NCBI GenBank assembly: GCA_035274845.1
Contig: DATENU010000009.1
Coordinates: 186,001-250,000, forward strand
Source of the DNA: Chthoniobacterales bacterium
GTDB lineage: Bacteria > Verrucomicrobiota > Verrucomicrobiia > Chthoniobacterales > UBA10450
Reading direction: 5' to 3'
Length of the DNA: 64,000 nucleotides
This document shows, one piece after another, positions 1 through 64,000 of the stretch; position 1 is the first letter of the stretch; every line of letters begins with the position of its first letter. The position numbers and the translations under genes were made by a program. Under the pieces are notes generated by a model. The model had not been told where the DNA came from, made no database searches, and worked only from the letters and a program-made list of their open reading frames with translations.

Positions 1-14
1 GCACCCTACAACGC
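1..14. repeat. End of a double-hairpin intergenic repeat (partial copy)
   Basis: The first 14 bases differ by one base from the end of the repeat copy at 19097-19110. The rest of this copy would lie outside the window, so this is a truncated member of the family also seen at 5408-5478 and 19048-19110. Confidence 0.45.
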
Positions 15-37
15 GCCGGTTGAAATAAGCGCCGGAG

Positions 38-1159
38 CTATTTGGTCGCGGCGGCTAACACGGTACCGCGTTCGTAATCGGAACGGATCCCGCGCGCGGC
101 TTCGACCAGCATCTTCCGGATGTCGGTGTCCTCGTTGATTTTCGCGGCTGTGATCAGCACCTGCGATTTCTCGTAATCGGAGGTAATCGAGGTCGCGGAA
201 GTGACGACGAGCTTCACGGCTTCATTGTCCGGCTTGGCGGCGAGGACCGCGCTCAACACCCGCGCCCGATCGTAGGCCGATTGGATTCCGTTCACGGCCT
301 CGAAGAAGGCCGGTTGTGCCACCGCTTCTGTCCCGCCGGCTTTGAGGAGGCCGAGAAGCGCCTGCGCCTTGTCGTGATCTGACGACATCTTCGCCACCGC
401 CGGAACCACGATCTTCAGCTGGTCGCTGGTCAGCTTGCGATCTTTCACGAGGGCGGCAAGCACCTCTCCTCGGTCGTAATCGGCATTAATCGTTGGAATC
501 GCGGCGGCGAACTCGGCCAGCGTCTCCTTGTCGTCGAGATACTTCCCAGCGACGGCCGCGAGCACCTGCCTCTTCTCGTAGGCGGAAGAGATATCGCGTG
601 CCGCCATCTGCACAACCTTGCGCGCCGCCGCCGCTTCGAGCTGGTGGTCTTTCAGCAGTTGACGGAGATAAGCCGACTTCGCGTAGTCGCCTTTGATCAA
701 CGCGACCTCCTCGAGCACCGCGGCCGCGCCGCCACGCTCGAACAACCGCGCCACCCGCCGCTCGACGTCGTAAGCCGACTGTCGCACCGCGTCGAGGATG
801 ACCGCGGCGACCCATTGTTTGCCTTCGGCATCGAGCTCGCGCACCGCGCCGTTCACCGAGTAGGAGCGCTGCAGCTTCCCGTCGGCGCCCGGGGTGATCT
901 CCAGTTTCCGCGTCACCGACGCCGCCTTCTCCTCGATCGTGACCGACCCGCCCGCCGAAAGCGATTTGAGGTCGCTGTAATCGTCCGTGAATTCGGGCCT
1001 GCCTTTGATCTGCAGATTGAACTCGCGGCCGTTTTCTGACTGCGTGATCGTCCATTCCTGCTCGTTGTTCTCGACCGTGTGCCTCGTCTCGGCCAGGACC
1101 GGTAACGCCGCGCCGCCGAGCACCACCATCGTTATCGCCAGCTTGATCTTCTGTTTCAT
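38..1159 (-). CDS. Secreted protein with seven 34-residue alpha-helical repeats
   Basis: A 373-residue protein with a signal peptide (residues 1-23, ending PVLA). I chose the ATG at 1159 because GGAAGG sits 5 bases upstream and the signal peptide starts there; the frame is open further upstream but has no export signal. Residues ~26-110 look like an extracytoplasmic beta-rich domain. From residue 158 the pattern [AD]-[YH]-[DE]-[KR]-x-x-[VA]-L recurs near 158, 193, 227, 261, 295, 328 and 361, a 34-residue period. Similar repeats occur in the C-terminal parts of BlaR1/M56-type antirepressor proteins (family knowledge); here there is no peptidase domain. The exact function is unknown; a periplasmic protein-binding scaffold is an inference. 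Confidence 0.8.
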   Translation of the reverse strand: MKQKIKLAITMVVLGGAALPVLAETRHTVENNEQEWTITQSENGREFNLQIKGRPEFTDDYSDLKSLSAGGSVTIEEKAASVTRKLEITPGADGKLQRSYSVNGAVRELDAEGKQWVAAVILDAVRQSAYDVERRVARLFERGGAAAVLEEVALIKGDYAKSAYLRQLLKDHQLEAAAARKVVQMAARDISSAYEKRQVLAAVAGKYLDDKETLAEFAAAIPTINADYDRGEVLAALVKDRKLTSDQLKIVVPAVAKMSSDHDKAQALLGLLKAGGTEAVAQPAFFEAVNGIQSAYDRARVLSAVLAAKPDNEAVKLVVTSATSITSDYEKSQVLITAAKINEDTDIRKMLVEAARGIRSDYERGTVLAAATK

Positions 1160-1328
1160 GAGAACCTTCCGTTGCTCATTGAAGTTATGCCGAACCGCGT
1201 TCGAGTCACGGTCGATGGTGCAAAATGTTTGTTGCCCAAGCGCTCCGCTTGCCTTGCTCAAAAGAGGCAACCGATGCGGTCGCCCTACAAGATCCTTCAA
1301 GGCCACTCTAGCGCCGATCAAGACTTCG

Positions 1329-1360
1329 ACCGCGAATGGACACGAATGGACGCGAGCGGG
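1329..1360. repeat. Short intergenic repeat of the GCGAATGGACACGAATGG type
   Basis: The unit ACGAATGGA or GCGAATGGA is repeated head to tail. A related element built on GCGGATTACACGGATG lies at 28739-28768, 13404-13431 (opposite strand) and, interrupted, at 19121-19181. All are in spacers. Confidence 0.5.
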
Positions 1361-1635
1361 CGGCAATCATTCTCCGGCGGGTTTGTCGCCGTCGGTGGCG
1401 ACTTCGGTCCGCTTTCATCGACATGGCCCTCGGTCCCAGCTGTTTTTATCCGAGGCTGTGGGGCTTAAACAGGAAGATTTTTCGAGAGGAAGCCAGGCAA
1501 TTCAACAGCCGCTGCTCACCCAGGCGCAAATGATTCGGCCTCTGCTGACCTTTTTGCTTTCTCCCGGGCCGTTTCTCCTTTTCCGTTGGCGATCCATTTG
1601 GTGGGAGAATTCTGCACGACCCACGGCATTGCGAT

Positions 1636-1761
1636 GATCTCCCCCTGACCATCATCGGAGTTCAGCTCGGCATTTATGCCGTCGCCACGGTCCTCTTCTT
1701 CGCCGTCGAACGGCCTTTCCTGCAATTGCGCCATCGCATCGCGCAACGCCAGACGCGCTAG
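1636..1761 (+). pseudogene. Remnant of an acyltransferase-3 (OafA-like) C-terminus
   Basis: Frame 1 reads DLPLTIIGVQLGIYAVATV followed by LFFAVERPFLQLRHR and a stop at 1759-1761. A last transmembrane helix ending in an [VE]-E-R-P-F-L-x-L-R box is typical of the end of acyltransferase-3 family proteins. No upstream part of such a protein continues in this frame. The match is short, so this could be chance. Confidence 0.3.
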
Positions 1762-1829
1762 CACGCTTCCTCACTCGTCGTTGCGGCTGACTCCACGCTT
1801 CGCAGATTAGAAAATTCCGCCACTTCGCC

Positions 1830-3623
1830 GTGGCCACTATGTCCGGCACCAAGACTTCAGAATCCTTACTGGGCGATTTTCGCACCGACTCACGGATGCT
1901 GCTTCTGGTCGGCTTTGCCCTGCCGCTCGGAGTGATCAGCGCCTTAGTCGCGAAAGCCTTGCTCTGGTTGATCGCCGAAATTACGAATCTCGTTTTCTTC
2001 CAGCGTTTCTCGCCCGAGATGGAGACGCTCCAACATCACCACCTGGGTCCGTGGGTCATCGCGGCGCCCGTGGTCGGCGCGCTCGTTATTGGATTGATGG
2101 CGCGTTATGGCTCCGAAAAGATTCGCGGCCACGGCATTCCCGAGGCGATCGAAGCGATTCTGCTCGGCGGAAGTTTGATCCAGCCCAGGGTGGCGATCCT
2201 CAAACCCGTCTCATCGGCCATTTCGATTGGCACCGGCGGACCGTTTGGCGCTGAAGGGCCGATCATCATGACGGGAGGCGCGGTCGGTTCGCTCCTCGCG
2301 CAGCTCTTTCATCTCAGCGCTGCCGAACGCAAAACTCTGCTCGTCGCCGGAGCCGCTGGCGGAATGTCCGCCGTCTTCGCTTCGCCGATCGCAGCAACCT
2401 TGCTTGCCGTTGAGTTACTCCTCTTTGAATGGCGGCCGCGCAGTTTCATTCCTGTCGTGGTTGCCGCGGTCGCAGCCTGGTTGTGCCGGATTCCATTGCT
2501 TGGCGCCGGCCCTATTTTCCCCGTGGCCGCGCATCCTCAGCTCGGGGTTTGGGCGATAATCGCCGCGGCTGGAATCGGAATTGCGGCCGGCTTCGGCTCG
2601 GGCGCTTTGACCGCTGTTGTCTATTTCTTTGAAGACGCCTTCGCCAAACTTCCGTTTCATTGGATGTGGTGGCCGGCCCTCGGCGCGCTCTTTGTTGGGA
2701 TCGGAGGATGGCTCGACCCGCGTGTTCTCGGCGTTGGTTATGAATTGATTCACGGTTTGCTTCGCGGAGAAATTTTGGGCGCGGCGCTGCTCGGACTGGT
2801 GGTCGGAAAGGCCCTGGTCTGGGCGATCGCCCTCGGCTCGGGCACTTCGGGGGGCGTGCTCGCACCTCTCCTGATCATTGGCGGAGCTCTCGGCGCGGTG
2901 ATCGGTCAATGGCTTCCGGTCGGAACGCCCGGTCTCTGGGCCATGATCGGCATGGCCGCGATGATGGGCGGCACCATGCGCTCGCCCTTGACCGGAATGT
3001 TTTTCCTCCTTGAGTTGACCCACGACCTGAACGCCCTTCCGGCGCTTCTTTGCGGTTCGGTCGCTGCTCTCGGTGTGACCGTCCTTCTCCTGCGGCGCTC
3101 CATTCTCACCGAAAAACTCGCCCGGCGCGGGCAACACATCGCGCGTGAATATAGCGTCGACTTGTTTGAGATGATGCGCGTCGCCGAAGTGATGGACGAA
3201 AATGTGCCGTTGATCCCGGCCAGCACCCCGCTGCCGCGATTTTCCGCTCGAATCGCGAGCGGCGATCCGTTGCTTTCCGGCCGCCAGGGCACTCTCCTGG
3301 GTGACGAGAACGGCGACCTCATCGGCATCATCACTCGTGGCGATATCGTCCGGTGTTTTGACCGTTCGCGCGACGAATCGCTGACCATCGGCGAAGCTGG
3401 ATCAACGAAACTCATCGTGGCTTACCCCGACGAAACATTGCATGACGCCATGGCCAAAATGTTGCGACACGACATCGGCCGAATGCCGGTCGTGGATCGC
3501 GCGAACGAGAAACGCGTTGTCGGTTATCTCGGCCGGTCCAGTCTTCTCACCGCGCGAGAGCGTTACCATCACGAGGAAGAATTCCGTTCCCGCGGCTTTG
3601 GTTCTGAAGCCCCCGGAATTTGA
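1830..3623 (+). CDS. ClC-family chloride channel/antiporter with C-terminal CBS pair
   Basis: A 597-residue ClC protein. The three ion-pathway motifs are visible: GHGIP (100-104, for GSGIP), GPFGAEGP (137-144, for G[KR]EGP) and GSGTSGGVLAP (336-346, for GxFxP). E142 sits at the gating glutamate position and E200 in FEWRP aligns with the internal proton glutamate of E. coli ClcA (E203), which favours a Cl-/H+ antiporter; this is an inference. About 10 membrane helices precede two CBS domains (~450-590) that usually bind adenine nucleotides. Start is GTG 1830 or ATG 1839; neither has a strong ribosome site. The next gene starts 6 bases after the stop, so the three following genes probably form one operon. 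Confidence 0.92.
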   Translation: MATMSGTKTSESLLGDFRTDSRMLLLVGFALPLGVISALVAKALLWLIAEITNLVFFQRFSPEMETLQHHHLGPWVIAAPVVGALVIGLMARYGSEKIRGHGIPEAIEAILLGGSLIQPRVAILKPVSSAISIGTGGPFGAEGPIIMTGGAVGSLLAQLFHLSAAERKTLLVAGAAGGMSAVFASPIAATLLAVELLLFEWRPRSFIPVVVAAVAAWLCRIPLLGAGPIFPVAAHPQLGVWAIIAAAGIGIAAGFGSGALTAVVYFFEDAFAKLPFHWMWWPALGALFVGIGGWLDPRVLGVGYELIHGLLRGEILGAALLGLVVGKALVWAIALGSGTSGGVLAPLLIIGGALGAVIGQWLPVGTPGLWAMIGMAAMMGGTMRSPLTGMFFLLELTHDLNALPALLCGSVAALGVTVLLLRRSILTEKLARRGQHIAREYSVDLFEMMRVAEVMDENVPLIPASTPLPRFSARIASGDPLLSGRQGTLLGDENGDLIGIITRGDIVRCFDRSRDESLTIGEAGSTKLIVAYPDETLHDAMAKMLRHDIGRMPVVDRANEKRVVGYLGRSSLLTARERYHHEEEFRSRGFGSEAPGI

Positions 3624-3629
3624 TTCGAA

Positions 3630-4685
3630 TTGAACACGCTCTCTGTTTTCTTTTTGGCAGAAGGCGAACAGACCGCCGACTCGGTGATGGCGCGGCTCAC
3701 CGGTTTCATCCGCGCGGCGAAACATTCCCTGGATATCGCCGTTTACGACATGCGCTTCAACGAGCTGCTGCGGGCGCAGCTTCTCGACGCTTTGCGCGAT
3801 CGCGCGAACGCCGGCGTCCAGATTCGTTTCTGCTTCGACGGGGACAAACCCACCGAACCTGACGTGGCCGCGGGCCAGGACCCTGCTCCGGCCGGCACGA
3901 GCGCCTTCGTTCAGTCGTTAGGCTTTCCCTGGCGGCGCATCGCCGGGATGAAGTTGATGCACAGCAAGTTCATTGTCCGCGATCGGGAGTCGGTCTGGAC
4001 CGGTTCAACGAACATGACCAATGACGCCTTCACCCTGATGGAGAACAATGTCGTCACCATCGACTCCCCGCTGCTCGCCGCCTCTTACGCCGAAGACTTC
4101 GAGCAGCTCTGGGAGAAAGAGAACTTCGAGAATACCGGAAAGATTCGCACTGAACCGGTGCCACTGATTTTCGCCGATCAACCGGCCACGGTTCGCGTCA
4201 TGTTTTCTCCCGGCCTCGGCTTGGAAATCGACACCGAGATCGCTCGACGCGTCCGCGCCGCGCAACGCCGGGTCCGCATTTGCAGTCTCCTGATCAATTC
4301 CGGCACGCTGATCGGCGAGCTTCTCAATTTGCTTCGTGCCGGGCGCGTCCCGGTCGACGGCATTTATGATCGGACCCAAATGGCGGAGGTTTACACCCAG
4401 TGGCAGGGGGTTCCTTCGAACCATTGGAAGATTCCCGCACTCCAGGAAATGGTCGCCCGGGCGCATCTCGCGGGCAAGAATTCCACCCCCTACAGCCCAA
4501 CCAGCCGCCACGATTTCATGCACAACAAGGTTCTCGTCATCGACGACACCGTCATCACCGGCTCCTACAACTTTTCGCGCAGCGCGCAGTTCAACGCTGA
4601 AAACATTCTCTTTATCGAAAGCGCGCCACTCGCCGAAACATACAGTCGTTATATCGACCACTTGAAAACGAAATACGCGCGGTGA
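3630..4685 (+). CDS. Phospholipase D-like protein with two HKD motifs
   Basis: 351 residues with the two catalytic motifs of the PLD superfamily: HSKFIVRDRESVWTGSTN from H111 and HNKVLVIDDTVITGSYN from H298. Each has the H-x-K-(x)4-D core and the downstream G-S-x-N. The family cleaves phosphodiester bonds in phospholipids or nucleic acids. No signal peptide or membrane helix is visible, so a cytoplasmic Nuc-like nuclease role is possible. The start is TTG at 3630, 6 bases after the ClC stop; its stop overlaps the next start (GTGA). Being followed directly by a uracil-DNA glycosylase makes a nucleic-acid substrate more attractive than a lipid, but this is inference. Confidence 0.85.
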   Translation: MNTLSVFFLAEGEQTADSVMARLTGFIRAAKHSLDIAVYDMRFNELLRAQLLDALRDRANAGVQIRFCFDGDKPTEPDVAAGQDPAPAGTSAFVQSLGFPWRRIAGMKLMHSKFIVRDRESVWTGSTNMTNDAFTLMENNVVTIDSPLLAASYAEDFEQLWEKENFENTGKIRTEPVPLIFADQPATVRVMFSPGLGLEIDTEIARRVRAAQRRVRICSLLINSGTLIGELLNLLRAGRVPVDGIYDRTQMAEVYTQWQGVPSNHWKIPALQEMVARAHLAGKNSTPYSPTSRHDFMHNKVLVIDDTVITGSYNFSRSAQFNAENILFIESAPLAETYSRYIDHLKTKYAR

Positions 4686-5407
4686 CCACGACAAGTGACT
4701 CATTGATCGCCGCGGCCGGACGACTGCGAGATGATGTCGATCGGTTGAAATTTGCCGCCCCGGTCACGCACGCTTACAACCCGTTGCGCTACGCCTGGCG
4801 CGCCCACGAGATGTACCTTCGGCGCTACGGAAACAATCCGAAGAGCGTCCTGTTTCTTGGAATGAATCCGGGTCCGTTTGGCATGGCCCAAACCGGAATT
4901 CCCTTCGGGCAAATTGCCGCTGTCCGTGATTGGCTCGGGATCGAAACGCCGATCGATCGTCCGCCTCACGAACATCCGAAACGGCCTGTGACCGGCTTCG
5001 ATTGTCATCGCAACGAGATCAGCGGCGAACGGCTCTGGGGTTTGTTTGCCAAACGATTCGGCACTCCCGCAAAATTTTTCCGGGAGCACCTGGTCATGAA
5101 TTATTGCCCGCTCGCCTTTCTCGAGGAGACCGGCCGTAACCGCACTCCCGATAAACTACCCCCTGAAGCGCGCGCCGAGCTCTTCGCTGCCTGCGACGAG
5201 CATCTCCGCGAAGTCGTTCGCATCCTAAGCCCAGAATGGCTTATCGGAGTGGGGGACTTCGCCGCCAAAAGAGCGCGCGAAGCGTTCCCAAATTCGCCTC
5301 CACAAATCGGCCAGATTCTCCATCCCAGCCCCGCCTGTCCCGCCTCGAACAAAGACTGGGCCGGCACCGTCACCACGCAGCTGCGAAAGCTCGGCGTCTG
5401 GAAGTAG
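4682..5407 (+). CDS. SMUG-type uracil-DNA glycosylase
   Basis: 241 residues. The catalytic motif GMNPGPFGMAQTGIPFG at 60-76 is nearly that of animal SMUG1, and the second motif HPSPACP begins at H214. Enzymes of this family remove uracil (and often oxidised pyrimidines) from DNA to start base excision repair. Bacterial SMUG proteins are known, for example in Geobacter. GTG start at 4682 overlaps the PLD stop by 4 bases, so translation is probably coupled. Pairing of SMUG with a PLD-like protein and a ClC channel in one transcript is not an arrangement I recognise. Confidence 0.9.
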   Translation: MTTTSDSLIAAAGRLRDDVDRLKFAAPVTHAYNPLRYAWRAHEMYLRRYGNNPKSVLFLGMNPGPFGMAQTGIPFGQIAAVRDWLGIETPIDRPPHEHPKRPVTGFDCHRNEISGERLWGLFAKRFGTPAKFFREHLVMNYCPLAFLEETGRNRTPDKLPPEARAELFAACDEHLREVVRILSPEWLIGVGDFAAKRAREAFPNSPPQIGQILHPSPACPASNKDWAGTVTTQLRKLGVWK

Positions 5408-5478
5408 CGTTGTGGCGTGCGCTGTCTCAGCGCATCCAAAGCGGGCGATTTTCCGCGGCGACAGCGGACGCTACAACC
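5408..5478 (+). repeat. Double-hairpin intergenic repeat, copy A
   Basis: Begins directly after the glycosylase stop. It contains the perfect hairpin GCGCTG-TCT-CAGCGC and ends in GACAGCGGACGCTACAAC. The reverse complement of 19048-19110 has the same order of elements. It may also serve as a terminator, although no T-tract follows. Confidence 0.6.
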
Positions 5479-5491
5479 GTTCCTCCCTTTC

Positions 5492-6451
5492 TTAGTTCTT
5501 ACTTTCGTTAAAGCGCGGGAAGAGGCTCAGCGCGTTGCTTCTTGTCATCTTTTCGCGGCCGGCGCCGTCGAACACGTCCAGCCGATCGAGTTCCATAATT
5601 TCGAAATCCAGCACATCGCCGTGCGCGTACGGATAATCTGACCCGAAGAGGACGCGATCGGGCCCGGCGAGGTCGAGCACCGGGCGCATCGCGTTTCGCG
5701 ATGGGGAAAGCGCGGTGTCGAAATACAACCGGCTGAGATACGACAGCACGCCATCGGGCGCGTTCTTTCGCACAACTGGGTGGCGGTCCGCGAGGGCCCA
5801 GCGCCAGGCGTGCGCCGGAATGGCGGCGCCGGCGTGCGACAGTATCCAGCGAATATTCGGATGCCGATGCAGCGTTCCCGAAAGCACCAGATTCAAAAAC
5901 GCGCGAGTGGTGTCGGCCAGAAATTCGAAAAGCGCTTCCGGGAATTTCAATCCCAGGTGCCGGCTGGTGGAATGCACGTTGGGATGCACGAACACGATGG
6001 CATTCCGCCGGTTGAGTTCCTGCATCAGTTCCTCGAACTCGGGATCGCCCAGGAAACGGTCGCCGGAATCAGCCAGCAACACGATTCCGTCGCACTTCAG
6101 CGTGTCGTAGGCGTAAGCGGTTTCCGCCACCGCATCGGCCGTGTTCGGCAACGGGACGCAGGCAAAATAACCGAAGCGCGCCGGATATTTTCGCATCAGC
6201 TCGGCGCCATATTCGTTGCAGTTCCGCGCCAATTCTCGTGCGAGGGCGGCATCGCCGAGATCGACCCCGGGCGAAGCCAGCGAAAGGACCGCCGTCTCTA
6301 TTCCATGGCGATCCATGATCTCCAGCGAAGCTTCCGGCGACCATTCCGGAAACGTGACTCCGCCCCCGGCCTTTACTCCGCGTTCTTTAACCGCGGCAAG
6401 GTACTCGGGCGGAAACAGGTGATGATGCGTATCGATTCGGGATAAGGCCAT
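5492..6451 (-). CDS. Amidohydrolase-2 family protein (ACMSD-like metal hydrolase or decarboxylase)
   Basis: 319 residues forming one TIM-barrel amidohydrolase-2 domain. Visible metal-site motifs are D-T-H-H-H (7-11), a central S-H-A-G, and F-G-S-D-Y-P at 269-274 with D272 as the late aspartate. The family includes aminocarboxymuconate-semialdehyde decarboxylase and related lactonases/decarboxylases; the substrate cannot be read from sequence. ATG at 6451. The last residues and stop are encoded in a T-rich repeated element (on the plus strand) described below. Transcribed alone, with the truncated LprI-like gene upstream on the same strand. Confidence 0.85.
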   Translation of the reverse strand: MALSRIDTHHHLFPPEYLAAVKERGVKAGGGVTFPEWSPEASLEIMDRHGIETAVLSLASPGVDLGDAALARELARNCNEYGAELMRKYPARFGYFACVPLPNTADAVAETAYAYDTLKCDGIVLLADSGDRFLGDPEFEELMQELNRRNAIVFVHPNVHSTSRHLGLKFPEALFEFLADTTRAFLNLVLSGTLHRHPNIRWILSHAGAAIPAHAWRWALADRHPVVRKNAPDGVLSYLSRLYFDTALSPSRNAMRPVLDLAGPDRVLFGSDYPYAHGDVLDFEIMELDRLDVFDGAGREKMTRSNALSLFPRFNESKN

Positions 6452-6496
6452 ATTCTCCGTCTTTCTTAATTCTTCCTTCTTAATTCTTACTTCTCT
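6452..6496. repeat. T-rich intergenic element (TTCTTAATTCTTACTTC type)
   Basis: Two near-copies of TTCTTAATTCTT(C/A)CTTC lie head to tail in this spacer. Related stretches occur at 5487-5512, 17757-17793, 22911-22932 and, inverted, 34992-35022. Several supply the stop codon of the adjacent gene. Confidence 0.5.
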
Positions 6497-7083
6497 TCCA
6501 CCCCTCCTGCTTCCGCCGCTTTCTTCACTTCCGCTTTCCGTTTCTCATCCAACTCGCCGGCCTTGCAGTAGTCGCCGTCGAAATAGGCCCGCGCGCCATG
6601 GTAGTAGCTCGTCTGCGCGCCAATGATTTCCAGGACGCTGCCGCGCGAGACGAACGCCAGATTCGTTTCCTCCGTCTTCGTGGGGTCGCGCCCCTTGTCA
6701 CTGAACCAGCCGAGAGGCGGGTTCCAGGTCGCGACCCCGGCGATCGAGCCGGTGTGATAGGTCGGTCCGCGCACCACCTCGACCACAAAGAACAGCTTCT
6801 CTTTCTCCTGCACGATCTCGACCGTCCCGCCGAAGCTGTCGACCCAGAGTCCGGTCAGCGAATCGCTTTCATTCTTTGTTCGGCCACGCAACCATTCGGC
6901 CCTGCTTTGGGTCAGCTCCGCCGCGGCTTCATAATACGCCGCCGTCTGTTTTCCCTCCCGCTCGCTATTGTCCCGGTTCGCCGCGCGCGCTCGGCGTTTG
7001 GAAATAACGCGGCAAGTTTCGGCAACGCTTTTTTTGCAGGCATAACTCGTTGGCGCTGAGCGTGCGTCGAAACGGGTCGTCAT
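6487..7083 (-). pseudogene. N-terminally truncated copy of the LprI-like gene at 11615-12361
   Basis: From 6487 to about 6990 this is a close copy (near-identical between 6750 and 6960) of the downstream part of the gene at 11615-12361, same strand. Upstream of the residues RAANRDNSE the two diverge abruptly, so the signal peptide and the DUF1311/LprI region are missing and the 46 residues in front are unrelated frame. It is probably not exported and likely non-functional. Together with the full copy it brackets the RHS gene, pointing to a segmental duplication or insertion event. Confidence 0.75.
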
Positions 7084-7219
7084 TTCGCAGTTTTATATCT
7101 TGCTTCTTTCGCGTAAACCGCTAAAACGCGCGGACCCCAAAGCGTTTCCACAAGAATTTCCCTCTCCTAAACCTCAGAACCTCCTCTTCACTCCCACACT
7201 CGGCGTCTGCTGTACCATC

Positions 7220-10200
7220 ATGAAAATCGATTCCACTTGCTTCGTATCCCAACTGCAACTCCTATGCGGACGAGTGCGCAGGTCGCTGCTCGCAGTCTGC
7301 TTGTTAGTCGCGGGCGCCATGGCCGTTGCGCCCACCGCCAAGGCGGACGTCGCATGTTACGCCCATAAGAGCACAAATTGCGGGGTCTTCCTCGCATGGG
7401 ATGGCGTCGTTCTCGACGATATCACCATCAACGTTGCTCCGGGCGTGCCTTCGGGACGTTATTCCGCAGGGCTGTTGGCAACCAATAGCGCATGGCTCCA
7501 AGGGTATTACGAAATGGTCGTCGTTAATGTTAACCCGGATGGAACCTGGTCGGGCGGTCTTAGCCCCGGGGCGGGGGTTAGCTACGGCAATGGCGTAAAC
7601 GGGTGGCAATTCTACAGCGTCACCGTCGGTGGCACAGCTGTCACTGTGACTGGCGACCTCCCGTATCTCGGCGGATACCCTTGCGACGGCAACACCGCGG
7701 GAAACGTACAACACGGCAAAATTCAGATCACGATCGGTACTCCACCTCCACCGTGCCTGCCTCGGGATCCATATCCCACCTGCGATGCTCCAAAGATCGG
7801 CGGCAATGCACCGACCTGTAGCAGCTGCGGCGGAGCTGGCGGTTCCGACAGCAAATCAACTTTGCCCTCCATGGCTCAGTACCGCATTCATTCGAGGCTG
7901 GTTAGTCTAAATATTCAGGGCAGGCCGCTTCGGTATTCCTCGGCCTACGGCCCGTCCGTTGATTTCACGGTCACGTACAACCAAAGAGATAATGAGCAGC
8001 CCGCCACGTTCAGTTACTCAAACCTCGGGCCAAAGTGGACATTTGGCTGGCTCTCGTACGTTACCGACTCACCAAGCTCACAGTTGGCGCTGACGCCGGT
8101 TTATCGTTCGGGGGGCGGCGCCGAAGTGTTTGCCTACGACGCGATCTCGCAGTCGTTTATCAACGACGCTCGCAGCCATGCGGCCCTTGTAAAGACCGGG
8201 CCGGCTAGTTATGAGCGCCGCTTGCCCGACGGCTCCAAAGAAGTCTTCGGCTTGAGCAACGGTGCGTCTTCGTATCCGCGCCGAGTCTTTATGACGCAGA
8301 TCGTTGATCCGGCCGGGAATACTACGAACATCGGATACGACGCCAGCTTCCGTGTGACGACGATTACGGATGCGCTTAACCAGGTCACGACCGTTTCCTA
8401 CGAGTTGGCCGGTGATCCACTCAAGGTCACGAAAGTCACCGATCCATTTGGTCGTTTCGCCACCTTCGAATACACGAATGGCAAGCTTACGAGAATTACC
8501 GACGAAATTGGTATTCAGTCGCAGTTCACTTATGCGGCCGGGACGGATTCAGTTGATTCGCTAACTACCCCTTACGGAACGACGACTTTCGTTACCGGCG
8601 AGAACGGGACCAATCGGTGGATCGAGGCTACCGATCCACTTGGTAAAGAGCGCGTCGAGTATCGAGACAACGCTCCGGGAATCACCGCCAGCGATTCGGC
8701 AGCGCCGGCCGCTTCGGGTATCACGAACGCCGGACTCGACGTCGCCAACACCTTTTATTGGGACAAGAAAGCGATGCAGGTAGCGCCGGGCGACTATACC
8801 AAGGCACAGGTCATCCACTGGCTCTATCAAGACGAGTGCAGCGTGTCCGACGTAATTTCGAGTGAGAAAATGCCACTCGAAAACCGCCTCTGGTATACGT
8901 ACCCGGGCCAGCCCGATTATCAGCACGTCGGCACATCAACAAATCCCTCGCAAACGGCTCGTGTGCTCGGTGACGGCACCACTCAGCTCAACCAGTTCGA
9001 ATACAATAGCATCGGCAAGACGACGAAGACGACCGATCCGGTCGGCCGGGTCATGAGCTATATTTACGGCACCAACAACATCGATCTGTTGGAGATTCGC
9101 CAGACCCGCGGGACCAATAACGAGCTCCAACGCAAGTTCACTTACAATACGCTTCACGAGCCGCTCACGGACGCCGACGCGGCGGGCCAGGTCACGACCT
9201 TTACCTATAACGCACAGGGACAAATGTTGACGCGGGCTAACGCCAAAAACGAGACAACGACGTATGCCTACGGCGGCACAGTTCCGACTGGTTGCCTCGC
9301 CTCCATCACCAGCCCAGCCTTCAACGGGGCGTCAGCCGTCACCACATTCATCTACGACAGCTTCAAAAGGGTCCGCACTATCACCGACAGCGACGGCTAC
9401 GCAATATCTACGGATTACGACAATCTCGATCGGAAGACGAAGGTCACTTTTCCGGATACAACCTACGAGGAATTTAGGTACACCGACAACGGTACCGGCG
9501 TGATGAAGCTCGATTTGACCGCCAGCCGGGATCGGCGCGGCCGGTGGACGTATCGCCACTATAACGCCAACCAGAAAATGGATTCGATCACAGACCCGGC
9601 CAATCGCACCACCCTGTACGGCTGGTGTAACTGCGGTGCGCTCACGAGTATTACTGATCCGAAAAACCAGACCACGGCCTTCAACCGCGACTTGCAAAGC
9701 CGAGTTTACGAAAAGGTGTTCCAGGATGGGACTAAAATTACCTACCTGTACGAAGGCCAGACCGCATCCAACATCGTCGGTGCGACCAGCCGCTTGAAGT
9801 CGTTTACGGACGGGAAAAATCAGCGGACGAATTACAGCTATTTTGCCGATAACACTTTGCAAGGTGTTAACTACACCGACACCGCAGGCCAATCACTTAG
9901 CCCATCAACGCCTTCCGTCACGTACGCGTACGATCCCAACTATAAACGCGTCAGCACGATGACCGATGGTACGGGCGTCACGAACTACGTTTACAATCCG
10001 ATTACTGTCCCGCCCGGCCTCGGCGCAGGTCAACTCGGAAGCATAGACGGTCCGCTGGCGAACGACACGGTTGTGTTCGGGTATGATGAGCTTGGCCGCA
10101 CCCTAAATCAGTCCATCAATGGCGCGGCAAACCCAATGGCCGTCACCTTCGATACCCTCGGTCGAGTTCAGACCGAAACAAACAATCTCGGCACATTTGA

Positions 10201-11524
10201 TCCCACGTACGTCGGCGTGACTAACCGGGTCCAAACCCTAGCCTACCCAAACGGCCAAAGCACTGTTTTTGCTTATCTCGTCAACGGCGGAGACAAGCAG
10301 CTTCAAACGCTGCAGAACCTCCGGCCCAACGCCAGCAGCTTGTCGAAATTCGATTATGTCTACGACGCGGGGCACATGATCACGCGCTGGGCTAAGCAGA
10401 ACGATTCCGCGGCGACCGAGTATCTTTATTTGACGTATGATCCGACGGACCAGTTGGTGCAATGGAGTAATGTCCAGTCGTTTAGATGGGGCGGAATTAC
10501 ACAAACCTACGAATACGACCCTGCGGGAAACCGCCTCGTTGACGATTACAATATTGTCGGGGCATTTGGCGAAGGAGGCGGGGAAGATCGCAAAGACGCA
10601 ACCTTTAACAATTTGAACGAGCTTATTGCCGTTACTGGCTATGGTTTCCAACAAGCTGGGGGACCCGGCCCGATTGTGTGGCCAGGCGAAGAACCGCCCG
10701 CGCCGCAGTCCGATGCCTACAGTTACGATCTAAACGGTAATCTGATCGCGCGCACGTACTGGCAGGGCGGTGGCAACACGTTTGAATGGGATGCGGCGAA
10801 TAGACTAATCGCAATCACTTATACTGGTAACTCCAACCGGACGGAATTGACTTACGACGGTGCGAGCCATTGCACCAAGATCGTGGAAAAGGCCGGCACC
10901 ACCGTCACAAGCACGAAACAGTTTGTCTGGCTCGGCCATCAGATCGCCGAGGAACGCGATGCCAATAACGTCACCACGCGTCGCTATTACAGCGACGGCG
11001 AGCAACGCATCGGCGGCTCGGATGCGGGCATTTATTACTACAGCAAGGACCATCTCGGCAGCATTCGCGAAATGACCGACGTGGCCGGGACGCTCCGAGC
11101 ACGGTACAATTACGATCCGTTTGGCAACTGGGACAAAGTCTCAGGCGACCTGAATGTTGACTTCGGTTACACCGGCCATTTTCGCCATTCCGCCAGCCAC
11201 CTCTACTTTGCGCCCTTCCGTACCTACGACCCCACCATCGGACGCTGGATTAATCGCGATCCCATTGGCGAAGGAGGCGGGTTAAATCTATACAGTTATG
11301 TTGGGAACTCACCTAACAATCGGGTGGACCCGTTGGGACTGATTGAAACATGGCCCGGTCCAGCATCTCGGGAGATAAACACGCTACCGAAATTACCGGT
11401 CATTGGCATTCCCGGGAGAAAAGTGCATCCTCCGTTTGTTCCAGACATGATGCTTCCGAGCGGCGGCTGTGGCGTGGCATATGAAGCGTGGAGCAGGTTC
11501 CTCGAAATGGCGGGCCAGCACTGA
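7220..11524 (+). CDS. Secreted RHS/YD-repeat protein
   Basis: 1434 residues. The ATG at 7220 starts a signal peptide (about 1-44, core SLLAVCLLVAGAMAVAPTA); the open frame extends upstream to 7100 but without export features. An N-terminal beta-rich domain with a Cys/Pro/Gly-rich linker leads into a DUF6531-like region and then dozens of YD repeats (e.g. YDELGR, YDPAGNR). The RHS core follows: DHLGSIREMTD, FGYTGHF, F-R-x-Y-D-P-x-x-G-R-W and RDPIGEGGG through DPLGL. Such proteins form a shell around a variable C-terminal tip, often a toxin. Here the tip after DPLGL is only ~57 residues and I recognise no toxin domain. No T6SS VgrG/PAAR gene is nearby. Confidence 0.92.
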   Translation: MKIDSTCFVSQLQLLCGRVRRSLLAVCLLVAGAMAVAPTAKADVACYAHKSTNCGVFLAWDGVVLDDITINVAPGVPSGRYSAGLLATNSAWLQGYYEMVVVNVNPDGTWSGGLSPGAGVSYGNGVNGWQFYSVTVGGTAVTVTGDLPYLGGYPCDGNTAGNVQHGKIQITIGTPPPPCLPRDPYPTCDAPKIGGNAPTCSSCGGAGGSDSKSTLPSMAQYRIHSRLVSLNIQGRPLRYSSAYGPSVDFTVTYNQRDNEQPATFSYSNLGPKWTFGWLSYVTDSPSSQLALTPVYRSGGGAEVFAYDAISQSFINDARSHAALVKTGPASYERRLPDGSKEVFGLSNGASSYPRRVFMTQIVDPAGNTTNIGYDASFRVTTITDALNQVTTVSYELAGDPLKVTKVTDPFGRFATFEYTNGKLTRITDEIGIQSQFTYAAGTDSVDSLTTPYGTTTFVTGENGTNRWIEATDPLGKERVEYRDNAPGITASDSAAPAASGITNAGLDVANTFYWDKKAMQVAPGDYTKAQVIHWLYQDECSVSDVISSEKMPLENRLWYTYPGQPDYQHVGTSTNPSQTARVLGDGTTQLNQFEYNSIGKTTKTTDPVGRVMSYIYGTNNIDLLEIRQTRGTNNELQRKFTYNTLHEPLTDADAAGQVTTFTYNAQGQMLTRANAKNETTTYAYGGTVPTGCLASITSPAFNGASAVTTFIYDSFKRVRTITDSDGYAISTDYDNLDRKTKVTFPDTTYEEFRYTDNGTGVMKLDLTASRDRRGRWTYRHYNANQKMDSITDPANRTTLYGWCNCGALTSITDPKNQTTAFNRDLQSRVYEKVFQDGTKITYLYEGQTASNIVGATSRLKSFTDGKNQRTNYSYFADNTLQGVNYTDTAGQSLSPSTPSVTYAYDPNYKRVSTMTDGTGVTNYVYNPITVPPGLGAGQLGSIDGPLANDTVVFGYDELGRTLNQSINGAANPMAVTFDTLGRVQTETNNLGTFDPTYVGVTNRVQTLAYPNGQSTVFAYLVNGGDKQLQTLQNLRPNASSLSKFDYVYDAGHMITRWAKQNDSAATEYLYLTYDPTDQLVQWSNVQSFRWGGITQTYEYDPAGNRLVDDYNIVGAFGEGGGEDRKDATFNNLNELIAVTGYGFQQAGGPGPIVWPGEEPPAPQSDAYSYDLNGNLIARTYWQGGGNTFEWDAANRLIAITYTGNSNRTELTYDGASHCTKIVEKAGTTVTSTKQFVWLGHQIAEERDANNVTTRRYYSDGEQRIGGSDAGIYYYSKDHLGSIREMTDVAGTLRARYNYDPFGNWDKVSGDLNVDFGYTGHFRHSASHLYFAPFRTYDPTIGRWINRDPIGEGGGLNLYSYVGNSPNNRVDPLGLIETWPGPASREINTLPKLPVIGIPGRKVHPPFVPDMMLPSGGCGVAYEAWSRFLEMAGQH

Positions 11525-11614
11525 AACGCTACATCCCTAGTCCGATCGTGTCCCGGCAAGTTTAGAGCCTCGGAGCTCTTAATGCGCGAATGCGAGTCAG
11601 GCGGGCGGGTCGTC

Positions 11615-12361
11615 TTACTTTTCTTCCATCCCTCCCGCTTCCGCCGCTTTCTTCACTTCGGCTTTCCGCTTGTCGCCCAATTCCGCGGCCTTGCAGTAAT
11701 CGCCATCGAAATAAGCGCGCGTCCCGTGATAGTAGCTCGTTTGCGCGCCGATGATCTCGAGGACAGTGCCGCGCGACACGAATGCCAGGTTCGTTTCCTC
11801 CGTTTTCGTATTCTCGCGCCCCTTGTCGCTGAACCAGCCGAGAGGCGAGTTCCAGGTCGCAATTCCGGCGAGCGACCCGGTGTGATAGGTCGGCCCGCGC
11901 ACCACCTCGACCACAAAGAACAGCTTCTCCTTCTCCTGCACGATCTCGACCGTCCCGCCGAAGCTGTCGACCCAGAGTCCGGTCAGCGAATCGCTTTCAT
12001 TCTTTGTTCGGCCACGCAGCCAGTCGGCCCTGCTTTGGGTCAGTTCCGCCGCGGCTTCATAATACGCCGCCGTCTGTTTTCCCTCCGGTTCGCTATTGTC
12101 CCGGTTCGCTGCGCGCGCCTGGCCTTCCCGGTATTTCAGCCAATTGCGCTGCTTGACCTGCAACTCGGCGAACTCGGATTCCTCCAGGGTCTTCTTCGCG
12201 ACCGCCCATGCCTCATTCAACGCCTTGTCCGCCTTCACAAACGCCGCTTTCGCTTCCGCCAGCGTCTTCGGCTTCTCTTCCGCCACCGCGGCCAACGCCG
12301 GCAACGCCAGCGCGACGGCCAGGTTCAACCATCGATTTCTCCACGTCCTCATCGCCTTCAT
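11615..12361 (-). CDS. Exported LprI-like (DUF1311) protein, full-length
   Basis: 248 residues with a signal peptide (1-27). Residues ~35-85 carry the LprI/DUF1311 pattern: L-N-E-A-W followed by L-Q-V-K-Q-R-N-W-L-K-Y-R. LprI-type domains in other bacteria are cell-envelope proteins, some of them lysozyme inhibitors. Residues 95-248 form a separate domain (GLWVDSFGG to DGDYCKA) shared with the truncated copy at 6487-7083. ATG 12361 is chosen; 12352 is an alternative. Its position 3' of the convergent RHS gene may be fortuitous; an immunity role is not supported by any direct evidence. Confidence 0.8.
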   Translation of the reverse strand: MKAMRTWRNRWLNLAVALALPALAAVAEEKPKTLAEAKAAFVKADKALNEAWAVAKKTLEESEFAELQVKQRNWLKYREGQARAANRDNSEPEGKQTAAYYEAAAELTQSRADWLRGRTKNESDSLTGLWVDSFGGTVEIVQEKEKLFFVVEVVRGPTYHTGSLAGIATWNSPLGWFSDKGRENTKTEETNLAFVSRGTVLEIIGAQTSYYHGTRAYFDGDYCKAAELGDKRKAEVKKAAEAGGMEEK

Positions 12362-12420
12362 CGACGTTTCAATTCCGATCTCTTGCCGTATCTGCGGCCG
12401 TAACCCGGTGGTTCGGTCTG

Positions 12421-12621
12421 CTACTTCCCGGCGTCGTCCTTAAAAATCGCCTCGATCCGCTGTCCGAACAGCCGCGCGATCTTGAACGCCAACGACAGGC
12501 TCGGCTCGTAACGCTCCGTCTCAACCGCGTTCACTGTCTGCCGCGAAACCTCGAGCCGCGCCGCCAGGTCCGCTTGCGACCAGCCTCGTTCGGCGCGCAA
12601 TTCCCGGAGCCGATTCGTCAT
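12421..12621 (-). CDS. XRE-family transcriptional regulator (YozG/YgzD-like), 66 residues
   Basis: A minimal helix-turn-helix protein: MTNRLRELRAERGWSQADLA then ARLEVSRQTVNAVETERYEP, the standard Xre fold with recognition helix SRQTVNAVE. The longer open frame is rejected because the ATG at 12621 overlaps the stop of the upstream membrane protein (ATGA), as expected for a coupled operon. It likely binds the dyad at 13332-13349 and represses its own operon; this is inference from position. Confidence 0.88.
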   Translation of the reverse strand: MTNRLRELRAERGWSQADLAARLEVSRQTVNAVETERYEPSLSLAFKIARLFGQRIEAIFKDDAGK

Positions 12622-13031
12622 CGATACCGCCGCCAGGAAATCACCACGCCGATCAGATAAAAGAGCGGCAGGTAATACCAGACATCGCCGTAGCTCCAGT
12701 GCTTTGCCGACAACAGATGGCCGCGTTCCATCAGTCCGAGCGTCATCAGAAGCAGAATCGCGAGCGGGAAGGCGAAGGCCAGCGCTTCGAGGTGCACCCG
12801 CCGGTGGAGCTCGTCGAGATTGCGCAGATGCGCGATGAAACGGAAAACGAAAAATCCAAACGGCGCCACCGGAATCAACGCGACCGCCACCTGCATTCCG
12901 GTGGAAAGCACCAGATACTTTTGGAGCAGCAACGCTATCAGATAACTGCCCACCCAGAGAGCGGTCGGCACCAGGGGGATGTCGCCTGGTCCTTTTTCGC
13001 AAAGGGACGACGAATCGGAGTCTTGTTTCAT
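12618..13031 (-). CDS. Membrane protein, 137 residues, coupled to an XRE regulator
   Basis: Four predicted membrane helices (around 22-40, 46-66, 84-102, 117-133). ATG at 13031; the stop overlaps the start of the regulator. Small multispanning proteins are a common partner of YozG/YgzD-type XRE regulators (family knowledge), function unknown. The second gene upstream (13045-13302) encodes a shorter protein with a similar LLQKY segment, so the two may be paralogues. Confidence 0.75.
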   Translation of the reverse strand: MKQDSDSSSLCEKGPGDIPLVPTALWVGSYLIALLLQKYLVLSTGMQVAVALIPVAPFGFFVFRFIAHLRNLDELHRRVHLEALAFAFPLAILLLMTLGLMERGHLLSAKHWSYGDVWYYLPLFYLIGVVISWRRYR

Positions 13032-13044
13032 ATTGGGTGATGGG

Positions 13045-13302
13045 TTAACGAACGGGATCGGCACGTCGGCTGATCTCCTCGCGAGATTTTCGCGATCGAA
13101 CGACGAAATACCGAACAAGCAGACCCACCGGGACCGCCTGGCCCAGTCCGAGCGCGATTTGGAACCCGCGGCCAGGCGCGAAATATTTCTGGAGCAACGC
13201 TTCCCCAAAACAGGCGACCACCGCCAGCGCCGTGGCGATTACCGGGAAATCCCGCCAGGCCAAAGTGCACACCAGCGGGTTCGACTTGGAATGCTCACTC
13301 AT
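13045..13302 (-). CDS. Small membrane protein, 85 residues, first gene of the XRE operon
   Basis: Two membrane helices (about 15-33 and 42-58). It shares the motif LLQKY with the next gene. I chose ATG 13302 because a promoter-like TTGACA-17-TATCCC ends about 7 bases before it, implying a leaderless mRNA. An in-frame ATG at 13341 has a G-rich stretch upstream but lies inside the operator palindrome. A 13-bp gap separates it from the next gene. Confidence 0.65.
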   Translation of the reverse strand: MSEHSKSNPLVCTLAWRDFPVIATALAVVACFGEALLQKYFAPGRGFQIALGLGQAVPVGLLVRYFVVRSRKSREEISRRADPVR

Positions 13303-13337
13303 GCCGATGGGATAATCACTGGCTTGCCATATGTCAA
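13302..13337 (-). promoter_or_regulatory. Promoter of the XRE/membrane-protein operon
   Basis: On the minus strand, TTGACA (13337-13332) is followed by 17 bases and TATCCC (13314-13309). Transcription would begin near 13302, the A of the first ATG, so the message would be leaderless. The -35 box lies inside the dyad at 13332-13349. Confidence 0.45.
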
Positions 13338-13349
13338 GCATGCTTTACA
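13332..13349. promoter_or_regulatory. Operator dyad for the XRE operon
   Basis: TGTCAAGCATGCTTTACA is an 18-bp palindrome with a single mismatched pair. It overlaps the -35 box of the operon promoter, which is the expected place for autorepression by the XRE protein encoded at 12421-12621. Confidence 0.6.
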
Positions 13350-13403
13350 CTCCCCCCTGGTCTCGCTGGGTCAGACGACAGGTAGCCTCCTATCCATTTC
13401 TTA

Positions 13404-13431
13404 CATCGGCGACATCCGCGTAATCCGCGGT
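13404..13431 (-). repeat. Intergenic repeat of the GCGGATTACGCGGATG type
   Basis: The minus strand reads ACCGCGGATTACGCGGATGT and continues CGCCGATG, matching 28739-28768 on the plus strand with few changes. It lies between the XRE operon and the GT2 gene. Confidence 0.5.
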
Positions 13432-13505
13432 GGAATGGTCCCGCACGCCGCATCGCCTGCATTTCAGCCTTTCAGTGTATCAGCATTTCAGTGTTTCATT
13501 TACCC

Positions 13506-14933
13506 ATGGGATCGCCCGCGATTTCGATTGTGATCGCCACCTACAATCGGAGCCGTGCGCTCGTCCACGCGATCGAGAGTGTTCTCCGGCAGACGCTCAC
13601 GGATTGGGAGCTGATTGTCGTGGGCGACGCGTGTACCGATGACACCGCCGAGGTTGTCGCGCGATTTGCCAGCGCGGATCCGCGGGTGCGATTCGTCAAC
13701 CTGGAGTCCCATTGGGGTGAGCAAAGCGCGCCTAACAACGTCGGGCGCGCCCTGGCGCGGGCTCCCTTGATTGCTTACCTCAGCCACGATGATATCTGGC
13801 TGCCGCATCACCTCAAAGCGTGCAGCGAAGCGCTCGCGATCACGGGAGCCGATCTCGTCCTGGGCACGGCCGCCCGCATCTCGTTCGCGGGAGACAGGCT
13901 CGCCTTTGATTCGTTGCACGTGCTCCTGCAGGGATTGGGCGAAGGTAATCGCTGGTCGCCCGCGGACCTCGACGCCAGCGTAGCGGTCGCTTCGTGCTGG
14001 CTGATCCGAGTCGAGGTGCTGGACAAGATCGGCGGTTGGCGAATGAGCCAGAAGGAACGGGCGGAGCCGTCCCAGGCGCTGCTCTTCCAGCTCTGGCGCC
14101 GCGGTTTTCATATTCACACCCTGAACGACCTGACGTTGATCGTCATACCTGCCGGACATCGGGCCAACGCGTACTTGCAACGGGAAACTCCGGAGCACGA
14201 CTGGATCGCGGAGCACATTGGTGATCCTTCCTTTGCCTGCGAATTCGCCGCGCGCATTCCGGCCACCAATGCCTTTGCCGCGCGCCGATGGCCGCGCCGG
14301 CCGCCGTATTGGCGACGCGTGCTTTCCGGCCTGCTGGCCCACCTCGGGATAAATCCGCGGGGGCTGACGATGGCCATGCGCCATGGTTGGAAGCGCGGCG
14401 CTAATCTGCGCTACCTGCGCGAGCGCGCGGGCCTTGAGCCGACCGGCGCCCCGGGCGCTGCTCCTTCCCTCCGCGCCGAGGCCGTGCGGCGCGCCTGCCG
14501 CACCACGATTGGAACGCCGATGAATTTCGGCGCCGGGGCTGGCGGAGTACGTTACCTGGCGGGCGGATGGTCAGTTCCCGAAGCCGACGGCTGCTGGAGC
14601 GACGGCCCGTCCGCGGACCTTATGTTCGATGTCGGCAACCCGCCCACAAGCAACCTGCGATTTGATTTTTCGTTCAGCGTTTTCCAAAGGCCGCCGGGCG
14701 CGCCTCGCGAGGTCGTCATCGAGACCGTCCGCGGCGATCCCATTGGCCGATGGACGCTCTCGGAGCCAGGCGGCAACTGGAGCATCGTCGTCCCGGCGTC
14801 CGCGTGGATCGGGTCTCGAATCGGCCTGCGCCTTCGCTTTGCCGAAACAATTTCCCCAAAGCAACTTGGTCTCTCCGATGATCCGAGGGCGCTCGGCATT
14901 AAGTTGCAACAGATCTGCATCAGCCCGCCCTAG
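13506..14933 (+). CDS. Family 2 glycosyltransferase with C-terminal beta-sandwich module
   Basis: 475 residues. A GT-A domain opens with ISIVIATYNRSRALVHAIES and ELIVVGDACTDDT; LSHDDIW supplies the DxD-like nucleotide-sugar site. No membrane helix is evident. From ~residue 330 a separate module begins (GWSVPEADGCWSDGPSADLM), a beta-sandwich pattern also glimpsed in the methyltransferase at 50910-52244. ATG 13506 is preferred over an upstream start because it begins just before the GT fold; no clear ribosome site. The RmlC-like gene follows at 56 bases, suggesting joint sugar metabolism. Confidence 0.85.
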   Translation: MGSPAISIVIATYNRSRALVHAIESVLRQTLTDWELIVVGDACTDDTAEVVARFASADPRVRFVNLESHWGEQSAPNNVGRALARAPLIAYLSHDDIWLPHHLKACSEALAITGADLVLGTAARISFAGDRLAFDSLHVLLQGLGEGNRWSPADLDASVAVASCWLIRVEVLDKIGGWRMSQKERAEPSQALLFQLWRRGFHIHTLNDLTLIVIPAGHRANAYLQRETPEHDWIAEHIGDPSFACEFAARIPATNAFAARRWPRRPPYWRRVLSGLLAHLGINPRGLTMAMRHGWKRGANLRYLRERAGLEPTGAPGAAPSLRAEAVRRACRTTIGTPMNFGAGAGGVRYLAGGWSVPEADGCWSDGPSADLMFDVGNPPTSNLRFDFSFSVFQRPPGAPREVVIETVRGDPIGRWTLSEPGGNWSIVVPASAWIGSRIGLRLRFAETISPKQLGLSDDPRALGIKLQQICISPP

Positions 14934-14989
14934 CATTTCTCCCTGCGGCTGTGATAGTTTGTCCACCGGGTTCTCTTCATCCCGAGGAA

Positions 14990-15568
14990 ATGATTCGACT
15001 TCAACACGCTAACGCCCGCTTGCCAATTGATGGTTGTGCCGTCGTGCCGGCGAAGCCGAACCCCGACGCGCGCGGCTGCCTTTACGAAATCTACCGCGCG
15101 GAATGGCCCGGCACGTTCCCAACGGTCCAGTGGAACGCCTGCGTCTCAAAGGCAGGCGTCGTTCGGGGCGTGCACGTCCACGTCGATTATCAAGAATACT
15201 ACACGCTGCTCGCCGGACGCGGGCTCCTCGGGATCCACGATATCCGCTGCGACTCGCCCACCTTCGGGCGGAGCGCGACGATCGATTGGCGGGCGGAAGA
15301 CCGTTGTGCAGTCACCATCCCCTGCGGGGTGGCGCATGTCCTCTGGTTTATCGAGGACTCCGTTCTCGCTTTCGGGCTGAGCAGTTATTGGAGCGCCGCC
15401 CTCGATGTGGTCGGCTGCCGCTGGGATGATCCTGCGCTCGGCTTCGAGATCCCCGAGGGCGCTAAATCACTGTCCGAACGGGACGACGAATCCGGCAGTT
15501 ACGCCGAGATGGTCCAAAACTACGAGTCCCTCGTCGCGCAACACGCTAAACAGACAGCGGTAATTTAA
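14990..15568 (+). CDS. RmlC-like cupin (dTDP-4-dehydrorhamnose 3,5-epimerase family)
   Basis: 192 residues. The pattern RGCLYEIYRAEW, QWN, GVVRGVHVH and LLAGRG follows the order of conserved blocks in RmlC-type cupins; the H-V-H pair corresponds to the catalytic/substrate-binding region. RmlC epimerises the keto sugar in dTDP-rhamnose synthesis, but many homologues act on other dTDP-sugars, and no rmlA, B or D is in the window. ATG 14990 follows GAGGAA closely; GTG 14951 is an alternative. Confidence 0.75.
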   Translation: MIRLQHANARLPIDGCAVVPAKPNPDARGCLYEIYRAEWPGTFPTVQWNACVSKAGVVRGVHVHVDYQEYYTLLAGRGLLGIHDIRCDSPTFGRSATIDWRAEDRCAVTIPCGVAHVLWFIEDSVLAFGLSSYWSAALDVVGCRWDDPALGFEIPEGAKSLSERDDESGSYAEMVQNYESLVAQHAKQTAVI

Positions 15569-15717
15569 GATTTCAGATTTGGGCGACTTCGTCGTCCTTC
15601 CGCAATCTGCCGTTTCGACCCGCTCAAGGCCCTGAGTCTATCGAAGGGCAATCGCCATTCTGAAATCTGCAATGACGGCGCTCTGCGCCGTCCGCGCTGG
15701 CCTGTAAGCTGCTAAAA
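15569..15717. repeat. Spacer with short inverted repeats
   Basis: GATTTCAGATTT at 15571-15582 is echoed by CTGAAATCTGCAATG at 15660-15674, and GACGGCGC-TCT-GCGCCGTC forms a short perfect hairpin at 15675-15693. The hairpin resembles the arm of the inverted repeat at 36896-36965. Confidence 0.4.
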
Positions 15718-16905
15718 ATGCGCGCCATGGTTCCCGTCGTCGCCTTTCTATCCCAGGGTAAATTACATTTGAGCAACGGGCCCAATGGCTCGCGGGTCGT
15801 CCCCAGTGCCTTTGGTGAAACCGTGCGCGAACGGGCCCTGCGGATGCAGCAAAAGAACGCCTGGAAAACCCAGGGTTCCGGCGCCCAATTCATGGGCGGC
15901 GGCATGCTCTGGGGCGCGCGCAACCGCGACCCACTGGAGATGCGGATCGAGGTCACGGGCCTGACGCGTGGCGAAAAGCCCTCCGATCTCATTTATTCCC
16001 TCGATACCGATGACCTCGCCGGCGTCTTCCTGCTTCGCGATTTTGGGGCCGAGGAACAGCGGCTTTTTCATTGCACCGAGCGGCGGGTGCTCGACCTGAA
16101 CAGCAATCCCTCGGAGTCTCGCCTCGCTTGCGCGGTGAAGTATCGCAATGGCGTTTGGAATATCGGCGTCATGGCCATGGACGGTTCCGGACTCAGCGAA
16201 GCCACCGAAGGCGACTCGGTCGATCGCGCGCCGAGCTGGATCCCAGGCCGGCCGGACGAGATCGTTTTTCAATCCGCCGGCGTCGGCCGCGACCGCAACG
16301 GCGTAGCGATCGGGCTCGGCCCCTTTCATCTCGAGACCCTGAACATTATTTCGGGAGAAATGACCTGTCTTGCCGACGATCCAAAACACGACCTGCTCGC
16401 GCCGCGTTTCGATCAGGCAGGGAATCTTTTCTTTATCCGCCGTCCCCACCGTTCGCTTACCGAACGTCCCAGCCTCGGACGCGGTCTGCTCGATTTCATC
16501 CTGGCCCCATTTCGGATCCTGATGGCCATTTATCACTGGCTGAATTTTTTCAGCGTTCGTAACAGCGGCCAGCCGCTCAGAACCCAGAGCGGCGGCGCCG
16601 GGCGACGCCAGATGGACCTCAAGAAAATGGTGATCTACGGCAACCTGATCAACGTCGAGCGCATCCTCGAGAAAGAGGCCGAGGAAGAATCGCCCAGTCT
16701 GGTTCCGAAAACCTGGGAGCTCGTTTGTCAGTCCCCGACCGGTGAGGAATCGGTGATTGCTCGTGGCGTGCTCGCCTTCGATCTCGCTCCTGATGGGACA
16801 ATCATCCATACGAATGGCAGCGCCGTTTTTCGTGAAAGCCTCGACCGGAAAAGCGAACGATTGATCGAAAGCCAGTTCATCGAACACGTCGTCGCCTGCG
16901 CCTGA
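15718..16905 (+). CDS. TolB-like beta-propeller protein, function unknown
   Basis: 395 residues without signal peptide. Repeating segments such as NSNPSESRLACAVKY, MDGSGLSEAT and DRAPSWIPGRPDEIVFQS follow the WD40-like/TolB propeller pattern (D-G-S-G-x-x-x-x-[LT]-T, then P-x-W-x-P). A hydrophobic stretch around 258-278 (LLDFILAPFRILMAIYHWLN) interrupts the propeller and could associate with the membrane. A specific role cannot be assigned. Confidence 0.65.
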   Translation: MRAMVPVVAFLSQGKLHLSNGPNGSRVVPSAFGETVRERALRMQQKNAWKTQGSGAQFMGGGMLWGARNRDPLEMRIEVTGLTRGEKPSDLIYSLDTDDLAGVFLLRDFGAEEQRLFHCTERRVLDLNSNPSESRLACAVKYRNGVWNIGVMAMDGSGLSEATEGDSVDRAPSWIPGRPDEIVFQSAGVGRDRNGVAIGLGPFHLETLNIISGEMTCLADDPKHDLLAPRFDQAGNLFFIRRPHRSLTERPSLGRGLLDFILAPFRILMAIYHWLNFFSVRNSGQPLRTQSGGAGRRQMDLKKMVIYGNLINVERILEKEAEEESPSLVPKTWELVCQSPTGEESVIARGVLAFDLAPDGTIIHTNGSAVFRESLDRKSERLIESQFIEHVVACA

Positions 16906-16948
16906 CCAGGCCCTCGTCTTCGCCCTTCCTTCTCAATTCCCTTACACG

Positions 16949-16979
16949 CCTGCCACGCCGTAGCCTTGGCGAAGGCGGG
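16949..16979 (-). repeat. 31-bp REP-like hairpin, copy 1
   Basis: Reads CCTGCCACGCC...GGCGGG; the minus strand starts CCCGCCTTCGCC and ends CGTGGCAGG. Outer arms CCYGCC/GGCRGG and inner arms GCCTT/AAGGC can pair. It lies between the propeller gene and the next gene. Confidence 0.65.
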
Positions 16980-17027
16980 TCACTGGCCCCGGGCATCCGG
17001 GGCATACTCCCTGCTAAAATCCCAGCC

Positions 17028-17768
17028 ATGCAAACTGATCCCTCCTTCACCATGTCAGAAAACCAGGCGCTCCTCGTGGTCTGCGCCCGGAAGAAGATTC
17101 GCAACGCCGCTATCCTCGGAGTCATCTGGGGCGGCATTAACCTGGTCCTCGGGTCCTATCTCATGCAGGTCAATCCACTGAATGTCGGCCTCGTCCTTCT
17201 CGGCCTGATGATGCTCGCGACCGGCGTCGTCGGGTTACGCAAGCCTTCGCTTCATTGCCTGCTCGCGGAGGGTTTCGTCGCTGCGCTTTTGTTTATCTGG
17301 AATATTGGAATCACCGTCCTGAACGCCATGGCCGGCGCCAAGGACTTCGGCGGCCACGGCCTGATCTGGCCGGCCATCGCCGCGGCGGTTTTCTTCCAGC
17401 AATATCGCCGGCTCGGGCATCTCAAGGAATCGATGAGCGCCATGGCCCACGAGACCGTGAAAGAAGCCACCGACCTCTGCAAAAACCTGTTCAAGGCGAA
17501 GCTGAAAGATTCCCCCGATATCGCCGAAGCCTCCGCGCGCCAGTGCCGGATGCGTCTGATGAGCGATGCCGTCTTTTGCGTGCAGCGAAATCTCGCCACC
17601 GCCTTTTACATGAAACGCGACCAGGTCCAGCAATGCATCCCCGACCTGAACCGGAAGCGCCTTCGCATGGTCGTCCGGCACCCGCTCGGCAAGCTCACCT
17701 ACGCCTTCGACAAAAAGAATTCCGACAAGATCAAAGGCTGGCTCGGCGGGGGCCTTCTTCCTTCTTAA
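17028..17768 (+). CDS. Membrane protein with cytoplasmic C-terminal domain, function unknown
   Basis: 246 residues. Four hydrophobic segments (about 28-46, 51-70, 80-98, 105-122) are followed by a ~120-residue soluble region with a cysteine-containing stretch (EATDLCKNLFKAKL, ARQCRMRLM, CVQRNL). I recognise no family. ATG 17028 chosen. The stop codon (TTCTTAA) is within a T-rich intergenic repeat element. Confidence 0.65.
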   Translation: MQTDPSFTMSENQALLVVCARKKIRNAAILGVIWGGINLVLGSYLMQVNPLNVGLVLLGLMMLATGVVGLRKPSLHCLLAEGFVAALLFIWNIGITVLNAMAGAKDFGGHGLIWPAIAAAVFFQQYRRLGHLKESMSAMAHETVKEATDLCKNLFKAKLKDSPDIAEASARQCRMRLMSDAVFCVQRNLATAFYMKRDQVQQCIPDLNRKRLRMVVRHPLGKLTYAFDKKNSDKIKGWLGGGLLPS

Positions 17769-17837
17769 TTCCTACTTCTTACTTTCCTCCATAGGCTCCG
17801 CCTATGGCGCCCATCGGCAACAAGTATTACCAAGCGC

Positions 17838-18077
17838 ATGCCGACTGCTTTCTTGTTAGGCATGCAAACATTAACACTGAGCAGCAATGGTACAAACGGT
17901 CAGCTGCCTTATTCGAAAACCTCCATGCGCCTGCGGGCCTTTCGCTTCCTGAGCGACCGCTTCGTGCAGCGCGAGCGGCCGAGTGTCGCCGCCGAGTATT
18001 TTCTTTTCGCTCTGATCGTCATAACCTCCACGTGGTCAATCCTTTCCCTCGTTCACGCGATGCGGGTTAACCTGTAG
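17838..18077 (+). CDS. Small hypothetical protein with one C-terminal membrane helix
   Basis: 79 residues (or 71 from the internal Met at 17862). The C-terminus AAEYFLFALIVITSTWSILSL forms a single transmembrane helix, preceded by a basic, serine-rich region. I prefer this frame to the overlapping arginine-rich one at 17804-18070 because of the helix. No clear ribosome site; could be tail-anchored. Function unknown. Confidence 0.45.
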   Translation: MPTAFLLGMQTLTLSSNGTNGQLPYSKTSMRLRAFRFLSDRFVQRERPSVAAEYFLFALIVITSTWSILSLVHAMRVNL

Positions 18078-18107
18078 GAATCGAAAATCGAGAATCGAGA
18101 TTCGAAA

Positions 18108-18992
18108 TTAACTTAAGAAGGCGGCCGCGGCTTCCTCACGGAATGCCGCGGCCGCTTTGCTTTCCACCCGGAGCGGGTTCCGCAACAGGACGAGCTCCCG
18201 CGTCGGCACCGGTTTGGCGAAAGGCACTGCCACGCAGCCCTTTACGAACTCGGTCGTGGCCATCATCCCCGGAACCACCGTCACCCCCAGCCCCGCCGCG
18301 ACCATTCTCGCGATCGTGACCAATTGCGCCCCGCGCAGGACCAGCACCGGCTTTAAGTGATTCGCGACCAGGAACTGGCGAACGCTGATCGTCATCGAAT
18401 GCTCGTCATGCAGCAGCAGAAACTTTTCGTCGGCCAGTTCGCTCCACTTCACGCTCTTCCGGCGCGCGAGCCAGTGCTTTTCCGGCACGAGAAGGAGAAG
18501 CGGCTCCCGGCCGAGCGAATGGCGCGCCAGGTTTGGGATGTCCTTGCTCCCTGACGCAATCACCAGGTCCAGCGTCCCATCTTCGAGCCGCTGGGCCAGC
18601 TTCTCCGTCGTGTCCTCGAACAGCTCGAACGTGACTTTGGGATACGCCTGCTGAAAGCGCCCGATCAGTTTCGGCAAAATATAGAGCGCGATCGACGGAA
18701 TCGCACCGACCGACAACGGCCCCGCGACCTCAGCCTCCAGCGCGATCACCGCCCGCCGGGCATCCGCGATCGCGGTCAAAATCACTCTCGCGTACGGCAA
18801 CAGAATCCGCCCGCCCTCGGTCAGCACCACCGACCTCGGCAGCCGATCGAACAGTTGCCGGCCCAGCTCTTCCTCCAACTTATGGATCTGCTGGCTGAGC
18901 GACGGCTGCGACACATGTTCCCTCTCCGCCGCCGCCGAGAACCCGCCCTCTTCCGCGACCGCTACGAAGTACCTAAGCTGATGAATCTCCAT
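18108..18992 (-). CDS. LysR-type transcriptional regulator (OxyR/CynR-like)
   Basis: 294 residues. The N-terminal winged helix (MEIHQLRYFVAVAEEGGFSA, then SQPSLSQQIHKLEEELG) is textbook LysR, followed by a periplasmic-binding-like effector domain (~90-294). The recognition-helix spelling SQPSLSQQI and the full length are close to OxyR-type regulators, but I see no conserved redox cysteine pair, so a peroxide sensor is not supported. No divergently transcribed target lies immediately upstream; repeats fill that spacer. Confidence 0.9.
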   Translation of the reverse strand: MEIHQLRYFVAVAEEGGFSAAAEREHVSQPSLSQQIHKLEEELGRQLFDRLPRSVVLTEGGRILLPYARVILTAIADARRAVIALEAEVAGPLSVGAIPSIALYILPKLIGRFQQAYPKVTFELFEDTTEKLAQRLEDGTLDLVIASGSKDIPNLARHSLGREPLLLLVPEKHWLARRKSVKWSELADEKFLLLHDEHSMTISVRQFLVANHLKPVLVLRGAQLVTIARMVAAGLGVTVVPGMMATTEFVKGCVAVPFAKPVPTRELVLLRNPLRVESKAAAAFREEAAAAFLS

Positions 18993-19047
18993 TGGGTGCT
19001 GCAGAACGTCCGCCGGGACGCTCGGTTTGTCTAAACGTCAGCCTGCG

Positions 19048-19110
19048 CGTTGTAGCGTCCGCTGTCACCAGCGGACGACTTCTGCGCTGAGACAGCGCAC
19101 CCTGCAACGC
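19048..19110 (-). repeat. Double-hairpin intergenic repeat, copy B
   Basis: Contains two perfect hairpins, GTCCGCTG-TCAC-CAGCGGAC and TGCGCTG-AGA-CAGCGCA, with terminal CGTTG/CAACG inverted ends. The reverse complement parallels 5408-5478, and its right end matches bases 1-14 of the window. Confidence 0.65.
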
Positions 19111-19139
19111 CTTCAGCATTCCCATCCGCGACATCCGAG

Positions 19140-19170
19140 CCTGCCACGCCATAGCTTTGGCGACGGCGGG
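19140..19170 (-). repeat. 31-bp REP-like hairpin, copy 2 (nested)
   Basis: Same length and arms as copy 1, but it sits inside a GCGGATTAC-type repeat: the left half (CCCATCCGCGACATCCG) ends at 19137 and the right half (TAATCCGCGG) resumes at 19171. This implies insertion of one repeat into another. Confidence 0.65.
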
Positions 19171-19211
19171 TAATCCGCGGTTGTTTTTCTGCCGACTTCA
19201 CACGTCACTCG

Positions 19212-19243
19212 CTTGCCTAGCCGTAGCCTAGCGCGAAGGCTGG
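19212..19243 (-). repeat. 31/32-bp REP-like hairpin, copy 3 (divergent)
   Basis: CTTGCCTAGCCGTAGCC...GAAGGCTGG, one base longer than the main form and closest to the copy at 36104-36136. It is flanked by GTCACT/GTCAC direct repeats. Confidence 0.55.
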
Positions 19244-19271
19244 TCACTTGTCACACGTCACTGGCTCCGCA

Positions 19272-19431
19272 ATGCGCTTTCGTCTCTTCGATCTCAATGA
19301 TGCCCAGCGCGACGCCGTCACCACGATCGACGGGCCGCTCCTGATCCTCGCCGGCGCCGGCACCGGCAAGACCCGCGTCATCACCGCCCGCGCCGCTTAC
19401 CTTATCGCGCAGGGAGTCGATCCCGGCGCCG
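19272..19431 (+). pseudogene. Duplicated 5' end of the uvrD-type helicase gene
   Basis: 160 bases encoding [16 protein letters not shown] through the Walker [10 protein letters not shown] to GVDPGA, a near-identical copy of 20898-21060. Beyond 19431 the frame runs into unrelated sequence and stops at 19565. It marks the left edge of a ~1.47-kb insert; the right edge is the intact helicase start. Confidence 0.88.
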
Positions 19432-19651
19432 AAATTTTCTTTTTTCGCGTTCGGAGATGTCTATCCTCGCCACCGCCGGCGCGTACTCACGCGAATGGAG
19501 AAACGGTCTGCGACAGGTGCCGCAGCACGCGAAAAGTCTTGCAGCCCATGCGCGCGGCTTCGTAAGATGACGGCGACGTGAGTTCCTCCCATCACATCTC
19601 CATTCCGAGCAGCCATGATGTATCAGGGACTCGCTCAGAAGAAGAGAAGTA
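19432..19651. other. Left part of the AT-rich insert
   Basis: No clear gene. A 37-codon frame (19457-19570, starting [14 protein letters not shown]) lacks a ribosome site or known relatives. The sequence departs sharply from the helicase repeat at 19431. Confidence 0.4.
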
Positions 19652-19984
19652 ATGGCAAAAAATGAATCCCGCAAAATTGCTCCCTCTACCCTCCAGGAAG
19701 ATCGCGACGCCTTCGCAGCGCTGAAGAACATCCCAGACTATGGGCCTGCTAACACCGACTACACAGTCGCGAAGATCGCGACGTTGCAAACGGCGCCGTT
19801 GCAAAAACGTGATTTTGAAACCCAGGAGCAAGCTGAATTCCTCGGTGTCCGCGACGACGCGACTGCAGGCGACTGGACCTTGATCGCGGAACGGCTCTGG
19901 AATCGGACCCTATATTTGAAGATACGCCAAGGAAAATGTCCGCCTTTAGGACAAAGCTTCGTCAATTTCGGTTGCGTCTTATGA
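19652..19984 (+). CDS. Hypothetical protein, 110 residues, possibly 3'-degraded
   Basis: ATG 19652 follows AGAGAAG. The first ~90 residues (MAKNESRKIAPSTLQEDRDA, then FAALKNIPDYGPAN) look like a genuine small soluble helical protein. The last ~20 (KIRQGKCPPLGQSFVNFGCVL) look like read-through sequence, suggesting truncation. It overlaps the start of the next frame. Function unknown. Confidence 0.45.
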   Translation: MAKNESRKIAPSTLQEDRDAFAALKNIPDYGPANTDYTVAKIATLQTAPLQKRDFETQEQAEFLGVRDDATAGDWTLIAERLWNRTLYLKIRQGKCPPLGQSFVNFGCVL

Positions 19985-20766
19985 AACCTAAATCGTCACG
20001 CATAACCAAATATTTATTTTTCCGGAAGCTGGAGCCAGTGATGAACCTACTAAGTAGATTCTTCTTAGCAGAGGTTGCGTTTACGTTTCTTCCGCTGGCC
20101 GTTATTGCTATTCTTCGAGTATCTCTTGGTAAGTTTGAGTCTTCTTTTTTCCTAGATCCTGAGTGGGCCTTTGCTGCAATTATTTTGTATGGGCTGGCGA
20201 TGACTCGGGTTCTTGAGCTGAAAATATTGTACCAGAGAGACTCATCCGAGAGCGTATTCGCTTTGATGCGGTTGTGTATTTTGGGCCTTATCGCCGCAGT
20301 TGTGAGTCTGGCGCTTACACAAATGAATGCTGCAGGTCTCGCTGTTTCACAGGAAGCGATGTTGACGCTGCAATTCGTCGTTCTTTTTGTTGGGCTTATG
20401 CTCCTTTTTCTTTCCCACTGGGAGAGAGAGCAGTTTGCTCAGCGGCAAATCATACTTCCGGACAATTTAGATCTTGTCACATACTTCAACTTCATTGAAA
20501 GGGATATTCGCGCGACGCGAGATGAGGTCGATGAGCTGTCTTTTCGTATGGCGAAGAGAAACAGCTTATCGTTTGATTGCTCGGAACAAAGGACCGATTT
20601 TGCGAATGTCGTTCGTCGACAGACTCGCGATATCGATAGCCTACTTAATGATCTCGACGGCTGTTTGAAGTCTTTGCACACAATACGGGACAGTTGGAAA
20701 GCCGATGATGAAGGTGGCGAGCCAAATGCGACCGTGGACGCTGATCCAGTAAGCGCAAATCCGTAG
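19936..20766 (+). CDS. AT-rich four-helix membrane protein with cytoplasmic coiled coil
   Basis: 276 residues. Four membrane helices (about 47-65, 73-93, 108-128, 142-160) are followed by a charged soluble tail (FIERDIRATRDEVDELSFRM; RRQTRDIDSLLNDLDGCLKS). Base composition is visibly richer in A/T than all neighbours, a sign of acquisition. Start could be 19936 (AAGGAAA just upstream), 19981 or 20041 (GGAG 8 bases upstream). It is the only substantial gene in the insert between the two helicase 5' ends. No family recognised. Confidence 0.7.
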   Translation: MSAFRTKLRQFRLRLMKPKSSRITKYLFFRKLEPVMNLLSRFFLAEVAFTFLPLAVIAILRVSLGKFESSFFLDPEWAFAAIILYGLAMTRVLELKILYQRDSSESVFALMRLCILGLIAAVVSLALTQMNAAGLAVSQEAMLTLQFVVLFVGLMLLFLSHWEREQFAQRQIILPDNLDLVTYFNFIERDIRATRDEVDELSFRMAKRNSLSFDCSEQRTDFANVVRRQTRDIDSLLNDLDGCLKSLHTIRDSWKADDEGGEPNATVDADPVSANP

Positions 20767-20897
20767 GTAGCGGACCCTTCTGTCGAAGGGAAAAGACGAC
20801 AGGACAAGGAGGGCGAGGCTCTAATCGCGATCGATCTCGTCCGCTCTCAAAAACGCGCTGGAGTTTTCCGCGCGGGACACGACAGTGCGCGCTTCGC

Positions 20898-22907
20898 ATG
20901 GCGCGCTTCCGTCTCTTCGATCTCAATGACGCCCAGCGCGACGCCGTCACCACCATCGACGGGCCGCTCCTGATCCTCGCCGGCGCCGGCACCGGCAAGA
21001 CCCGCGTGATCACCGCCCGCGCCGCTTACCTCATCGCGCAGGGAGTCGATCCCGGCGCCGTTCTCGCGGTCACCTTTACGAACAAAGCCGCCACCGAGAT
21101 GCGCGAACGCCTCGCCCGGATGGTCGACCCCGCCGCGGCGAAGCAGGTCACGATGTCCACCTTTCACGCCCTCTGCCTCCGTATCCTGCGCAGCGGCATC
21201 GCCCGCCTCGGTTACAAAAACAACTTCAGCATTTACGACGAAGGCGATCAGCTCGGCCTGGTCAAAAAGCTGATCACCCGCACCGCCGCGCGCGACGAGA
21301 AACTGGATCCGAACATCGCGAAGGCCATGATCAGCAAGGTCAAGAACTCGTCGATGCAGGACGCGCTCGGCGACACCCTCATCGGCGAAGTGGCCCGCCG
21401 TTACGACGCCGAATTGAAACGCGTGAATGCCGTCGATTTCGACGATCTCCTTTTGCTCGCGGTGCGTCTGCTCCGCGACCACGAGGAAGTCCGCGCCCGC
21501 TGGCGCGCAAAATTTCGTTATCTCATGATCGACGAGTTCCAGGACACGAACCGCCTCCAACTCGATCTCGTCACTCTGCTGGCCGACGAACGGCGAAATG
21601 TCGCGGTCGTGGGCGACGACGACCAGTCGATCTACGGCTGGCGCGGCGCCGAAGTCTCGAACATTCTCGAGTTCGAGCGACACTTCCCGAACCCGAAAGT
21701 CGTCAAGCTCGAGCAAAATTACCGGAGTACGAACGCGATCCTCGGCAGCGCGAACTCGCTCATCAGGAATAATCCGCGCCGCCGCCCAAAGAAACTTTGG
21801 AGCGCGAGCGAAAGCGGCGGCCAGGTCCGGCTCATCGCCTGCCCGACCGATCGCGAGGAAGCGCAGTTCGTCGCCGAAGAAATTCAGCGCCGCAATTTCA
21901 GCGAGTCCGACACCTGGGAAGGTTTCGCCGTTCTCTTTCGGATGAACGCGCAATCGCGTTTGCTCGAGGAAAACTTCCGTCGCCTCCAGATCCCGTATCG
22001 GATTGTGGGCGGGAAGAGCTTCTTCGACCGGCGCGAAGTGAAAGACGTTCTCGCCTACATGAGCGTGGTCGCCAATCCCAACGACGACGCCAGCCTGCTC
22101 CGCATCATCAACACGCCCGCGCGCGGCATCAGCCCGGCGACCGTCGAGACCGCGCTCGAGTCGAGCGTGAAACACCGCCGCAGCGTCTGGCAGGCGTTGC
22201 AGTCAGGCGAGGTGCGCGGCGACCTGAGCGCGAAGACCGCCGCGAACGTCGCGCGGTTTGTCCAATTGATCGACGATTGCCAGACCTCGCTCGCGCAACC
22301 GCGCGCCGACGCCGCCGGTTTGATTCGCAGGCTGCTCGACGAAGTCGGTTACGCCGCCGAACTGCGCCGCAACTGCAAGTCGCCCGACGAAGCCGACATC
22401 CGGGAAAACAACGTGGCCGACGTCCTCCGCGACCTCGAGCAATTCACCCGGCGCTCTACCAAGGGCTTGCGCGGTTTTCTCGATGAAGTCGTCCTGGACC
22501 AGGAGCGGGAAGAAGAAAAAGAGGACGACCTCGACAAAAAACGCGGTGTCACCCTGATCACCATGCACGCCGCCAAAGGCCTCGAGTTCCCGCACGTCTA
22601 CGTCGTGGGCCTGGAGGAAGGAATTCTGCCCCACGACCGCTCCAAAGCCGAAGGCACCCTCGACGAAGAACGCCGTCTCCTCTACGTCGCCATCACCCGC
22701 GCCATGCGCTCCCTCACCCTGACCCATTGCCACTTCCGAACGAAGTTCGGCAGCGCCGTTTCCTGCCAGCCCAGCTCCTTCCTCAAAGAACTCGCCCCCG
22801 AGTTCCTCGACCACGTAAACCTCCAAAAACTCCTCAGCGCCCCCGTTGCTCAACTCACCGCCAAAAGTCGTTTCGCGCAAATGCGCGCCGCCCTTGAGTC
22901 TCCTTGA
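20898..22907 (+). CDS. uvrD: UvrD/PcrA/Rep-type superfamily 1A DNA helicase
   Basis: 669 residues carrying the SF1A motif set: Walker [11 protein letters not shown] (27-36), Ia FTNKAATEM, II DEFQDTN (~210), III GDDDQSIYGWRGAE, IV LEQNYRST, V VTLITMHAAKGLEFP and VI VAITRAMRSL. The enzyme unwinds DNA 3' to 5' in repair and replication restart. Length and the lack of a C-terminal extension are closest to Rep (~670), whereas UvrD and PcrA are usually longer; the symbol stands for the group. ATG 20898. A copy of its first 160 bases lies 1.63 kb upstream. Confidence 0.93.
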   Translation: MARFRLFDLNDAQRDAVTTIDGPLLILAGAGTGKTRVITARAAYLIAQGVDPGAVLAVTFTNKAATEMRERLARMVDPAAAKQVTMSTFHALCLRILRSGIARLGYKNNFSIYDEGDQLGLVKKLITRTAARDEKLDPNIAKAMISKVKNSSMQDALGDTLIGEVARRYDAELKRVNAVDFDDLLLLAVRLLRDHEEVRARWRAKFRYLMIDEFQDTNRLQLDLVTLLADERRNVAVVGDDDQSIYGWRGAEVSNILEFERHFPNPKVVKLEQNYRSTNAILGSANSLIRNNPRRRPKKLWSASESGGQVRLIACPTDREEAQFVAEEIQRRNFSESDTWEGFAVLFRMNAQSRLLEENFRRLQIPYRIVGGKSFFDRREVKDVLAYMSVVANPNDDASLLRIINTPARGISPATVETALESSVKHRRSVWQALQSGEVRGDLSAKTAANVARFVQLIDDCQTSLAQPRADAAGLIRRLLDEVGYAAELRRNCKSPDEADIRENNVADVLRDLEQFTRRSTKGLRGFLDEVVLDQEREEEKEDDLDKKRGVTLITMHAAKGLEFPHVYVVGLEEGILPHDRSKAEGTLDEERRLLYVAITRAMRSLTLTHCHFRTKFGSAVSCQPSSFLKELAPEFLDHVNLQKLLSAPVAQLTAKSRFAQMRAALESP

Positions 22908-23034
22908 TCGTCCTTCTTAATTTTTACTTGCTTCGGTGCCCCCGTCACCGAACCGACCACTCGCGCCGTTGTGATGTGACTCATCTCCGTAGACACGGCG
23001 CCGACTGATCCTTTAGACTGGTGTCGCCCCCCCA
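22908..23034. other. Spacer with T-rich repeat downstream of the helicase
   Basis: CCTTCTTAATTTTTACTTGCTTC at 22911-22933 belongs to the T-rich family also found at 17757-17793. The methyltransferase promoter must lie in the rest; no clear boxes are seen. Confidence 0.4.
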
Positions 23035-24339
23035 ATGAGTTCACAAAGTGATTCTCCCCAACTTATCTCGTTTCATAAGGTCGGCGAAAACCGCGGTAGT
23101 CCACGTCTTTGGCTGGAATCTCGTCGACTCGAAACATTAGGGTTTTCGGCGGGCACCGCCTTTGTCATCGAACCTCGCACGCGCGGCGTGTGCCTGCGAA
23201 CATCACAAGAGGGCACGCATCACGTCGCACAACGTCGGGCAGCCGGCGGTGTGCGCCCCATTATCGATGTCGTGAATCGATCGCTGCTCGCGTCACTCGC
23301 AAGATGGGGAGAAGTGAAAATCGCTGGGGCAACCGGGCTCATTAATGTCACGCCGTCCGTCCGCGCGTTTACAATCCACCGACAATGCAGCTCAATCGCA
23401 CCATGGCGGACGTTGGAGGTCTTTGCCGGCGGCGGTACGCTCTCAGCCGCAATCGGAGCGCATCGGGACTTTCGCCTCGTGGCAGGGGTCGAAATCGAGC
23501 CTCGCTTCGCGGATGTCTGGCAGGCTTCGCATCGCGACGCGTTGCTCATTCAAGCCGACGTGCGACGGATTCATCCGAGGGAGTATCCCGCGCACGAGGT
23601 CCTCGTGGCCGCGATCCCTTGCACGAGCCATTCGCCGCTCGGGCGCGCAAAGAAATCGCTCGGGCAAAAGCCTGAGCTTGGCGATACAGGCGACCTCTTC
23701 TTGTGCATCGCCGCACTTGTCGCGACGCACCTTCCGCTCGCGTGCGTATTCGAGAACGTGCCGTCATTTGGTTCTTCCCTAGCGGGCCAAACACTGGCAC
23801 ATCATCTCCAACAGCTCGGCTACCACATCACCCAAACCATTCTTGATCCCCACAAGGAATGGGCGGAACCACAAGATCGACGGCGCTGGCTGATGGTGGC
23901 GACGTTGGTTCCAGACTTCACACTTCAGCCACCAAACGTTCCGTTCGATCAGGATCTTTCCGATATCCTTGATCCACCGAGTGAATGCGATCGCGGCGAG
24001 GCTGAGAGGATTGCCGGAAGCATTGCCGCTCTCCGCCGTCATCGTGAACGGCACCGTGCCCTCGGACACGGATTTGGTTTTACGACAATCACCGCTCAGT
24101 CATCGCGCGTACCGACTATCGTTCGATCCTACCACAAGATTAACGTCGGCCCCTTTGTTGAGACGGCGTTCGGTCCGCGTCTTCTCCGTAAACACGAAGT
24201 CGAGAAATTAATGGGCTGCACAATCGCGTGCGAGCACTACGCAACTGCGATCGAGATTCTCGGCCAAGGGGTGCAAACGCGAGTGTTCAGCGAGGTGCTC
24301 ACCCAACTTGCCGCATTTCTACGTACCGTCCGGCGCTAA
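23035..24339 (+). CDS. C5 cytosine DNA methyltransferase with N-terminal AbrB/SymE-like region
   Basis: 434 residues. Residues ~12-56 (GSPRLWLESRRLETLGFSAG) resemble the SymE/AbrB swapped-hairpin fold, and ~72-108 (RPIIDVVNRSLLASL) may be a second copy. The methyltransferase domain starts at ~124: motif I LEVFAGGGTLSAAIG (127-141), catalytic motif IV AIPCTSHS with C196, motif VI FENVPSF (239-245), motif VIII QDRRRWLMVA and a late motif IX/X region. The IPCTSHS form is that of phage- and plasmid-borne C5 enzymes rather than the usual GPPCQ. ATG 23035. Its stop overlaps, on the other strand, the stop of a DUF2075 nuclease-helicase gene, suggesting a functional pair. Confidence 0.9.
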   Translation: MSSQSDSPQLISFHKVGENRGSPRLWLESRRLETLGFSAGTAFVIEPRTRGVCLRTSQEGTHHVAQRRAAGGVRPIIDVVNRSLLASLARWGEVKIAGATGLINVTPSVRAFTIHRQCSSIAPWRTLEVFAGGGTLSAAIGAHRDFRLVAGVEIEPRFADVWQASHRDALLIQADVRRIHPREYPAHEVLVAAIPCTSHSPLGRAKKSLGQKPELGDTGDLFLCIAALVATHLPLACVFENVPSFGSSLAGQTLAHHLQQLGYHITQTILDPHKEWAEPQDRRRWLMVATLVPDFTLQPPNVPFDQDLSDILDPPSECDRGEAERIAGSIAALRRHRERHRALGHGFGFTTITAQSSRVPTIVRSYHKINVGPFVETAFGPRLLRKHEVEKLMGCTIACEHYATAIEILGQGVQTRVFSEVLTQLAAFLRTVRR

Positions 24340-26402
24340 ACTCGTGTGGCGCCGCATTTCACTAGAAAATTCGCCGTTGAATCAAACACGACGGGCTCGC
24401 GCGTTTGATCACGTTCGTCACCGCGTGGCACGAAGATCACAACGCCGATCCGGCCACGCGTCAACAGGACGCGATACTTGTTCCGTGCGAACTCCTGCTT
24501 CTCTTGCAACTTCTCAAAATACCAGCGCGGTGGTTTACGCGCAGGTGTTCGAACGCGGCGAGATTCCCAGTTTGCCCCGCCAGGCCTCACGACAAAATCC
24601 CCGCCCCAACAAATACCGCACCAATCAAGTTCCAACCCCTGACACTCGAACTCCGTCGCTGAAACTTCAAGCTGGCTTGAACTGCGGATGTCGCCGACTG
24701 GGCGGAGAAACCAATCCGGCCAGTTGACGCCGCCTCGGAAACCTGGCGACACTTCGATGCCATCCGCGCGGAGGCGCAAGGCCCCGGAGCTTGCGAGCAA
24801 CCCTGCCCGTAGATCTTCTCCTGCATACTTGCGGAGGAGATCCTTCGCCGTCGACAGGTCCCGCGTAATCCAAATCGGATACTCGCCGAGTGTCTCTGCG
24901 ACTGTGCGCGCTTCGTCCACGTTGCCGGCAATGACGAGGTTCACCCACTCCGCATATTTTTCTGCCCGGTAGCTGCGCTTTGCGATAGCGAGATGCAATG
25001 CGGGTTTTTCGGTCGCAGACGAGGGCATTTGCCCCTCAGCAAAAAGCCGCACTCTCGCAGCGGCACCCTCAACACCGAGCGCCTCAGGCGGCAGCCACAC
25101 CTTCCAGTTCGTTGAGCGACGGGCGAGGGCCTGGCCCCATTCGGCAAGTCCTGCTTCGCCATCATGAATCTCTTGGCCGCTGCCGACGAGCGCGACAACC
25201 ATGCACCAATCGCATCTTTCCATGAGGGCCAACAATAAATCCGGCTCGGATTCGCCGTGCCCCAGAACCTCTTCAACCTGCTCCTTGCTTAGGTTGCGAC
25301 GCCGTTGCCGTTTCGCTAAACCATCGCGAAGCTTCTTTGCGCTCCATACCCTCTGCGCTTCGTCGAAGACGACGACGTTGTAGGGAGGCGCGGACCCACT
25401 CGCAGTGAGCGTTGCCAGTGCGAAATCGTGAACATTTTTCACAGGCGTGCTCGCATCATGAGCGACCTCGCGCCGCATCTTCGCACCTTTTGTGCGATTC
25501 ATTACCAGAGCGGCTTGGAGCACATCGAGTAATGGCTGATTCCCGCTCGCGAAGCACACTGGGCCGCCCGCGCTTTCAATCATTTCTTGCCGATATGCAG
25601 CGTTTAGCCCCACTAATGTTTTTCCGGCGCCCGGCACACCGGTGACGAAGCAAATTATCCGCACGTTTTCCTCTCGCGCGGTCTTAACAGCCTCGTGCAA
25701 GCACTCGAGCGCGATGTCCGTGTTGTCGGCGTGAGCGTGGCTGATCTCCCGCACATCGTGGCCCTCGAAAAGCCGGCGCGCGCATTCGACAACGGATGGA
25801 GTTGGAGCGGAAACCGAAGCGTCCCAACGCGGAGCGTCGAAGCTCCAACGACCTTTTTCCCTGAGTGCGAGAATAGCTAAATCGATTGCGGGTACGAGTG
25901 TCGCGGCACCACAGCAAACCGTGTCCAGAATCACCCCGCATCGATCGCCGAATTTCAAAGGCGAATTAGCGACAAGGCGAGGTGCATTCGTTGCAACAAG
26001 GATCGGCGCAATCGGCACTCCGCGACTCTCTCGGTGGAAATCGCGCAGGTTCCAGCAGTACTCTTGAAGTTGCCAACGATCCGCGCTCTCAAAAGCATCA
26101 GCGCCAACTTTGAATTCGATGGCGACAAGGCCGGCGTCGGTCAGGAGGACGCAATCGAGACGTTTGCGGCGCCCGGCAATCTCGTATTCGAGCAAAACGC
26201 TCCATTTTTCGGCGTTCATTTGCGTGAGGCCGAGAGTTCGCAAAGCCGACTGCAAGCACGTCCACTGTTCGAGCCACGCTTCGTGCTGGTCTGGCTTCAA
26301 CTCGAAGCCTGCTGCTGCTGCGCCGCCAGTCAGCTTCAACATCCCAGCGTCAACCGGCGTCTGGAAAAACTCAGCGACGGTCGCCCGGAAGAAAGCTGGC
26401 AT
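24336..26402 (-). CDS. DUF2075 P-loop helicase-like protein with N-terminal PD-(D/E)XK-like nuclease domain
   Basis: 688 residues. The N-terminal part contains RLDCVLLTDAGLVAIEFKVG (81-100), where D83 and E96-x-K98 form a PD-(D/E)XK-like site. A P-loop follows, GVPGAGKT at 255-262, with Walker B VVFDEAQR (344-351), motif V-like ATEFECQGLELDW and a C-terminal NKYRVLLTRGR motif VI. DUF2075 proteins are Schlafen-like/SF1 helicases of unknown role, frequent in defence islands (family knowledge). The XRE gene ends 6 bases upstream on the same strand. Together with the convergent methyltransferase it looks like a restriction-type or anti-phage module; that is inference. Confidence 0.85.
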   Translation of the reverse strand: MPAFFRATVAEFFQTPVDAGMLKLTGGAAAAGFELKPDQHEAWLEQWTCLQSALRTLGLTQMNAEKWSVLLEYEIAGRRKRLDCVLLTDAGLVAIEFKVGADAFESADRWQLQEYCWNLRDFHRESRGVPIAPILVATNAPRLVANSPLKFGDRCGVILDTVCCGAATLVPAIDLAILALREKGRWSFDAPRWDASVSAPTPSVVECARRLFEGHDVREISHAHADNTDIALECLHEAVKTAREENVRIICFVTGVPGAGKTLVGLNAAYRQEMIESAGGPVCFASGNQPLLDVLQAALVMNRTKGAKMRREVAHDASTPVKNVHDFALATLTASGSAPPYNVVVFDEAQRVWSAKKLRDGLAKRQRRRNLSKEQVEEVLGHGESEPDLLLALMERCDWCMVVALVGSGQEIHDGEAGLAEWGQALARRSTNWKVWLPPEALGVEGAAARVRLFAEGQMPSSATEKPALHLAIAKRSYRAEKYAEWVNLVIAGNVDEARTVAETLGEYPIWITRDLSTAKDLLRKYAGEDLRAGLLASSGALRLRADGIEVSPGFRGGVNWPDWFLRPVGDIRSSSQLEVSATEFECQGLELDWCGICWGGDFVVRPGGANWESRRVRTPARKPPRWYFEKLQEKQEFARNKYRVLLTRGRIGVVIFVPRGDERDQTREPVVFDSTANFLVKCGATRV

Positions 26403-26408
26403 CGTCGT

Positions 26409-26651
26409 TCACTTCTCGATCCCGAGCAGCCACTCGACAGGAACGCCCAGGGCCTTCGACAGAGCTTTCAATTCGTAGTCGAGAACACTCCGAATGCCCG
26501 ATTCAATCTTTGATACTCCCGCGCGATCAATCGTTACCCCCAAGGCAGCGAGTTGTCCCGACAGCTCGTCCTGCGTTAGGGAAGGCTTTCGCTTGGCGCG
26601 GGCATCACGGACGCGATCGCCAATAATGTTCAGCGGCTTCGGTGCAGACAT
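26409..26651 (-). CDS. XRE-family regulator of the DUF2075 module
   Basis: 80 residues from ATG 26651: an Xre helix-turn-helix (IGDRVRDARAKRKPSLTQDE, LAALGVTIDRAGVSKIESG) with the C-terminal VPVEWLLG typical of small phage/RM controller proteins. The helicase-nuclease gene begins 6 bases after its stop. A perfect dyad 38 bases upstream (26689-26705) is the likely binding site, giving autoregulated expression as for C-proteins of restriction systems. Confidence 0.85.
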   Translation of the reverse strand: MSAPKPLNIIGDRVRDARAKRKPSLTQDELSGQLAALGVTIDRAGVSKIESGIRSVLDYELKALSKALGVPVEWLLGIEK

Positions 26652-26688
26652 CTTGCCGCGGAAGCTACCAGGCCTGCCAAGCACGCCG

Positions 26689-26705
26689 TGTTCTAGTTTA
26701 GAACA
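26689..26705. promoter_or_regulatory. Perfect inverted repeat, probable operator of the XRE-DUF2075 operon
   Basis: TGTTCTA-GTT-TAGAACA has 7-bp perfect arms and a 3-bp centre. It lies just upstream of the XRE start, in a position suited to repression or activation. The minus strand has TAAACT-type promoter-like sequence within it. Confidence 0.6.
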
Positions 26706-26965
26706 TCGCTATTACACGCCAAAGAGCCGGGCAGGGTTTGGCAACCTAAGTTTGAGCGCGGTGTCGCGTGTGATCGGCTCGTCACGCGAACGGTGCGCGA
26801 AGCTTACTGGCGCGTGGTGCGGATTTGGGAATGTCAGCTCAGCGCAAAGAAGGCAGAGCGAACAATTGGTCGAATCGAGCGAGCATTATGCATAATGCTC
26901 CCCAAAAGCGGAAACATGAAGCTAGCGGCCCGAAAGCGCCGCGGTTAGCGTTTAGACGCCCTGCT

Positions 26966-27183
26966 TCAACGGCGAAGGCGTTCCTTCAGTTGATCAATCG
27001 TGGAAAATTGCACTTCACCGGCCTCAACCTTCGCCTCCCGGGCGGCGAGAACTTGAACATGCCACACGGCGATTCGATCTTCTCCGGATCTTTTGAAAGC
27101 GAGGCCCACAGCCACTCCATCGCTTCGAGCCGTTCTGCCGTGCTCAGCCGCGATCCTTCCTCTTTCAGTTCAAGCACGCTCAC
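26966..27183 (-). pseudogene. Frameshifted addiction-module antitoxin (TIGR02574 type)
   Basis: The N-terminal frame (GTG 27183) reads LSTAERLEAMEWLWASLSKD, like the intact antitoxin at 28905-29114. At the codons for SP(A)WHV one base is missing, after which the other frame continues with VLAAREAKVEAGEVQFSTID and LKERLRR to a stop at 26966-26968. So this is a paralogue inactivated by a 1-bp deletion (or a sequencing error). No RelE/ParE toxin gene accompanies it. The ~260 bases to its left (26706-26965) hold nothing I recognise. Confidence 0.75.
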
Positions 27184-27267
27184 AAACGGATCTTGTCAGA
27201 CACGGCGCGAGCGCTCAAGGAGTTCGACCGGTTCAAGCCAACACGGTCGCGATGCGGATTGTGTGAT

Positions 27268-28488
27268 CTACTCGTAGTACCAGCGAACGCGCATAGTTTG
27301 CAGCGAGGAATTGAAAGTAACGCTCGCTCGAGAAGACGGACGAAACGCCTCCTCATCATCCTCATTTCTGATAGGGGCGCCAAACTCTGTTTCCCACGCC
27401 CCTTTTGATTGGGTAATGAGCCGAAAATAGCGCTCGGTAACACCGACCTTTTTGAGTGGATCGATTCCCTCTCTCGATACTTCAACAATCTTAACCTTTC
27501 CTTTTGACGAACCCTCCGTCCCAACCACCACTCTGAAATAACCTCCGAAATACAACCATTCTTTTCCGAGGTTATCAGTATCATCGGATTCAGGCTTCCC
27601 GAATTTCCCGAGAACATCCTCTTCACTGGCGCCATAGGATAAGCCCGCAAATTTGTCCAACCGATGATCGCTTTCATCACCTGCTACAGGCGATCCGGAG
27701 GGCTTCGGTCCCGACGGGCGCGTGATTCGTTCGCTCCTGCCCCCAAGAAGCTGCTCGATCTCATCCGCACTCCAGTCATAAATCTTATTGCGATTGACCT
27801 GAAAGGCCTGTTCAGGTGAGCCGAACTTTGCCTGTGATCCGGCGAGTAATCCGGCAGAGACAGCTTCGTATCGCTGTTTCGGCGTCCCGTGGTGTTGGGG
27901 AGAATTGAAGATGTAATCGCCCAAGTCGTACCCCATTTTTTTCGCGATGCTGCTGATTCGCTCGATCTCCCCGTAAAGCCCCCCCTTTTCCAGCGCGTCC
28001 TTTTGCTCTTTTAGGCGCATACCTACCCAATACCCCCCGAGCATATCGGCCTGTAATTCCAAACGCGGCCCGCCCGTGATTTGTTTCCCTCGCTCTTTTA
28101 GGATGCGAAACTGAAACTCGTGAGAATATTCGTGTGCAACGACGAATCCTCCAGCTTGAAAAGCGAACCCTTGCCCACTGCGCGCCGTCAGTTGGTCGAT
28201 CAATGGCTGGCCCAGATAAACTTCACCCGAAGGCTCAGCAAAAGCGTTCATCGCATCGCACAGATAAACTTCACTCTGAACTCCTAAGCGGTGTTGCCAC
28301 AGCTTCTCTTCGGCCAAAAGCCGCACGCAAGACACGTTGGCCGGCGGCAGCCTGTACGATCGAATGTTCCCGCCGCCCATGCCGGCGCTGAGCGACAGGC
28401 AACCGACCTGATCGTCGGCAAGAACTTCCGAGAACGCCACGGCCGAAACCAGCGCTGCGACAAGGACGTTGGGGGTAATTGATATCAC
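27268..28488 (-). CDS. Exported zinc metalloprotease-like protein (HExxH)
   Basis: 406 residues with a signal peptide (1-24). Zinc site: H119-E-Y-S-H123 in VVAHEYSHEFQF, with E144-L-Q-A-D148 downstream, the layout of neutral zinc peptidases such as the YpfJ/M48-like groups. After ~210 residues comes a proline-rich linker (RPSGPKPSGSP) and a C-terminal domain (LSYGASEEDVLGKFGKPES) resembling SmpA/OmlA-like modules. Base composition is somewhat more A/T-rich than the genes around it. No obvious partner; it sits between two antitoxin loci and may be accessory. Confidence 0.75.
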   Translation of the reverse strand: MISITPNVLVAALVSAVAFSEVLADDQVGCLSLSAGMGGGNIRSYRLPPANVSCVRLLAEEKLWQHRLGVQSEVYLCDAMNAFAEPSGEVYLGQPLIDQLTARSGQGFAFQAGGFVVAHEYSHEFQFRILKERGKQITGGPRLELQADMLGGYWVGMRLKEQKDALEKGGLYGEIERISSIAKKMGYDLGDYIFNSPQHHGTPKQRYEAVSAGLLAGSQAKFGSPEQAFQVNRNKIYDWSADEIEQLLGGRSERITRPSGPKPSGSPVAGDESDHRLDKFAGLSYGASEEDVLGKFGKPESDDTDNLGKEWLYFGGYFRVVVGTEGSSKGKVKIVEVSREGIDPLKKVGVTERYFRLITQSKGAWETEFGAPIRNEDDEEAFRPSSRASVTFNSSLQTMRVRWYYE

Positions 28489-28677
28489 GCGTTCTCTGAC
28501 GCCTTCCGCATCTCATTCAGCACCGCATTTGCCCGCGCAACAAGCGCAAAATTGAAGACTGTCAGCGCTGCCGATTACGGCCGGATATTCCCGGACGTGC
28601 TTATCCGTATCGCCGCGATCGCTTGAGCAGTGACGAGTGACCCACCACGGCGGGTTCGTCTGAATGCGAACGTGTGA

Positions 28678-28708
28678 CCCGCCTCCGCAATGGCTTCGGC
28701 GTGGCAGG
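28678..28708 (+). repeat. 31-bp REP-like hairpin, copy 4
   Basis: CCCGCCTCCGCAATGGC...CGTGGCAGG, preceded by GTGTGA and followed by CGAGTGTGAC. Confidence 0.65.
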
Positions 28709-28738
28709 CGAGTGTGACGTGAGGTCGGAGGGGAAACG

Positions 28739-28768
28739 ACCGCGGATTACACGGATGTCACGGATGGG
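28739..28768 (+). repeat. GCGGATTACACGGATG-type intergenic repeat
   Basis: A 30-bp element with internal CGGAT repeats, matching the minus strand of 13404-13431 and the two halves at 19121-19137 and 19171-19181. Confidence 0.55.
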
Positions 28769-28825
28769 AGGGAGTTTAGGGTGGACTGATCGGCCGCTCG
28801 TGCCTCCTCAAAAGGGAGCCAGTGA

Positions 28826-28856
28826 CCTGCCTTCGCGGAAGCTTCGGCGTGGCAGG
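28826..28856 (+). repeat. 31-bp REP-like hairpin, copy 5
   Basis: CCTGCCTTCGCGGAAGC...CGTGGCAGG. Outer arms CCTGCC/GGCAGG pair perfectly. Flanked by AGTGAC and GAGTGAC. Confidence 0.7.
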
Positions 28857-28904
28857 TGAGTGACGTGTGACAATTGAAGAGAGCGCACTCATTGACAACC
28901 TGCT

Positions 28905-29114
28905 TCAACGGCGAAGGCGTTTCTTTAGTTGGTCGATCGTGAGAAATTGTGCTTCGCCCGCGTCCACCTTCGCCTGGCGTCCAGCGAGGACCCTAACGTG
29001 CCATGCCGGTGATTCAACCTGCGTGGGATCTTTGGACAGGGCCGCCCAAAGCAATTCCATCGCTTCCAAGCGCTCTGGAGTGCTGAGGCGGAACACCTCC
29101 GTTTTCAGATTCAC
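28905..29114 (-). CDS. Addiction-module component (TIGR02574-type antitoxin), 69 residues
   Basis: The sequence FRLSTPERLEAMELLWAALS, then a central AWHVRVLAGRQAKVDAGE and a basic C-terminus LTIDQLKKRLRR, is the standard small antitoxin of RelE/ParE pairs. Here the usual toxin gene is missing. Instead it follows hicB by 2 bases, making a third gene of a hicA-hicB operon. A frameshifted paralogue lies at 26966-27183. Confidence 0.82.
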   Translation of the reverse strand: MNLKTEVFRLSTPERLEAMELLWAALSKDPTQVESPAWHVRVLAGRQAKVDAGEAQFLTIDQLKKRLRR

Positions 29115-29116
29115 CG

Positions 29117-29329
29117 CTAGACGTGGGCGAGTTTGCCCCGTGGCTCGGGAATCGGCCGGCCAAGTTTACGCGCAGTTTCGATCCATTCCGCAATGACGAC
29201 CTCGGCGTTTGCCACGGCTTCCGCGTAGGTTTGGCCATCTGCCAGGCATCCGGGCAGCTCCGGAACTTCCACAACGAAACTATCGTCGTCTTTGCTCCAG
29301 TAAATGATCAGCTCGTAGCGCGTTGTCAT
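29117..29329 (-). CDS. hicB: HicB-family antitoxin
   Basis: 70 residues: YELIIYWSKDDDSFVVEVPE, LPGCLADGQTYAEAVANAE and IAEWIETARKLGRPIPEP are the conserved HicB core (a degenerate RNase H fold). No C-terminal DNA-binding domain is present, so operator binding would need another partner. ATG 29329 overlaps the hicA stop (ATGA). Confidence 0.92.
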   Translation of the reverse strand: MTTRYELIIYWSKDDDSFVVEVPELPGCLADGQTYAEAVANAEVVIAEWIETARKLGRPIPEPRGKLAHV

Positions 29330-29580
29330 TCGACGTCGATCTTATACTTCAAAAGCACTTCACGCACCTGTTTTACTTGATACGGCTTGGCCTTGCCGTT
29401 GCGCGGCTGGACGTTGATGATCTCCACGACTCCCTCCCGAAAGTAGATTCGGTGACTTCCTTTGCCCCAGCGCATTTGAAAGCCCGCTCGCTCCAGGATG
29501 TAACAAAGATCCGCGAAGTCGAAATTCTTGTCCGATGTGCCACCAAGAATCTTTGCGACAAGTTTTTCCGCTTTGCTCAT
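29326..29580 (-). CDS. hicA: HicA-family mRNA interferase toxin
   Basis: 84 residues, dsRBD-like fold. LCYILERAGFQMRWGKGSHR contains the catalytic G-S-H, and the C-terminus KPYQVKQVREVLLKYKIDVE is typical. HicA cleaves mRNA in a translation-independent way; HicB neutralises it. ATG 29580 lies next to a C-rich stretch without a clear ribosome site. First gene of the three-gene operon. Confidence 0.9.
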   Translation of the reverse strand: MSKAEKLVAKILGGTSDKNFDFADLCYILERAGFQMRWGKGSHRIYFREGVVEIINVQPRNGKAKPYQVKQVREVLLKYKIDVE

Positions 29581-29664
29581 GGGGGAGCAGATTGGCGGCG
29601 CCTAGAAATTAGCGCACGCAGTCGTCATTTCATCCGGTCAAAAAAAGTGACGAGTGACATGTGA

Positions 29665-29695
29665 CCCGCCTTCACGAAGGTTTCGGCGTGGCAGG
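29665..29695 (+). repeat. 31-bp REP-like hairpin, copy 6
   Basis: CCCGCCTTCACGAAGGT...CGTGGCAGG between hicA and korB, flanked by GTGACGAGTGAC and CGAGTGACGAG. Confidence 0.65.
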
Positions 29696-29714
29696 CGAGT
29701 GACGAGAGAGAACA

Positions 29715-30704
29715 TTACTTCATCCGATCGAAAGTCTTTTGGAGCAATGCGAGATCGGATGGGTTGCCGAGTTTCTCCCGGGTGGTGTCGATCCACTTTT
29801 TCTCGAGGGCGTTTTTGGTGGGACGATCGCTTTCGTAGAAGACGCCGAAGACGCCGGGGAAAGGCAGCGTTGCCAGCTTGTAGGCGGCGAGCTCGTCGGT
29901 GACGTCGTGGCGGAGCTCGTCTTCTGGGGTGTTGTCCCATTTCTTTTCCTCGATCAGCTCGAAGGCGCCGCCTTTGCGCGGGTTCGCGGGGTCGAAGGCG
30001 CCGGGGAAAAATTCGACGCATTCGCTGAGGCATTCGATGACGCTAAAGCCCTGGTGGTCCATGGCGCGCTCGATCATCTGGATCATGTGGTTGACCTGGG
30101 TAGCGTGCGTCCGCGCGATGAACGTGGCGCCGGCGCTGATGAGTTGTTTCATCGGGTTCACCGGATGGTCGATGGCGCCGGTCGGGTCGGTCTTGGATTT
30201 GAAACCAATGGGCGAGGTGGGCGAGGTCTGTTTCTTCGTCAGGCCGTAGACGAAGTTGTCCATGATGAAGTACGTCAGGTTAATGTTCTTGCGCGCGCCG
30301 TGATTGAGATGGTTGCCGCCGATCGAGAAGCCGTCGCCGTCCCCGCCGAAGAGGAAGACGTGCAGGTCGGGCCGGGCCAGGCTGATGCCGGAAGCGAGCG
30401 GGACGGCGCGGCCGTGAATGAAATGGGCGCCGTAGCCGTTCACGAAATAGGGGAAACGCGAGGAACAACCGATCCCCGCCAGGGTGACGATCTTCTCGTG
30501 ATCGAGCTGCCGTTTCTCGATGACTTTGTAATAGGAAGCGAGCACGGCGAAGTCGCCGCAGCCGGGACACCAGGTCGGGTGATCGGCGGTGATCGCTTTC
30601 TTGGTGACTTTTTCGCGGACGAACTCGAGAACGGCGGTGGCGGCCTCGGTGGCCGCGGCGGAGCCGTTTCCGTTCGGTGATGGCGGGTTGGTTTCGGTGC
30701 TCAC
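29715..30704 (-). CDS. korB: 2-oxoacid:ferredoxin oxidoreductase, beta subunit (KorB-like)
   Basis: 329 residues. HPTWCPGCGDF (42-52) and G-I-G-C-S-S-R (~78-84) supply iron-sulfur/TPP-region cysteines; FGGDGDGFSIGGNHLNHGAR is the thiamine diphosphate and Mg2+ motif (GDG...N). The subunit binds TPP and, with KorA, oxidises 2-oxoglutarate or a related 2-oxoacid to the acyl-CoA while reducing ferredoxin. The first ~32 residues are a low-complexity extension. Last gene of the korA - small protein - korB set. Confidence 0.92.
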   Translation of the reverse strand: MSTETNPPSPNGNGSAAATEAATAVLEFVREKVTKKAITADHPTWCPGCGDFAVLASYYKVIEKRQLDHEKIVTLAGIGCSSRFPYFVNGYGAHFIHGRAVPLASGISLARPDLHVFLFGGDGDGFSIGGNHLNHGARKNINLTYFIMDNFVYGLTKKQTSPTSPIGFKSKTDPTGAIDHPVNPMKQLISAGATFIARTHATQVNHMIQMIERAMDHQGFSVIECLSECVEFFPGAFDPANPRKGGAFELIEEKKWDNTPEDELRHDVTDELAAYKLATLPFPGVFGVFYESDRPTKNALEKKWIDTTREKLGNPSDLALLQKTFDRMK

Positions 30705-30712
30705 GAGGATAG

Positions 30713-30755
30713 TTGAGAGTTAATAGTTGAGTGTTGAGAGTTGGTGGAATTCGCG
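30713..30755. repeat. Low-complexity AGTTGAG repeat in the kor spacer
   Basis: Units of the form GTTGAGAGTTAATAGTTGAG occur head to tail just upstream of korB. Function unknown; it lies in the untranslated region between two cotranscribed genes. Confidence 0.45.
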
Positions 30756-30759
30756 GAGC

Positions 30760-30987
30760 TCATTTCTGGTTCTCCGCGTCGCCGGTGATCGCGATCTCTG
30801 CGCCTTCGGCGCGTTCGCCGGGCGGATGTTTGGTGTGATCGGCGAGACCGGATGACGCCTTCTCAGCCTCGGTCCCAGGCTTGGTCGGCGTGTTGTCGCC
30901 GGCGCGATCGACGGCGTCGGGGACCTTCGCGGCGGCGCGCTCCGCCCCTTCAATAATGTCGGTCTTTTTCTCGGGTTCAGTGCTCAT
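30760..30987 (-). CDS. Small hydrophilic protein between korA and korB, 75 residues
   Basis: From ATG 30987: MSTEPEKKTDIIEGAERAAA followed by a Lys/Glu/Gly/Pro-rich chain with no hydrophobic core, probably disordered. It begins like korB (MSTE). It may be a small cotranscribed subunit or a spurious frame. I know no family for it. Confidence 0.5.
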   Translation of the reverse strand: MSTEPEKKTDIIEGAERAAAKVPDAVDRAGDNTPTKPGTEAEKASSGLADHTKHPPGERAEGAEIAITGDAENQK

Positions 30988-31006
30988 CGAAAAAACAGAC
31001 GGGGAA

Positions 31007-31103
31007 AACGTCCAACGCCCAACGTCCAACGCCCAACGTCGAAGTCAGAGCAAGCAACCGTCCTCGTTCGATATTCGGCGTTCGGTGTTGGGCGTTGGGC
31101 GTT
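31007..31103. repeat. Inverted repeat made of CCAACG(C/T) units
   Basis: The left arm (31007-31040) repeats CCAACGCCCAACGT about three times; the right arm (31075-31103) is GTTGGGCGTTGGGCGTTC, its complement. A ~34-base loop lies between. It could fold into a long imperfect stem in the korA-korB message. Confidence 0.55.
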
Positions 31104-31120
31104 CTCTTTGTGCATGTGAA

Positions 31121-33109
31121 TTACCCAACTCCTTGGGAAACGATTTCTTTCAAGGTCTTCACGTTCTCGCCTGAGGTATCGGCATGGACGATCGGAAGGC
31201 CTTCGCGCGGAATATTTCGAGCGGCGAACGAGCGGCCCTCGAACACGCGTTCGAGGATTTCTTTCACCCGGAAGGTGAGGCCGTCGGTCTTGGTGGCGCT
31301 TTCGATTTTTGGCTCGCAATAACGGGCGCGCAGGAGGGTGGCCAGCTGGCCGAAGCCGTAAATGCCCTGGTCGTTCATCTCGACGACGACGACGCGCTGG
31401 AATTTCGCGAAGATTTTTTCGAGACCGTTGGGTAACGGATGGATATGTCGGAGATGGAGCGCGCCGGCTTTCTCGCCATGTTCGCGCGCCAGTTTCACGG
31501 CGTCGTGGATCGGGCCGTAGGTGGAACCCCAGCCGACGAGCAGGGTGCGGCCTTCCTGGTCGCCATAAACTTCCGGAACCGGAATTTCCTCGGCGAGTTT
31601 GCGCAGTTTGTTGCGACGCTTCGCAGTCATCGCCATGTGCATCTTCGGGCTGCCGGTCGGGTGGCCCATCTCGTCGTGCTCGAGCCCGGAGATGAGCGGA
31701 TATTTTCCGTCCAGCATTGGCGAGCCGGGCGGCACATGTTGCGTGATCTGGTCGACGGCGTACGGCTTGAACCCGGCCGGGCGTGGCGAGAGATCGAGTT
31801 TCGGATCGACCATCAAATCCTTCAGGTGCGGCTCGTCGAACGCTTCGATCCGGGTCGCGAGCGAAGTGTCGCTCAAGATGAAAACCGGCGTGCTGTATTT
31901 GCGCGCGATCCGGGCGGCTTCGAGCGAAATGTAAAAACAATCTTCTACCGTCGCGGCGGCGAGGACGACGCGCGGGCTGTCGCCGTGTCCGCCGTAAATG
32001 GCCTGGAAAAGATCGCTCTGCTCGACGTTCGTCGGCAGGCCGGTGCTCGGTCCACCGCGTTGCACGTTGATAATGATGAGCGGCATTTCCGACATCGAGG
32101 CCCAGCCGATCGCTTCGGTCTTGAGCGAAATGCCGGGTCCGGCGCTGCCGGTGACCGCGAGATAACCCGATAACGAAAATCCCAGCGCCAACGAGACGGC
32201 GCCGAGTTCGTCCTCCGCCTGGACGAAGATACCACCGTATTTTGCTAACTCGGTTCGCAGGATTTCCATGACGGACGACCAGGGCGTGATCGGGTAGCCG
32301 GCGCCGTAACGCACGCCGGCGGCGATCAGCCCATAGGCGAGCGCCTGATTGCCATCCATCGTGATCTGGGCGCGATCGCCTACCTTCGGCGTGAGCCTCT
32401 CAAATTTATACTGCTTCGTCAGGACGTTGCCGACCGGGTAGGCGTAACCGGCGGTGAACGCCATGATGGCGGTGTTGGCAATGCTCGAATCTTTGCCGGC
32501 GAATTTCTCTTTGATCAGGGTCGTGAGTTTCTCGACGTCGAGGTGAAAGATTTTCGCGATCAGGCCAAGGATGAAAATGTTTTTCCCCTTGTCCTTGGCC
32601 GTGCCGCCGAGCGCTTCGACGGTCAGGCCGGTGATCGGCACGCCGACGTAAACGAAACGTTTGTCGTCGAGGTCGGGCTGGACGTTATCGGAATCGTAAA
32701 GGAGGACACCGCCTTCTTTCAGAAAGCCGATGTGGTCCTGGTAACTGTGTTGATAAAACGCGACCAGGAAATCGGCTTCGTCGCCGGCGGAAAGGACTTC
32801 GCCGGTGCCCATGCGGACTTGGAAAATCGAGGGACCGCCGGAAATGGTGGCGGGGATCGTCATGTAGGTCATGACATCCTGGTCGCTCCGGCCGGCGAGG
32901 CGGGCGAGGAACGCGCCGGCGCTCTGGATGCCGTCCTGCGAATTGCCCGCGAGCCGGATAACGGCATCGTGGATGCTTTCCGGGCGGAGATCGGCGCGGT
33001 CAGTGCCTGAACTGGAAGAAGGAGCAGCGGCGAGAGATCCGCGTTTGGCGGTGGGATCTTCCTTGCTGTTCGGAGCGTTGGTTTCTGGTGTGGTTGAGGT
33101 TTCGTTCAC
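31121..33109 (-). CDS. korA: 2-oxoacid:ferredoxin oxidoreductase, fused gamma-alpha subunit (KorA-like)
   Basis: 662 residues. After a disordered ~40-residue start, a gamma domain (~45-240; GNSQDGIQSAGAFLARL, the G-x-x-G-x-G-V-x-x-x-x-x-x-L region) is followed by the alpha pyrimidine-binding domain (YPITPWSSVMEIL; QAEDELGAVSLALGFSLSGY; GPGISLKTE) and a C-terminal transketolase-like domain. Fusion of gamma and alpha is usual in the KorA group of oxygen-tolerant bacteria. GTG 33109 is chosen since upstream codons fall into repeat DNA; GTG 33121 is an alternative. Pairs with KorB downstream. Confidence 0.9.
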   Translation of the reverse strand: MNETSTTPETNAPNSKEDPTAKRGSLAAAPSSSSGTDRADLRPESIHDAVIRLAGNSQDGIQSAGAFLARLAGRSDQDVMTYMTIPATISGGPSIFQVRMGTGEVLSAGDEADFLVAFYQHSYQDHIGFLKEGGVLLYDSDNVQPDLDDKRFVYVGVPITGLTVEALGGTAKDKGKNIFILGLIAKIFHLDVEKLTTLIKEKFAGKDSSIANTAIMAFTAGYAYPVGNVLTKQYKFERLTPKVGDRAQITMDGNQALAYGLIAAGVRYGAGYPITPWSSVMEILRTELAKYGGIFVQAEDELGAVSLALGFSLSGYLAVTGSAGPGISLKTEAIGWASMSEMPLIIINVQRGGPSTGLPTNVEQSDLFQAIYGGHGDSPRVVLAAATVEDCFYISLEAARIARKYSTPVFILSDTSLATRIEAFDEPHLKDLMVDPKLDLSPRPAGFKPYAVDQITQHVPPGSPMLDGKYPLISGLEHDEMGHPTGSPKMHMAMTAKRRNKLRKLAEEIPVPEVYGDQEGRTLLVGWGSTYGPIHDAVKLAREHGEKAGALHLRHIHPLPNGLEKIFAKFQRVVVVEMNDQGIYGFGQLATLLRARYCEPKIESATKTDGLTFRVKEILERVFEGRSFAARNIPREGLPIVHADTSGENVKTLKEIVSQGVG

Positions 33110-33158
33110 GCTGAAAAACACCTTAACGAAAGAGCGGCGCGAATCCACCGGCAATTGC

Positions 33159-33186
33159 CGAGGGGCGAGGGGCGAGGGGCGAGGGG
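33159..33186. repeat. Heptamer tandem repeat (CGAGGGG x4)
   Basis: Four perfect copies of CGAGGGG, followed by a decayed GGCGGAAG stretch to ~33210. It sits just upstream of korA. Confidence 0.7.
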
Positions 33187-33243
33187 AAAGGCGGAAGACG
33201 GAAGGCGGAGGGTCGCCGATCGAAACGATCAAGCCGGGAGGCG

Positions 33244-34221
33244 CTACGGATTAGGCGGCGTCGGTGGAGGAGTGGGCGGGACCGGTGGCGGCGGAGTTCC
33301 CACAAGCGGGGTCGAGGGAGGAGCAGGCACCGCCGGCGGAGGCACGGACGGCGGAGTAGTGGTGAGCGTGGCCGGAGAGTCGGTTCGAGTATCTCCGGCG
33401 AGGGCCTTTCGATTCTGCAGGTTCTTTGCCTCCGTCAGGGCCTGATCGAAATTCTCTTCGCCAATGACAGTGAGAAAAATATATCCGAGCGTCGTCAGCT
33501 GAATATAGGGATCGCGGACTTTCGCGGCTTTGTTTTGCTGGACCTGGGCATTGACCTCTTTTTTGTCCGTCTCGCTGATATTCTGAAAGGAAATGAGCGA
33601 ACCCAGAAGGTATTCGCTGGCGTCATCGATGGAACCCAGCGCCTTGAGATCCTCGAAGCGTTGAGCGATCAGGCGCTGCCGGCGCAGGGAACGCCATCGA
33701 TCAATTCGGCGATCGATCATGGTCAGGAGCAGGCTCAACACGATATCGGGGCCGATGGAAACATCCTTGTTATCCGATCCCTTGATGACCGCGAGGCGGG
33801 TCCGCATGATCGCGGTGGCGCCGAAACCGGCAGCGATGGCGCCGCCCAGCGGGCTCTTCGTGATCATGGCAAATGCCGGATTATCGTGGAAATACCAGAC
33901 GAACATCAGAGCAAAGGTGGAGATGGCGCCGTTAAAAAGAATGTAGACCAATCCGTCCGGACTGCTGATGGCTTTCACTTGCTCATCTCGATAGCGCGAA
34001 GCGATCTCGGTGAGACCAACGAGAGCGCCACACAAGAAGGCCACGCCCAGGGCCCGGGCATTGGTCGCCCAATTGTCGGTGTAATAGTGCCACGGGATAA
34101 GCAGAAGGTAGATCGGCAAAAGGCAGACGAAACCCAGGACGACCGTCGTAAAAGGCCATTCGGCGATGGACCGCCAAGTGTTCGCGGCCGATTTATCGCG
34201 GGAATCTGTGGAGGTGTCCAT
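33244..34221 (-). CDS. Membrane protein with proline-rich C-terminal tail
   Basis: 325 residues. Hydrophobic helices around 25-45, 57-72, 88-110 and 122-138 are followed by a soluble helical part (DRRIDRWRSLRRQRLIAQRF) and a hydrophobic segment at ~242-258 (IQLTTLGYIFLTVIGEENFD). Residues ~285-325 are a Pro/Thr-rich tail (PPPVPPTPPPTPPNP). The tail could protrude or bind SH3-like partners, but nothing indicates which. It is 19 bases downstream of the small gene at 34241-34552, so they are likely cotranscribed. No family recognised. Confidence 0.7.
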   Translation of the reverse strand: MDTSTDSRDKSAANTWRSIAEWPFTTVVLGFVCLLPIYLLLIPWHYYTDNWATNARALGVAFLCGALVGLTEIASRYRDEQVKAISSPDGLVYILFNGAISTFALMFVWYFHDNPAFAMITKSPLGGAIAAGFGATAIMRTRLAVIKGSDNKDVSIGPDIVLSLLLTMIDRRIDRWRSLRRQRLIAQRFEDLKALGSIDDASEYLLGSLISFQNISETDKKEVNAQVQQNKAAKVRDPYIQLTTLGYIFLTVIGEENFDQALTEAKNLQNRKALAGDTRTDSPATLTTTPPSVPPPAVPAPPSTPLVGTPPPPVPPTPPPTPPNP

Positions 34222-34240
34222 GGGGGGACCGAAGAGGAGC

Positions 34241-34552
34241 TTATGCCGGCACAGGTAACGCGACGATCGCTTCTCCGGAAGTGCCGCCGGATTGCACTAC
34301 CGTGAGCTGGCGATTGAGAATCATTCGATCGATCACCCCGACAAACTGTTCGAGCTGAAGATCGGGCACTTTCAGAGTGCTTTTCGTGATTTCGAACAGC
34401 TCCTGGACTCTCTTGTGCCCTGCCTCTTGCAGCGTCCTCAGGATCGGCGGGCCGTAATAATTCACGGCTTCGGCCCAGGGATCCTGGACCGCCACGCGCG
34501 ATTGAGTTTCCGCGGGCTGGATATAGTCCAGGGAGAAATTCTTAATGTTCAT
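34241..34552 (-). CDS. Hypothetical protein, 103 residues, paired with the membrane protein
   Basis: ATG 34552 has GGAAGG 8 bases upstream. The middle (PPILRTLQEAGHKRVQELFE, then LQLEQFVGVIDRMILNRQLT) resembles a winged-helix-like fold, with a C-terminal beta hairpin (VVQSGGTSGEAIVALPVPA). It probably forms an operon with 33244-34221. Function unknown. Confidence 0.65.
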   Translation of the reverse strand: MNIKNFSLDYIQPAETQSRVAVQDPWAEAVNYYGPPILRTLQEAGHKRVQELFEITKSTLKVPDLQLEQFVGVIDRMILNRQLTVVQSGGTSGEAIVALPVPA

Positions 34553-34745
34553 TCGATGCCTTCCAAGAGTAATTTTGGGTAGGACGTTTTGCAAGACGCC
34601 GTTTGAACCCATTCTGGCCGTTTATGATATTTTTGCCACGCCGACCTCGGACGCCGATGAATCCCGCGGCAAGAAGATTCGGCTCGCTCGTCGCAATGAA
34701 GTCGGCAGAATGCAGTCGACGACGGATCAGAAAGGAAACGATTTT

Positions 34746-34973
34746 ATGGCAGACGAAAAGAAATGGGAGACGTGGGAGGATTCGGGAAAGCCGGAAGGCA
34801 AAGGGGGCACCAGCACGCGCGAGTCCGACCAGGGGGCTGAGGTAGCGGGCCGGACCAGGCAGATGGTGGCGACTTGTACGAAATGTGGGATGCAATCGTA
34901 CGTCGGCGCGGACTGGAAATGGTTTACCTGCTGGAAATGCGGCGGGACGTCTGCGGACACGGCGATCGTTTAG
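34746..34973 (+). CDS. Zinc ribbon protein, 75 residues
   Basis: The C-terminus CTKCGMQSYVGADWKWFTCW ends with K-C-G, giving a C-x2-C...C-x2-C zinc ribbon. The N-terminal half is hydrophilic (MADEKKWETWEDSGKPEGKG). ATG 34746 has AAAGGAAA upstream; 34710 is an in-frame alternative. Such ribbons bind nucleic acid or protein; the specific role is unknown. Confidence 0.7.
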   Translation: MADEKKWETWEDSGKPEGKGGTSTRESDQGAEVAGRTRQMVATCTKCGMQSYVGADWKWFTCWKCGGTSADTAIV

Positions 34974-34991
34974 CCGCCGGAGGCGGGATTA

Positions 34992-35022
34992 AAGTAAGAA
35001 GGAAGAAGGAAGAATTAAGAAA
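34992..35022. repeat. A-rich intergenic element (inverted T-rich family)
   Basis: AAAGTAAGAAGGAAGAAGGA followed by AGAATTAAGAA, the complement of the T-rich elements at 6452-6496 and 17757-17793. Confidence 0.45.
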
Positions 35023-35062
35023 TCGAATTTGTTCCGCAGAGACCCCGGCGTATCAGTTGCCC

Positions 35063-36103
35063 ATGCGCTTACGAACGGCTGGGTTGGTGCTCAGCGGTGC
35101 AATTGCCCTGCACAACGCGGCGGCGGGCGACGCTTACAAATTTCTGAATGAAATCCCGATTGGCGGCGAGGGCGGCTGGGATATTCTGACGGTCGATTCG
35201 GCGGCGAGGCGGCTTTATCTGTCGCACGCGACAAAGGTCGTCGTGGTCGATTTGGAGAAGAACGCGGTCGTGGGCGAGATCGCGGACACGCCGGGCGTGC
35301 ACGGATTCATTGCGGTGCCGGCAGTCGGGAACGGGTTTTCGACGAACGGGCGAGAAAACAAATCGAGCGTGGTCGATTTGAAGACGCTCAAGACCGTTTC
35401 AAAAATCGACACGGGCGCGAATCCGGATGCGTTCGCTTACGATGCGAAACGTGGCGAGGTTTACCTCTTCAACCACAGCGGAAATTCCGCGACGGTGATC
35501 GACGCGAAGACGGCGAAGGTCGTGGCGACGATTCAACTGGGCGGCGAGCCGGAATTTGGCGTGAGCGACGCCGCCGCGGGGAAGGTCTACGTCAATCTCG
35601 AGGACAAAAGCGAAGTGGCGGTGATTGACGCAGTGAAGCACGAAGTGGTGGCGCGCTGGCCGCTGGCGCCGGGGACGGAACCGACCGGGATCGCGCTCGA
35701 CGCAGCGCATCATCGCTTGTTCGCGGCCTGTCACAACAAAGTTATGGAGATGCTCGACACGACGAGCGGCAAGGTGGTGGCGAGCGTGCCGATTGGCGCA
35801 GGCGTGGATGGTTGCGCCTTCGATGACGCGACGCAGCTTGCCTTTGCCTCCTGCGGCGAAGGAACGACGACCATCGCGAAGGAAGAGGGCGACAAGCTGA
35901 CGACGGTGCAGACGTTAAAGACGGAGCGGAGCGCGCGGACGATGGCGCTCGATCCGAAAACGCACCGCATCTTTTTGCCTTCGGCTCAGTTCGAACCGGC
36001 GGCGTCGCCTTCACCGGGAGCGTCTCCTACGCGACCAAAGATGGTGCCGAACTCAATGAAGCTCCTGGTTTACGCGCCGATTGATGCAGCCAGTGACAAG
36101 TGA
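35063..36103 (+). CDS. Exported YVTN-type beta-propeller protein
   Basis: 346 residues with a signal peptide (1-21). Repeats such as GGWDILTVDSAARRLYLSH, ANPDAFAYDAKRGEVYLFNH, GEPEFGVSDAAAGKVYVN and EPTGIALDAAHHRLFAAC are ~42-residue YVTN/NHL propeller blades, about seven in all. ATG 35063 starts the signal peptide. The last codons and stop (A-S-D-K-stop) coincide with the GTGACAAGTGACC flank of a 31-bp hairpin repeat, so the C-terminus may have been set by repeat insertion. Binding partner unknown. Confidence 0.82.
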   Translation: MRLRTAGLVLSGAIALHNAAAGDAYKFLNEIPIGGEGGWDILTVDSAARRLYLSHATKVVVVDLEKNAVVGEIADTPGVHGFIAVPAVGNGFSTNGRENKSSVVDLKTLKTVSKIDTGANPDAFAYDAKRGEVYLFNHSGNSATVIDAKTAKVVATIQLGGEPEFGVSDAAAGKVYVNLEDKSEVAVIDAVKHEVVARWPLAPGTEPTGIALDAAHHRLFAACHNKVMEMLDTTSGKVVASVPIGAGVDGCAFDDATQLAFASCGEGTTTIAKEEGDKLTTVQTLKTERSARTMALDPKTHRIFLPSAQFEPAASPSPGASPTRPKMVPNSMKLLVYAPIDAASDK

Positions 36104-36136
36104 CCAGCCTTCGCCGCGAGGCTACGGCCAGGCAAG
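36104..36136 (+). repeat. 33-bp REP-like hairpin, copy 7 (divergent)
   Basis: CCAGCCTTCGCCGCGAGGC...CCAGGCAAG, same subtype as 19212-19243. It lies directly on the stop codon of the propeller gene and just before the start of the next gene. Confidence 0.6.
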
Positions 36137-36147
36137 CGAGTGACCAG

Positions 36148-36891
36148 TTGAAGCGCCTGCTTTTTCTTGTCGCCGCTGTCGGCGCCCTCGGAATATGTGA
36201 TGCCCTTGCCCAGGGCGGGCCGCCAATGATTACCGACGATCCGGGAACGCCGGGCGACGGGAAATTCGAGATCAATCTCGCGATCGCTTTCGAGCACCGG
36301 CCGGGCGAGACGTCGTTCGACGCGCCCGGCATCGACATCAATTACGGAGTCGGCGACCGAATTCAGCTGACGTTGCAGGGCGGCCCGGTCGTGCTCAAGC
36401 GGAGCGATCACGGAGCGATTGGCGGACTTGGCGGAACGGAAGCGGCGGTGAAATGGCGCTTCTTGGATGACGAGCGGACCGGCATTACGATGTCGGTATT
36501 TCCGAGAATAATCTTTAACCTCTCGGGGTCCGCTGCGCGCCGCGGGCTGGCCGACGACGGGACGCGGTTCCAAATACCGCTCCAATTCGCCAAGGCATTT
36601 CCGAAATTCGATCTCGACCTGGAATGGGGGCCGCTCGTCAGCACGGTCGGTCCCGCCCAATGGCTTTACGGGATTGTTGTCGCCGTGGATGCCAGCAAGA
36701 CAACAGCTCTGATGGCAGAGCTGCACGGGACGAGCCGGACAAATTTTCGTGACGACGATCTGACCTTCAATTTGGGGATCCGTCAGAAAATAAACGACCA
36801 TCTTAATTTCCTCGGGTCGTTAGGTCACGAGCTGCGCTCTCCGGAAGCGCGGGCCTGGATCGGATACGCGGGATTGCAGTTGCTGTTTTGA
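36148..36891 (+). CDS. Predicted outer-membrane beta-barrel protein
   Basis: 247 residues, signal peptide 1-22 (LFLVAAVGALGICDALAQ). Alternating beta strands (KFEINLAIAFEHRP, RIQLTLQGGPVVLK, AAVKWRFLDDERTG) and a C-terminal aromatic residue (GLQLLF) fit a transporter-like outer-membrane barrel of the MetA/phenol-pathway type. The TTG at 36148 is the start that gives a signal peptide; it comes 12 bases after the hairpin repeat. Cargo unknown. Confidence 0.7.
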   Translation: MKRLLFLVAAVGALGICDALAQGGPPMITDDPGTPGDGKFEINLAIAFEHRPGETSFDAPGIDINYGVGDRIQLTLQGGPVVLKRSDHGAIGGLGGTEAAVKWRFLDDERTGITMSVFPRIIFNLSGSAARRGLADDGTRFQIPLQFAKAFPKFDLDLEWGPLVSTVGPAQWLYGIVVAVDASKTTALMAELHGTSRTNFRDDDLTFNLGIRQKINDHLNFLGSLGHELRSPEARAWIGYAGLQLLF

Positions 36892-36895
36892 CAAA

Positions 36896-36965
36896 GGTAG
36901 GGACGGCGCGCTGCGCCGTTCCGCTAAGAAACGCCCAGCGGACGCCGCAGCGCGGCGTCCCTACC
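36896..36965. repeat. Long inverted repeat (possible bidirectional terminator)
   Basis: The arms GTAGGGACGGCGCGCTGCGC and GCAGCGCGGCGTCCCTAC, extended inward by CGTTCCGCT/AGCGGACG, pair over ~28 bp with few mismatches around an 11-base loop. It sits between two convergent genes, a position suited to stopping transcription from both sides. Confidence 0.65.
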
Positions 36966-36968
36966 AGG

Positions 36969-37754
36969 TCAGTGCGCCTTTGAGGCGGGCTTTTGCGGGA
37001 AGATCAGGATGAGCGCGATGATTACCACGACGAGCGCCAGCGTCGCCCCATAACGGCTCAAGGCCAGTCCTCCCTGAGCGTGCGGCTTATCCAGAAAGTC
37101 GCCGACGACGGCGCCGAGGGGCCGGGTCAAAATGAAGGCCGCCCAAAACAAAATGACGTGTGACAGTTTCGTGAAGTAATAGAGAAGCGCGGTCACGAGA
37201 AGTAACCCGCCGAAGACCGCGGCCGCGCCGAGATAACCCATGTCATTGGTATCCGCGACCCAGTCACCGAGGGCGGTGCCGAGGGTCTGGGAAAACATGA
37301 TCGTGACCCAGTAGAAGATTTCGACCTTCGGCGTGCTGACCGTTTCGATGGAAATGCTGCCGGTCGACCAGCGCCAGATCAGCAGCGACGCGATTACCAG
37401 GACGAGCAGGATGGTCGAACCGCCGGTGTATCCGATGCCGAGCGATCGCGTGCAATAATCCGCCAGAGTGGTGCCGACCGTCGTGGTGGCGACGATGGTG
37501 AACCAGTAGAGGAGCGGGTGAAATTTCTTCGCTTTGATCTGGACCAGGACCGCCGCTACAAAAATGACGCCGAAGATTGCAGTGCCGATGAGATAACCGC
37601 GGCCAGTGGCTTCTTCGGTAGTCTCGCCGAGCCACGACATGGTGACGGCGTCGCCACCGGTTTCGCCGAGGGTGGTGGCGAGGATCTTAATGATCCAGAA
37701 TAGAAGCGTGACCTGTGGGACTTTGGCAACCAGGTCGCGTGTCCTCTCGTCCAT
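36969..37754 (-). CDS. COG4705-type membrane protein with duplicated repeats
   Basis: 261 residues, eight or so hydrophobic helices. The N-terminal VPQVTLLFWIIKILATTLGE and the repeat-like segments TTVGTTLADYCTRSLGIGY, SQTLGTALGDWVADTNDMGY and RPLGAVVGDFLDK contain the recurring T-x-G-[ET]-x-x-[GA]-D motif of the COG4705 family. The conserved acidic residues inside helices suggest a transporter, which is an inference. ATG 37754. Confidence 0.85.
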   Translation of the reverse strand: MDERTRDLVAKVPQVTLLFWIIKILATTLGETGGDAVTMSWLGETTEEATGRGYLIGTAIFGVIFVAAVLVQIKAKKFHPLLYWFTIVATTTVGTTLADYCTRSLGIGYTGGSTILLVLVIASLLIWRWSTGSISIETVSTPKVEIFYWVTIMFSQTLGTALGDWVADTNDMGYLGAAAVFGGLLLVTALLYYFTKLSHVILFWAAFILTRPLGAVVGDFLDKPHAQGGLALSRYGATLALVVVIIALILIFPQKPASKAH

Positions 37755-37793
37755 GCATCCAATTCGGCGCGTGATAGAGCGCCGGTCGGAAAC

Positions 37794-38558
37794 TTATTCC
37801 GCGGGCAGCCAGGCGTGTTCCTGCCACCAGGCGGCGAGGGACTCGTCGCTGCCGCGAAACATATTGCGCTCGGCCCTGGGAATGTTGGCGACTCGAATGG
37901 GGTAGGAGGAGCGCGGGCGGAGATCGCATTTGCCGTCGCCGGTGTATTGCCACAGCCGCCAATTGCTCCAGGGCGAAGGCACGGCGGGCTGGTAATGGTA
38001 ATTGGCAATCCAGAGCCAGCAATTTCCGAGGATGGCTTTGTCGGCGCGATTGACGTTGGACGCGTTTAGCATCGAGCGGAGCCGGTATTCGCTCCCGTAA
38101 AGGCCCGGGTATTTTCCAGTCCGCTGTTTGATGCGCTCGACGAAGCGCGCGGCCTGGTCCACCCGCATGGAACCGCCCGGGTAATGCCCGTTCTTTTCAA
38201 AATCGAGGACCAGCAACACGCCACTCGGCTGAAGGGAGGGTCCACGAAAACTCGACGCAACGGTGTTGAGGAAATGTTCGGCCTGGCGAATGGGATCGCT
38301 GGCATTGCCGAAATGATAGGCGCCCCAAAGCAAACCGGCACGGGCGGCGGCAGTCTGGCGCGGGCCGTAGTAAGCATCGCGCACGGATGGCGGATAAGTC
38401 GCTTCATGAATGACGCCGACGATGCCTTCGCGTTTCATGGCTTCGAAATCGACCCGCATCAGGTCGTAGTGCGACAGATTCACGACGCTGTTTCCGGCCA
38501 AGGCCGAGACGCGGAACGCGATGACGAGAAACAAAATGCGGAGAATGAAAAACTTCAT
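37794..38558 (-). CDS. GH25-family lysozyme-like muramidase, exported
   Basis: 254 residues, signal peptide 1-21. GH25 features: an N-terminal SHYD (D32), YHFGNASDPIRQAEHFL, and the catalytic VLDFEKNG with D119 and E121; the C-terminal WQYTGDGKC block is also typical. It cleaves the MurNAc-GlcNAc bond of peptidoglycan, either in its own envelope or in competitors. It ends 39 bases before the start of the COG4705 gene on the same strand. Confidence 0.88.
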   Translation of the reverse strand: MKFFILRILFLVIAFRVSALAGNSVVNLSHYDLMRVDFEAMKREGIVGVIHEATYPPSVRDAYYGPRQTAAARAGLLWGAYHFGNASDPIRQAEHFLNTVASSFRGPSLQPSGVLLVLDFEKNGHYPGGSMRVDQAARFVERIKQRTGKYPGLYGSEYRLRSMLNASNVNRADKAILGNCWLWIANYHYQPAVPSPWSNWRLWQYTGDGKCDLRPRSSYPIRVANIPRAERNMFRGSDESLAAWWQEHAWLPAE

Positions 38559-38643
38559 CGCGCGGACGATAACTGGTGGAGTCGAGGTGACAAACAGAAA
38601 CGACTCGCCCTTTGGTGAGAGCTCGAGGTCAACTCACCTGCGG

Positions 38644-39705
38644 TTAGAAGCGAAACGCGATGCCGCCGCGGATGCGGTAATCCGGGACCGTTTGCAGGGC
38701 GGTGTTGTCGATCATCACCGGAATATCCGCGCCGATTTCGGCGCTGACTCTGCCAAATGAAGCGACCAGCCGGGGACCGAGAAACACGGAGGTGACGCCT
38801 GTGTCCTCGACGGGGGCGCCGCGGAAGCGATCGAGATCCTTGTGCTCGCCGGAGACCACGAATTGAAGGCCGACAATAGCGCGATGATTCCGGACGAAGT
38901 AATACCCGGGGCCGCCGCTCCAGGAAATATCGTTCGCGAAGTCATATTGATGCTCCCCATCGCCGCGCAGAGCGAACTGAGCGTCGGCCTGGAAGAAAAA
39001 GTTGTGGTAACGGAGGGCAGCTTGGCCACCGAAAATTCCGTCGTAGGAGCCGGTGCCGAGCGCGAGATCGTGCCCATGGATTCCACTGGGCGGCGCGCCG
39101 GGAATTTCCATCTCGTCGAATTCCTCCTTGATCCGGTCGGTATTGCCGGTCGGAAATTTTACCCCGGCGATCAGAATGGCCGAGGCCGTGAAATCGGGTT
39201 CCGTCGTCTTCATGTGCGGCGATTTCGGGTCGCTGAAGTCGAGACGAGAGCTTCCCCCTTTTTCGGTGTGGAAGAGGACAAACTTGGTGAGAAGGGAGAC
39301 GTCACCGAGCCCGTTTTCGGTCCCGCGGTCGATGGCGAAACCCTCGGGCCGTTTAAAGGAACGATAAATCAGTGGGAGATTGAACTGGAGAGCGAGGCGA
39401 GAGCTGATGGAGTAGCCAGCGACCAGCTGGGTGTTCGAGCTGTCGAGATATTGGCCGGTCGGGTTTGCGATTTCCTGGCCGTCTTCCTGGAGCGTGCCGA
39501 AGTGGGTGAATTGCTCCGCGACCGCCACGTAAAATTTGCTGCTAAAGGTGGGCGAGGACCGGGCGGAAGGTTGATCAAACGAACCGGGGTCTGGCGGGAG
39601 GGTTTCGAGTTGCGGGGTGTAACAACCGCAGAGATCGCAGCCGCGAACCTGGGGAACGGCGCCAAGGAGCAGACCTGCCATGGCGACGGCGGCGAAGACC
39701 TTCAT
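38644..39705 (-). CDS. Predicted outer-membrane beta-barrel protein, 353 residues
   Basis: Signal peptide 1-22 from ATG 39705 followed by a cysteine motif CDLCGCYTPQ. The rest alternates as a beta barrel (SKFYVAVAEQFTHFGTLQED; RLALQFNLPLIYRSFKRPEG; FFFQADAQFALRGDGEHQYD; FGRVSAEIGADIPVM) and ends in FRF, a C-terminal aromatic signature for BamA insertion. It resembles outer-membrane proteins associated with metal/transporter clusters. Upstream alternatives (39753, 39801) lack a signal peptide. Confidence 0.75.
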   Translation of the reverse strand: MKVFAAVAMAGLLLGAVPQVRGCDLCGCYTPQLETLPPDPGSFDQPSARSSPTFSSKFYVAVAEQFTHFGTLQEDGQEIANPTGQYLDSSNTQLVAGYSISSRLALQFNLPLIYRSFKRPEGFAIDRGTENGLGDVSLLTKFVLFHTEKGGSSRLDFSDPKSPHMKTTEPDFTASAILIAGVKFPTGNTDRIKEEFDEMEIPGAPPSGIHGHDLALGTGSYDGIFGGQAALRYHNFFFQADAQFALRGDGEHQYDFANDISWSGGPGYYFVRNHRAIVGLQFVVSGEHKDLDRFRGAPVEDTGVTSVFLGPRLVASFGRVSAEIGADIPVMIDNTALQTVPDYRIRGGIAFRF

Positions 39706-39829
39706 CGGCAAGTCATACCGTGGTGACAGGGATGGCGCAATTTTCTTCGACATGGGCAAACGAAGCGTGCGGCCGGCGAATGCGATTTTTCGTGGGCGCA
39801 CCGAGTTCTTATGTCATAACGCGCAGCAG

Positions 39830-41755
39830 ATGGATTCGGGATTTACGAGAGCAAGTTCTTCACGCCGAATCGGTCAGGGCGTTGTTCTCGTGTTCCTTGC
39901 CATGGCGGCGGGAATTTATCTGTTCCGTGTGCCGGAACACCCGCCTGGTTTTGCGATCGATGAGTCGTCCATCTGTTACAATGCCTTTACGATTTCCCAG
40001 ACTGGCGCCGACGAACAGGGCAGTTCATGGCCTCTTTTCTTCCGGGCGTTCGGCGAATACAAGAATCCGACGCTGATCTACGTCCTGGCAGCGATCTTCA
40101 AAATCACCGGGCCGAGCATTGCCGTGGCGCGATCGCTCACCGCCAGTTTCGGAGTTCTAACGGGCGTTTTGCTCGGCTTGTTAGCGTGGCAGATCACGAG
40201 AAAAATGTTCGGCGCGATCGTCGTTGCCGTTACGGCATTGTTTACTCCCTGGCTCTACGAGAGTTCGCGGCTCGTTTTTGAAGTCGCCATCTACCCGGCC
40301 CTGGTCGCGCTATTTCTTCTCTTTGTCTGGCGAGCGTCCCTTCGGGCGCGATGGAAATGGAGCGACATCGTCGCGCTCTCCGCCAGTCTCGCGTTGCTGA
40401 CCTATTCCTATTCGATCGGGCGGTTATTGGCGCCGCTGCTGGCTCTAGGTCTCGCCTGGTTTGTCAGCCGGGAACGGTGGCGCGGAATCGTCGCGACCTG
40501 GATCCTCTACGGCGCATCGTTAATTCCGCTCCTCGTCTTCCACCTGAACCATCCGGGAGCGCTGACGAACCGTTTCAAGGCGATCACCTACTTCAAGGCC
40601 GGCGACTCCACCGCCGCAGCGATAGCGGGATTCGCCAAGCATTATTTCGCGAACATCAATCCATGGCGATGGCTGGTCATTGGCGAAGGCGATATCCGCG
40701 ATCATCTCCAGGGGATGGGAAGCCTCCTGGCCGTAAGCGTGGTGCTGGCGGTGTTCGGCCTGGCGATTGTGTTGCGACAGCACAGGCAGGATGCGTGGTG
40801 GCGGTTCGTCATCTATTCCCTGCTTGTCTCGCCGGTGCCCGCATCCCTCACGACCAATCCCTTCCCGCAACTGCGGCTGGTTGCCTTTCCCATCTTCTTT
40901 CTGGTTTTGATGATCCCGGCTGTATCGTGGCTCGATCAAGCTCGGACAAAGCTTCGCGGCGTGGGAAAGCGACCCTGGCTCACGGGAGCTCTTCTTCTTG
41001 TGATTTCGCAAGGCCTGATTTTTCAGTGGCGGTACCATAAAGGCGCTCCGGGCCTGTGGTATGTCTTTGATGCGCGGTTTCCCCGGAAGGTGTTGGCTCC
41101 GGCGCTCGCGACCGGGCAATTCCCCATCTTCCTTCGCGACGAGCCCGGCCAGACCGGATACATCCATGCTCTCTGGTATGGCGTCCTTGCGGGCCTCGAT
41201 CCCGGCCGCTTCACCCGATTGTTGTCCGGCCAACCGCCGCCGGCGGGCGCGGTCGTGATCAGCACCGGGCCGGCTTGCACCGAATGCAGGCTCATGGCGC
41301 GGTCTCTCAATTATATCGTCTATTCAGTCCCGCCTTATCGCGAAAACGCTCTTCAAGAGAAAAAGCCTATCACGGTGTTCGCAGCGAATATTCTTTGCGA
41401 GAACCCGCCAGGCACTCTGAGCGCGGGCCAGCCAGTCACGCTGAGGTTCCTCATCAGGAATATCAGTAACGCTGAATGGCCGGCGACCGGAAACGCGGAA
41501 GGGAAAGGGGCCGTCTTTCTCCAGAGCCGATGGCGGACGGAGACCGGCGAGATCGTGCCGGGTCACGAGACGGAGAAGAGCGTCCCTTACGACGTAGAAC
41601 CGGGCGACACGATCGGTCTGACGCTGGAAGTAACGCCGCCGGAGCAGGGAGGTTACCTGTTGGAAGTGGACCTCCTGCAAAAAGAGATCGCGCGCTTCAG
41701 TGAACACGGCTCGAGTCCATGGACTGGCAACGTGACGGTCACCGCGAAACGATGA
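39830..41755 (+). CDS. GT-C (GT39/ArnT-like) membrane glycosyltransferase with C-terminal Ig-like domain
   Basis: 641 residues. The first periplasmic loop has PPGFAIDESSICYNA with the paired acidic D44-E45 expected in lipid-phosphate-sugar-dependent GT-C enzymes. About 11 membrane helices follow, then a periplasmic part with a C-x-x-C (PACTEC, ~485) and a beta-sandwich from ~540 (GQPVTLRFLIRNISNAEWPA; GYLLEVDLLQKEIARFSEHG). A paralogue with the same layout is at 57229-59130 and a methyltransferase at 52241-53494 carries the same tail. ATG 39830 is favoured over 39680, which overlaps the divergent gene. It ends 1 base before the next, convergent, gene. Confidence 0.85.
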   Translation: MDSGFTRASSSRRIGQGVVLVFLAMAAGIYLFRVPEHPPGFAIDESSICYNAFTISQTGADEQGSSWPLFFRAFGEYKNPTLIYVLAAIFKITGPSIAVARSLTASFGVLTGVLLGLLAWQITRKMFGAIVVAVTALFTPWLYESSRLVFEVAIYPALVALFLLFVWRASLRARWKWSDIVALSASLALLTYSYSIGRLLAPLLALGLAWFVSRERWRGIVATWILYGASLIPLLVFHLNHPGALTNRFKAITYFKAGDSTAAAIAGFAKHYFANINPWRWLVIGEGDIRDHLQGMGSLLAVSVVLAVFGLAIVLRQHRQDAWWRFVIYSLLVSPVPASLTTNPFPQLRLVAFPIFFLVLMIPAVSWLDQARTKLRGVGKRPWLTGALLLVISQGLIFQWRYHKGAPGLWYVFDARFPRKVLAPALATGQFPIFLRDEPGQTGYIHALWYGVLAGLDPGRFTRLLSGQPPPAGAVVISTGPACTECRLMARSLNYIVYSVPPYRENALQEKKPITVFAANILCENPPGTLSAGQPVTLRFLIRNISNAEWPATGNAEGKGAVFLQSRWRTETGEIVPGHETEKSVPYDVEPGDTIGLTLEVTPPEQGGYLLEVDLLQKEIARFSEHGSSPWTGNVTVTAKR

Positions 41756-41756
41756 G

Positions 41757-44297
41757 CTATTGCCGTTTGTATTCGTCCGACTCCAGGAAAGCGCGAGTCA
41801 GCCCGCGGTAATCATGGTTCCGATCCAGTTGCCGGAGCCAGAAATTGTAGCCGGCGAGATCATGATCGGGCGCGTCGTCCGGATTGCGTTTCAAGTAGCT
41901 GAAGTAATGGCACAAGACATAGGCGGAATTGTATTCACGCGACAAGAACTGTCGGTTGCCGCCAATGCGTTGGAGGGTGGCGGCGCGCGTTTCAGGACGG
42001 TCGGTAGACGAAGAGGATCGCTCGGCTAACGGCAGACCGGCATTGGCGCTCAACGCGCCGACGTAATCCGCATCGCTCAGCGCGTCGTAGCGCTCCCGGA
42101 AAGAGGGCCGCTGGATCAAGTCACGACAAAGATCCGCCTTATTGCGTTCCAGGGTCGCCTTCCATTCGTTATTTCCCGGAAAAACACCTCGGCCCAGCTG
42201 TCGCAGATCCGCCATAAATTCGTGGTAACGCGGCGGGCCGCCAAATGCAGCCTTGTTGAGGCAATAGAGCTCGCCGGCAACCTCGGAAAATTTCTCCAGG
42301 ATTTGGGATGGATCACGGTCAATCCGGGAAGCGTATTCGCGGGGCGGATAGTCAGACGGCGCGACGGGATCGCGCTTCTCGATTCCCTGGGCGTCGTAGA
42401 TGGCGATATCTCCGGCGCGATAGATCGTAGGGAAGGCGGCATCAAAAAATGCGCGGTTAGCGCGGAGCTCATCGGTCTCGTTTTTGCCGAGATAAATGTA
42501 GTCCACTCGATAATAGCGGAGCAGCTCGAGGGCGTCGTCGCGGCCGGAATAAATCGCGCGGACGTCGGCTTCCCGTTCGGCGAAGGGATAACCGTGGCTC
42601 CAGAGCCACGCAGTGGGACCGCGAACGACGGCGCGGCCGGCAAGACTAAGGACCGGTTGATGCAGGCTCGGGGCGGTGAGAAAGAGGGAATGCGGAGCGG
42701 TATTCGATTTCACAAATTCCGCGGCGGCGATTTCCTCTGCTCCAAACATCTGTCTGCTGCTGTGTGATTCGGCCAGCAGCGCGAGCGCGCCGGAACAAAT
42801 GGAAACCGCGGCGAAGGCGATGGAACAGCTCCAACCGAGCGGACCTCTGGCCATCCGGCCAAGCCAGGCTGCGATCAAGACTGCCGAGGCGGCCTGCCAG
42901 TAAGTCATCAACTTCAGGTTGTCGTAGTCGTTAGGCGAAAAGACGATCAGGAGGGAGAGGCCGAGAAGGGCAAGAAAGGGAAGGTAGAACAGGCGAAGAG
43001 GCCGGGACGCCGTTAGCCAGGCCGGAATGATGAGCAACGCGGGAAGCCCGAGGTTGCGGAACCAAAACAGCGGCCAGTTGGGTTCGGCCTGCCCGCGCCA
43101 GCCGGGTTGAAAGCGGGTGAAACCAGCGTTCGCAGAGTGTGCCCAAAATTCGATGAGTCGGGGGGACGCCAGGAGAATGGCGGGGAGCCAGAAATACAGC
43201 CAGAGACGCCGGGGACGAAGGAAGAACAGGACGGCGCTGACAAGACCGACGGCCAGCAAAGAATGAACATGAAACAGCGGCAGCAATCCCGCGAAAATGC
43301 CGGCAACAAACAGGAGTTGCGGTCCTCGGGATTTTTCGCCAACGCTCTTCTTCTCGTTCCAAACCAGGACAAAGATCGCGAGAATGATGAACCCGAGCGA
43401 CAAGCCAAAAATGCTCGTGCGCTGCGGCAGGAGCATGTCGGTAATGACGTTGGGCCAAACCAATCCTCGGGCCGGCAGGTGAGTGTAGTTGATCTCGAGG
43501 TTCGCCAGAAATTGCCACAGCGACTTGCCGCTTGCTTGCCAATCGAGGGGTAGATCGATGAATCCAAGGCCGCCGTTAAGAAGAAACAGCAAGGTCGCGA
43601 GAGCCGCCGCCCAGCTAGCGCGCGCGCCGTAAAGGGTTGGGATTAACGTGATGAGACGCCGGGCAAAGAAATAGAAAATGCCAGTCAAGGCGACGGTCAA
43701 CGGGAAAGCCGTCCACACCAGCGCCGAATGCAGATCCATCCCACCGGCCATGACCAGAGCGGTAAAGAAATCCGGCAGGAAAGGGTAAAGGAGTGGCGCC
43801 GGCGGCATCGGCGTGTAGAGCGGCGGGAAGTTTGCGCCGTGCAGGAACGACGTCGTGATGGCCGCGTGATAAGCCATGTCATAGTAAGAACTCTCTCCGC
43901 CCGAGAACACGCCGCCCGCTTTGGGTTGAAGCATGCGGGTGAGGAAAAGATGCAGAAAAAGGGGAACAAAGACCGCGAGAAGAACGGCCAGCGGAGTAAA
44001 GGAGCTTTCCCAGACCAGGCCGCGCGGTTTGTCATGCTTGCGTCTCCTGTCGCGAACGTCCGGGAACCAGATGACAACAGCTCCTGCCCAGACCAGGAGC
44101 GCGGTCAGGAGGATAGTGGAAAAGTTCAACGCGCCTGACAATCGGGCGAGTCCATATCCCATGATCGCCGCCAGACTCCATCCGATGACAAGCCCCCACA
44201 GCGCTTGCTCGACGTTATTCAACAGGCTGGCGAACAGGCGCCGAACCAGGCCGATGCCCAGGAGCGCCGCGCCGACGAGGAAGATGGCCCCGCTCAT
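41757..44297 (-). CDS. Polytopic membrane protein (GT-C-like) fused to a C-terminal DUF4214-like region
   Basis: 846 residues. Residues ~1-500 form 13-14 membrane helices (e.g. LVGAALLGIGLVRRLFASLL, PLAVLLAVFVPLFLHLFL) with a loop GGESSYYDMAYHAAITTSF; ~500-640 is a periplasmic domain. From ~680 the chain is soluble and contains YFSYLKRNPDDAPDHDLAGY and FLESDEYKRQ, the DUF4214 signature also seen in the secreted protein at 61187-63970. Fusion of a glycosyltransferase-like membrane part to DUF4214 is unusual. ATG 44297. Confidence 0.8.
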   Translation of the reverse strand: MSGAIFLVGAALLGIGLVRRLFASLLNNVEQALWGLVIGWSLAAIMGYGLARLSGALNFSTILLTALLVWAGAVVIWFPDVRDRRRKHDKPRGLVWESSFTPLAVLLAVFVPLFLHLFLTRMLQPKAGGVFSGGESSYYDMAYHAAITTSFLHGANFPPLYTPMPPAPLLYPFLPDFFTALVMAGGMDLHSALVWTAFPLTVALTGIFYFFARRLITLIPTLYGARASWAAALATLLFLLNGGLGFIDLPLDWQASGKSLWQFLANLEINYTHLPARGLVWPNVITDMLLPQRTSIFGLSLGFIILAIFVLVWNEKKSVGEKSRGPQLLFVAGIFAGLLPLFHVHSLLAVGLVSAVLFFLRPRRLWLYFWLPAILLASPRLIEFWAHSANAGFTRFQPGWRGQAEPNWPLFWFRNLGLPALLIIPAWLTASRPLRLFYLPFLALLGLSLLIVFSPNDYDNLKLMTYWQAASAVLIAAWLGRMARGPLGWSCSIAFAAVSICSGALALLAESHSSRQMFGAEEIAAAEFVKSNTAPHSLFLTAPSLHQPVLSLAGRAVVRGPTAWLWSHGYPFAEREADVRAIYSGRDDALELLRYYRVDYIYLGKNETDELRANRAFFDAAFPTIYRAGDIAIYDAQGIEKRDPVAPSDYPPREYASRIDRDPSQILEKFSEVAGELYCLNKAAFGGPPRYHEFMADLRQLGRGVFPGNNEWKATLERNKADLCRDLIQRPSFRERYDALSDADYVGALSANAGLPLAERSSSSTDRPETRAATLQRIGGNRQFLSREYNSAYVLCHYFSYLKRNPDDAPDHDLAGYNFWLRQLDRNHDYRGLTRAFLESDEYKRQ

Positions 44298-44321
44298 GCA
44301 AAGGTGAGGTCTGGCACCGCG

Positions 44322-46076
44322 TTAGTTCCCGTCCCGAAAGACGTAGATCGAGTTTCCGATGATCGCTTCGGGCTTCCTCTTTCGATAAGAATCAAAAGTG
44401 TTCACCCGAGTTTCTTCGGAGACGCGTTGGCCGCCAGTTTCGTAGGGCGGAACGGTCGAACCATTGAGAAAACTGGCGCCGAGGGCGGTGTAGCGCGGAG
44501 GCGGATCCGGGATCGGCCCCAGCGCGTCGACGTAATTAACCTGATAAAAATCGAGGGTAGCGAAAGCACCAAGGAGGAGGCCGCGGACGCGATTCTCGCC
44601 GTGATCCCGCAGCCAGGCGGCGAGATCTTTGGCGTCATCGCCCCACTCAACATTTGAGTCCGAAAGATACCACCAATGGGGACGGGGCGAAGCAAGCTGG
44701 TTCATGTAGGGGAGGTAATTCGGATAGGCCCGCGCCGTTTCGAAGCAGATCCAGGCGAGCGCGACGATGGCCGCCGCTCTGCCGAGGAAGCGGCCGATAT
44801 GGGATGGGCGATTACCTAAAAGGAAATCGAGGAGCGCCGCGGAAAGGATCGCGAGAAAAGTGTAACCAGGGAGGTAATAACGCACGCCGATGTTGATCGG
44901 GCTGTTCAGCATCAACGCGGTGTAAAGAAGGAAAGGAACGAGCAGGAAAAGCCATCGCCATTCGTGTCGGCGGATAACGCGAATGGCGGCCCAGAGGATG
45001 GACGTCACCGAAAGAACCAGGAATGGAATGGTAGCTTTAAAGGCAAAGGCTACGGGGAAATAATACCACCATCCCCGGTCGGAAAACATTCCCAGCAAGC
45101 CTGCGGAATGGCCGACTCGAGTGTGATGGAGCTGCCAGTAAATTCCCATGATCAGGTCGGTAGGCAGCAGCCATCGCCCGACCCGAACTGCAATCGTGAA
45201 AAGGCCGGAGGAACCAGAAAACGCGTCGCCGATCCATTTCAGCTCGCCCGGGGTTGGCGCGTGGTTGTGAAAGAAGTAAGCGGCATTCACAACCAGGAAA
45301 AAGACAGCAGCGGTGACCGCGCCATCCCGAATCAGGCTCGGCCGGCGAGCTCGCGGCCAGCAAAACAGGAGAACTACGAACAGGGCAAAGATCGCCGGAC
45401 CGAGGACGAGCATCGAATATTTAGCCAGCAGTGCCACCGCCGCTGCGCTGCCCAGAAAACAGGCATGCTTCCAACCGGGCGCGCGGAGGTATTTCCAGAT
45501 CGCATAGACGGTGAGCAGCAGTCCGAACGCCGCCGGAATGTCGGTCTGCACAATTCGTCCGTGAGCCAGAATGGTTGGCTCCAAAGTAAAAAGAGCCAAC
45601 GCCAGAAGGGCGACCCGCCCACCGAATAATTCACGGGCGAAGGCAAAAACGAGGACGCCGAGAGCAAGAGTGAGCGCGATCATTGGCAGCCGCGACCAAA
45701 ACGAGATCGCTTCGAAGCGGGGGCGATTGTCCTGCCAGAAATGGATAACGTAGCCCCATTCATTTTGATCCTGGCGACCGGCTGGATCGATCTTTTCCGG
45801 CTTCCATTCGTTGGGCTGAAGAAACAGGAGCGGCAACCCGGCTAGGAGCTTAACCAGGGGCGGATGCTGACCGATGAGATTCACACTTGGATCAACCCAG
45901 TGATAATAAGCCGACGGGATGAGCACGACCTCATCGGTGGTGATGCTTTTGCGGAGCGTGACCGAGATGAGGTTGACCGCCGTCACGAGCAGGATCACAG
46001 CGGCCGCCAACTCAAACTTGTAATGAGTCCACCGGCGGACTGGCTGGTCGGAGTGCAGGCCATTCACGGCCGGCAT
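44322..46076 (-). CDS. PMT-type GT39 membrane glycosyltransferase
   Basis: 584 residues from ATG 46076. The first loop has KSITTDEVVLIPSAYYHW with D48-E49, and QHPPLVKLLAGLPLL, both conserved in dolichyl-/polyprenyl-phosphate-mannose protein mannosyltransferases. Ten or more membrane helices follow, ending in a periplasmic part (YLSDSNVEWGDDAKDLAAWL). It transfers a sugar from a polyprenyl phosphate carrier to a glycan or protein in the periplasm. It precedes the 846-residue gene by 24 bases on the same strand, probably an operon; the frame extends upstream but without motif support. Confidence 0.86.
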   Translation of the reverse strand: MPAVNGLHSDQPVRRWTHYKFELAAAVILLVTAVNLISVTLRKSITTDEVVLIPSAYYHWVDPSVNLIGQHPPLVKLLAGLPLLFLQPNEWKPEKIDPAGRQDQNEWGYVIHFWQDNRPRFEAISFWSRLPMIALTLALGVLVFAFARELFGGRVALLALALFTLEPTILAHGRIVQTDIPAAFGLLLTVYAIWKYLRAPGWKHACFLGSAAAVALLAKYSMLVLGPAIFALFVVLLFCWPRARRPSLIRDGAVTAAVFFLVVNAAYFFHNHAPTPGELKWIGDAFSGSSGLFTIAVRVGRWLLPTDLIMGIYWQLHHTRVGHSAGLLGMFSDRGWWYYFPVAFAFKATIPFLVLSVTSILWAAIRVIRRHEWRWLFLLVPFLLYTALMLNSPINIGVRYYLPGYTFLAILSAALLDFLLGNRPSHIGRFLGRAAAIVALAWICFETARAYPNYLPYMNQLASPRPHWWYLSDSNVEWGDDAKDLAAWLRDHGENRVRGLLLGAFATLDFYQVNYVDALGPIPDPPPRYTALGASFLNGSTVPPYETGGQRVSEETRVNTFDSYRKRKPEAIIGNSIYVFRDGN

Positions 46077-46143
46077 CTTATTGCACCCGCGCCGGGCATA
46101 AACTTCTTTCTGTGCCCCGGGCGTCGTTGTAATCTGGCGCCCT

Positions 46144-46545
46144 ATGCAGTCGCGCAGTCCAGAGCTATCGGCGGAGCAAATCTCCAAATGGATGCGAGAG
46201 GCGGCAAAACAGCCGCGGGCAACGCAAACGCAGGCTCAGCCTCATCTGCCGTCGTCCCCGGCGAGCCGGCACCCCGGGTTCGACTTTCGAAGCACCCGGC
46301 AGTCGCTGAACCGTGCGCGGGCCAAGAACGACATCGACACGATCAAGCCCTTGCGCAGGCTTCGCCGCAACCAGGGGGCAATCAACGAGGCCCTCGCCGA
46401 TGCGTTGAGCGCATTGATCGCCGTGAACAAGCAAATGGCCGGAGAAATCACCGCGTTATCCGGCGAACTGTCCAGGCTTCGGGGAACGCTCGCAGCGAGC
46501 GATCTCTCCGATAATCGGGCCGAAGTCACGACAAGGCCAGGGTAA
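46144..46545 (+). CDS. Coiled-coil protein, 133 residues, function unknown
   Basis: MQSRSPELSAEQISKWMREA, a Pro/Gln-rich linker, then ARAKNDIDTIKPLRRLRRNQ followed by a leucine/alanine heptad coil (INEALADALSALIAVNKQMA). Starts 67 bases from the divergent GT39 gene and overlaps the 3' end of the convergent gene at 46526-47728 by 20 bases. The coil and cluster position suggest a scaffold or length-control role, by analogy with the protein at 50242-50913; this is inference. Confidence 0.55.
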   Translation: MQSRSPELSAEQISKWMREAAKQPRATQTQAQPHLPSSPASRHPGFDFRSTRQSLNRARAKNDIDTIKPLRRLRRNQGAINEALADALSALIAVNKQMAGEITALSGELSRLRGTLAASDLSDNRAEVTTRPG

Positions 46546-47728
46546 AATGAGCGGCGAAGAGAGCTGTCATCAGTCCAAACAGGACCAGGAAAATCGCGAA
46601 AACCATCTGGTGAACCTTCGGGCGTGAGGTCCAGGTGGCGAGCACCAGGTAAACGGGAAAGACAACCATCAGGTAGCGGGCTTGCGACTGGAGCAGACTC
46701 GAGGAGAGCGCCAAAAGCAGAGACAGGAGCGTGTAGGCACCAAGCGCGAACTGGCGTCGACTGACGAGCACCGCTCCGGCGAGCAACCCGAAGACTGCGG
46801 CCAGAAAATTCAGGAGCCGGAAATCCCAATGCGCCGCGATCTGGATCGGGTCGCGCAGATAATCATAGAGCGGTCGAAGGAAAAATCCCGATTGCCTGCC
46901 CCATACCGACATGGCGTCTCTAAACGCGAAGGGATTGCCGGTAATTACTTTCAGGTAAATCATGAAGCAGACCAGTCCGACAGGGACAAGCAGCAGCGCG
47001 AGAATCTCTTTGCGCAAAGGCCGAAGCGGACGGTGCGTCTGCCAGTAATGAATCGCGAGCGCCGGCAGCAATAACACGCCAGCCGTTCGGGTCGCTGAAG
47101 CAAAGGCGCCGCAAAGCCCGGCGAGCCACCATCGTTCCCGCTTCGCGAAGTAAAAGCTCGTTACCGTCAGCATGAGAAAAAGCGCTTCGGTGAGGGGGAG
47201 AGAAAAGAAATAGCTCGTGGGAAAAAAAGCCAGGTAGGTAACGCAACGGTCGGCGGCGTCCGCGGTTAACCCCCAATTGAGGCAGAGACGATGCAGGAGA
47301 AAGAGCCCGAACAAAAAGAAGAGATGCGAAAGCCCCATCCCGGTCAGGACAAATTCGCCCGTCAGGCGAGATATTAGGTGCAGGATCATCGGGAAGAGCG
47401 GAAAGAAAGCCCAGTTGCGGTGCACATCCGCGCGAAATGGTCCCGGGTGATAACCGTGTTCGGCGATACCGACCGACCAGTTCACATCGGCGGTCAAGAC
47501 TTCCCCACGCAGGACGTGGGTGGGCGCCCGGTGGGCTGAGATCGTTGCATCAGTATGGCCGGGATAGAAGTCCGGCGCCGATTTCATCCATCCAACACCC
47601 AGGAAAATCATGAGGACGATGATTCGCGAGAGAATACCGAAGAAGAGGGCTGCCCGGACACTGCGGTCACGAAACAGGCGGCGAATCCTTGCGGCAAAGC
47701 CGGTTGAAGGTGAGTCCTCGCTTTTCAT
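46526..47728 (-). CDS. PIG-V-like/GT-C mannosyltransferase-type membrane protein
   Basis: 400 residues, about 9 helices. RGEVLTADVNWSVGIAEHGY with NWAFFPLFPMILHLISRLTG resembles the luminal loop and following helix of PIG-V-like mannosyltransferases (W-D/N-x-x-x-Y/H, F-F-P-L-[YF]-P). Those enzymes use polyprenyl-phosphate mannose in eukaryotes; bacterial members act in glycan or glycolipid assembly. ATG 47728 has GGAAAA upstream. Divergent from the GT4 gene at 47879, with a 150-bp shared promoter region. Confidence 0.8.
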   Translation of the reverse strand: MKSEDSPSTGFAARIRRLFRDRSVRAALFFGILSRIIVLMIFLGVGWMKSAPDFYPGHTDATISAHRAPTHVLRGEVLTADVNWSVGIAEHGYHPGPFRADVHRNWAFFPLFPMILHLISRLTGEFVLTGMGLSHLFFLFGLFLLHRLCLNWGLTADAADRCVTYLAFFPTSYFFSLPLTEALFLMLTVTSFYFAKRERWWLAGLCGAFASATRTAGVLLLPALAIHYWQTHRPLRPLRKEILALLLVPVGLVCFMIYLKVITGNPFAFRDAMSVWGRQSGFFLRPLYDYLRDPIQIAAHWDFRLLNFLAAVFGLLAGAVLVSRRQFALGAYTLLSLLLALSSSLLQSQARYLMVVFPVYLVLATWTSRPKVHQMVFAIFLVLFGLMTALFAAHFTLALS

Positions 47729-47878
47729 TTTTCCGGGAATAGATCGGTGACCCGGCTAAGCGGATTTACTCGACGGCTCAAAGCGCCTTTGTCTTACAGA
47801 AACAACCCGTAAGCTCAAGCAAAGCCTGAGGTCTTCACCGTCGTTTGACCTCGCCGGATGTAATGCCAGCCTTACGCC

Positions 47879-48925
47879 GTGCGGATTGTTATTGCCACGG
47901 TCCAAGTGCCTTTTGTCTCAGGAGGAGCTGAGTCTCACGCCGCGGGACTGAAATCGGCGCTGGAACGGGAGGGACACGAAGCGGAGATCGTCACCGTTCC
48001 GTATAACCCTGCGGTGCCAGAGCGCATAGCCGATCAAATGCTGGCGTGCCGGCTTCTCGATCTGACCGAAATCCACGGGACGCGAGTGGATCGCCTGATC
48101 GGCCTGAAATTCCCAGCTTACCTGATTCCCCATCCGCACAAGGTGGTCTGGGTATTGCACCAGCATCGCGCGGCCTACGACCTTTGGGATTATCCGTTCG
48201 AAGACCTGAGCGCGTCGCCGCGCGGCCTCATCGTACGCGAATCCATCCGGCGGGCCGACCAGTTATTGACCGAGGCGCATGCGGTGTTTGCCAACTCGAG
48301 AAACATTGCGAACCGGCTCGGCCATTTTTGCGGAATTAACGCGACGCCTCTCTATCATCCGCCGCCGCACGCCGAAGACTTTTTCTGCGCGGACAAGATC
48401 GAGGATTATTTCTTCTTTCCCAGCCGGCTGTCGGCTTCCAAGCGGCAGAGCCTGGTCCTGGAAGCGCTCGCTTTGACCCGCGAAAAGGTAAAGGTCCGCT
48501 TCGCCGGCGTCGCCGACAGCGCGGAGTACGGCAAGCGGTTAAAACAGCTCGCGGCGAAATTGGGGGTGGAGGGCCGCGTCCAATGGCTGGGATACATCAG
48601 CCAGAAGGAGAAAGCGGAACACTACGCGCGCGCCCTGGCGGTGATCTTTCCCCCCGTGGATGAGGATTACGGTTATATCACGCTCGAAGCGATGCTCTCA
48701 TCGAAAGCGGTCGTGACTTGCGAAGACTCCGGCGGGCCGATGGAATTTGTGGCGCCGCGGAAAACGGGAATGGTGACGAAGCCGACTCCGGCGGCGCTCG
48801 CCGAAGCGCTGGACGAGCTCTGGCAGGACCGGGCCGCGGCCGCCAAGCTGGGCCGGGCCGGACGCACGAGTTACGAGCGGCTCGGCTTATCCTGGAGCGA
48901 AGTCGTCAGGAAATTGCTGGCGTGA
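47879..48925 (+). CDS. Family 4 (GT-B) glycosyltransferase
   Basis: 348 residues. N-terminal GT-B half: MRIVIATVQVPFVSGGAESH with the glycine loop G-G-A-E; C-terminal half: FFPSRLSASKRQSLVLEALA and PPVDEDYGYITLEAMLSSK with the E-x7-E nucleotide-sugar motif. Cytoplasmic retaining transferase that adds sugars from nucleotide donors to a growing lipid-linked chain. The start is GTG 47879. Its stop overlaps the next start (GTGA), the first of several coupled genes in this run. Confidence 0.9.
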   Translation: MRIVIATVQVPFVSGGAESHAAGLKSALEREGHEAEIVTVPYNPAVPERIADQMLACRLLDLTEIHGTRVDRLIGLKFPAYLIPHPHKVVWVLHQHRAAYDLWDYPFEDLSASPRGLIVRESIRRADQLLTEAHAVFANSRNIANRLGHFCGINATPLYHPPPHAEDFFCADKIEDYFFFPSRLSASKRQSLVLEALALTREKVKVRFAGVADSAEYGKRLKQLAAKLGVEGRVQWLGYISQKEKAEHYARALAVIFPPVDEDYGYITLEAMLSSKAVVTCEDSGGPMEFVAPRKTGMVTKPTPAALAEALDELWQDRAAAAKLGRAGRTSYERLGLSWSEVVRKLLA

Positions 48926-50241
48926 AACTGAATCTGTTTTCGCCGCTGCCGCCGACGCGTTCGGATATTGCGCGGCTGACTGTGCACATGCTGCCGGTGC
49001 TGGCCCAGGAGGCGGAGATCGTGGTCTGGTGCAGTGAACCGGAATGGAAATTTGACCCACCGCCGGGAGTCGTTGTTCGCCATTACGACTGGCAGCGCCC
49101 GCCCTGGCGCGAGATCAACCAGGCGGACGCGACGTTTTACCAGATGGGCAACGATCCGCGGTATCACGACGCGATCTGGCACCTGAGCCGGCAGCACCCA
49201 GGGATCGTGATCCTGCACGATTTGATGATGCAGCATTTCTTCTCGGGCCTCGTGTTTCACGATCGAGGGATGAATCGGCGCCAGTATCTGGAGCTCGTCG
49301 AACGCCACCATGGGATCAAGGGCCGGGTGCTGGCGGAAAAACATGTCCAGGGTTTGCTTAGCACCGAAGAGCTGGCGCAACGCTGTCCGCTAACCGAAGC
49401 CGCAACGGAAAACGCGCTCGCGGTCATCGTTCACTCGGCGGCGGCGTATGCGGCCCTGCCGGAAGATGCCTCTGTGGTGCTGCTGCCCTTGTGCGTTGGA
49501 ATGGACATGCCGGTCCTGACTTCGCGATCACCGGCTGAGCCATATCGCCTGACCGTCTTTGGGTACCTCGGACCCAACCGCCAACTGCCGGTTCTCCTTC
49601 GGGCTCTCGCCTCCTTCCGGGAACGCGACCGGTTTCGTCTGGATGTCTTCGGGACGATGGCGGACGAGGAAAAAATGCATCAGCTCATCTGCCGGCTGGG
49701 CGTTTCGGACAGGGTCACGCTCCACGGGTTTGTAACGGGAAGTGCGATGGACAAGGCATTGCGCGAAAGCGACCTGGTGGCGAACCTGCGTAACCCGAGC
49801 ATGGGCGAGGCTTCCGGCAGCCAGCTGCACCTCTGGCAATATGCCCTGCCGGCGCTGGTGACAAGGCACGCCTGGTACGCGGCCCTCCCGGAGGGGACCG
49901 TCGCGTTCGTTAGGCCGGAACATGAGGTGGAAGACATCCAGCAGCACCTGGCAGAGTTTCTCGCGAATCCGGAAGCTTATCGTGAGCTGGGCCGGAACGG
50001 ACGCCGATATGTGGAGGAACATCATTCGATTCGAGGTTACGCGAGTGCCCTCCTGGAAGTGGCCGGGCGCGCGCCGGAATTCCAGGCGAAATGGATCGGA
50101 CACGATCTCGCCCGGCGGAGCGCGACAACCATGAGCAGCTGGAGCGATGACTCAACCATTGGCCCTCTCTCGCTCGAAGTCGCGCGGCAGGTTAGGATGC
50201 TTACCGCCGGCGCATCGACAGAACCCGCGCCGGTGGGTTAA
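48922..50241 (+). CDS. GT-B glycosyltransferase (family 4-like), translationally coupled
   Basis: 439 residues from GTG 48922 (VKLNLFSPLPPTRSDIARLT). The frame is open further upstream, but the overlap with the preceding stop marks this start. C-terminal half: FGYLGPNRQLPVLLRALASF, RVTLHGFVTGSAMDKALRES and NPSMGEASGSQLHLWQYALP, the last corresponding to the donor-binding E-x7-E region in altered form. The next gene starts directly after its stop. Confidence 0.86.
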   Translation: MKLNLFSPLPPTRSDIARLTVHMLPVLAQEAEIVVWCSEPEWKFDPPPGVVVRHYDWQRPPWREINQADATFYQMGNDPRYHDAIWHLSRQHPGIVILHDLMMQHFFSGLVFHDRGMNRRQYLELVERHHGIKGRVLAEKHVQGLLSTEELAQRCPLTEAATENALAVIVHSAAAYAALPEDASVVLLPLCVGMDMPVLTSRSPAEPYRLTVFGYLGPNRQLPVLLRALASFRERDRFRLDVFGTMADEEKMHQLICRLGVSDRVTLHGFVTGSAMDKALRESDLVANLRNPSMGEASGSQLHLWQYALPALVTRHAWYAALPEGTVAFVRPEHEVEDIQQHLAEFLANPEAYRELGRNGRRYVEEHHSIRGYASALLEVAGRAPEFQAKWIGHDLARRSATTMSSWSDDSTIGPLSLEVARQVRMLTAGASTEPAPVG

Positions 50242-50913
50242 ATGGAAACAGGTATGCCGGCCGAAGACCCATTCCGAGAGATCGACGAGCAGCTGGCTTC
50301 GCTGGCCGCCGCCTCGAAATCGCTCCGGGAGCAGCGGCCTTCCTGGCTCGACAATATTCTGCATCCCGGCCGGCAAGCGCGACGGGAAGCGGAGTTCGGT
50401 GCGTCGGTCGTGGCTGCTCTCAAAAAAACCGTGCATGCGGTTCAGGAAGCCCGGGCGGGGACGACCGAGGTCGAGCGAAGGCTCGCGGAGCTGCAAGGCG
50501 AACGGCTGGCGCGTTTCAAAAGCGATCTGGATCAATTGCGCGCGCATCAGGAACAGCTCACGCGCGAATCGGCTCGCACTGCCCAGAATTGGACCGATCG
50601 CGCCGCTGAGATTCGTCAGCAGGTCGAACAGCTTGCGCGGGAGCAAAAGGAGATCGCCAGCGGGCAGAGCGGGAGGATCGATCAAACCAGGAATGAACAG
50701 AGCGAAAAGATCGACCGGCTCATCGCCGCTCAGATTGACCTGGGCAATGAATTACGCGAACGGATCCAGCACCTCCTTGATGAGCAGCGGGTCGCGATCC
50801 GGCAGTTATCTTTGAAAGCGAGTGAAGACGCGGTCCTCTCTGACCGGGCGCGTCGAGCTGCCGAATTGAAAATGGACGAACTGGCCAAGCGCATTCCGCC
50901 TCCGCCGGCATGA
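50242..50913 (+). CDS. Coiled-coil protein between glycosyltransferases and methyltransferases
   Basis: 223 residues, almost wholly helical coiled coil from ~75 to 205 (ERRLAELQGERLARFKSDLD; AAEIRQQVEQLAREQKEIAS; LGNELRERIQHLLDEQRVAI). It starts at the base after the GT stop and its stop overlaps the methyltransferase start (ATGA). Coiled coils placed next to methyltransferases set polysaccharide chain length in the WbdD-WbdA system (known); a similar ruler role here is an inference. Confidence 0.72.
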   Translation: METGMPAEDPFREIDEQLASLAAASKSLREQRPSWLDNILHPGRQARREAEFGASVVAALKKTVHAVQEARAGTTEVERRLAELQGERLARFKSDLDQLRAHQEQLTRESARTAQNWTDRAAEIRQQVEQLAREQKEIASGQSGRIDQTRNEQSEKIDRLIAAQIDLGNELRERIQHLLDEQRVAIRQLSLKASEDAVLSDRARRAAELKMDELAKRIPPPPA

Positions 50914-52244
50914 GCACGCAAGGTTCCGACGCCAACCTGTATGCCCGCGCGGGGATAGAGGACGTCGCCGAGTTTTATCGGGACAAATTTGTCTCGAACG
51001 CGGTGCTGGACCATCGCTACTTCAAGCCGCTCGATCGCTTCGATCTGCGGTTCGCCCGGACGATGTGGATCTATGACAACGTGCGCGAAGGGAGTTCCCT
51101 CCTCGATCTCGGCTGCGGCGCCGGGATGCTGGCTTTGCTGAAACGAAAAGGGGTCGCGCTGACTGGGGTCGATCTTTCCGATGAATGTGTCGCCGCCGCC
51201 CGGCGCAACGGTTACGACGAAACCGTTCGCTCCGCCCTCGAGGCATTGCCATTCGACGACGCCTCCTTCGATTACGCCGTAAGCCTGGATGTGCTCGGAC
51301 ATATTCCGGCGGAGCAAAAGGACGCCGTGCTGGCCGAGATCAGGCGCGTGCTTCGCCCGGACGGCGTGACGATGCACGGCATCGAATGCACCGATCGGGC
51401 CGGGCGCCGGCGTTACGAGGAGATGTCGCCCGAAGAGCTGCGCCGTTTCATTGCGATCGATGGACACGTCGGCCTGGAACGGGAAGAGGAGCACGCGGCA
51501 CGATTTCGGCGGTTCTTCGCCCATGTCGCCTGGGAACCGCGTTACGCGCTTTGCCTGAGCAGCGATGAATTTCTGAAGCAGGCCGATCGCTATGGCTTGC
51601 CCTTTGAAGACGATTTTCTCGAATATCTCCGCGGGCTTTCCTTCGCCGAACGCCGCGCCTTCGACTTGGCCATGGGTTATGTCTTCGCGAAAATCTCCGA
51701 CCTGAACGTGCGGCTTCCGAGCAGCGGTCTCTACATGTTTCTCAAGGCTTCCAATGTTCCCCTCGGACCGTTCCATAACGAGCACCGCGACCGCCGGGAC
51801 TTGCTCGAATTGAAGACCGCTGAGGGCGAAGATGAGGTCTGCCTCGATCGCGCGCCCCACGCGATCTTCGACGATGGCTGGTACGAACCGGACGACCTCC
51901 CGCCGGTCGCGCGCTGGTTGAGGAATCGGGGCCGGGTCCGTTTTCGAGCGCAGAAAGTGAAAACGATTCGACTCGACCTGACGACGCATCTGCCGGACCT
52001 GGGCGAGCGCAGAATGGGGCTCACGTTTTCCCTGAACGGCGCGCCGCTCGCCGCCTGCACTCTTTTCCGCTACGGCTGGGTCGAGCTGGAGTTTCGGCTG
52101 GCTGAGCCCGTGATGGCAAAGAACGGCGAGCTGTTTGAATTGGAAATTACCGCGGACCAAACCTGGCAGCCGCGGCCCGGCGATCGGGAGAGCCGGGACG
52201 ATCGTTCAATTTCGATCGCGGTCTGCAACCTTCGTTATTCGTGA
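50910..52244 (+). CDS. SAM-dependent methyltransferase with C-terminal beta-sandwich region
   Basis: 444 residues. Class I fold: motif I SLLDLGCGAGMLALL (63-77), motif II GVDLSDECVAAAR, motif III-like ASFDYAVSLDVLGHIPAEQK. The N-terminal YARAGIEDVAEFYRDKFVSN binds substrate in related enzymes. Residues ~300-444 form a second domain beginning near FDDGWYEPDDLPPVARWLRN, a beta-sandwich-like module with the G-W-x-x-[PE] pattern of the GT2 tail at 13.5-14.9 kb. ATGA overlap with the coiled-coil gene; GTGA overlap with the next. Confidence 0.85.
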   Translation: MSTQGSDANLYARAGIEDVAEFYRDKFVSNAVLDHRYFKPLDRFDLRFARTMWIYDNVREGSSLLDLGCGAGMLALLKRKGVALTGVDLSDECVAAARRNGYDETVRSALEALPFDDASFDYAVSLDVLGHIPAEQKDAVLAEIRRVLRPDGVTMHGIECTDRAGRRRYEEMSPEELRRFIAIDGHVGLEREEEHAARFRRFFAHVAWEPRYALCLSSDEFLKQADRYGLPFEDDFLEYLRGLSFAERRAFDLAMGYVFAKISDLNVRLPSSGLYMFLKASNVPLGPFHNEHRDRRDLLELKTAEGEDEVCLDRAPHAIFDDGWYEPDDLPPVARWLRNRGRVRFRAQKVKTIRLDLTTHLPDLGERRMGLTFSLNGAPLAACTLFRYGWVELEFRLAEPVMAKNGELFELEITADQTWQPRPGDRESRDDRSISIAVCNLRYS

Positions 52245-53494
52245 ATCCCTCCCGTGACCCCGGCCGCTCTCCAAAGCTCGAGGGCATCGATTACAAAAAG
52301 GCGGCGATCGATTATCCCTCGAAGCTTTCGCCGGAGCGGTTGCATCATTTGCGGACGAAGCCGTTTTACAATCTCGCGAACAAGCTGCCGAAGTTCGCCG
52401 GCCATGGGATGGATATCGAAACCCAGCGGCATTTTTGCGACTTCGCGAACATGGCAGTCGCGCTCGATCTTCCGGCCGGGGCGCGAATTCTCGACGCCGC
52501 CTGCGGCTCCGGGTGGCTGAGTGAATATTTCGCCCGGCTTGGTTACGACGTGACCGGCATCGATATCAGTCCCGATCTCGTTCAGATTTCCCAGGACCGG
52601 ATCCGCGCGCTGCCGCCAAACATCGATCATGAAACCCCGATCCGCTGCCGGTTTCTGGTCCACGACATCGAGCTCGGTCCGCTCAATGAGAAGTTTGACG
52701 CCATTGTCTGCTACGACGCGATGCATCATCTCGACGATGCGCGCAGCGCCATCCGGCATCTCGCCGCCATGCTTCCACGCGGTGGCCTCTTTTTCGTGCT
52801 CGAAGGAAACCGGCCCGCGGCCGGCTCCGCGGGCCAGGCGGAATTGATCGAGGTGATGCAGAAATTTGGGACGCTGGAATCGCCATTTGATCGCGAATAT
52901 CTGGGACAACTCCTCGACGAGGCCGGATTCGCGATCGCGGGAGACTACGTGAGCGTGAACGGTTTGTTCGATCGCGAAGCCGTCGATGAAAATGGGCGGC
53001 TGCGCGTCGATGTGCCGTCGATCAATTATCTCCTGTGCAAGAAGGTCTCGGAAGGACCGCCGGCGTCGACCGTGCCGGACAGCCGCGCGCCGGGAATATT
53101 GCGGGCCGAGATCACTTTGCAGTCGAACCGGCAGCTAAGGGTTGCCCCGGGCGAGTGTTTCAGGGCGCAACTCCTGGTGCGAAACACGGGCGACACTCTC
53201 TGGCTGGGTGGCGGCATCGTCCGGCGCGGCGGCGTGATGCTCGGGGTGAAGATTTTAGACGAGACAGGAAAACTCCGGGAAGAATTTCATGGCGAACCTT
53301 CACTGCCGAGGGCGGTGGGACCCGGGGAGTCGTGCGAGGTGACGATCGAACATGCGTCGCCGCGCGCCACCGGTCGATACCAGGTGAAAGTCGACCTGGT
53401 CGATCAGCACATCAGCTGGTTTGAGGAGCGCGGTTCCGTGCCGCTCGAGTTCTCGCTGGAGGTCAGCCAGAGCGGCGGGCCGCGACGATCGTAA
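52241..53494 (+). CDS. SAM-dependent methyltransferase with C-terminal Ig-like domain
   Basis: 417 residues. Class I motif I ILDAACGSGWLSEYFARL (83-100), motif II VTGIDISPDLVQIS, and FDAIVCYDAMHHLDDARSAI. From ~305 a beta-sandwich follows (FRAQLLVRNTGDTLW ... GRYQVKVDLVDQHISWFEER), matching the tails of the GT-C proteins at 39830-41755 and 57229-59130. In those it would be periplasmic but here, with no signal peptide, cytoplasmic. GTG 52241 overlaps the previous stop. The last 32 bases overlap the convergent gene at 53463. Confidence 0.86.
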   Translation: MNPSRDPGRSPKLEGIDYKKAAIDYPSKLSPERLHHLRTKPFYNLANKLPKFAGHGMDIETQRHFCDFANMAVALDLPAGARILDAACGSGWLSEYFARLGYDVTGIDISPDLVQISQDRIRALPPNIDHETPIRCRFLVHDIELGPLNEKFDAIVCYDAMHHLDDARSAIRHLAAMLPRGGLFFVLEGNRPAAGSAGQAELIEVMQKFGTLESPFDREYLGQLLDEAGFAIAGDYVSVNGLFDREAVDENGRLRVDVPSINYLLCKKVSEGPPASTVPDSRAPGILRAEITLQSNRQLRVAPGECFRAQLLVRNTGDTLWLGGGIVRRGGVMLGVKILDETGKLREEFHGEPSLPRAVGPGESCEVTIEHASPRATGRYQVKVDLVDQHISWFEERGSVPLEFSLEVSQSGGPRRS

Positions 53495-54236
53495 AGCGCT
53501 CTTCGTCTCGATCGCCGTACATGTAACGATAGTGCGAGCGGCTCACCTTTTCGATTTCAAAGCCGAGCATCCCGAACACTTCCCGAAAAACGCCCAGGGA
53601 ATAGGTCCACCAGGTGAAGTCAGCGTCCGGCCGGCTCGCTCGTCCTTCGAAGCGGGCCATCGGTTCGTCGCCCTCCAGGAGTGGCGTGACGACAACGATT
53701 CGCTCTTTGGTCAGGCGAGCGACCGAGCCGAGGGCGGTGACCGGATCGCTCAGGTGTTCCAGGACTGAACCGATGATGGCGATATCGAAATTCCCAAGCG
53801 CCTGAGGCAGACGGTAAATGTCGCCATAGAAAACTTCTGCGTTCGAGTGGAGCAGGCGATGGCTTAGCCAATACGCGTTTTTCCAGCGCTCGATCTCGGC
53901 GCGGTATTCTCGCGCCCATTGCGCGTGGTCCCGGTAATACGGCTTCTGGTGGAAGGGGAGAAACTTTTGCTCCGCGCCATCCTGCTGGTCGAACGAAACG
54001 ACGCGGGCGGCGCCGCGCTTTTCCGCTTCGAAACTGAGGAAACCGGTCGCGGTCCCGACATCGAGGACTGATTTTCCACGGAGATCGACGCCGCCGACGT
54101 AATCGCCGAAACGCCCCCGCAGATCCCAGTGCGCCGGAACAAGCCCAAAGCCCGGCAGTTCCATCGCGTGGTAAAAGAAGCAATCCTCCAGGCGTTCGAT
54201 GAAACGAGGAGGCGCGAACAATTGATCGGTGCTCAT
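53463..54236 (-). CDS. SAM-dependent methyltransferase (class I), 257 residues
   Basis: Motif I SVLDVGTATGFLSFEAEKRG (57-76), D-Q-Q-D after ARVVSF, and IAIIGSVLEHLSDPVTALGS. The longer upstream frame is dismissed because ATG 54236 overlaps the stop of the YfhO-like gene (ATGA). Similar proteins act on sugars in glycan clusters; the substrate is unknown. It ends inside the last codons of the methyltransferase on the other strand. Confidence 0.85.
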   Translation of the reverse strand: MSTDQLFAPPRFIERLEDCFFYHAMELPGFGLVPAHWDLRGRFGDYVGGVDLRGKSVLDVGTATGFLSFEAEKRGAARVVSFDQQDGAEQKFLPFHQKPYYRDHAQWAREYRAEIERWKNAYWLSHRLLHSNAEVFYGDIYRLPQALGNFDIAIIGSVLEHLSDPVTALGSVARLTKERIVVVTPLLEGDEPMARFEGRASRPDADFTWWTYSLGVFREVFGMLGFEIEKVSRSHYRYMYGDRDEERFTIVAARRSG

Positions 54237-57217
54237 GGCTGAGTTTCGCGTCGCCGGCTGATCATCCACCAGAGTAATAGCACCAGCGCTGCGCCGGATA
54301 CGAGCAGCCCAAATAGGAATGACCTCGGCCGATAGGAAAAGACAACGCTGTGTTTTCCCGCGGGAAGGGCTACGGCACGCTGGTTGAAATTCGCCCGGAC
54401 GATTGCCGAGCGCCGGCCATCCACTTCCGCGCGCCATCCGGGATAATAATTGTCCGCGAGGACGAGAAGCGATGGCGTGAGCGATTCGGTGGATATCTCG
54501 ACGCGATTCGGCGCGCGCCGTGTCACCTCCGCGCGGCCGGGCGGCTGCTTTTCTTTGGGGAAGGCAACGCCGGTCGCGCGCTCGACGAGCGCTTCCGCGA
54601 GCGGCTCCCACTTCGTTTCCGCGGGAGTCTTTCCGGTGCGAATGATCTCGAGCTGTTGCGAATCAGGAACGACGCGCTCGCTGTTCACCAGCCAGGTCCT
54701 CGGCAGAGAGCGGCTGTTTTCGAAAATCGCCACCGGTCCAAGATCGACGACATGTTTCCAGCGAGCGACGGCTTCCGCGGCGTTCGGTGCGGTCCGAGGC
54801 TGGGAGTTCTTGAGTGTGACCCACTCTTTTTGAATGGCGCGGGCGCTGTCGCCGTTAATCAGCGACATTCGGCCGATATTTAGGGAGAGCCGAGGCGCTT
54901 CTTCGACCGCCGCGAAAGTAATCTCGCCGCCGACGACAGCGACCACATCCGTGAGCTCGAACGCAGCCACAAAATCATGGTCTTCGAATTTCGACTCCGC
55001 ATTCTCGACGACGTAGCTGGTGGCGACCGGCGCTCGCTTATGCTTGATCCGCGCTCTTATGTCGTCGCGATCGTACGCCCATTCCGAAGTGTGCTCGCCT
55101 GCGCGAAGCTCGAAGTCGACCGTTTTCCCATCCTGCGTGAAGAGTCGAATTTGAGCGACGACCGTTCCGTCGCCCGTGGTTTCCGACCAGGCGAGCGAGC
55201 TCGTCAGCGCGAACCAGCGCGTCTCGATAGGTGGGTTTTGGAAAAAGACCCGGTCCCCCGCCACAAGGCCAGGCAGTCCCAGGTTTCCCCGGGCGAACTT
55301 CTGGCCGCCGTAAGTCTCGCTCGCCGGAATTTCCGGCGCGGCCGGGAGCGATTGTTTTGTAGTCGGCGCCGCCGGCGACCGGACGAGGAGATATCGGATA
55401 TTCAGCAGATCGAGCTCGCGACTCTCGCCCCGCAAGGTTCGTTCCGGGTCGGTAAGATCGCCCCAGACTTTCATGTCGCCGGCGAGCTGGCTGTAACGCC
55501 CAAGGCCGAATCCTTCATAACCGGCCGCATTTTCCCAGCCCCACATCGTGGAGATGTCCGGTTGAAGAGTCGGCAACCAGACTTCAACCGGCGCGGCGTA
55601 GGAAACCGGCTGCTCCGGGTCGAAAAGATGATCCTGGGTGAGGATTCGATACGGAGTGGCCTGACCGCTTCTTTCGTGTTCCCGAAGAAACTTGAAAGCG
55701 GCGGGTTCGCTCCAGAGTTCCGATCGCGCGGTGGGACTGGTGACACGCCATCCGCTAAATTGTCCCCACAGATTGAGATCGAGATACAAAACGGCGACGA
55801 GCAAAAGCGTGGTGGCGGTCCGCTGGCGGGAGAGGGCCAGCCAAAGCGCACCTCCGGCCAGGGCCGCGATCAATGGAGGCAGGAAAAGTTCAGGCGCGCG
55901 AAGGATGGTAACGGGTGCGTTCCGCGCCAGATGGAAGTTGGGCGGGCGACCGATGGTTATCGCAAGGCAGACGGCGAAAAACAAAACGGCGGAGATGAGA
56001 CCAGCCCAACGCAGCGTCCGCGCTCGATCCGGCGTCGCTATTGCGACGGTCAGGCCGCGGCCGGCCAGGACAGCGAGGGCGAATTCCACCTCCATCAGGT
56101 GCCGAGCCGGAACGCGGAAAAGATTTAACGCCGGCACGAAATAGACGAGGCGGTTGAATTCGAAAGGCGCGTAACGGCCGAGCGCGAGAACGAGCCCGGC
56201 GACAACCACCACCGCCCAGAAAGTCGTTCGACCGTCGCGCTTCAGGATCAGGGCAAGCAGGGCGAGAGCGAGTGTGGCCAACCCGACATAACCGACATAT
56301 TCGGCATAGAACGATGGTCCGACATAGGGCGCGCGGAAGAGAGCGCCGTCGCCGCCGCCGAGAACATACGGCGCGAAAAACGCCGCCAAAAATCGTCGCG
56401 GCATGCTGAAAGAGCTGAAGAAATCGTAGGAGGCTTCGGCGCGGAGGCTGTTTCGAAGCAATTCGAGAGTCGGCAGGATTTGAACTGCCGCGAGAGCCAG
56501 GCCGAGGGCGATCAGGAGGAGCGACCAAAGATAGGCGCGCGCGCGGAGGTATCGCCACATTACCAGGGCGTAGGCGGTCGCGAGAATGAGTCCGTAGATA
56601 AATGTTTGCTGGTGCCCGGCGAAACATTGCAGGGCCACGACGAGGGCGAGAAGAAAGCCGCGGCGCCGATCGCCGGTTTGCCCGTAACCGTCAACCGCCC
56701 AAAGCACCCATGGGAGGAACGCGGCAGTATGGACGATGTTTGTATGTCCGACCTGGCCCACCAGGAAGGCGCTGCCTTGCCAGACCAGGCTCGTTAGGCC
56801 GGCGCCTGCTTCACTCGAACCGCTGCGCCGCGCGTAAAGATAGGCGCCAAGCGCGGCAACCATGTAGCTCGAAAGCATCATGAGGTTCGTCGCCGCGCGG
56901 GGATCGCAAAAAATGTAGAACCAATTCAACGGAAAGAAGACCCCGGCCTGTGCCGCGCCCAGCAGCGGCATTCCACAAAAGATCGCGGGGTTCCAAAGCG
57001 GGACGGAGCCGGCGTGGATCTGGTTCGCGACCGCGACGCGAAACGGAATGTTCTGAATCACTCCGTCGTCCGGCGAAATAACGAGATGACCGCACGTCGC
57101 CGGCAGGAAATAAAGGAGGGGGAGGAGAGTGACGACGGTGGCGAAAATGGCGCCCCGGGTGCGAAGGCGACCGCTTATCGACGTTTTTTCTGGCGCTAAG
57201 TCCACGAGTAGGTTCAA
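54233..57217 (-). CDS. YfhO-like polytopic membrane protein (GT-C fold), 994 residues
   Basis: The N-terminus ends a first helix and enters a loop LVISPDDGVIQNIPFRVAVA with paired D50-D51 and SVPLWNPAIFCGMPLLGAAQ, the signature of YfhO/PMT-like GT-C proteins. About 12 helices precede a long periplasmic domain (~480-950) that ends in LVLADNYYPGWRAEVDGRRS and a last helix (SFLFGLLVSGAALVLLLWW). YfhO homologues glycosylate teichoic acids in Firmicutes; here the acceptor is unknown. Start TTG 57217 or GTG 57205; the divergent gene begins 11 bases away. Confidence 0.85.
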   Translation of the reverse strand: MNLLVDLAPEKTSISGRLRTRGAIFATVVTLLPLLYFLPATCGHLVISPDDGVIQNIPFRVAVANQIHAGSVPLWNPAIFCGMPLLGAAQAGVFFPLNWFYIFCDPRAATNLMMLSSYMVAALGAYLYARRSGSSEAGAGLTSLVWQGSAFLVGQVGHTNIVHTAAFLPWVLWAVDGYGQTGDRRRGFLLALVVALQCFAGHQQTFIYGLILATAYALVMWRYLRARAYLWSLLLIALGLALAAVQILPTLELLRNSLRAEASYDFFSSFSMPRRFLAAFFAPYVLGGGDGALFRAPYVGPSFYAEYVGYVGLATLALALLALILKRDGRTTFWAVVVVAGLVLALGRYAPFEFNRLVYFVPALNLFRVPARHLMEVEFALAVLAGRGLTVAIATPDRARTLRWAGLISAVLFFAVCLAITIGRPPNFHLARNAPVTILRAPELFLPPLIAALAGGALWLALSRQRTATTLLLVAVLYLDLNLWGQFSGWRVTSPTARSELWSEPAAFKFLREHERSGQATPYRILTQDHLFDPEQPVSYAAPVEVWLPTLQPDISTMWGWENAAGYEGFGLGRYSQLAGDMKVWGDLTDPERTLRGESRELDLLNIRYLLVRSPAAPTTKQSLPAAPEIPASETYGGQKFARGNLGLPGLVAGDRVFFQNPPIETRWFALTSSLAWSETTGDGTVVAQIRLFTQDGKTVDFELRAGEHTSEWAYDRDDIRARIKHKRAPVATSYVVENAESKFEDHDFVAAFELTDVVAVVGGEITFAAVEEAPRLSLNIGRMSLINGDSARAIQKEWVTLKNSQPRTAPNAAEAVARWKHVVDLGPVAIFENSRSLPRTWLVNSERVVPDSQQLEIIRTGKTPAETKWEPLAEALVERATGVAFPKEKQPPGRAEVTRRAPNRVEISTESLTPSLLVLADNYYPGWRAEVDGRRSAIVRANFNQRAVALPAGKHSVVFSYRPRSFLFGLLVSGAALVLLLWWMISRRRETQP

Positions 57218-57228
57218 GGATTTGGTTC

Positions 57229-59130
57229 GTGCAACCCGGAGTCAAGAACGCGAATCGCTGGCTGGCGGTTCTGCTCGCCCTGGCGCTCGTCGCGGCGGGA
57301 CTCTGCTTTGTCCGAATCACGAAGAATCCGCCAGGTTTTTACATCGACGAATCGTCCGTGGCCTACAACGCCCATACGATCGCGCGGAGCGGTTGCGATG
57401 AAAACGGCGTTCGCTGGCCGCTCTATTTTCGCGCCTTCGGAGACTTCAAGAACCCGGTTTATGTTTATTTGCTGGCGGGATTGTTTCGGCTGACGGGGCC
57501 GAGCATTCTGGTGGCGCGCCTGCTCAGCGGCATTTCTGTCGTAGCCGCGGCCGTTACCCTGGGCTGGCTTGCCTTGCGGCTGACTCGAACGCGGGCCGCG
57601 GCGCTGCTCGCTGTCATCTTCGCTCTCATTACTCCGTGGTTCTTCGAGCTCGGACATGTTGTGATGGAAGTGGCCCTTTATCCTTTGGCGATCGCTTTGT
57701 TCCTGGTTTGCGTGCAACGCGCCAGCGAGAAGGAACGTTGGGGGACGGTCGATGTCGTCTCGCTGGCAGCCGCTCTGGCTGTTCTCACCTACAGCTATTC
57801 GATTGGGCGCCTGTTCGCGCCGTTCCTCGCGCTCGGCCTTGGAATTTTTTGGACGAAGCAACGAGGGCGGGGTGTGGTGGCGGCGTGGTGTGTTTATGCC
57901 GTCCTGGTGTCCCCGATTTACATTTTCTCGATCCAACACCCCGGCGCGCTGACGGAAAGATTCGGCATCGTTACCTATCTCAACCCGGAGCTCGGCCTCG
58001 CCGAAACCGCATTCGAATTCGCGAAGCATTATCTTCGAAACCTGAATCCGTGGAAACTTCTGGTTCGCGGCGATCCGAACCGCGACCAAATCGCGCACGT
58101 ATTCGGCACCCCTCACTTCCTGGCGCCCCTGTTCGTGTTCTCTCTGGTGGGATTAGCTCTGCTGGTCCGGCGGGCGAAAAACGAGGCGTGGGCGCGTTTT
58201 CTTCTTTACGGGTTCGCGGTCGCGATCGTTCCCGCCTCCCTGACGAAGGAAGCGTTTCACATGCTGAGGCTCATCGCCGTGCCGGTGTTCCTGCTCGTCT
58301 TCGCCGTCGAAGGGGTCCGGTGGTTCCTTGCGAAAGCGGAGGCGATATTTTGGCGCACCGCCTTCGTTCTCCTCCTCGCTCTCACGGTGGCTGAAGCCGG
58401 ATGGTTTCAATGGAAATACCAGCGCACGGCGAACACCGCACGCCGCGTCCATCTTTTCGACGCCGAATATCCGGCGAAGATCTTCGCGCCGGCGATCGCT
58501 TCCGGCGCCAACCCGATCTATCTCGCCGATGCGCTCTGGATCCCCGGGTACATCCAGGCTTACTGGCAGGCGACACTTCAGGGAATTGACCTTGCTCGTT
58601 TCCGGCGACTGCCGCCGGACGAGGCGCCACCGCTGGGGGCCTTGATGATCAGCACGGAGGAAAACTGTCCCGGATGCGAAATTCTAGCGGCGGTAAGACC
58701 TTACACCCTCGCCCTTGCGAAAGAGCCGCCCCAGACGCGGCCGCCGTTGCCGCCCGAAGGCTTCCGGGCCGAACTTTCAGTCGCGGTCCGTCCGTCCGTC
58801 GTTCGAGCAAAGAGGCAGACTGTGTTGCTGGTTCGCGTCAAAAATGTGAGCTCGGTGACGTGGCTGGCGCGCGAACGCGGCGGCAGCCCCCACCAGGTCA
58901 GTCTCGGCAATCACTGGCTCGATTCGTCCGGCAAGTCGGTGATCAACGACGATGCCCGCAGTGCCCTGCTTCGCGACCTGAAACCGGGCGAGTCCGTGGA
59001 GTTGCCGCTTACCGTCAATGCCCCGACGCCCGGAAGTTACCTTCTCGAGGTCGACATGCTTCAGGAGGGCGTGACTTGGTTCGGTCTGGTTGGATCGCAG
59101 ACGGTGAAGATCCCGGTTGAAGTCCGGTAA
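57229..59130 (+). CDS. GT-C (GT39/ArnT-like) membrane glycosyltransferase with Ig-like tail, paralogue
   Basis: 633 residues. Loop PPGFYIDESSVAYNAHTIAR with D40-E41, then PLYFRAFGDFKNPVYVYLLA, closely parallel to the protein at 39830-41755 throughout. The C-x-x-C (CPGC, ~484) and C-terminal beta-sandwich (VLLVRVKNVSSVTWLARERG; GSYLLEVDMLQEGVTWFGLV) are also shared. The two paralogues bracket the cluster. GTG 57229 is the available start, only 11 bases from the divergent start, so each promoter must lie inside the other gene. Confidence 0.86.
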   Translation: MQPGVKNANRWLAVLLALALVAAGLCFVRITKNPPGFYIDESSVAYNAHTIARSGCDENGVRWPLYFRAFGDFKNPVYVYLLAGLFRLTGPSILVARLLSGISVVAAAVTLGWLALRLTRTRAAALLAVIFALITPWFFELGHVVMEVALYPLAIALFLVCVQRASEKERWGTVDVVSLAAALAVLTYSYSIGRLFAPFLALGLGIFWTKQRGRGVVAAWCVYAVLVSPIYIFSIQHPGALTERFGIVTYLNPELGLAETAFEFAKHYLRNLNPWKLLVRGDPNRDQIAHVFGTPHFLAPLFVFSLVGLALLVRRAKNEAWARFLLYGFAVAIVPASLTKEAFHMLRLIAVPVFLLVFAVEGVRWFLAKAEAIFWRTAFVLLLALTVAEAGWFQWKYQRTANTARRVHLFDAEYPAKIFAPAIASGANPIYLADALWIPGYIQAYWQATLQGIDLARFRRLPPDEAPPLGALMISTEENCPGCEILAAVRPYTLALAKEPPQTRPPLPPEGFRAELSVAVRPSVVRAKRQTVLLVRVKNVSSVTWLARERGGSPHQVSLGNHWLDSSGKSVINDDARSALLRDLKPGESVELPLTVNAPTPGSYLLEVDMLQEGVTWFGLVGSQTVKIPVEVR

Positions 59131-59131
59131 A

Positions 59132-61132
59132 TCAGCGCGCCAGGACTTTGAGGGCCGGTCGCGCCGGTTCCGCCGCGGGAGTGGACCGCGAAATCTCCGC
59201 ACTGGCAAAGGCGGTGACATGGGAAAGTTGCTCGGCCATTCGTTCCCCCGCGGCTTTCAACGATAATTTTTCCTTCACTTCATCGCGACCCTTGGCGCCG
59301 AGAGCCTCGGCTTCGGCGCGATGATCGAAGCAGTATCGCATGTGGGCGGCTGCGTGTTCGACCGATGGCTCGGCCCAGTGATTGCCCTGCCGGTAGATCG
59401 GATTGTCGGCCGCGATTTCCGTGAACTTGTAATCGACCAGCAAACTGTTCCCCGGATGCATGAACGCGAGATTGCCGGAGTAATTGGTCGCCACCACCGG
59501 CTTGCCCATCAACATTGCTTCCGCCAAACAAAGACCGAACCCTTCCGCGCGATGGAGCGAGACGAAGCAATCGCACATCTCGATAAATCCATAGGCGCGG
59601 GCACGCGACAGAACTTCGTCCACCAAAATCACCCCGGCCTCCCGGGCCGCTTCCTCGAGTTGAGCAAATGCTTCCGGGTGCGACCGGCCGCGGCTGACTT
59701 TGATAACCAGCGTCGCTTTTTCCGATCGAGTGAAGGCCTTGCGAAAAGCCTCGATTACCGCCAGCGGATTTTTGCGCACCATCTGGCTGCACATGTCGAA
59801 CATGAAGAGGAAAACGTAGTTGGCAGGAGGAATCCCGAGGTCGGCTTTCGCGACCGGCTCGATCTCGCTCAGCTCCACCCCCGGCAACACTTCATGGACC
59901 GGGAGCGGCATCCGATTCCGAAAAGCGTCCGCGACAAACTGGGTAGGCGCCCAGATGCAATCGAGCAGCGGCCGCAGTCCGACCCATTCTTCCGGAATCG
60001 CGTCCAGCTCCCAGGCCCAATAGGCGATGCGGTAAACGCCGGAGCGGCGGAGGATGCCGCCGCGTTCATAAGCGACGGAAAAATAGGGTTGCGGCGAGAC
60101 ATTGATGATCGTCACCGGAAAGACTTCGAGGCCGAGAAAGGGCGCGCGGTCTTCGACGTCGAAACAGGGAAACGCCGAGACGTCCCGGCAGGAAACGCGA
60201 AAGTCCGCCGCTTCGAGGGCGCGCTTGGTGAAGAGCGCGGCCTGCTGAATGCCGGAAGGATAACTGAAGTGGCTGAGAATATTCACTCCGCGCGGGACCT
60301 CGCCGTTCGCATCCCCGCCGGAGAAGCCATTCCGGACCGGGTGCAGAAGCATTTCCTCGGCGGCGGGCACGACGGCGTCGAGCGCACTGATGGAAGCGAA
60401 CGGAGCGTATCCGGGAAATTCTTTTCGGAGCCAGGCGAGAAACTCTCCTTTCCCAGATGAGGTGGGGCCCTCGGGAAAGCGTTTTTGCCAGGCGAGATTA
60501 ACGAGCCAGGTCTTGAAAACCATTTGCGGCACTTGCTCGGCGGTTTCGTGGAGGAACCAGAGAATCTCCGCCGCGCTCAGGTTGTGTTTCCCGCGTCCTT
60601 CGCGGAGCAGCCATCGCACGAATTTCTTTTGGCCAACTGGGAGCAGGCCGTGCGGAAAACGATCGCGCAGTTTTGGAGACCGAAGATAGAGCTCGAGGAC
60701 GCGTTTGCCGGGATCGCTCCGAAAGGCCCGGCAAATATTTTCCACGGCGCGATGCGACAGGCCGAGCTTCGACGCGGCGTTGCTGCAAAGCCACTCGCAA
60801 TAGGCCCCTTCTTCGCCGTCCGAGATCGCATTTGGAAAACGGCGTCGCAGTTTCCGGCTGTTGCGCAACATACCGGAAGCGAGCCGGGCAGCTCCGTCCA
60901 CCGAACCTTCCGCGTCCGCCGGCGACCAGACATTAAGGTTCGGGCCTGATTGGTCGGCCGGAAAATGGAGGGCGTGGCGGCGATAGACGTCGAAGGTGTC
61001 AGCGCGCTGCATCGAGCGGTGCTTGGCGAACGGAAAAAGAATGTGGAGCAGCTTCAAGGGATCAGGGTTAAGGAGTTGGGCGTCGGTGAGCTGCCCCCGC
61101 ATGCTCGCCAATTTCGCGCTGCCTGCAAGCAA
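59132..61132 (-). CDS. Family 4 glycosyltransferase with N-terminal helical repeats
   Basis: 666 residues. The C-terminal half (~290-640) is GT-B: NILSHFSYPSGIQQAALFTK, RIAYWAWELDAIPEEW, VFLFMFDMCSQMVRKNPLAV and SLHRAEGFGLCLAEAMLMGK with the E-x7-E motif. The first ~250 residues contain three repeats of R-F-P-x-[GA]-x-x-x-x-G-x-x-x-[FY]-x-x-W-L (RRFPNAISDGEEGAYCEWL; DRFPHGLLPVGQKKFVRWL; KRFPEGPTSSGKGEFLAWL), each ~50 residues. I do not know their role; acceptor binding or oligomerisation are possible. Start at 61132 or, better placed relative to the terminator, ATG 61102. Convergent with the previous gene (1-base gap). Confidence 0.86.
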   Translation of the reverse strand: MLAGSAKLASMRGQLTDAQLLNPDPLKLLHILFPFAKHRSMQRADTFDVYRRHALHFPADQSGPNLNVWSPADAEGSVDGAARLASGMLRNSRKLRRRFPNAISDGEEGAYCEWLCSNAASKLGLSHRAVENICRAFRSDPGKRVLELYLRSPKLRDRFPHGLLPVGQKKFVRWLLREGRGKHNLSAAEILWFLHETAEQVPQMVFKTWLVNLAWQKRFPEGPTSSGKGEFLAWLRKEFPGYAPFASISALDAVVPAAEEMLLHPVRNGFSGGDANGEVPRGVNILSHFSYPSGIQQAALFTKRALEAADFRVSCRDVSAFPCFDVEDRAPFLGLEVFPVTIINVSPQPYFSVAYERGGILRRSGVYRIAYWAWELDAIPEEWVGLRPLLDCIWAPTQFVADAFRNRMPLPVHEVLPGVELSEIEPVAKADLGIPPANYVFLFMFDMCSQMVRKNPLAVIEAFRKAFTRSEKATLVIKVSRGRSHPEAFAQLEEAAREAGVILVDEVLSRARAYGFIEMCDCFVSLHRAEGFGLCLAEAMLMGKPVVATNYSGNLAFMHPGNSLLVDYKFTEIAADNPIYRQGNHWAEPSVEHAAAHMRYCFDHRAEAEALGAKGRDEVKEKLSLKAAGERMAEQLSHVTAFASAEISRSTPAAEPARPALKVLAR

Positions 61133-61162
61133 AACGCCCCAGCCCGGCGAGCGAGCTGGGGC
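61131..61162 (-). terminator. Rho-independent terminator after the TIGR03118-type gene
   Basis: On the minus strand GCCCCAGC pairs with GCTGGGGC across an 11-base loop and is followed by GTTTT. It lies 25 bases past the stop of 61187-63970. Confidence 0.8.
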
Positions 61163-61186
61163 GAAAGGTCTCCCTTGGCAGCCGGC

Positions 61187-63970
61187 TTACATTGGTCCGA
61201 ACCGCTGGCGATATTCACTCGAGCTGAGGAACGCCTTCACCATTTCCGCCTGGATAAAGTCGCCGTTGAACCCATTCAGTTTGCCGAACCAGAAGTTGAA
61301 GCCGGCCGTGTCCGGATCGCGCCGGAGATAACCGAAGTATTCCATGGTGACAAACGCGGCGTTCATTTCGCGCGTTCTCAGGAATGGAAACTCCGACACC
61401 TGCCGGAGAACCGTGGCGCGGGTCAGCGTCCCTCCGTTCAGGCCCGCGACCAGCATATCGCGGAAGGGTTGCGTGGCCGGGAAGTCGCCCCGAATTTCGC
61501 CGCCGCTGAACTGGACGGAATGGAAGTTAATGTAAGCCCGGCCATTGCGGATGTTGTCGAGCTGCGCCGCCAGGGTGGTGCCATTGCCTTCGGGCGCGTC
61601 CCACTTGCCGCTAAAATTGCCGCCGACACCCGAGCCGAACGGCGTCACGACTGCGTCATTCGGATTGTTGTCATTGAATGGACTCCCGATGAATCCCCAC
61701 ACGACCGGCCCGTTCACGCCTGGCGTGACGCTCGCTCCGGCGTGGATGTGGGCATTGGTCAGGTTGTCATTGGTGTCGGCCGACTGCGAGCCGGTGAAGT
61801 CCATGTTGTTCACGGTCGCCGTCACCGTCATCGCGGTCGAGCCGGCATTGAAGACGAAGCGGGCGGTGCCGTAGGAGGCGTCCCGGCGCGCCCCGCCTGA
61901 CAACGTGGGGCTGGTCGGGGGGTTTTCCTGTCCGTTTGTCAGGTTAACGGTGAAGTCGCTCGGCGAGAGGCCGGCGCTTGCGAGCAGGTTGTCGACATAC
62001 ATTTCGTTCGTGAGCGTCGAAGGATATTTCGAGACAAACTCGGGCCGCGTCACGAATTCATTAAAGAAGGCGACCTTGTTCGCCTCGAGCTGCGCGTCCG
62101 CTCCGGGATCGCCGAAGATGACGCCGCTATCCAGCGCCTGGACGTCGTGCATGAAATTTCCGTAAAGCACGGCGGCCGGACTGCCCGAAGCGTTGGAACC
62201 GAAAGCGGCGCGATGGGTCAGGTAAGCGGCCATTCCGGAGTTCTGGAACTCGATGGAGAGGAAGAAGGCCGCCGAGACGTGGATCCGTTTCAGCTCGATG
62301 CACTGGGCGTTGCCGGCGCACGAGTCGATCTCGTTTTGCCAGAACGCGAAACCGGACGCGTCCGGTTCGCGATTAAGAAAATCGAGATAATGCTGGCGGA
62401 CAAAAAACGCGGTCTCGTCGACCGGATTGGTGGTCGGCGCCATGGTGTCATTGTCGAGGATCGTGACCTCGGCCGTGTTCGGACTGCCCAGGCCGACGCC
62501 TGCGCCTGTGGGATTGGTCAGCGCGAGATTAATGACCTCGTCGCCCTCGACGAAGGTGTCGTTAACAATGAGGATCCGAAAGGTCTTGCTCGTCTCGCCC
62601 GGGGCAAAAGTAAGGGTGCCGAGAGCGATTTCGTAATCGCTCTTCTGCGATGCGTGCCCCGCCTCGGATTCATCAAAGGTGTTGTAGCTCACCGTGGCGG
62701 TGCCGCTCGTATCGCCATTGCGGACCACCGTGAAATCGACGTGGCCCCCGGCCTCGTCCGAAGCGAATTCGCTCGTCGCGAATCGGAAGAGGGAAGTCGC
62801 TGTCGCCGTGGTGGGATTGAGTTTGCCGAAGAGCCCGTGTTCTTCCTCTGCCGTGCCGGCCGTGAAGTAGAGCGTGTTCACGTCGCCGCCGCTGCCACCG
62901 TTGCCGAATTGGAGTGCCCAGAGCTCGTCGATCTCGATGCCAGTGCCCGACTCGTCCTGGAGCGTCCCGAGAAACGCGCCGGTGGCCGGATTGTAGGCAT
63001 GGATGCTCGGGTTCCCCTCACCGAAGTTGCCGACTAGCAGGGCGCCGCCGAAAATGCCGAAGGACGCGGGCGCAATCACCAGGCCCCAGGGCGCGTTGAG
63101 CTGGCTGGTTGGGTTGGTGCTGATGTCGTTGATAGCGAAAGTCAGGTCGCGCACGCCACTCGTGTTGAACTTGCGGACGAGGCCCTTGCCTACTCCCGCT
63201 TCCTCGTCACCGTCCATCCCAACTTTCGCGTAGGCGACGTAGAGCGAACCACCCAGATTCTGAATGTTGAACGGCGCGTACCCCGCCGGGATGGTGGCGT
63301 CCACGAATGGGAAACTCGCCTCCGTTTGGATGGTAAACGTCCCATTGAAAACGTCGATGTTGTTATTCGCGAAATCGGCTGCGTAAATGAAGTTATTCAT
63401 ACCGACGCTGCCAATGGCCAATCCGGTCCAGACATGGCCCGGCATGGAGACAACGTTCTGGGCCGACGCTCCCGAGGAGCCATTCCAGGCGGTAATGTTT
63501 CCCGTAATCGAATCGAAAATGAAGCTGGACGCCGCGGGTGAGCCGCCTCCGGGCGGTGTGATCTGAAAATCGCTTGTGGAGTTGCGCACAACGCCAGTGG
63601 GCAATCCGCCGGGAATGTTTATCGTCTGCGGGCTCGGATTGAGCACCACGGGCGCGCCGCTGACGTCGCCCCTGACCAGTTGGGTGGTGCTGGTGCCGTT
63701 ATTCGCGATCCAGAACGGACTACTTGAGCTCTCCGCGATTCCCCATGGATTTACGAGGAGCGGGTCCAGCACCGGCGCGAAACCCGGAATGTCCGAGAGC
63801 AGAGTCTGCAACCGATACGCACTTCCCGGCGCGATGTTCGGCGGGGCGTCAAGGCCGGCCGTTTGCTGCGCCCTTAACTTCGGAACCGTCAGCCCCATTA
63901 CGAAGAGGGCCAACCCCAGAAAACCAAAGACGAAACTAACGATCTGCCTGCTGCGATTTTTTGATTTCAT
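61187..63970 (-). CDS. Secreted multidomain protein: TIGR03118, Calx-beta, DUF4214, CHRD, DUF4214
   Basis: 927 residues. Signal peptide 1-35 (FVFGFLGLALFVMGLTVPKL). Residues ~45-385 are a TIGR03118-type propeller (DPLLVNPWGIAESSSSPFWI; FADV-like FIYAADFANNNIDVFNG). ~390-500 is a Calx-beta domain (DEAGGHVDFTVVRNGDTSGT; LTFAPGETSKTFRILIVND). ~515-650 is DUF4214 (VRQHYLDFLNREPDASGFAF). ~680-830 is a CHRD domain (AHIHAGASVTPGVNGPVV; AYINFHSVQFSGGEIRGDF). A second DUF4214 motif closes the chain (YFGYLRRDPDTAGFNFW; FLSSSEYRQRFG). Likely an exported adhesion or matrix protein. ATG 63970. Confidence 0.9.
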   Translation of the reverse strand: MKSKNRSRQIVSFVFGFLGLALFVMGLTVPKLRAQQTAGLDAPPNIAPGSAYRLQTLLSDIPGFAPVLDPLLVNPWGIAESSSSPFWIANNGTSTTQLVRGDVSGAPVVLNPSPQTINIPGGLPTGVVRNSTSDFQITPPGGGSPAASSFIFDSITGNITAWNGSSGASAQNVVSMPGHVWTGLAIGSVGMNNFIYAADFANNNIDVFNGTFTIQTEASFPFVDATIPAGYAPFNIQNLGGSLYVAYAKVGMDGDEEAGVGKGLVRKFNTSGVRDLTFAINDISTNPTSQLNAPWGLVIAPASFGIFGGALLVGNFGEGNPSIHAYNPATGAFLGTLQDESGTGIEIDELWALQFGNGGSGGDVNTLYFTAGTAEEEHGLFGKLNPTTATATSLFRFATSEFASDEAGGHVDFTVVRNGDTSGTATVSYNTFDESEAGHASQKSDYEIALGTLTFAPGETSKTFRILIVNDTFVEGDEVINLALTNPTGAGVGLGSPNTAEVTILDNDTMAPTTNPVDETAFFVRQHYLDFLNREPDASGFAFWQNEIDSCAGNAQCIELKRIHVSAAFFLSIEFQNSGMAAYLTHRAAFGSNASGSPAAVLYGNFMHDVQALDSGVIFGDPGADAQLEANKVAFFNEFVTRPEFVSKYPSTLTNEMYVDNLLASAGLSPSDFTVNLTNGQENPPTSPTLSGGARRDASYGTARFVFNAGSTAMTVTATVNNMDFTGSQSADTNDNLTNAHIHAGASVTPGVNGPVVWGFIGSPFNDNNPNDAVVTPFGSGVGGNFSGKWDAPEGNGTTLAAQLDNIRNGRAYINFHSVQFSGGEIRGDFPATQPFRDMLVAGLNGGTLTRATVLRQVSEFPFLRTREMNAAFVTMEYFGYLRRDPDTAGFNFWFGKLNGFNGDFIQAEMVKAFLSSSEYRQRFGPM

Positions 63971-64000
63971 ATGCGTCTTTCTCTGTCCCTAAATTCAAGT

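Follow-up and report, generated by a model that had tools for sequence, protein, structure and literature searches.

The locus lies in the 64,000-nucleotide stretch analyzed here (the window), which belongs to a verrucomicrobial genome of 4.54 Mb. It comprises a cytosine DNA methyltransferase gene (MT), a convergently transcribed nuclease-helicase gene (S41), and a small XRE-type controller gene (XRE) that is preceded by a palindromic operator and a promoter-like box (Table 1). The stop codons of MT and S41 overlap by 4 bases (24336-24339). With its longest start, a GTG at 26684, the XRE reading frame would span 26409-26684 on the minus strand; because homologues begin at the ATG at 26651, this codon is probably the start. 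The three genes, the overlapping stops, and the perfect dyad described in an earlier sequence-only reading of this DNA were all confirmed, and the residues that it had pointed out, namely motifs IV (C196), VI, and VIII of MT and the E96-x-K98, Walker A, and DEAQ motifs of S41, were all present. The GC content at third codon positions was 0.60-0.64 in the trio and 0.75-0.83 in korA, korB, lysR, and uvrD; given this lower value, the codon pattern of the trio looks foreign, and the three genes look as if they had been acquired together.

Table 1 Features of the MT-S41-XRE locus, with positions in the window.
Feature	Position	Strand	Basis or remark
MT, C5 cytosine DNA methyltransferase, 434 aa	23035..24339	+	Pfam, predicted fold
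S41, predicted N-terminal Cas4/RecB-like PD-(D/E)XK nuclease + SF1 helicase (SLFN-g3/DUF2075), 688 aa	24336..26402	-	
XRE controller, 80 aa from ATG 26651	26409..26651	-	HTH_3 E=3.1e-7
Predicted operator dyad TGTTCTAAACTAGAACA	26689..26705	-	sole genome copy; kept ahead of XRE genes elsewhere
CTGGTAGCTT box, extended -10-like, putative promoter	26662..26671	-	17 nt past operator

S41 covered the PADLOC model PDC-S41 from end to end (residues 2-687 against model positions 3-652 of 657, E=2.6e-192) and matched Pfam PF09848 (SLFN-g3, formerly DUF2075) with E=7.6e-62 and 210 bits, the cut-off being 24. Across 60 homologues from many phyla, residues E72, D83, E96, K98, Q111, and Y115 were invariant, and so were the Walker A motif (residues 255-262), the DEAQR motif (DEAQ at 347-350), GxGQEI, QGLE, and R649. 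The arrangement E..D..ExK..QxxxY is characteristic of Cas4/RecB nucleases; matches to Cas4 itself were weak. Judged by these residues, the predicted nuclease site is of the Cas4/RecB-type PD-(D/E)XK class. E96 and K98, the two positions named in the earlier description of the site, were upheld, but that list was incomplete, as E72, D83, Q111, and Y115 complete the site. The AlphaFold model of S41 (pLDDT 90.3) found its best Foldseek matches in RecD, SLFN11/SLFN14, and Dna2 with low global TM scores of ~0.3, so the structural match concerns the helicase fold and not the whole chain. The nuclease-helicase identity proposed earlier was thus borne out as a Cas4/RecB-like nuclease and an SF1 helicase. 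In a FastTree tree, the S41 of the window was placed on a long branch, yet it has kept all catalytic residues.

The distribution of S41 is patchy (31 of 388 sampled members of the phylum), the housekeeping neighbours of its loci vary, and the gene also occurs on a few plasmids. These features, together with the dedicated controller and the location in a hotspot described below, make it highly improbable that S41 is a DNA-repair helicase-nuclease instead of a defence gene, a role that the resemblance of its fold to RecD and Dna2 would suit. The match to PDC-S41 agrees with the defence membership suggested from the sequence, and S41 is likely an anti-phage defence gene. The PADLOC candidate families, PDC-S41 among them, have been called unpublished (PMC11811056); since PDC-S41 is such a family, the defence role is one that we infer, and our literature search found no paper naming PDC-S41 or pairing DUF2075 with 'defence'. 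Assignment to the Schlafen RNases was rejected, as S41 has no RNase core (AlbA_2) and Pfam recognizes the helicase part alone. A scan of viral sequences with the single S41 protein gave no match and one with the S41 profile gave 2 viral loci; a prophage origin was not supported, there being no S41 PHROG. At a further locus (L113, 5711-18494), S41 was observed beside DISARM-like genes, with a C5 methyltransferase upstream and a DrmMI-like protein probably directly downstream.

MT is a C5 cytosine DNA methyltransferase, as indicated by its match to Pfam DNA_methylase (E=5.6e-22), the motifs P195-C196 (IV), E240-N241-V242 (VI), and Q280-x-R282-x-R284 (VIII), and the M.HhaI-like fold of its AlphaFold model (pLDDT 83.8). 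The catalytic domain (residues ~124-430) follows an N-terminal domain (~9-107) that was modeled as two beta-beta-alpha-beta-beta units in tandem. Pfam gave no SymE or AbrB match in MT itself; in the N-termini of three relatives, SymE was matched with E=5e-4 to 1e-3, under the curated cut-off. The modeled domain is likely a SymE/AbrB-like reader; the AbrB/SymE-like part of the earlier proposal is probable, but it forms the N-terminal domain and not a C-terminal tail. Relatives of MT were found on conjugative plasmids (1229 records, 992 of them covered over at least 80%, with ~23-30% identity), and the similarity spans the full length, N-terminal domain included. Some phage enzymes are also related to MT; a viral scan with the single MT protein gave no match. 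The cytosine methyltransferase encoded by the plasmid pKAZ3, which is not an established relative of MT, guards against EcoRII (PMC11602122).

Of about 95 collected loci, 12 had an XRE gene directly upstream of S41 and on the same strand, as had 3 of 28 further loci; within the clade of the window, the XRE proteins show 40-72% identity. The operator, TGTTCTA-N3-TAGAACA, is a perfect dyad situated ~37 bp before the XRE start. It is unique in the 4.54-Mb genome, and no second copy was found there, ahead of MT or elsewhere; for want of such a copy, control of MT through the XRE operator was not supported. Exact copies were present in 4 of 335 genomes of the class, a number that by itself differs little from what chance would give for a 14-base pattern in that much DNA; the operator was judged meaningful because every copy precedes a related XRE gene. 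Three of these genomes, that of the window, G674, and G608, carry it at XRE-S41 loci; in G608, XRE and S41 are both damaged. At the fourth locus (L268), an HNH gene and NgoMIV (E=2e-102) lie behind the XRE gene, amid fragments of C5 methyltransferases. Searching with the XRE protein gave four loci (L290-L293) in which XRE is placed directly ahead of an SRA-HNH-like nuclease, identified by weak matches in the PDB to the SRA domains of SUVH and to the HNH part of IscB, as well as another HNH gene behind an XRE gene; related dyads were found in these cases. A CTG(G/T)TA(G/A)(C/T)(C/T)T box was found 16-18 nt past the dyad at nine loci with differing effectors, including L110, L111, L112, L115, L218, L269, L291, and L293. 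From these arrangements, we infer that the promoter is autoregulated by XRE and that XRE, operator, and box form a control cassette that is mobile and resembles the C proteins of restriction systems (PMC12707154). As the same XRE family serves S41, HNH, SRA-HNH, and HNH/NgoMIV loci, it appears to behave like an exchangeable restriction controller, and its presence at SRA-HNH, HNH, and NgoMIV restriction loci fits the earlier remark that XRE controllers time restriction. Elsewhere in the window, near the duplicated start of the uvrD-like gene described below, positions 19592-19615 resemble the 3' end of XRE (26409-26432; 88% over 24 nt), possibly a remnant of a second controller.

Whether MT belongs with XRE and S41 was assessed at the other S41 loci. 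The whole trio was repeated in the same orientation at a distant locus (L111; Verrucomicrobia subdivision 3, UBA7542), with identities to the window of 62% for MT, 66% for XRE, and ~41% for S41. Restriction genes usually diverge faster than their methyltransferases, and S41 diverges faster than MT. C5 methyltransferases of other subfamilies converge on the 3' end of S41 at L104, L112 (a C-terminal part at a contig end), L183, and L269. In the flanks of the first 80 loci (1.12 Mb), 4 of 5 C5 methyltransferases were positioned within 1.5 kb downstream of S41, an excess with P ~4e-4 under an even spread; this value is approximate, since evenness does not hold in defence islands. This excess at the convergent slot hints at a functional tie with S41, and apart from C5 methyltransferases and XRE no recurrent neighbours of S41 were found. 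At L268, moreover, an XRE of the same family and the same operator stand ahead of the HNH gene and NgoMIV, with C5 methyltransferase fragments alongside. Such evidence would suit a restriction-modification-like trio in which MT marks self DNA, S41 attacks unmarked DNA, and XRE, as the C protein, holds S41 back until the DNA is fully methylated, a reading that we regard as possible though somewhat unlikely.

Against it stands the absence of MT from the sister locus L115, from L110 and L217, and from nearly all other S41 loci. A truncated C5 methyltransferase (5' part) meets the 3' end of S41, preceded by a second XRE gene, at L104 (3310-3800), L183 (6681-7336), and L269 (5767-6170); at L104 and L183 the adjacent S41 is intact, an arrangement not easily squared with a classical restriction enzyme, which would depend on its methyltransferase. 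Most relatives are metagenome assemblies, in which faulty assembly may account for truncated genes and for contig ends, and the genome samples are small. Also at odds with a restriction-modification trio, no operator copy precedes MT, and S41 was absent near genes of the MT subfamily in the four conjugative-plasmid neighbourhoods examined. A new type of C-controlled restriction-modification, in which S41 would restrict and the plasmid-type MT with its SymE/AbrB-like reader would modify, both being exchangeable behind a controller and operator common to SRA-HNH and NgoMIV nucleases, seems rather unlikely. Since the methyltransferase is missing from most S41 loci and broken beside an intact S41 at L104 and L183, the conserved unit was set at XRE-S41: by this comparison of loci, XRE and S41 are a conserved two-gene unit and MT is an occasional partner. 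The proposal of a three-gene system thus held in part, as the exact trio exists in one distant genome; as a fixed trio it did not, since most S41 loci are without MT. The outcomes that the earlier reading had named as refuting it were not seen, as a conserved neighbourhood does occur in other genomes and S41 is not always found elsewhere.

Downstream of korB, each member of the genus has different DNA. In relatives, the 3' side of korB carries Hachiman (L092) or NsnAB (L096) and, in a genome of another genus, a split S41 (L075); with such varied cargo that includes defence genes, this side of korB is a defence hotspot. Changing cargo of this kind, and the plasmid/phage type of the MT subfamily, could be taken to mean that MT and XRE-S41 are unrelated passengers brought together by chance. 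We consider this improbable, because L111 has, in the same place, an MT of a subfamily found in 1 of 388 sampled members of the phylum (the window's own genome), and because the codon composition is common to the trio.

A duplication of the korB 3' end that would bound an island was not found in this window. In relatives, korB is adjoined by copies of part of its 3' end (L075 1897-2374; G005:C1:389022-389207; G001:C43:12666-12851), as if elements insert there repeatedly. A 1.5-kb segment with a membrane-protein reading frame is flanked by two copies (97%; 19274-19431 and 20903-21060) of the initial 158 bp of the upstream uvrD-like gene, an arrangement suggestive of an insertion or a duplication. 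Degenerate direct repeats were also observed at 26955-27168 and 28894-29108; one of them contains an Unstab_antitox-like reading frame (26986-27183), and similar sequence is present downstream of korB in L096.

The explanation that we favour, and hold to be fairly probable, is that S41 is a nuclease-helicase defence gene that works on its own under the control of XRE and is located in a defence hotspot, with MT as a facultative companion. An XRE dimer would bind the 17-bp operator and autoregulate the XRE-S41 transcript. This would hold S41 at a low level once the cell is settled and postpone it after transfer, as C proteins do with restriction enzymes. As its fold and invariant residues suggest, S41 would load onto phage or plasmid DNA and translocate like RecD or Dna2, and its Cas4/RecB-type nuclease would cut the strands. 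Targets would probably be chosen through DNA structure or replication state and not through missing methylation, and S41 would have no need of MT. The methyltransferase, a facultative partner of plasmid/phage type, would methylate its own sites and may shelter local DNA from other restriction enzymes, possibly also from S41.

The PDC-S41 candidate gains an anatomy that can be tested: its nuclease and helicase sites are complete, it has a controller of its own, and the operator is defined. That one XRE-operator-promoter cassette stands ahead of nucleases unrelated to one another points to restriction control as a mobile module in itself; searches for the operator could therefore reveal new defence nucleases. 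The locus also raises the question of whether a nuclease-helicase can take the restricting role in a restriction-modification pair.

Among known systems, PDC-S41 of PADLOC is a single-gene model that the S41 of the window matches whole; the window and many relatives differ from it in adding a dedicated XRE gene with an operator and sometimes a convergent C5 methyltransferase. Nhi likewise unites nuclease and helicase in one polypeptide and acts on phage DNA (PMC12904381). S41 shares this single-chain design, but membership of Nhi was not supported, the match to the PADLOC Nhi model being only 12.7 bits over 19 residues. The plasmid and phage C5 methyltransferases resemble MT over the full length, whereas MT of the window is chromosomal, is paired with S41, and shares only the low identity given above. 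In the SRA-HNH nucleases, which are of the modified-DNA-dependent type, the same XRE family and a related operator are found directly upstream, and the nuclease is unrelated to S41. Type II systems with C proteins have a small XRE gene that is co-directional with the nuclease and has its own operator at the promoter (PMC12707154). The window appears similar, with XRE directly upstream of S41, its own predicted operator, and a C5 methyltransferase alongside; it differs in that one dyad is seen and not two sites, that the nuclease is a helicase fusion, and that a cognate methyltransferase is not consistently present or intact across S41 loci.
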